This document shows, one piece after another, positions 1 to 15,302 of a stretch of DNA of 15,302 bases. Location: positions 1 to 15,302 of the forward strand of contig DAIDKG010000062.1 in the NCBI GenBank assembly GCA_027450125.1, read 5' to 3'. The notes beneath the pieces were generated by a model, which was given only the letters and a program-made list of their open reading frames with translations, searched no databases and was not told the DNA's origin. The position numbers and the translations under genes are program-made. How positions within the stretch are numbered: position 1 is the stretch's first letter; every line of letters begins with the position of its first letter. The DNA comes from Bordetella sp. Its GTDB lineage: Bacteria > Pseudomonadota > Gammaproteobacteria > Burkholderiales > Burkholderiaceae_B.

Positions 1-1
1 C

Positions 2-385
2 ACGCTGATGTTGTCGCCGGCCACGCAGCCCGCCTGGCGCGATGCGGCGCATGCGTTGCTGGCATCCGACGGCGCGCCCGTGAGCGTGATCGCCGACTCG
101 GCCGGCTTCATCGCCCAGCGCATCATCGCGCACATTGTCAACATTGCCTGCGACATCGCGCAGCAGCGCATCGCCACGCCCGAGGACATCGATCGCGCCG
201 TCACGCTGGGCCTGGGCTATCCCATGGGCCCGCTGGCGCTGGGCGATGCCCTGGGCGCCCATCGCATCCATGAGATCCTGGTGAACATGCAGCGCGTCAC
301 CGGCGACATGCGCTATCGGCCCAGCCTCTGGCTGCAGCGCCGCGTGCAACTGGATATGTCTCTGCTGGCGCCGGCGGCGGCGTAG
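2..385 (+). CDS. 3-hydroxyacyl-CoA dehydrogenase, C-terminal part (5' end outside window)
   Basis: The reading frame is open from the left edge and stops with TAG at 383-385, so only the last ~127 residues are present. The visible part matches the C-terminal 3HCDH domain: a GFIAQRIIAHIVNIACDIAQ helix, then an ATPEDIDRAVTLGLGYPMGP segment and LGDALG. This is the dimerisation/substrate-binding half of NAD-dependent 3-hydroxyacyl-CoA dehydrogenases, which oxidise (S)-3-hydroxyacyl-CoA in beta-oxidation or aromatic-CoA degradation in the cytosol. Long members (~500 aa, as in PaaH-type enzymes) have two such domains and this would be the second. The NAD-binding Rossmann domain is not in the window, so the exact subfamily cannot be decided. 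The gene ends 30 nt before the tRNA and no terminator is visible between them. Confidence 0.85.
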   Translation, partial: TLMLSPATQPAWRDAAHALLASDGAPVSVIADSAGFIAQRIIAHIVNIACDIAQQRIATPEDIDRAVTLGLGYPMGPLALGDALGAHRIHEILVNMQRVTGDMRYRPSLWLQRRVQLDMSLLAPAAA

Positions 386-399
386 TTACGATTCTTCGG

Positions 400-405
400 T
401 ACAAT
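400..405 (+). promoter_or_regulatory. Candidate -10 element for tRNA-Arg
   Basis: TACAAT matches the sigma70 -10 consensus at 5 of 6 positions and lies 10 nt before the mature 5' end of the tRNA, which would put transcription start only a few bases upstream of the tRNA. No good -35 hexamer is seen at 16-18 nt, since that stretch is the GC-rich end of the preceding gene. This is therefore weak evidence on its own. Confidence 0.4.
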
Positions 406-415
406 GGCGCCCGCT

Positions 416-490
416 GCGGCCGTAGTTCAATGGATAGAATTAGGGTTTCCGAAGCCCTCGATACAGGTTCGATTCCTGTCGGCCGCGCCA
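416..490 (+). tRNA. tRNA-Arg (anticodon CCG)
   Basis: A full cloverleaf can be folded by eye. The acceptor stem pairs 416-422 with 480-486 (seven perfect pairs), with discriminator G487 and an encoded CCA at 488-490. The D stem is 425-428/437-440 with an AATGGATA loop. The anticodon stem is 442-446/454-458 with loop TTCCGAA, placing anticodon CCG at 449-451. The variable loop has four bases, and the T arm is 463-467/475-479 with loop TTCGATT. Anticodon CCG reads the arginine codon CGG. It is followed directly by an intrinsic terminator and appears to be a single-gene transcription unit. No integrase, att duplication or island signature is seen beside it. Confidence 0.96.
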
Positions 491-502
491 AATATCCATG
501 AG

Positions 503-539
503 GCCGGGCGCTCCCAGCAAGGGGCGCCCGGCTTTGTTT
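503..539 (+). terminator. Intrinsic terminator of tRNA-Arg
   Basis: A nine-pair stem (503-511 with 524-532) extends inward by up to three more pairs to a CAGCAA loop and is followed by TTTGTTT. It starts 13 nt after the tRNA CCA end. On the opposite strand the stem has no T tract, so it should act mainly on plus-strand transcripts and not on the LysR gene that converges from the right. Confidence 0.85.
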
Positions 540-566
540 CTACATGGCTAGTGCCGAATAAGGATT

Positions 567-599
567 GCAGGCCACGTCCGCGATCAGGACGCGGCCTGC
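567..599 (-). terminator. Hairpin over the LysR stop codon, possible weak terminator
   Basis: An inverted repeat pairs 567-573 with 593-599 (seven pairs). After one mismatch it continues 575-579 with 587-591 (five pairs), leaving a seven-base loop. The stop codon of the LysR gene (584-586) lies at the loop/stem border. Read on the minus strand the stem is followed only by AATCCTTATT, a poor U tract. Termination is therefore possible but not strong; transcript 3'-end protection is an alternative role. Confidence 0.4.
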
Positions 600-1474
600 T
601 GGTCCCAGCGGCAGTCCGCCATCCACTTGCTGAACAGCGTGACCTTCAATTGCCGGGCCACGCATCCGGGATACACGAAGTAATAGCGCGAGCCGGTTTC
701 CACGGCGAGATCGAACGGCGTCACAAGGCGGTTGGCCGCAAGATCCTCGGCGACCAGGGTGCGGTCGCCGATGGCGATGCCGAAACCCTGCATGGCCGCG
801 CTGGTCGCAAGATCGAGCGACTGGAACGTGGGCCCGGCATTCGCGTCGACGCAGGTCGTGCCGGCGCGGCCGAGCCACAGTTTCCAGTCCGCATGGTCGC
901 GCGTCGGGTGCAGCAGGGTGTACTGCGCCAGATCGTCGGGGCTGGCCAGCGGATGCTGCTGCATGAGTTCCGGCGTGCAGACCGGGGTCAGGTGCTCGTC
1001 GAAGAGCGGCACCGCATGGACGTCCGGGCCGGGCGAGGAGCCGTAGATGATGGCGGCATCGAACGGCTCGGCCTGGAAATCGACCTCGTGATGCCACGTC
1101 GTTGTGATCTGCACCTGGAAGTCCGGATGCTCGGTCTGGAACCGCATGATGCGCGGGATCATCCAGCGCATGACGCAGGTCGGCACTTTCAATGCGAGTT
1201 CGGTGCGTTGGCGGGTGAGGCTGTCCGAGGTTTCCTCGATGCGGTTGAAGCTGTCGCGTACCGCGGGCAGAAGCTGCTCGCCCTCGGCTGTGAGAGTCAG
1301 GCCCTTGGGCGAACGCCTGAATAGCGGAAAGCAGTAATACTCTTCCAGCGCGAGTATCTGGCGGCTGACCGCGCCCTGCGTCAGGCACAGATGATCGGCC
1401 GCGCGCGTGAAGCTGCCGTAGCGGGCGACCGTCTCGAAAACCTGTAAAGCGTTCAGGGGTGGAAGGCGCCTCAT
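584..1474 (-). CDS. LysR-family transcriptional regulator, GcvA-like
   Basis: The 296-residue product has the usual length for LysR regulators. The N-terminal winged helix-turn-helix (about residues 5-64) carries the GcvA-type opening PPLNALQVFETVARYGSFTR, followed by an AVSRQI recognition-helix segment. The rest is a periplasmic-binding-protein-like effector domain (for example MRWMIPRIMRFQTEHPDF and FDAAIIYG). I chose ATG at 1474 over the upstream in-frame start at 1528 because the family normally begins a few residues before PPLNAL, and a GGAGAA site lies 9 nt upstream of this ATG. The gene follows the decarboxylase/aldehyde dehydrogenase pair in the same direction after a 153-nt gap, so it may be read from that operon, from its own promoter, or both. 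Regulation of that operon is inferred from linkage and from the dyad at 4892-4910; the effector is unknown. Confidence 0.9.
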   Translation of the reverse strand: MRRLPPLNALQVFETVARYGSFTRAADHLCLTQGAVSRQILALEEYYCFPLFRRSPKGLTLTAEGEQLLPAVRDSFNRIEETSDSLTRQRTELALKVPTCVMRWMIPRIMRFQTEHPDFQVQITTTWHHEVDFQAEPFDAAIIYGSSPGPDVHAVPLFDEHLTPVCTPELMQQHPLASPDDLAQYTLLHPTRDHADWKLWLGRAGTTCVDANAGPTFQSLDLATSAAMQGFGIAIGDRTLVAEDLAANRLVTPFDLAVETGSRYYFVYPGCVARQLKVTLFSKWMADCRWDQQAAS

Positions 1475-1549
1475 GGCGGGCGGTTCTCCGGTCTGGCGGA
1501 CTGTGCACGGGCCGGCCTGCCAGCGCACGCAGCCCGTTTGCCGCCGTCG

Positions 1550-1555
1550 ATTATA
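1550..1555 (-). promoter_or_regulatory. Candidate -10 element for the LysR gene
   Basis: On the minus strand this hexamer is a perfect TATAAT about 75 nt upstream of the LysR ATG, in a locally AT-richer patch of an otherwise very GC-rich gap. A possible -35 (TTGTCG, 1570-1575) sits only 14 nt away, and the 17-nt position holds GCCTTG. The promoter is therefore plausible but not canonical. Confidence 0.45.
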
Positions 1556-1627
1556 TCGGCCCCCCGTTGCGACAAGGCCTCGTCGTTCCGGCTTGAACGG
1601 GCGCGTTCGGCGCCCCGTGCGGGCCGG

Positions 1628-3091
1628 TCATGCCGGACGCAGCACCTGCTTGATCTCCTGATAGGCGGCCAGGCCGAACGGGCCCAGTTCGCGGCCCAGG
1701 CTGCTCTGCTTGTATCCGCCCCATGATGTCTGGGGAAAGATCACCTGCGGCGCGTTGATCCAGACCACGCCCGCCTCGAGCGCGGCGCTCACGCGCGCGC
1801 CGCGCTGCGCATCGCCCGTCACAACCGAGGCCACCAGGCCATAGCGGGTGTCGTTGGCGGCGGCGACGGCCTCGGCCTCGGTTTCGAAAGTGCGCACGCA
1901 AAGCACCGGGCCGAATATCTCTTCGCGCCACAGGGCGCTGTTGGCCGGTACATGAGAGAAGACGGTCGGACGTATGAAATATCCCGGCCCGGCCGGTGTG
2001 GTGCCGCCCGTGACCAGTTGCGCGCCGCTCGCGCAGCCCTGGGCAATGGCCTGGAGCACGCGCTCGTACTGCAGGCGGTTGGTGATCGCCCCCATCTGCA
2101 CGCCCGGCAGGAACGGATCGCCGACGACCAAGTCCTCGGCCCGCCGCGCCAACCGCTCGAGCAGCGCGGCGGCCACGCTACTGTGCACCAGGACGCGCGA
2201 CGTGGCCGAGCACATTTGTCCTGCGTTGAAGAAACCGCCGCCCACGATCAGATCGACCGCGAGGTCCATGTCGGCGTCCTCGAAGACGAGGATCGAGGAT
2301 TTTCCGCCCAGTTCGAGGCCCACGCCCTTGATGGTGTCGGCGGCCGCCTTCATGACCTGGGCGCCGACGGCGGTGCTGCCGGTGAACGATACCTTGGCGA
2401 CCCGGGGGTGTGTGGCCAGCGGTGCGCCCACCTCGGCGCCGGTGCCGGGTAGCACGTTGAGCACGCCTGGCGGCAGGCCAGCCTGCACCGCGATCGCAGC
2501 AAGCGCCAGTTCGGGTAGCGGCGTGATTTCGGAAGGTTTGAGCACGACCGTGCAGCCCGCGGCCAGGGCCGGGGCGAGCTTCCATGCCGTGGTCACCATG
2601 GGAAAGTTCCACGGCACGATGAGCGCCGCCACGCCTGCGGGCTCGCGCCGTATCCAGGCGCGGAAATCCGGGCTCGGCAGGTCGATCTCGGTCTCTTGCG
2701 CGGCATCCAGCCGCTCGGCCAGGTCCGCGTAGTAGTCGAAGGTGGCGACGACGTCGCTCACGTCGATCTGCGCTTCGGCGAGCGGTTTGCCGTTGTTCAG
2801 GGACTGCAGCACGGCGAGCCGGTCATGGCTGGCCTGGACGCCGCGCGCGATGGCGCGCAGTACGGTCGCGCGCTGCGCGCCCGTGGTGTGCTTCCAGGCG
2901 ACGAAGGCGTGCGTGGCAGCCTGCACTGCGCGCTCGACGTCGGCGTCTTCCGCCCTGTCCACCTGGGCGATCACGGCCTCGGTCGAGGGGTTGATCACGT
3001 CCAGGCGGCGGCCGGCGGCGCCCTTGCACCAGGTTCCGTCAACGAGCAGTTGCGTGTGCAGCGGCGCATCGGATAGATCATTAGTCGTCAT
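1628..3091 (-). CDS. NAD(P)-dependent aldehyde dehydrogenase, ALDH10/betaine-aldehyde-dehydrogenase-like; probable 4-guanidinobutanal dehydrogenase
   Basis: At 487 residues this is a full-length aldehyde dehydrogenase. Catalytic residues are visible: Asn162 in PWNFP, Glu260 in LELGG, Cys294 in GQMCSATSR and Glu391 in EEIFGP. The GQ-C-SATSR Cys loop and the C-terminal WGGYKQSSLGRELGPFG segment resemble ALDH10-type aminoaldehyde/betaine aldehyde dehydrogenases, which oxidise amino- or guanidino-aldehydes. Its ATG overlaps the stop of the preceding decarboxylase by four bases (ATGA), with GGGAG 7-8 nt upstream, so the two are translationally coupled. The simplest reading is that it oxidises the aldehyde made by that enzyme. 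If the decarboxylase is AruI-like, the product would be 4-guanidinobutanoate (KauB-type step). Family is certain; substrate is inferred from context, and betaine aldehyde or 4-aminobutanal remain alternatives. Confidence 0.88.
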   Translation of the reverse strand: MTTNDLSDAPLHTQLLVDGTWCKGAAGRRLDVINPSTEAVIAQVDRAEDADVERAVQAATHAFVAWKHTTGAQRATVLRAIARGVQASHDRLAVLQSLNNGKPLAEAQIDVSDVVATFDYYADLAERLDAAQETEIDLPSPDFRAWIRREPAGVAALIVPWNFPMVTTAWKLAPALAAGCTVVLKPSEITPLPELALAAIAVQAGLPPGVLNVLPGTGAEVGAPLATHPRVAKVSFTGSTAVGAQVMKAAADTIKGVGLELGGKSSILVFEDADMDLAVDLIVGGGFFNAGQMCSATSRVLVHSSVAAALLERLARRAEDLVVGDPFLPGVQMGAITNRLQYERVLQAIAQGCASGAQLVTGGTTPAGPGYFIRPTVFSHVPANSALWREEIFGPVLCVRTFETEAEAVAAANDTRYGLVASVVTGDAQRGARVSAALEAGVVWINAPQVIFPQTSWGGYKQSSLGRELGPFGLAAYQEIKQVLRPA

Positions 3092-4779
3092 GCCTGTGCT
3101 CCCGTATTTTCGAACCAGTCAGCTTCGCGTATTTCGATGACCGTGGGCAGCTTGGCGCTGGTCGCCGCTTCCAGGGCCCCGGCCAGCGTGGCGGGATTGC
3201 CGGCGGTCTGCGCCAGGCAACCGAAGCCGCGGGCGAGCATGATGAAGTCCGGGGTGTAAGGATCGACCCCCACGGGCGTGATGTCGCGCGCGGCCATGTA
3301 TTTGCGGATCTCGCCGTAGCCGGAGTTGTTCCAGACGACGACGATGACGGCCGCGCCGGCTTCGACCGCGCTGGCCAGTTCGGGCAGCGTGAATTGCAGT
3401 CCGCCGTCGCCGATCAGGCAGACCACGGGCCGATGCGGCGCCGCGAGCTTGGCGCCGATCGCCGCGGGCAGCCCGTAGCCGAGCGTGCCGTAGCCGGTAG
3501 ACGAGTTGAACCAGGAGCGTGGTGCTGCCGCGTCGTGGGTGAGATTGCCCACGTAGGTGGGACTGGTCGAATCCCCCACGATGATCACGCCGGGCAGCGC
3601 CGTAGTCAGCGTCTCGATCAGCGCGGCCTGCGCGCGGGACGGCGCATCGTAATCGGCGTCGATTTTTGCCCGCACTTGCTCGACGCGCGCGGCGCCCCAG
3701 GCAGCGCTTTTGACCGCAGAACGCGATCCAAGCGCGCGGACCAACCCGGTAAGTGCAGCCTTGGCATCGCCGGCAATGGCCATATCGGGCCGGAAATTGC
3801 GCATCAACTGTCCGGCATCGATATCGATCCGTATCAGATGACCATCGATCGTGAAGCCGCCGTCGAAGACGGTGTCGTAGTCGGTTTCGCCCAGTTCGGT
3901 GCCGATCGCGAGTACCACGTCGGCATCGCGCACCAGCTCGCGGGTTTGGGGCAGCGACTGGGTCGACCCCAGCAACAACGGATGGCCGCAGGGCAACAGG
4001 CCTTTTGCGTTGATGGTGAGCGCGACAGGCGCCTGCAGGCGTTCGGCGAGCGTGCGCAGCGGTTCGCCTGCGTCCACGGCGCCGCCGCCCGCCAGGATCA
4101 GCGGCCGCTTGGCGCCGGCCAGACAGCCGGCTGCGGCCGCAATCGCCTCGGCATCGGGTGCTGGCCGCGTCGCTGCTGCTGCCGGTGCGTACGCCAATGC
4201 GCCGGCCGGCGACACGATGACGTCCAGTGGAATCTCGATATGGACGGGGCGCGGCCGCGCGCTGCCGAAGACGGTAAACGCGCGCGCCAGGACCTGCGGC
4301 AGATCGGCTGCGTCGAGCAGCGTATGCGAGAAGGCGGTCAGGCCGGCGAATAGTTCGCGCTGCGACGGCAGTTCGTGCAGCCGTCCGTCGCCGCTGCCCA
4401 GCTCGCGCCGCGCGTTGACGCTGGAGATCACGAGCATAGGAATCGAGTCGGCGTAGGCCTGTGCCATCGCCGTGGCGATATTGGTCATGCCCGGCCCGGT
4501 GATGATGAAACAGACGCCTGGCTTGCCGGTGACGCGGGCATAGCCGTCCGCCATGAAGCCTGCGCCCTGTTCGTGGCGCGGCGTGACGTGCCGGATCGAC
4601 GACGCAGCCAGGCCCCTGTACAACTCTATCGTATGCACGCCGGGAATGCCGAACACATAGTCGACGCCGTAGCGTTCGAGCAATGTGACGAGGGACTCGC
4701 CGCAAGTGGGCGCGGCGCCGGGTGTGTGCCGGCGCACGGGGGCTTCATCCTGACAGGGGTAGAAGGTCGGGGAGGTCAT
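3088..4779 (-). CDS. aruI: ThDP-dependent 2-oxoacid decarboxylase, AruI-like (5-guanidino-2-oxopentanoate decarboxylase)
   Basis: The 563-residue product has the three-domain layout of the acetolactate synthase/pyruvate decarboxylase superfamily. The N-terminal PYR domain (about 25-190) holds FGIPGVHTIELYRGL and the cofactor-activating Glu70 in RHEQGAGFMADGYAR. A central domain (about 210-350) follows. The C-terminal PP domain has the ThDP motif, GDGG at 457-460 through Asn484-Asn485. Length and the FGIPGVHTIELYRG and RHEQGAGFMADGYAR stretches agree with my memory of Pseudomonas AruI, the 2-ketoarginine decarboxylase of the arginine transaminase pathway. Coupling to an aminoaldehyde dehydrogenase favours a decarboxylase over acetolactate synthase, and no small regulatory subunit gene is adjacent. 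The ATG has only a weak ribosome-binding site (AGAGCAG), which suggests modest initiation or a regulated leader. Family is near certain; the 2-ketoarginine substrate is moderately supported. Confidence 0.85.
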   Translation of the reverse strand: MTSPTFYPCQDEAPVRRHTPGAAPTCGESLVTLLERYGVDYVFGIPGVHTIELYRGLAASSIRHVTPRHEQGAGFMADGYARVTGKPGVCFIITGPGMTNIATAMAQAYADSIPMLVISSVNARRELGSGDGRLHELPSQRELFAGLTAFSHTLLDAADLPQVLARAFTVFGSARPRPVHIEIPLDVIVSPAGALAYAPAAAATRPAPDAEAIAAAAGCLAGAKRPLILAGGGAVDAGEPLRTLAERLQAPVALTINAKGLLPCGHPLLLGSTQSLPQTRELVRDADVVLAIGTELGETDYDTVFDGGFTIDGHLIRIDIDAGQLMRNFRPDMAIAGDAKAALTGLVRALGSRSAVKSAAWGAARVEQVRAKIDADYDAPSRAQAALIETLTTALPGVIIVGDSTSPTYVGNLTHDAAAPRSWFNSSTGYGTLGYGLPAAIGAKLAAPHRPVVCLIGDGGLQFTLPELASAVEAGAAVIVVVWNNSGYGEIRKYMAARDITPVGVDPYTPDFIMLARGFGCLAQTAGNPATLAGALEAATSAKLPTVIEIREADWFENTGAQA

Positions 4780-4841
4780 CGATCGCTGCTCTGATTCTGA
4801 AGTAGAGAAGGTTTGCCTTGTCAGGCAGCCTGTTTCGAATC

Positions 4842-4871
4842 ATTGTCAGTGTTGCCACAGACGGTAAACAA
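4842..4871 (-). promoter_or_regulatory. Candidate sigma70 promoter of the aruI-like operon
   Basis: On the minus strand TTGTTT (4866-4871) and GACAAT (4842-4847) are separated by 18 nt and would start transcription near 4835, giving a leader of about 55 nt. Both hexamers are imperfect (3/6 and 4/6 matches), as expected for an activator-dependent promoter. The main support is the dyad at 4892-4910, which lies at about -66 relative to this start. Confidence 0.35.
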
Positions 4872-4891
4872 TCGATTAGTTCTCATGGCAG

Positions 4892-4910
4892 GCATGCAAA
4901 AAATGCATGC
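4892..4910 (-). promoter_or_regulatory. 19-bp dyad with T-N11-A core, candidate LysR-type operator
   Basis: A perfect seven-base inverted repeat, GCATGCA and TGCATGC, flanks AAAAA. Its core contains T4895-N11-A4907, the signature of LysR-family binding sites. The centre (4901) is about 120 bp upstream of the decarboxylase ATG and near -66 from the predicted start site, where LysR activators typically place their recognition site. The nearest LysR gene is at 584-1474 in the same cluster. Assignment to that regulator is inference. Confidence 0.55.
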
Positions 4911-4935
4911 TTGCCCACGCTGCCTCTGACAAGTC

Positions 4936-5015
4936 CCGGGCAAGGCCCGGACGCCATGCGTTGCTATGGGTGTAAATACTAGGTGCTTCGCGCTGCGCCG
5001 GACACACAGTCCGGC
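4936..5015. other. Two hairpins in the gene-free stretch between aruI-like and gabD
   Basis: The 350-nt gap 4780-5129 holds no convincing gene. Besides the operator, promoter and gabD terminator listed separately, it has two small hairpins: 4936-4941/4945-4950 with loop AAG, and 4997-5003/5009-5015 with loop ACACA. Neither is followed by a T run on either strand, so neither is an intrinsic terminator. A 91-codon minus-strand frame covering 4821-5096 looks non-coding because of its irregular amino acid composition and because it spans the terminator. Confidence 0.4.
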
Positions 5016-5051
5016 TGCGCAAGCGCTGCGAGGACTTGAAAAAGCACCTCG

Positions 5052-5075
5052 AAAAAAGAGCCGCTTGCGCGGCTC
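5052..5075 (-). terminator. Intrinsic terminator of the gabT-gabD operon
   Basis: On the minus strand a seven-pair stem (5058-5064 with 5069-5075) with a four-base loop is followed at once by TTTTTT (5052-5057). It lies 54 nt after the gabD stop. It isolates gabT-gabD from the decarboxylase operon downstream, which must then have its own promoter. Confidence 0.9.
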
Positions 5076-5129
5076 CCGAAGATGACTGTCGTTCAAGCAG
5101 GGAAAAGCGGCCGCCCGATGCGTGCAGGC

Positions 5130-6593
5130 TTACTTGCCCAGATCAATGCACAAGTACTTGGTCTCGAGATAATCCTCGATACCGTACTTCGAGCCCTCGC
5201 GTCCCAGGCCGGACTGCTTGACGCCGCCGAACGGCCCGACCTCGTTGGAGATGATGCCCGTGTTGATGCCCACGATGCCGTACTCCAGCGCTTCCGATAC
5301 TCGCCACACCCGCGCGTAATCGCGCGTGTACAGATAGGCGGCCAGGCCGAAGATGGTGTCGTTGGCCATCTGCAGCGCCTCTTGCTCGGTCTCGAACTTG
5401 AACAGCGGCGCCACCGGGCCGAAGGTCTCCTCGGTCGCCACTCTCATGGCCTGCGTCACGTCGCGCAGGATGGTCGGTTCGAAGAACGTGCCGCCCAACG
5501 CGTGGGGCTTGCCGCCCGTGACCACCTTGGCCCCCTTGGCCGTGGCGTCGGCGATGTGCTCCTTGACCTTGGCGACGGCCGCCTCGTCGATCAGCGGTCC
5601 CTGGTTGACGCCGGCCTCGAAGCCGTTGCCCACCTTGAGCGCGCCCTGGACTTTCGCGGTCAGGCGTTTGACGATTTCTTCATAGATGCCGGACTGGATG
5701 TAGATGCGGTTGGCGCAGACGCAGGTCTGGCCGGCATTGCGGTACTTCGAGGCGAGTATGCCTTCGACGGCCGCATCGGGGTCGGCGTCGTCGAACACGA
5801 GGAATGGCGCGTTGCCGCCCAGCTCCAGCGACAGCTTCTTGATGGTGGGCGCGCACTGCTTCATCAGCAGGCGGCCCACTTCGGTGGACCCCGTGAAGCT
5901 CAGCTTGCGCACGATGTCGCTCTCGCACAGCGCGGCGCCGATCTCGGGCGCGTCGCCCGTGATCACATGGAAGACGCCCTTGGGCACGCCGGCCTCCTCG
6001 GCCAGCACGGCCAGGGCCAGGGCCGACAGCGGCGTCTGCTCGGCGGGCTTGAGCACCATGGCGCAGCCGGCGGCCAGGGCCGGACCGGCCTTGCGGGTGA
6101 TCATGGCGGCCGGGAAATTCCAGGGCGTGATGGCGGCGGTGACTCCGATGGGCTGCTTGAGCGTCATCAGGCGCTGGCCCGCCTTGGGGCTTTGCAGCAC
6201 GTCGCCGTCGATGCGCTTGGCCTGCTCGCCGAACCATTCCAGGAACGAGGCGGCATACGCGATCTCGCCGACCGCCTCGGGCAGCGGCTTGCCTTGTTCC
6301 GCCGTCATGATGACGGCCAGGTCATGCTGGTTGGCCATCATGAGCTGGGCCCATTTGAGCATCACCGCTGCGCGTTCCTTGGCCGTCCTGGCGGCCCACT
6401 GCGTCTGCGCTGCCTGGGCGCCGGCGATGGCCTGTTCGGTTTCTTTACGGCCCAGCATGGGCACCGAGACGATGGTCTGGCCGGTAGCCGGGTTGACGAC
6501 GGGAAAGCTTGCGCTGCCCTTGACCCACTGGCCGTCGATATAGCAGGCGTCGCGCAGCAGGTCGGGGCGCTTGAGATCGAGTCTGAATGACAT
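5130..6593 (-). CDS. gabD: Succinate-semialdehyde dehydrogenase (NADP-type)
   Basis: The 487-residue cytosolic enzyme oxidises succinate semialdehyde to succinate, the last step of GABA catabolism into the TCA cycle. Visible residues are Asn159 in TPWNFP, Glu257 in LELGG, the catalytic Cys291 in AGQTCVCANR, and the EETFGP segment near 388-393. Cys293, two residues after the catalytic Cys, matches the redox-switch pair of bacterial GabD. The LKPAEQTPLSALAL cofactor segment (181-194) resembles the NADP-preferring E. coli enzyme. The ATG has AGAGG 7 nt upstream. It follows gabT in the same direction after 73 nt and is closed by a strong terminator, giving a two-gene GABA shunt operon. Identity is strong because of gabT adjacency and family motifs; glutarate semialdehyde is a possible second substrate. 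Confidence 0.94.
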   Translation of the reverse strand: MSFRLDLKRPDLLRDACYIDGQWVKGSASFPVVNPATGQTIVSVPMLGRKETEQAIAGAQAAQTQWAARTAKERAAVMLKWAQLMMANQHDLAVIMTAEQGKPLPEAVGEIAYAASFLEWFGEQAKRIDGDVLQSPKAGQRLMTLKQPIGVTAAITPWNFPAAMITRKAGPALAAGCAMVLKPAEQTPLSALALAVLAEEAGVPKGVFHVITGDAPEIGAALCESDIVRKLSFTGSTEVGRLLMKQCAPTIKKLSLELGGNAPFLVFDDADPDAAVEGILASKYRNAGQTCVCANRIYIQSGIYEEIVKRLTAKVQGALKVGNGFEAGVNQGPLIDEAAVAKVKEHIADATAKGAKVVTGGKPHALGGTFFEPTILRDVTQAMRVATEETFGPVAPLFKFETEQEALQMANDTIFGLAAYLYTRDYARVWRVSEALEYGIVGINTGIISNEVGPFGGVKQSGLGREGSKYGIEDYLETKYLCIDLGK

Positions 6594-6618
6594 GAGTTAG
6601 CCTCTTTCGGAAAATGCG

Positions 6619-6653
6619 GCGCGCGGCCCCTTGAGAAAAAAGGCGCCGCGCGC
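6619..6653 (-). other. Intercistronic hairpin between gabT and gabD
   Basis: A nine-pair, fully GC stem (6619-6627 with 6645-6653) encloses a 17-nt loop. On the minus strand the T run of this segment lies inside the loop and not after the stem, so it is not a classical terminator. It could stabilise the gabT message or tune the gabT:gabD ratio. Confidence 0.5.
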
Positions 6654-6666
6654 GTGGATCAGGGGT

Positions 6667-7929
6667 TTACCGGGCCAGCAGTTCCGCCAGGATATCCAGG
6701 CCGCGGTCGAATTGCGCGTCGGGGATGGTCAGCGGATACAGAAAGCGCAGCACGTTGCCGTACACGCCGCAGGAAAGCAGGAGCAGGCCCTTGGCGGCGG
6801 CCTGCTTGATTACGGCGGATACGGCGGCCGCATCGGGCTTGCCGTCGGCATCGACCAGTTCGCAGGCCGCCATCGAGCCCAGGTTGCGCACGTCGAAGAT
6901 CTTTTTGTTGCCGGCTTGCAGCAGCTTCAGGCGCGCGACCAGCCTGTCGCCGAGCACGGCGGCGCGGGCGCACAGGTTCTCGTCCTTGATCACGTCCTGC
7001 ACCGCCAGCGCCGCGGCGATGGCCAGCGGGTTGCCGGCATAGGTGCCGCCCAGGCCGCCGGGGGCGGGAGCGTCCATGATCTCGGCTTTGCCGACCACAC
7101 CCGAGAGGGGGAAGCCGCCGGCCAGGCTCTTGGCCACCGTGATGAGGTCGGCCTCGACGCGGTGGTGTTCCATGGCGAACATCTTGCCCGTGCGCGCGAA
7201 GCCGGTCTGCACTTCGTCCGCGATGAGCACGATGCCATGTTCGTCGCAGGTCTTGCGCAGGGCGGCCATCAGTTCGGGCGGGGCGATATTGAAGCCGCCT
7301 TCGCCTTGCACGGGTTCGATGATGATGGCGGCCACGCGCTTGGGATCGATGGAGGACTTGAACAGCAGTTCCAAGGCCTTGAGCGAATCGGCCACGGAAA
7401 TGTCCTGCGTCCTGTTGGGAAAGGGCACATGAAAGACGTCGGGCACCATGGGGCCGAGCGAGGCCTTGTAGGGTGCGACCTTGCCGGTCAGCGTGACCGT
7501 CATGTGGGTGCGCCCGTGGAAGGCGCCGGTGAAGGCGACCACGCCCGAGCGGCCGGTATGGGTGCGCGCGATCTTCAGCGCGTTCTCGACGGCATCGGCG
7601 CCGGTCGTGAAGAAGGCGGCCTTCTTCAGGCCGGACATCGGCGCCGCGGCGGCCAGTTTTTCGGCCAGCGCGACATAGCTTTCGTAGGGCACGATCTGGA
7701 ACGCAGTGTGCGTGAATTTGTCGAGCTGGTCCTTGACCGCGGCGATCACCTTGGGATGGCGGTGGCCGGTGGCCAGCACGGCGATGCCGCCGGCGAAGTC
7801 GATGTATTCCTTGCCCTTGTCGTCCCACAGCGTGGCGTTTTCGGCGCGGGCGGCGTAGAAGTCGAACTGCACGCCGACACCGCGAGGGGTGGCCAGCTGG
7901 CGGCGGGTGTTGATGTCCAGGTTTTGCAT
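6667..7929 (-). CDS. gabT: 4-aminobutyrate (GABA) aminotransferase
   Basis: This 420-residue class III, PLP-dependent aminotransferase transfers the amino group of GABA to 2-oxoglutarate, giving succinate semialdehyde and glutamate in the cytosol. The Schiff-base lysine is Lys267 in TVAKSLAGGFPLSG. Asp238 in IADEVQTGF binds the PLP ring nitrogen, and the TTGADAVENALKIAR (108-122), FTGAFHGRTHMT (133-144) and IIIEPVQGEGGF (202-213) segments are typical of GabT. Length matches the family. GAGG lies 5 nt upstream of the ATG. It is the first gene of a gabT-gabD operon and divergent from the PAS-GGDEF-EAL gene. A 5-aminovalerate aminotransferase activity is a common side function of this subfamily and is not excluded. 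Confidence 0.94.
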   Translation of the reverse strand: MQNLDINTRRQLATPRGVGVQFDFYAARAENATLWDDKGKEYIDFAGGIAVLATGHRHPKVIAAVKDQLDKFTHTAFQIVPYESYVALAEKLAAAAPMSGLKKAAFFTTGADAVENALKIARTHTGRSGVVAFTGAFHGRTHMTVTLTGKVAPYKASLGPMVPDVFHVPFPNRTQDISVADSLKALELLFKSSIDPKRVAAIIIEPVQGEGGFNIAPPELMAALRKTCDEHGIVLIADEVQTGFARTGKMFAMEHHRVEADLITVAKSLAGGFPLSGVVGKAEIMDAPAPGGLGGTYAGNPLAIAAALAVQDVIKDENLCARAAVLGDRLVARLKLLQAGNKKIFDVRNLGSMAACELVDADGKPDAAAVSAVIKQAAAKGLLLLSCGVYGNVLRFLYPLTIPDAQFDRGLDILAELLAR

Positions 7930-8004
7930 GACGACCTCGAGTCGATAGGGCGCGTTGGCGCTCGGGGGTGATGGGGGATGACCTGCCTAGACTTTAATAC
8001 CAGG

Positions 8005-8014
8005 ATGGATCCAT
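8005..8014. repeat. 10-bp perfect palindrome upstream of gabT
   Basis: ATGGATCCAT is a perfect palindrome about 80 bp upstream of the gabT ATG, between the ATTGGC direct repeats and the gene. It may be part of the gabT operator or core promoter; by length alone it could also be chance. Confidence 0.35.
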
Positions 8015-8022
8015 AGTACAGG

Positions 8023-8052
8023 GCCAATCCATTCGTATTAATAGAGCCAATT
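8023..8052 (-). promoter_or_regulatory. Direct repeats ATTGGC, candidate MocR/GabR-type operator
   Basis: On the minus strand ATTGGCTCTATTA and ATTGGCCCTGTAC form two direct repeats whose ATTGGC cores start 23 bp apart, roughly two helical turns, about 100-120 bp upstream of gabT. Paired direct repeats at this kind of spacing upstream of PLP-enzyme genes are typical of MocR-family (GabR/PdxR-like) activators. No MocR gene lies in the window, so the regulator would be encoded elsewhere. Confidence 0.45.
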
Positions 8053-8267
8053 TGTGCGCTATCTCGGACCCCCCCTGCATGCCGCGCCCGGGTCGCCACG
8101 TCCGGACCGCGCGGCCTTGCCCGCCGCCGACCTGTGCGCCTGCCGGCGGCGCAGATCGCACGCGCCCGGCGGCCCGTCCTCTGTTGGTATACAGCACGCG
8201 TACGCCGTTGTGATCCGTCTCCATTAGGCGTACCTTTTAGAGCCACTGAGTCTTCGCGCGGGATGCC

Positions 8268-10358
8268 ATGAGTCAAAGCGGACAGCCCTTGTTCCAATAC
8301 CTGGTGACCGAAGCCGACACCCTGTTGCGCAGCTTGTGCAGCAACGCGCTGGTCGGGGTATTTGTGGTTCAGGACGGGCGCTTTGTCTACGTCAACGAGA
8401 GGTTGGCGGACATGTTCGGCTATGCATCGGCCGAGTTGTGCGCGGGCATGACCTCGCAGGAGCTGACCGCCGAGCATGATCGTGCGCGCGTCGCCGGCGA
8501 GATCGCCCGGCGCATGAGCGGGGACAAGCAGGCCTGTGCCTATGAGTTCCAGGGCTTGCGGCGCGACGGTTCCCTTTTCGACGCCGAAGTGTTCAGCGTG
8601 ACGGTGAGCTACCGCAATACGCCGGCCACCATCGGCCTGCTGCAGGACATATCCGAGCGCCGCCGCGCCGAACGTGATGTGGCCGATCAGCTGCGGTTCG
8701 TCACCCGCCTGGTGGACACCATTCCCAATCCGGTGTTCTACAAGGATGTGAACGGGTGCTACCTGGGCTGCAACCGCGCGTTCGAAGAGTTCGTCGGACT
8801 GCCCCGTGACCGGATCGTGGGCCGCACGGCATACGATCTGTCGCCGCCCGATCTCGCCTCGATATACACCGACGCCGACAAGGCGCTGTTCGCGGCACGC
8901 GGCACCCAGGCCTACGAGGCGACGGTGATGTACGGCAAGGATGCGGTCCGGCGCGATGTGATGTTCTACAAAGCCACCTTCGATAAGGCCGACGGTACGC
9001 TGGGCGGCCTGGTCGGGGTGATCCTGGACATCAGCGAGCGCAAGCAGATGGAGCAGGCCCGGCACGACGCCTACTACGATGCCTTGACCGGCCTGCCCAA
9101 TCTGCGGTTGCTGCGTGACAGGCTGTCCGAAGAGTTGCTGCGCGCCAAGCGGCAGGAAGAATCCCTGGCGCTGCTGTTCATCGACCTGGACCGCTTCAAG
9201 GAAGTGAACGACACGCTGGGCCATCACGTCGGCGACGAACTGCTCAAGCAGGCGGCGCGGCGCATCAGCTCGGCGCTGCGCGCTAGCGACACGGTGGCGC
9301 GCCTGGGAGGCGACGAGTTTGCCGTGCTCCTGCCGCAAATGGCCGACGCTTCCGCGGCCGGCCTGGTGGCGCAGAAGATCCTGCAGCTGCTGTCCGAGCC
9401 GTACGACCTGGAAGGCAGGCAGGTCCACGTGACGGGCAGCATCGGCATTGCCGTCTATCCGCAGGACGGCACGGACGGCACCTTGCTCAGCTACGCCGAC
9501 CAGGCCATGTATGCCGCCAAGGCCCAGGGCAAGAACGCGTTCTGCTATTTCACGCCGTCCATGCAGGTGCAGGCCAGGCTGCGGCTGGACCTGGGCAACG
9601 ACCTGCGCCAGGCGGTGCACGAGCAGCAGTTCGAGGTGCACTACCAGCCCATCGTGGATCTTGTCACCGGCCAGATCCTCCGCGCCGAAGCGCTGCTGCG
9701 CTGGCCGCATCCGGCGCGCGGCATGGTGCCGCCGGACGAATTCATCACCACCGCCGAAGATATCGGCCTCATCGACGCGATCGGCGACCAGGTGTTTCGC
9801 CAGGCGCTGGAGGTGGCGGCCTGGTGGCGCGAGCGGCAGGCCGGCGCCCGGATCTGCGTCAACGTCTCGCCGCGCCAGTTCATCAGCGGCAGCTGCCGCG
9901 CCTGGCTGGATGTCCTGCGGCTGGCGGCGCTGCCGCCCGACTTGCTGTCTGTCGAGATCGTCGAGAAGGTGCTGCTGGACGAACGGCCGATGGTGATGCA
10001 GACCCTGCAGGAATTGCGCGCCGCCGGCATGGCGGTGAGCATCGATGATTTCGGCACCGGCTACAGCGCCCTGTCCTGTCTGAAGAAATTCGATCTGGGC
10101 GAACTGAAGATCGATCATTCCTTCATCAGCGCACTGACATCGAGCGGCAGCGACCAGACCATCGTGCAGGCCATCATCGCCATGGCGCACAAACTGGGTC
10201 TGAAGGTGGTGGCCGAAGGCGTGGAAACGCAGGCGCAGTGCGACCTGCTGCGCGCCGCCGGCTGCGATTATGCCCAGGGCTACCTGTTCGCGCGGCCCAT
10301 GCCGCGCGAACAGTTCGCCACCTGGCTCAAGCAGGCAGCATCTCGTTCAGCGCTTTGA
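8268..10358 (+). CDS. PAS-PAS-GGDEF-EAL cyclic-di-GMP signalling protein
   Basis: The 696-residue soluble protein has no membrane segment. Two N-terminal PAS domains (about 20-130 and 145-258) precede a GGDEF domain (about 265-430) and an EAL domain (about 440-690). The cyclase motif RLGGDEF has its signature at 347-351, with metal ligand Asp306 and substrate residues Asn314 and Asp323. The inhibitory I-site RxxD is intact (Arg338-Asp341, five residues before GGDEF). The EAL motif is Glu474-Ala-Leu, and the other phosphodiesterase residues are present: Asn532, Glu563, Asp593-Asp594, Lys614, Glu650 and Gln670. It should therefore be able both to make and to degrade c-di-GMP, with the PAS domains sensing a small ligand or redox state in the cytosol. 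It is divergent from gabT. The usual Arg of the DxLTGLPNR motif is Leu279. Net activity cannot be read from sequence. Confidence 0.94.
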   Translation: MSQSGQPLFQYLVTEADTLLRSLCSNALVGVFVVQDGRFVYVNERLADMFGYASAELCAGMTSQELTAEHDRARVAGEIARRMSGDKQACAYEFQGLRRDGSLFDAEVFSVTVSYRNTPATIGLLQDISERRRAERDVADQLRFVTRLVDTIPNPVFYKDVNGCYLGCNRAFEEFVGLPRDRIVGRTAYDLSPPDLASIYTDADKALFAARGTQAYEATVMYGKDAVRRDVMFYKATFDKADGTLGGLVGVILDISERKQMEQARHDAYYDALTGLPNLRLLRDRLSEELLRAKRQEESLALLFIDLDRFKEVNDTLGHHVGDELLKQAARRISSALRASDTVARLGGDEFAVLLPQMADASAAGLVAQKILQLLSEPYDLEGRQVHVTGSIGIAVYPQDGTDGTLLSYADQAMYAAKAQGKNAFCYFTPSMQVQARLRLDLGNDLRQAVHEQQFEVHYQPIVDLVTGQILRAEALLRWPHPARGMVPPDEFITTAEDIGLIDAIGDQVFRQALEVAAWWRERQAGARICVNVSPRQFISGSCRAWLDVLRLAALPPDLLSVEIVEKVLLDERPMVMQTLQELRAAGMAVSIDDFGTGYSALSCLKKFDLGELKIDHSFISALTSSGSDQTIVQAIIAMAHKLGLKVVAEGVETQAQCDLLRAAGCDYAQGYLFARPMPREQFATWLKQAASRSAL

Positions 10359-10403
10359 CCACCACGGTGAAGTGGGTCTCGCCCGGGTCGTGGACCGAGG
10401 CCG
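10327..10403 (-). pseudogene. Possible C-terminal remnant of an unidentified convergent gene
   Basis: On the minus strand about 25 codons ending at TGA (10327-10329) read AASVHDPGETHF, then TVVVKALNEMLPA. Almost all third positions are G or C, unlike the codons just upstream of them (ACT, GGA, GTT, TTA, CCT, CAT), where the coding character stops. It overlaps the last 32 bases of the c-di-GMP gene. It looks like the tail of a gene whose body was lost, but it is short, I cannot name the family, and chance is a real alternative. Confidence 0.3.
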
Positions 10404-10451
10404 CATGAGGTAAAACTGCGGTTGTTCCAGTCAGAGTGATAAGTGTTTCCC

Positions 10452-11006
10452 ATGCAGTCCAGAATCTTGCGCGGACCGCTGCGGCGCGCGCTTCGCGGCG
10501 CGGTGGTCATCGCCGCGCTGACCGCGGCCGTGCTGTTCGGCTTTCCCGGCCAGACGCGCCATTTCATGCAGATGCTGTCCGGCCAGGATGGCTCGCCCGA
10601 TCCCGTCACGATCTACCCGTATAACTTCACCTCGAAGGGGATCGACTATCTGGTCAGCCCCGGGCTGATAGCGTATTTGCCGCCCGACGCGGCCACTGGC
10701 AAGCTGGTGCTCAGGCAAGGCTACGTGCCGGCGCCCTCGGACAAAGGCCGTCTGCCGGTGCGCTGGCGCTACGTGACGGGCGCCAACGCGCCGCACGAAA
10801 GCGGCACCTATACCTATGGCGCCACGCTCGACTTGCCGGCCGCGCCGTCCAAGGCCGCGGTCCTGACGCTGCGCTTTTATCCCGGCGGCAGGATCGCGGC
10901 CCGCTACACCACGCATCCCGAGGTGGCCGAGCACGGCAACGTCGATCCTGCCTTGACGGGACCGGACTGGAAGACCAACACGCCCGCCGCCGGTCAGCTG
11001 CGGTAG
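10452..11006 (+). CDS. Small membrane-anchored protein of unknown function
   Basis: I do not recognise this 184-residue product. It starts with a basic N-terminus (several Arg in residues 4-15), followed by one hydrophobic segment at about 16-32 that fits an uncleaved signal anchor. There is no lipobox cysteine. The rest is polar and probably periplasmic. I prefer ATG 10452 over GTG 10443 because the GTG adds only three residues and neither start has a clear ribosome-binding site. The gene is 93 nt downstream of the PAS-GGDEF-EAL gene in the same direction, so co-transcription is possible. It ends by overlapping the convergent aldolase-like gene by 13 bases. Codon use looks genuine. No enzyme motif was seen. 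Confidence 0.7.
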   Translation: MQSRILRGPLRRALRGAVVIAALTAAVLFGFPGQTRHFMQMLSGQDGSPDPVTIYPYNFTSKGIDYLVSPGLIAYLPPDAATGKLVLRQGYVPAPSDKGRLPVRWRYVTGANAPHESGTYTYGATLDLPAAPSKAAVLTLRFYPGGRIAARYTTHPEVAEHGNVDPALTGPDWKTNTPAAGQLR

Positions 11007-11758
11007 TCGGGCTGGTCTTTCTCGACCAGACGCAGGCTGGCCTGCCAGAAGGCATCCGAATAAAAGGAATCCGCGTCGGCGGCGTACTGCTCGGCGGTGA
11101 GCCGGCATACGGCTTGGCTGGGCATGCGCAGCGGGACGCCGCCGGCCTGGGCCGCCACTTGCGCCTGGCAGGCGCGCTCCAGGAAGTAGATTTCCTGAAA
11201 GGCCGTGGACGCGGTGTGGCCCGCGGCCAGCAGGCCATGGTTGCGCAGGATCATGGCCCTGTTGTCCGGGCCGAGGTCGGCCACCAGGCGTTCGCGCTCG
11301 TCCAGATCGAGCGCGATGCCTTCGTAGTCGTGATAGCTCAGCTTGCCGTAGTACTTCAGCGCATGCTGGCTGATGGGAAGCAGGCCGTTTTCCTGGGCGG
11401 ACACGGCAATGCCGGCTGCCGTGTGCGTGTGGATCACGAAATTCAGATCGTGGCGCGCCATGTGCACGGCCGAATGGATGGTGAAGCCGGCCTTGTTCAC
11501 GCGCAGTTCTTCGGCCGGGCGGCCGGCCTCGATGACATTGCCCCGCTGGTCTATTTTCACCAGGTCGCTGGCGCGCATCTCGTGGAACATCACGCCGTAG
11601 CGGTTGATGAGAAATTGATCCGCCTGGCCGGGCAGGCGCGCGGAGATGTGCGTATCGATGATATCGGTCATGCGGAAATGCGCGACCAGACGGTAGAGCG
11701 CGGCCAGGTCGCAGCGGGTCTGCCATTCTTCCTGGGCGACGTTCAGGGGATTGCCCAT
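10994..11758 (-). CDS. Class II aldolase/adducin-domain protein, adducin-type
   Basis: The 254-residue product is a single class II aldolase/adducin head domain. The three zinc-type histidines are present: His110 and His112 in IHTHTAAG, and His174 in LRNHGL. The catalytic glutamate of fuculose-phosphate aldolase, 19 residues before the first of these histidines, is Gly91 here. The NKAGFTIHSAVH segment and the later LLPISQHAL and YHDYEGI segments resemble adducin-head homologues more than sugar-phosphate aldolases. Activity may thus be a metal-dependent decarboxylation, dehydration or unknown reaction, not a FucA-type cleavage. Strong ribosome-binding site AAGGAGA, 4 nt before ATG 11758. It is last in the oxygenase-transporter operon, 73 nt after the ABC gene, suggesting action on the imported or oxidised compound. 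Confidence 0.88.
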   Translation of the reverse strand: MGNPLNVAQEEWQTRCDLAALYRLVAHFRMTDIIDTHISARLPGQADQFLINRYGVMFHEMRASDLVKIDQRGNVIEAGRPAEELRVNKAGFTIHSAVHMARHDLNFVIHTHTAAGIAVSAQENGLLPISQHALKYYGKLSYHDYEGIALDLDERERLVADLGPDNRAMILRNHGLLAAGHTASTAFQEIYFLERACQAQVAAQAGGVPLRMPSQAVCRLTAEQYAADADSFYSDAFWQASLRLVEKDQPDYRS

Positions 11759-11831
11759 GGTTTCTCCTTGATGGCGTGAAGCATGCCGTGCCGCATGCGG
11801 GCTTTGGCCCGGCCAGGCTTCGATACGGGAT

Positions 11832-13361
<1,530 letters not shown>

Positions 13362-13408
13362 GCGGGACTCTTCCAGTTTGCGCGGTCAGGCTCTTTCGGG
13401 TTTCTGGT

Positions 13409-14209
13409 TCACTCCACCGGAGCGATGTTGTACTTCTTGAGCAGTTTTTCGTATTGCCCGTTGGCGCGGATCGTGGCCATGGCTTTCTTGAGGGCATCCA
13501 TCAGCTGGGTGTTGCCCTTCTTGACGTACATGCCCAAGGTCTGCGGATAGACCAGGGCGGGAGAGCTGATGACCAGGCGATCCTTGGTGCGTTCGGCGAA
13601 CATGCGGGCTGCGCCGGCGATTTCCAGCTGGGCGTCCACGTTGCCGGACAGCAGGGCCTGCGATACTTCGGGCGCCGAGGGGAACTCGCTGACGGCGATG
13701 GCGCCCTTGCCCTCGGGCACGCAGGTCTTGGTCGACAGCGTCTGCAATGCCTTCACCCAGGTCGTGCCCTGCTCCAGGCCGACCTTCATGCCGCAAAGAT
13801 CCTGTTCGGTCCTGGGCTGCTTGGCGCTGCCCTTGCGCACCAGGATCAGGGCGCCGGTCTTGCCGTAGGGCAGGGCATCGGCCTGCGCCTGGCGTTCGGG
13901 CGTGACGTACATGCCGGAGATCACGACATCGAAATGCTCGGAACCCAGGCCCAGGATCAGGCCGGTGAACTTGGTGTCGACGAAGGTCGCCTTGTCTCCC
14001 ATGGCCTTGGCCAGCGCCTGCGCCAGTTCGGCATCGAAGCCCACGACCTTGCCGTGGTCCCAGGATTCGAACGGGGGATAGCTGATCTCCATGCCGACCT
14101 GCAGGTCGCCGGCCTTGAGCGTTGCGGCGGCGTGGGCGCTTGCGATACCGGCGCCAGCCAGGGCCGAGGCGACGAGCAGACGCTTGAACAGGGAAGTCTT
14201 CGAATTCAT
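13409..14209 (-). CDS. Periplasmic amino-acid-type solute-binding protein
   Basis: This 266-residue protein has a clear Sec signal peptide: basic N-terminus, hydrophobic core LLVASALAGAGIA, cleavage likely after AHA at residue 27. It belongs to the family 3 solute-binding proteins (SBP_bac_3). Typical elements are YPPFE (44-48), GFDAELAQALAK (58-69) and the ligand-carboxylate arginine segment MYVTPER (100-106). Cys139 and Cys163 could form a disulfide. I chose ATG 14209 over an upstream in-frame alternative start at 14245 because it gives a proper signal peptide and has AAGGA 7 nt upstream. It captures the substrate in the periplasm for the fused ABC transporter encoded just downstream. The ligand cannot be named; the fold suggests an alpha-amino acid or close analogue. 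Confidence 0.93.
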   Translation of the reverse strand: MNSKTSLFKRLLVASALAGAGIASAHAAATLKAGDLQVGMEISYPPFESWDHGKVVGFDAELAQALAKAMGDKATFVDTKFTGLILGLGSEHFDVVISGMYVTPERQAQADALPYGKTGALILVRKGSAKQPRTEQDLCGMKVGLEQGTTWVKALQTLSTKTCVPEGKGAIAVSEFPSAPEVSQALLSGNVDAQLEIAGAARMFAERTKDRLVISSPALVYPQTLGMYVKKGNTQLMDALKKAMATIRANGQYEKLLKKYNIAPVE

Positions 14210-14263
14210 GGTGTGTTCCTTGTAGAAGATGACGGGAAAGTTCAAATGCGCAGGCCGGTGCGA

Positions 14264-15302
14264 TCAGGCTGCTGGGGTATTGGCCTTTTTTAAATGGCCG
14301 AAACTGGATGTGGGGCTGGCGCGGTCCGGCATCTTCAATTCGCCGGACTGCACCTTGCGCTTGAGATACCGATAGGTCTGCAGAGCCTGGCTCCACATGT
14401 GTTCGCCGATGCTGATCTCGCCGTATGTGCCGGCGGCGGCCTCCGCCCGCGCGGCGAAGGCCGGCAGCGGCTGGATGAGGGTGTGATAGTCGCAGGCATA
14501 GAACAGCGGGAAGGAATAGCGTTCGGCCGACACCTTGCGCACGCGGTGCGCGGTGGCCTGGAAGGCGCCCGCGGTCATCACTTCCAGCATGTCGCCGATA
14601 TTGACCACGAAGGCGGGCACCCCGTCGACCGACAGGGGTGGCGTGTCGATCCAGGTGCCCTCGTCGTTCATGACCTCCAGCCCTGCTTCGTCCGACAGCA
14701 GCAGGGTGAAGCATTCGTAGTCGGTGTGCGCGCCCATGCCGGGCGCGTCTGCGGCCTGCGCGTCGTAGGGGTAGTGGATCAGGCGCAGTTTGGAAGGCGG
14801 ACACTGCGCCATGCCGTCGAAATGGTCCTCGGGCAGGCCCAGCGCCAGCGCGAAGCCGCGAAATAGCGTGCGCCCCAACGCGAAGACGTCGCCGTAGTAC
14901 GCCGAGACGCGTTCGCGGAACCCCGGCAGTGCGGGCCATTGGTTGTAGCCGATGAGCGGCGTGCCGGCCTTCACATAAGGATGTTCAGCGTCGGCCTCGA
15001 AGCCGATGTCCAGGGCTTCCTTGCGATCCGGATTCGCGCCGCTGCCGTAGACTTCTTCGCCTTGCGGCACGTAACCCTTGTGGCCGGGCGACTTGGCGAT
15101 GTAGTGATCCATCTTCCAGTCCATGGGCTGCGCGAAGAATTCGCGCGCCGCCTGGCGCAGCCCGTCGATCGATGTCCGGGAAATGCCGTGGCCGGTCACA
15201 TAGAGAAAGCCGACTTCGCGTGCCGCGCGGCCCAGCTCTTGGGCCACGGCCTGGCGCGCGACCGCGTCGGCCGAAAACAGGCCGCTTACGTCGACCACCG
15301 GA
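14264..15302 (-). CDS. 2-oxoglutarate/Fe(II) oxygenase, isopenicillin N synthase family (N-terminus outside window)
   Basis: The frame runs off the right edge: the residues at the border read PVVDVSGLF, the usual start of the DIOX_N domain, so only a few N-terminal residues are missing. GTG at 15296-15298 is in frame but falls inside this motif and is probably not the start. The visible 344 residues contain DIOX_N (about 1-110) and the 2OG-FeII core. Counting from that GTG, the iron facial triad is His191-x-Asp193 (GAHTDYECF) and His251 (ATAHRV), and the cosubstrate-binding RxS motif is Arg260-Tyr-Ser262. Such soluble enzymes hydroxylate, desaturate or ring-close small amino-acid-like substrates. 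It is the first visible gene of an operon with a binding protein (54 nt downstream), transporter and aldolase homologue, so its substrate is likely the imported compound. The exact reaction is unknown. Confidence 0.9.

Follow-up and report, generated by a model that had tools for sequence, protein, structure and literature searches.

The operon that runs off the end of the window (the 15,302-nucleotide stretch of Bordetella sp. DNA analysed here) is widely shared among bacteria and may import a modified arginine-like (guanidino) acid, oxidise it with O2 and feed the route from 4-guanidinobutyrate to GABA. We give this explanation a probability of about one half, taken jointly with the full operon being gbuA–SPIE–OXY–SBP–ABC–ALD with a divergent LysR gene, of which the window would hold the distal part. 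The link of the operon to guanidino acids is well supported.

Layout of the operon and its continuation

The genes OXY, SBP, ABC and ALD (Table 1) lie on one strand with intergenic gaps of 54, 47 and 73 nt, in that order. The sequence-only reading had described four same-strand genes with gaps of 47–73 nt, forming one operon with an oxygenase, an importer and an aldolase homologue, and both the spacing and the single operon are borne out. The SBP gene starts with the ATG at 14209, or possibly with a TTG at 14245, and the ABC protein is a single chain carrying BPD_transp_1 (residues 36–221) and ABC_tran (residues 277–431). The window ends inside OXY, the first codons of which were found on another contig of the same genome (C106). 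There they are immediately preceded by SPIE (xylose-isomerase-like), with gbuA (guanidinobutyrase-like) and a divergent LysR gene also lying before the OXY start. Being on the other contig, SPIE was outside the view of the sequence-only reading.

Table 1. Genes of the window discussed in the text
Feature	Positions	Strand	Remarks
OXY: 2OG/Fe(II) oxygenase, IPNS-like	14264..15302	-	5' end cut by contig end
SBP: family 3 solute-binding protein of importer	13409..14209	-	Pfam PF00497 SBP_bac_3
ABC: fused PAAT permease + ATPase	11832..13361	-	Pfam PF00528, PF00005
ALD: adducin-type class II aldolase homologue	10994..11758	-	Pfam PF00596; NCBIfam PRK07044
GabT: 4-aminobutyrate transaminase	6667..7929	-	TIGR00700 597.3 bits, cut-off 506.65
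GabD: succinate-semialdehyde dehydrogenase	5130..6593	-	TIGR01780 717.3 bits, cut-off 646.35
AruI-like thiamine-diphosphate 2-ketoarginine decarboxylase	3088..4779	-	PRK07524 857.6 bits, cut-off 500
Aldehyde dehydrogenase (ALDH)	1628..3091	-	Pfam Aldedh

The arginine transaminase pathway of P. aeruginosa comprises AruI, KauB, GbuA, GabT and GabD. The window likewise has AruI, an ALDH, GabT and GabD, and the adjoining contig has gbuA; OXY, SPIE, ALD and the dedicated ABC importer come on top of that pathway here. The ALDH gene overlaps the AruI gene by 4 nt, and the order ALDH–AruI–GabD–GabT is kept in another genome (G091) at 83–94% identity. None of the 25 best NCBIfam matches of the ALDH reached its cut-off; we propose the role of KauB for it from its position, and GabT and GabD are proposed as the downstream steps of the pathway. 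The gbuA product of the genome is 70% identical to the ureohydrolase of a related locus (L049), which matches P. aeruginosa guanidinobutyrase (PDB entry 3nio) with 501.7 bits, compared with 313.4 bits for guanidinopropionase and at most 177.9 bits for agmatinase; the L049 protein also passes the cut-off of the NCBI agmatinase model (208.1 bits, cut-off 174.3).

Conservation of the neighbourhood

Conservation was counted over 80 related OXY loci, with linked genes counted within 10 kb; gene content, gene order, families and mutual exclusions are direct observations on these sequences. The most constant partner of OXY is SPIE, which is present in 79 loci and directly upstream in 78 (L087 has OXY without SPIE). 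The neighbourhood search suggested by the sequence-only reading found the genes arranged OXY–SBP–ABC–ALD on a single strand in 33/80 loci, and SBP with ABC beside OXY in 63/80; because of these frequencies the association is not one of chance. Fisher values treat the loci as independent, and the argument does not lean on them. The four-gene unit as first proposed is not supported, as the set leaves out SPIE and gbuA and ALD is present at only 47 loci. OXY was found at E ≤ 1e-60 in none of 267 other genomes of the window's family, and the four-gene order is often kept in relatives more distant than the family.

gbuA is present in 37 loci and a deiminase-like gene in 14 others, never both together, and a carbamoylase accompanies 13 of the 14; in Psychromonas (L071) the slot immediately ahead of SPIE, mostly occupied by gbuA, is taken by the carbamoylase/deiminase pair. 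AruI is near OXY in 13 loci, every one a gbuA locus, and also in the window. Because these genes recur within 10 kb, a guanidino acid is the probable substrate class, which narrows the imported amino-acid-like compound of the sequence-only reading. Among the 80 loci only those of Pseudomonas and Stutzerimonas have AruI. GhrA, present in 30, never shares a locus with AruI, an exclusion that may be a lineage effect only, given this narrow distribution of AruI.

A SPIE–OXY–SBP–ABC core that serves an unrelated compound, with guanidino genes beside it by chance or merely as common neighbours, is improbable. Such a view could draw on the 29 loci with neither gbuA nor a deiminase within 10 kb, and on the finding of gbuA elsewhere in all 20 genomes tested of those 29 (all 20 pseudomonads, with no baseline taken). 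However, one or the other gene lies within 10 kb in 51/80 loci, covering 17 of 19 genus-level labels; gbuA is always on the OXY strand, lying upstream in 30 loci and downstream in 7, and the OXY relatives that are paired with MgdL independently indicate the same compound class.

Comparison with methylguanidine and guanidine systems

OXY has the Pfam domains DIOX_N and 2OG-FeII_Oxy. A 362-residue protein that is 99% identical to it (P0001) has H209-x-D211 and H269 as its iron triad and R278-Y-S280 as its RxS motif. His209, Asp211, His269 and Arg278 are invariant and Ser280 is nearly so among 23 sequences, confirming the intact HxD...H and RxS motifs that had been claimed, and R[YF][SA]F is found in all 120 best relatives. 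A 2OG oxygenase step, as earlier suggested, is supported.

PMC12508155 describes MgdL as the partner of the methylguanidine hydroxylase MgdH in Vreelandella boliviensis and as requiring a D-x-R pair. A search of 341 genomes of one order gave MgdL homologues in 11; at all 11 loci an OXY relative (46–54% identity to the window OXY) directly precedes the MgdL gene, and the D-x-R pair is retained in 13 of 13. Three of the 11 loci also carry guanidine carboxylase and guanidine riboswitches. SPIE is at none of the 11 and MgdL at none of the 80 OXY loci, and searches for MgdL in the window's own genome (73% complete) and in 369 genomes of its class gave no match. One locus, L090, groups with the MgdL-linked oxygenases yet has neither SPIE nor MgdL. 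In both systems a 2OG oxygenase of the same family stands next to a partner protein and the operon includes an ABC importer, but here the partner is SPIE, a TIM barrel unrelated to MgdL, and the neighbours are gbuA/AruI or deiminase/carbamoylase rather than guanidine carboxylase. The putative link between OXY and MgdH runs through motif and context, by way of the MgdL homologues found here and the oxygenases preceding them. PaIPNS (PA4191; PDB entry 6jyv) is farther from OXY than the MgdL-paired oxygenases are.

Oxidation of the carbon next to guanidine by plant homoarginine-6-hydroxylase (HA6H) and the ethylene-forming enzyme (EFE), in homoarginine and arginine, is described in PMC11018352, PMC12329707 and PMC11025135. 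A similar attack by OXY on arginine, homoarginine or 4-guanidinobutyrate, at the carbon that bears the guanidino group, could set guanidine free, although we consider this quite unlikely. OXY and EFE share the fold and a partial active-site likeness at ∼22% identity. Of the residues with which EFE binds L-Arg, Glu84 is aligned with a Glu in 111 of the 120 best relatives and not in nine, and the Arg316 region of EFE falls outside the alignment. In P. sprentiae (L008) SPIE–OXY adjoins a guanidine carboxylase cluster under riboswitch control, MgdL being absent. In contrast to the EFE and HA6H case, guanidine carboxylase, its deiminase subunits (carboxyguanidine deiminase) and allophanate hydrolase (UC/UAAP/AH) are matched in none of the 80 OXY loci, and no guanidine riboswitch was detected in nine scanned window-type sources (the window, C106, L059, L071, L009, L014, L016, L029 and L051). 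The 51 loci with gbuA or a deiminase further suggest that the carbon chain keeps its guanidino group, and free guanidine was rejected as the product for window-type loci. Glu99 was set aside as an invariant guanidinium binder; it is Ser or Ala in 9 of the 120 best relatives and is only suggestive.

Binding pocket, aldolase homologue and proposed route

The SBP alignment comprised 63 sequences (the window and 62 loci, L042 having been dropped from the 63 loci with SBP), with pocket residues labelled by the LAO numbering. The carboxylate-binding Arg is kept, the Asp that would hold the α-ammonium group is Ile in 63/63 and the Ser72-type residue is a conserved Tyr in 63/63. Because Ile replaces this Asp while the carboxylate Arg is kept, a plain L-amino acid is unlikely as the ligand. 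The importer is of the amino-acid type, as had been proposed, and SBP scores below the curated cut-offs of the arginine/lysine binders LAO (134.5 versus 256.35 bits) and ArtJ (105.2 versus 510 bits).

In the explanation that we prefer, what the substrate is, what OXY, SPIE and ALD each catalyse and which way the flux runs are predictions from sequence. The importer would take up a guanidino carboxylic acid, probably without a free α-ammonium group, that bears an extra N-substituent, most simply N-methyl. OXY would hydroxylate the carbon bound to a guanidine nitrogen, and SPIE may hasten the collapse of the resulting hemiaminal, the role of the unrelated MgdL with methylguanidine. SPIE is a member of the TIM-barrel sugar isomerase/epimerase superfamily with the fold and the metal-type residues of the epimerase fold present; the SPIE of L059 has no PDB sequence match at E ≤ 1e-5. 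The trimmed guanidino acid would then yield 4-guanidinobutyrate, directly or through 2-ketoarginine (AruI and ALDH, with ALD perhaps acting here), which GbuA, or a deiminase and a carbamoylase in other lineages, would convert to GABA and GabT/GabD to succinate.

OXY might instead hydroxylate the α carbon of arginine or of an N-α-substituted arginine (opine or betaine type), SPIE splitting the carbinolamine into 2-ketoarginine and an amine and AruI decarboxylating the former. The pocket, with its missing α-ammonium Asp and conserved Tyr, would suit such a ligand, and AruI follows the OXY module at a short distance in its 13 loci, in L029 immediately and together with an ALDH. We nonetheless regard this as unlikely: among the 80 loci AruI near OXY is restricted to two genera, the loci lacking it would still need a decarboxylating step, an ordinary transaminase route may also supply 2-ketoarginine, and MgdH, EFE and HA6H, in the papers cited above, oxidise the carbon next to guanidine and not the α carbon.

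ALD exceeds the cut-off of PRK07044 (350 bits, cut-off 207) and falls under those of the FucA models (e.g. TIGR01086, 28.9 versus 400.25). The place of the catalytic Glu73 of FucA was judged in ALD by eye only. Relatives of ALD in the PDB are 3ocr, the adducins, TqaM (93.7 bits) and NovR (88.4 bits). The cleavage step earlier assigned to ALD need not be its job, given that the gene is missing from 33/80 loci, and aldolase-centred readings were dropped on this ground, SPIE being present in 79. N-Demethylation leaves ALD and GhrA without a clear job, and formaldehyde-handling genes were not noticed, short of a directed search; both points count against our preferred explanation, as does the lack of the Glu84-aligned Glu in nine of the best relatives. 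The TqaL/TqaM and NovR pathways likewise pair an adducin-type class II aldolase homologue with a 2OG oxygenase, but they are biosynthetic, unlike the degradation predicted here, and we know of no importer or SPIE in either.

We give little credence to a simple arginine/2-ketoarginine route in which 4-guanidinobutyrate arises from 2-ketoarginine by an oxidative decarboxylation that OXY or ALD carries out, with ALD acting as a NovR/TqaM-type enzyme. The kinship of ALD with these proteins and the presence of gbuA in the same operon fit it, but ALD and AruI occur together in 8/80 loci and so are not simple substitutes, and SPIE, the most constant partner, would be left without a task. A 2OG oxygenase and TqaM do share one pathway, from L-valine to 2-aminoisobutyrate (PMC10764440).

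The sequence-only reading knew of no named pathway with this gene set, and our literature search, its coverage excluding most subscription journals, also found none, nor a paper on this operon or a published function for the OXY family. More tentatively, and with the odds against it, SPIE might represent another class of hemiaminal lyase, not homologous to the first, that evolved alongside a single family of 2OG oxygenases. In the same reading the operon would be an unrecognised route by which Pseudomonadota associated with plants, the gut and the sea degrade N-methylated arginine derivatives (e.g. 2-keto or 4-guanidinobutyrate forms of mono- and dimethylarginine) to GABA. If true, our explanation would extend arginine and guanidino-compound metabolism by one entry and tell which class of substrate a large set of orphan 2OG oxygenases acts on. 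Relatives of OXY, currently annotated as 'isopenicillin N synthase family', are abundant: one scan gave at least 591 related stretches, and a single OXY-type protein cluster, named Klebsiella pneumoniae, represents 4921 sequences.

The operon and its continuation on a second contig

The sequence-only reading had proposed that an oxygenase, an importer and an aldolase homologue form one operon for an amino-acid-like compound. The operon is real, and its style had been guessed well: the four same-strand genes run in one direction with gaps of 54, 47 and 73 nt, and domain calls agree with the families named for them, i.e. a 2OG/Fe(II) oxygenase (OXY), a family 3 binding protein (SBP), a fused PAAT permease-ATPase (ABC) and an aldolase homologue (ALD), which by sequence falls on the adducin/TqaM/NovR side of its family. 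Genes for GabT, GabD, an AruI-type 2-ketoarginine decarboxylase and an aldehyde dehydrogenase share the operon's strand, the last overlapping that of AruI by 4 nt. GabT, GabD, AruI and ALD score above curated cut-offs; among the best models shown, the aldehyde dehydrogenase reached the cut-off of none. On the opposite strand, between the operon and GabT, lie a PAS-GGDEF-EAL gene and a small ORF (187 aa), which is tail to tail with ALD, overlaps its end by 13 nt and had no match in Pfam or NCBIfam. A GcvA-type LysR regulator (278.9 bits versus a cut-off of 288) lies downstream of the aldehyde dehydrogenase gene, with a tRNA gene just past its end.

Coordinates of features in the window and in three other loci
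Feature	Source	Position	Strand	Remark
OXY	window	15302-14264	-	cut by contig end
SBP	window	14209-13409	-	
ABC	window	13361-11832	-	
ALD	window	11758-10994	-	
187-aa ORF	window	10443-11006	+	
PAS-GGDEF-EAL protein	window	8268-10358	+	
GcvA-type LysR regulator	window	584-1528	-	
tRNA-Arg (CCG)	window	416-490	+	
Two guanidine-I and one guanidine-II riboswitches	Paraburkholderia sprentiae L008	8331-8454, 11281-11413, 13018-13065		around SPIE-OXY pair and guanidine carboxylase genes
OXY, ALD region	Alteromonas lipolytica L087	10025-21038		
OXY-MgdL region	L119	427-8300		

The source genome, in which the window is contig C62, is 73% complete and in 600 contigs. Searching it with the guanidinobutyrase-like GbuA and the xylose-isomerase-like TIM-barrel protein (SPIE) of relatives found both genes side by side on a second contig, C106 (70 and 61% identity, respectively), with a divergent LysR-type gene upstream of gbuA. 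SPIE ends at position 29 of C106; an ATG overlaps its stop codon, and codons for MKPTHPAPGST follow. These residues open the protein P0001 (362 aa, 99% identity to OXY); after them come six more and then the residues with which OXY begins in the window. As C106 carries the first codons of OXY after SPIE, matching the start of P0001, the predicted gene order is LysR/gbuA-SPIE-OXY-SBP-ABC-ALD, joined across the few bases lying between the two contigs. Misbinning of the contig is made less likely by the congeneric genome G091, whose counterparts of the ALDH-AruI-GabD-GabT block are 83–94% identical and in the same order. At E ≤ 1e-60, 267 further genomes from the family yielded no OXY, so this lineage probably acquired the OXY module recently.

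Partner genes and the importer

One scan gave at least 591 related OXY stretches, and the best 80 loci were compared; these are nearest relatives only (OXY 63–72% identical, 19 genus-level labels, 37 Pseudomonas), and being related they do not count as independent observations. SPIE is present in 79 of the 80 and directly upstream of OXY in 78. SBP and ABC each occur in 63/80, ALD in 47/80, LysR in 36/80 and AruI in 13/80, and OXY, SBP, ABC and ALD are all in order in 33/80. A GhrA-like 2-hydroxyacid reductase is found in 30/80 (within L009–L088), 29 times with ALD and never with AruI. Record CP125156.1 (L007), a Klebsiella sequence of 5.37 Mb deposited as a plasmid, looks like a chromosome.

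The gbuA assignment is based on the L049 protein, which scores 501.7 bits to a solved guanidinobutyrase versus 313.4 to guanidinopropionase; it is also above the cut-off of NCBI's agmatinase model. gbuA occurs in 37/80 loci (30 upstream and seven downstream of OXY), and a deiminase-like gene in 14/80, together with a carbamoylase-type amidohydrolase in 13 of the 14; none of the 80 loci has both gbuA and the deiminase-like gene. The carbamoylase and deiminase genes of Psychromonas L071 stand immediately upstream of SPIE, a position otherwise usual for gbuA. Going by their families, guanidinobutyrase would release urea and the deiminase and carbamoylase would pass through a ureido acid; with either set, an amino acid would be formed from the guanidino acid. 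Neither gbuA nor the deiminase gene lies within 10 kb in 29/80 loci, and gbuA was found elsewhere in all 20 genomes searched of these, which supports the guanidino link weakly, because all 20 are pseudomonads with no baseline frequency for comparison. Five such copies were extracted; all adjoin a LysR gene, and one (L102) also AruI.

The SBPs of the window and 62 loci were aligned with one another and with AncQR and others. All 63 keep what we take, from LAO-type proteins, to be the carboxylate-site Arg, with Ile at the presumed α-ammonium Asp and Tyr at the Ser72-type position; the ligand is therefore probably a carboxylate lacking an ordinary α-ammonium group. In the Acetobacteraceae loci, another ABC system of amino-acid type is used, along with a TonB receptor.

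A putative route

The gene set, families, order and exclusions are read from the sequences themselves; once SPIE and gbuA are added, a guanidino acid is the best-supported substrate class. For the substrate and the reactions of OXY, SPIE and ALD we infer the following. An N-substituted guanidino acid would be imported, OXY would hydroxylate it next to a guanidine nitrogen and SPIE would help release of the substituent. The guanidino acid would then give 4-guanidinobutyrate, directly or via AruI and the aldehyde dehydrogenase, from which GbuA would yield GABA and urea, and GabT and GabD succinate. ALD may act by splitting, decarboxylation or otherwise. A literature search, thin on subscription journals, found no description of this operon.

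Relation to loci with putative MgdL

Plasmid-borne distant relatives led to an Acinetobacter locus (L091) in which an OXY (44%) precedes an unnamed 293-aa protein; genes for allophanate hydrolase and urea/guanidine carboxylase lie close by. According to PMC12508155, the 2OG oxygenase MgdH hydroxylates methylguanidine, and its partner MgdL accelerates break-up of the hemiaminal, with D49 and R51 needed. Among 341 genomes of one order, 11 have homologues of the 293-aa protein, each time directly after an OXY-family gene (46–54% identical to the window's OXY), and the D-x-R motif is kept in 13/13 homologues. From motif and context we name them as putative MgdL. Three of the 11 loci have guanidine carboxylase genes with guanidine-I and -II riboswitches, the guanidine-II element being flanked by cgdB-like and gca-like genes, an arrangement also described for V. 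boliviensis in PMC12508155. By analogy, the operon would apply the dioxygenase-plus-lyase logic of methylguanidine breakdown in a variant form.

MgdL is absent from all 80 OXY loci, and SPIE from all 11 MgdL loci. Two loci are exceptions to this partner rule: Sphingobium L090, an OXY relative with neither gene within 10 kb, and A. lipolytica L087, where OXY is followed by ALD without SPIE. In L087, deiminase-like and carbamoylase genes lie ∼8 kb away. In P. sprentiae L008, a SPIE-OXY pair adjoins a guanidine carboxylase cluster with guanidine riboswitches of both classes, and a search of the locus for MgdL gave no match; it is a bridge between the SPIE-type and the guanidine carboxylase/MgdL-type loci. 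In a tree of 19 oxygenases, with full support on only five of 16 inner branches and one very long outgroup row, the 14 window-type rows group (support 91/99) apart from those of L089–L091 (n = 3, 97/96), and P. sprentiae falls outside both groups.

Guanidine riboswitches were found in three of 13 MgdL-linked sources (L091, L089 and L117–L127) and in none of the nine window-type sources scanned (the window, C106, L059, L071, L009, L014, L016, L029 and L051). This absence, itself weak evidence, is consistent with window-type loci yielding something else than free guanidine. In L119, the surroundings of the OXY-MgdL pair include weakly matching candidates for an aminotransferase, a 2-hydroxyacid reductase and an amidase-like gene.
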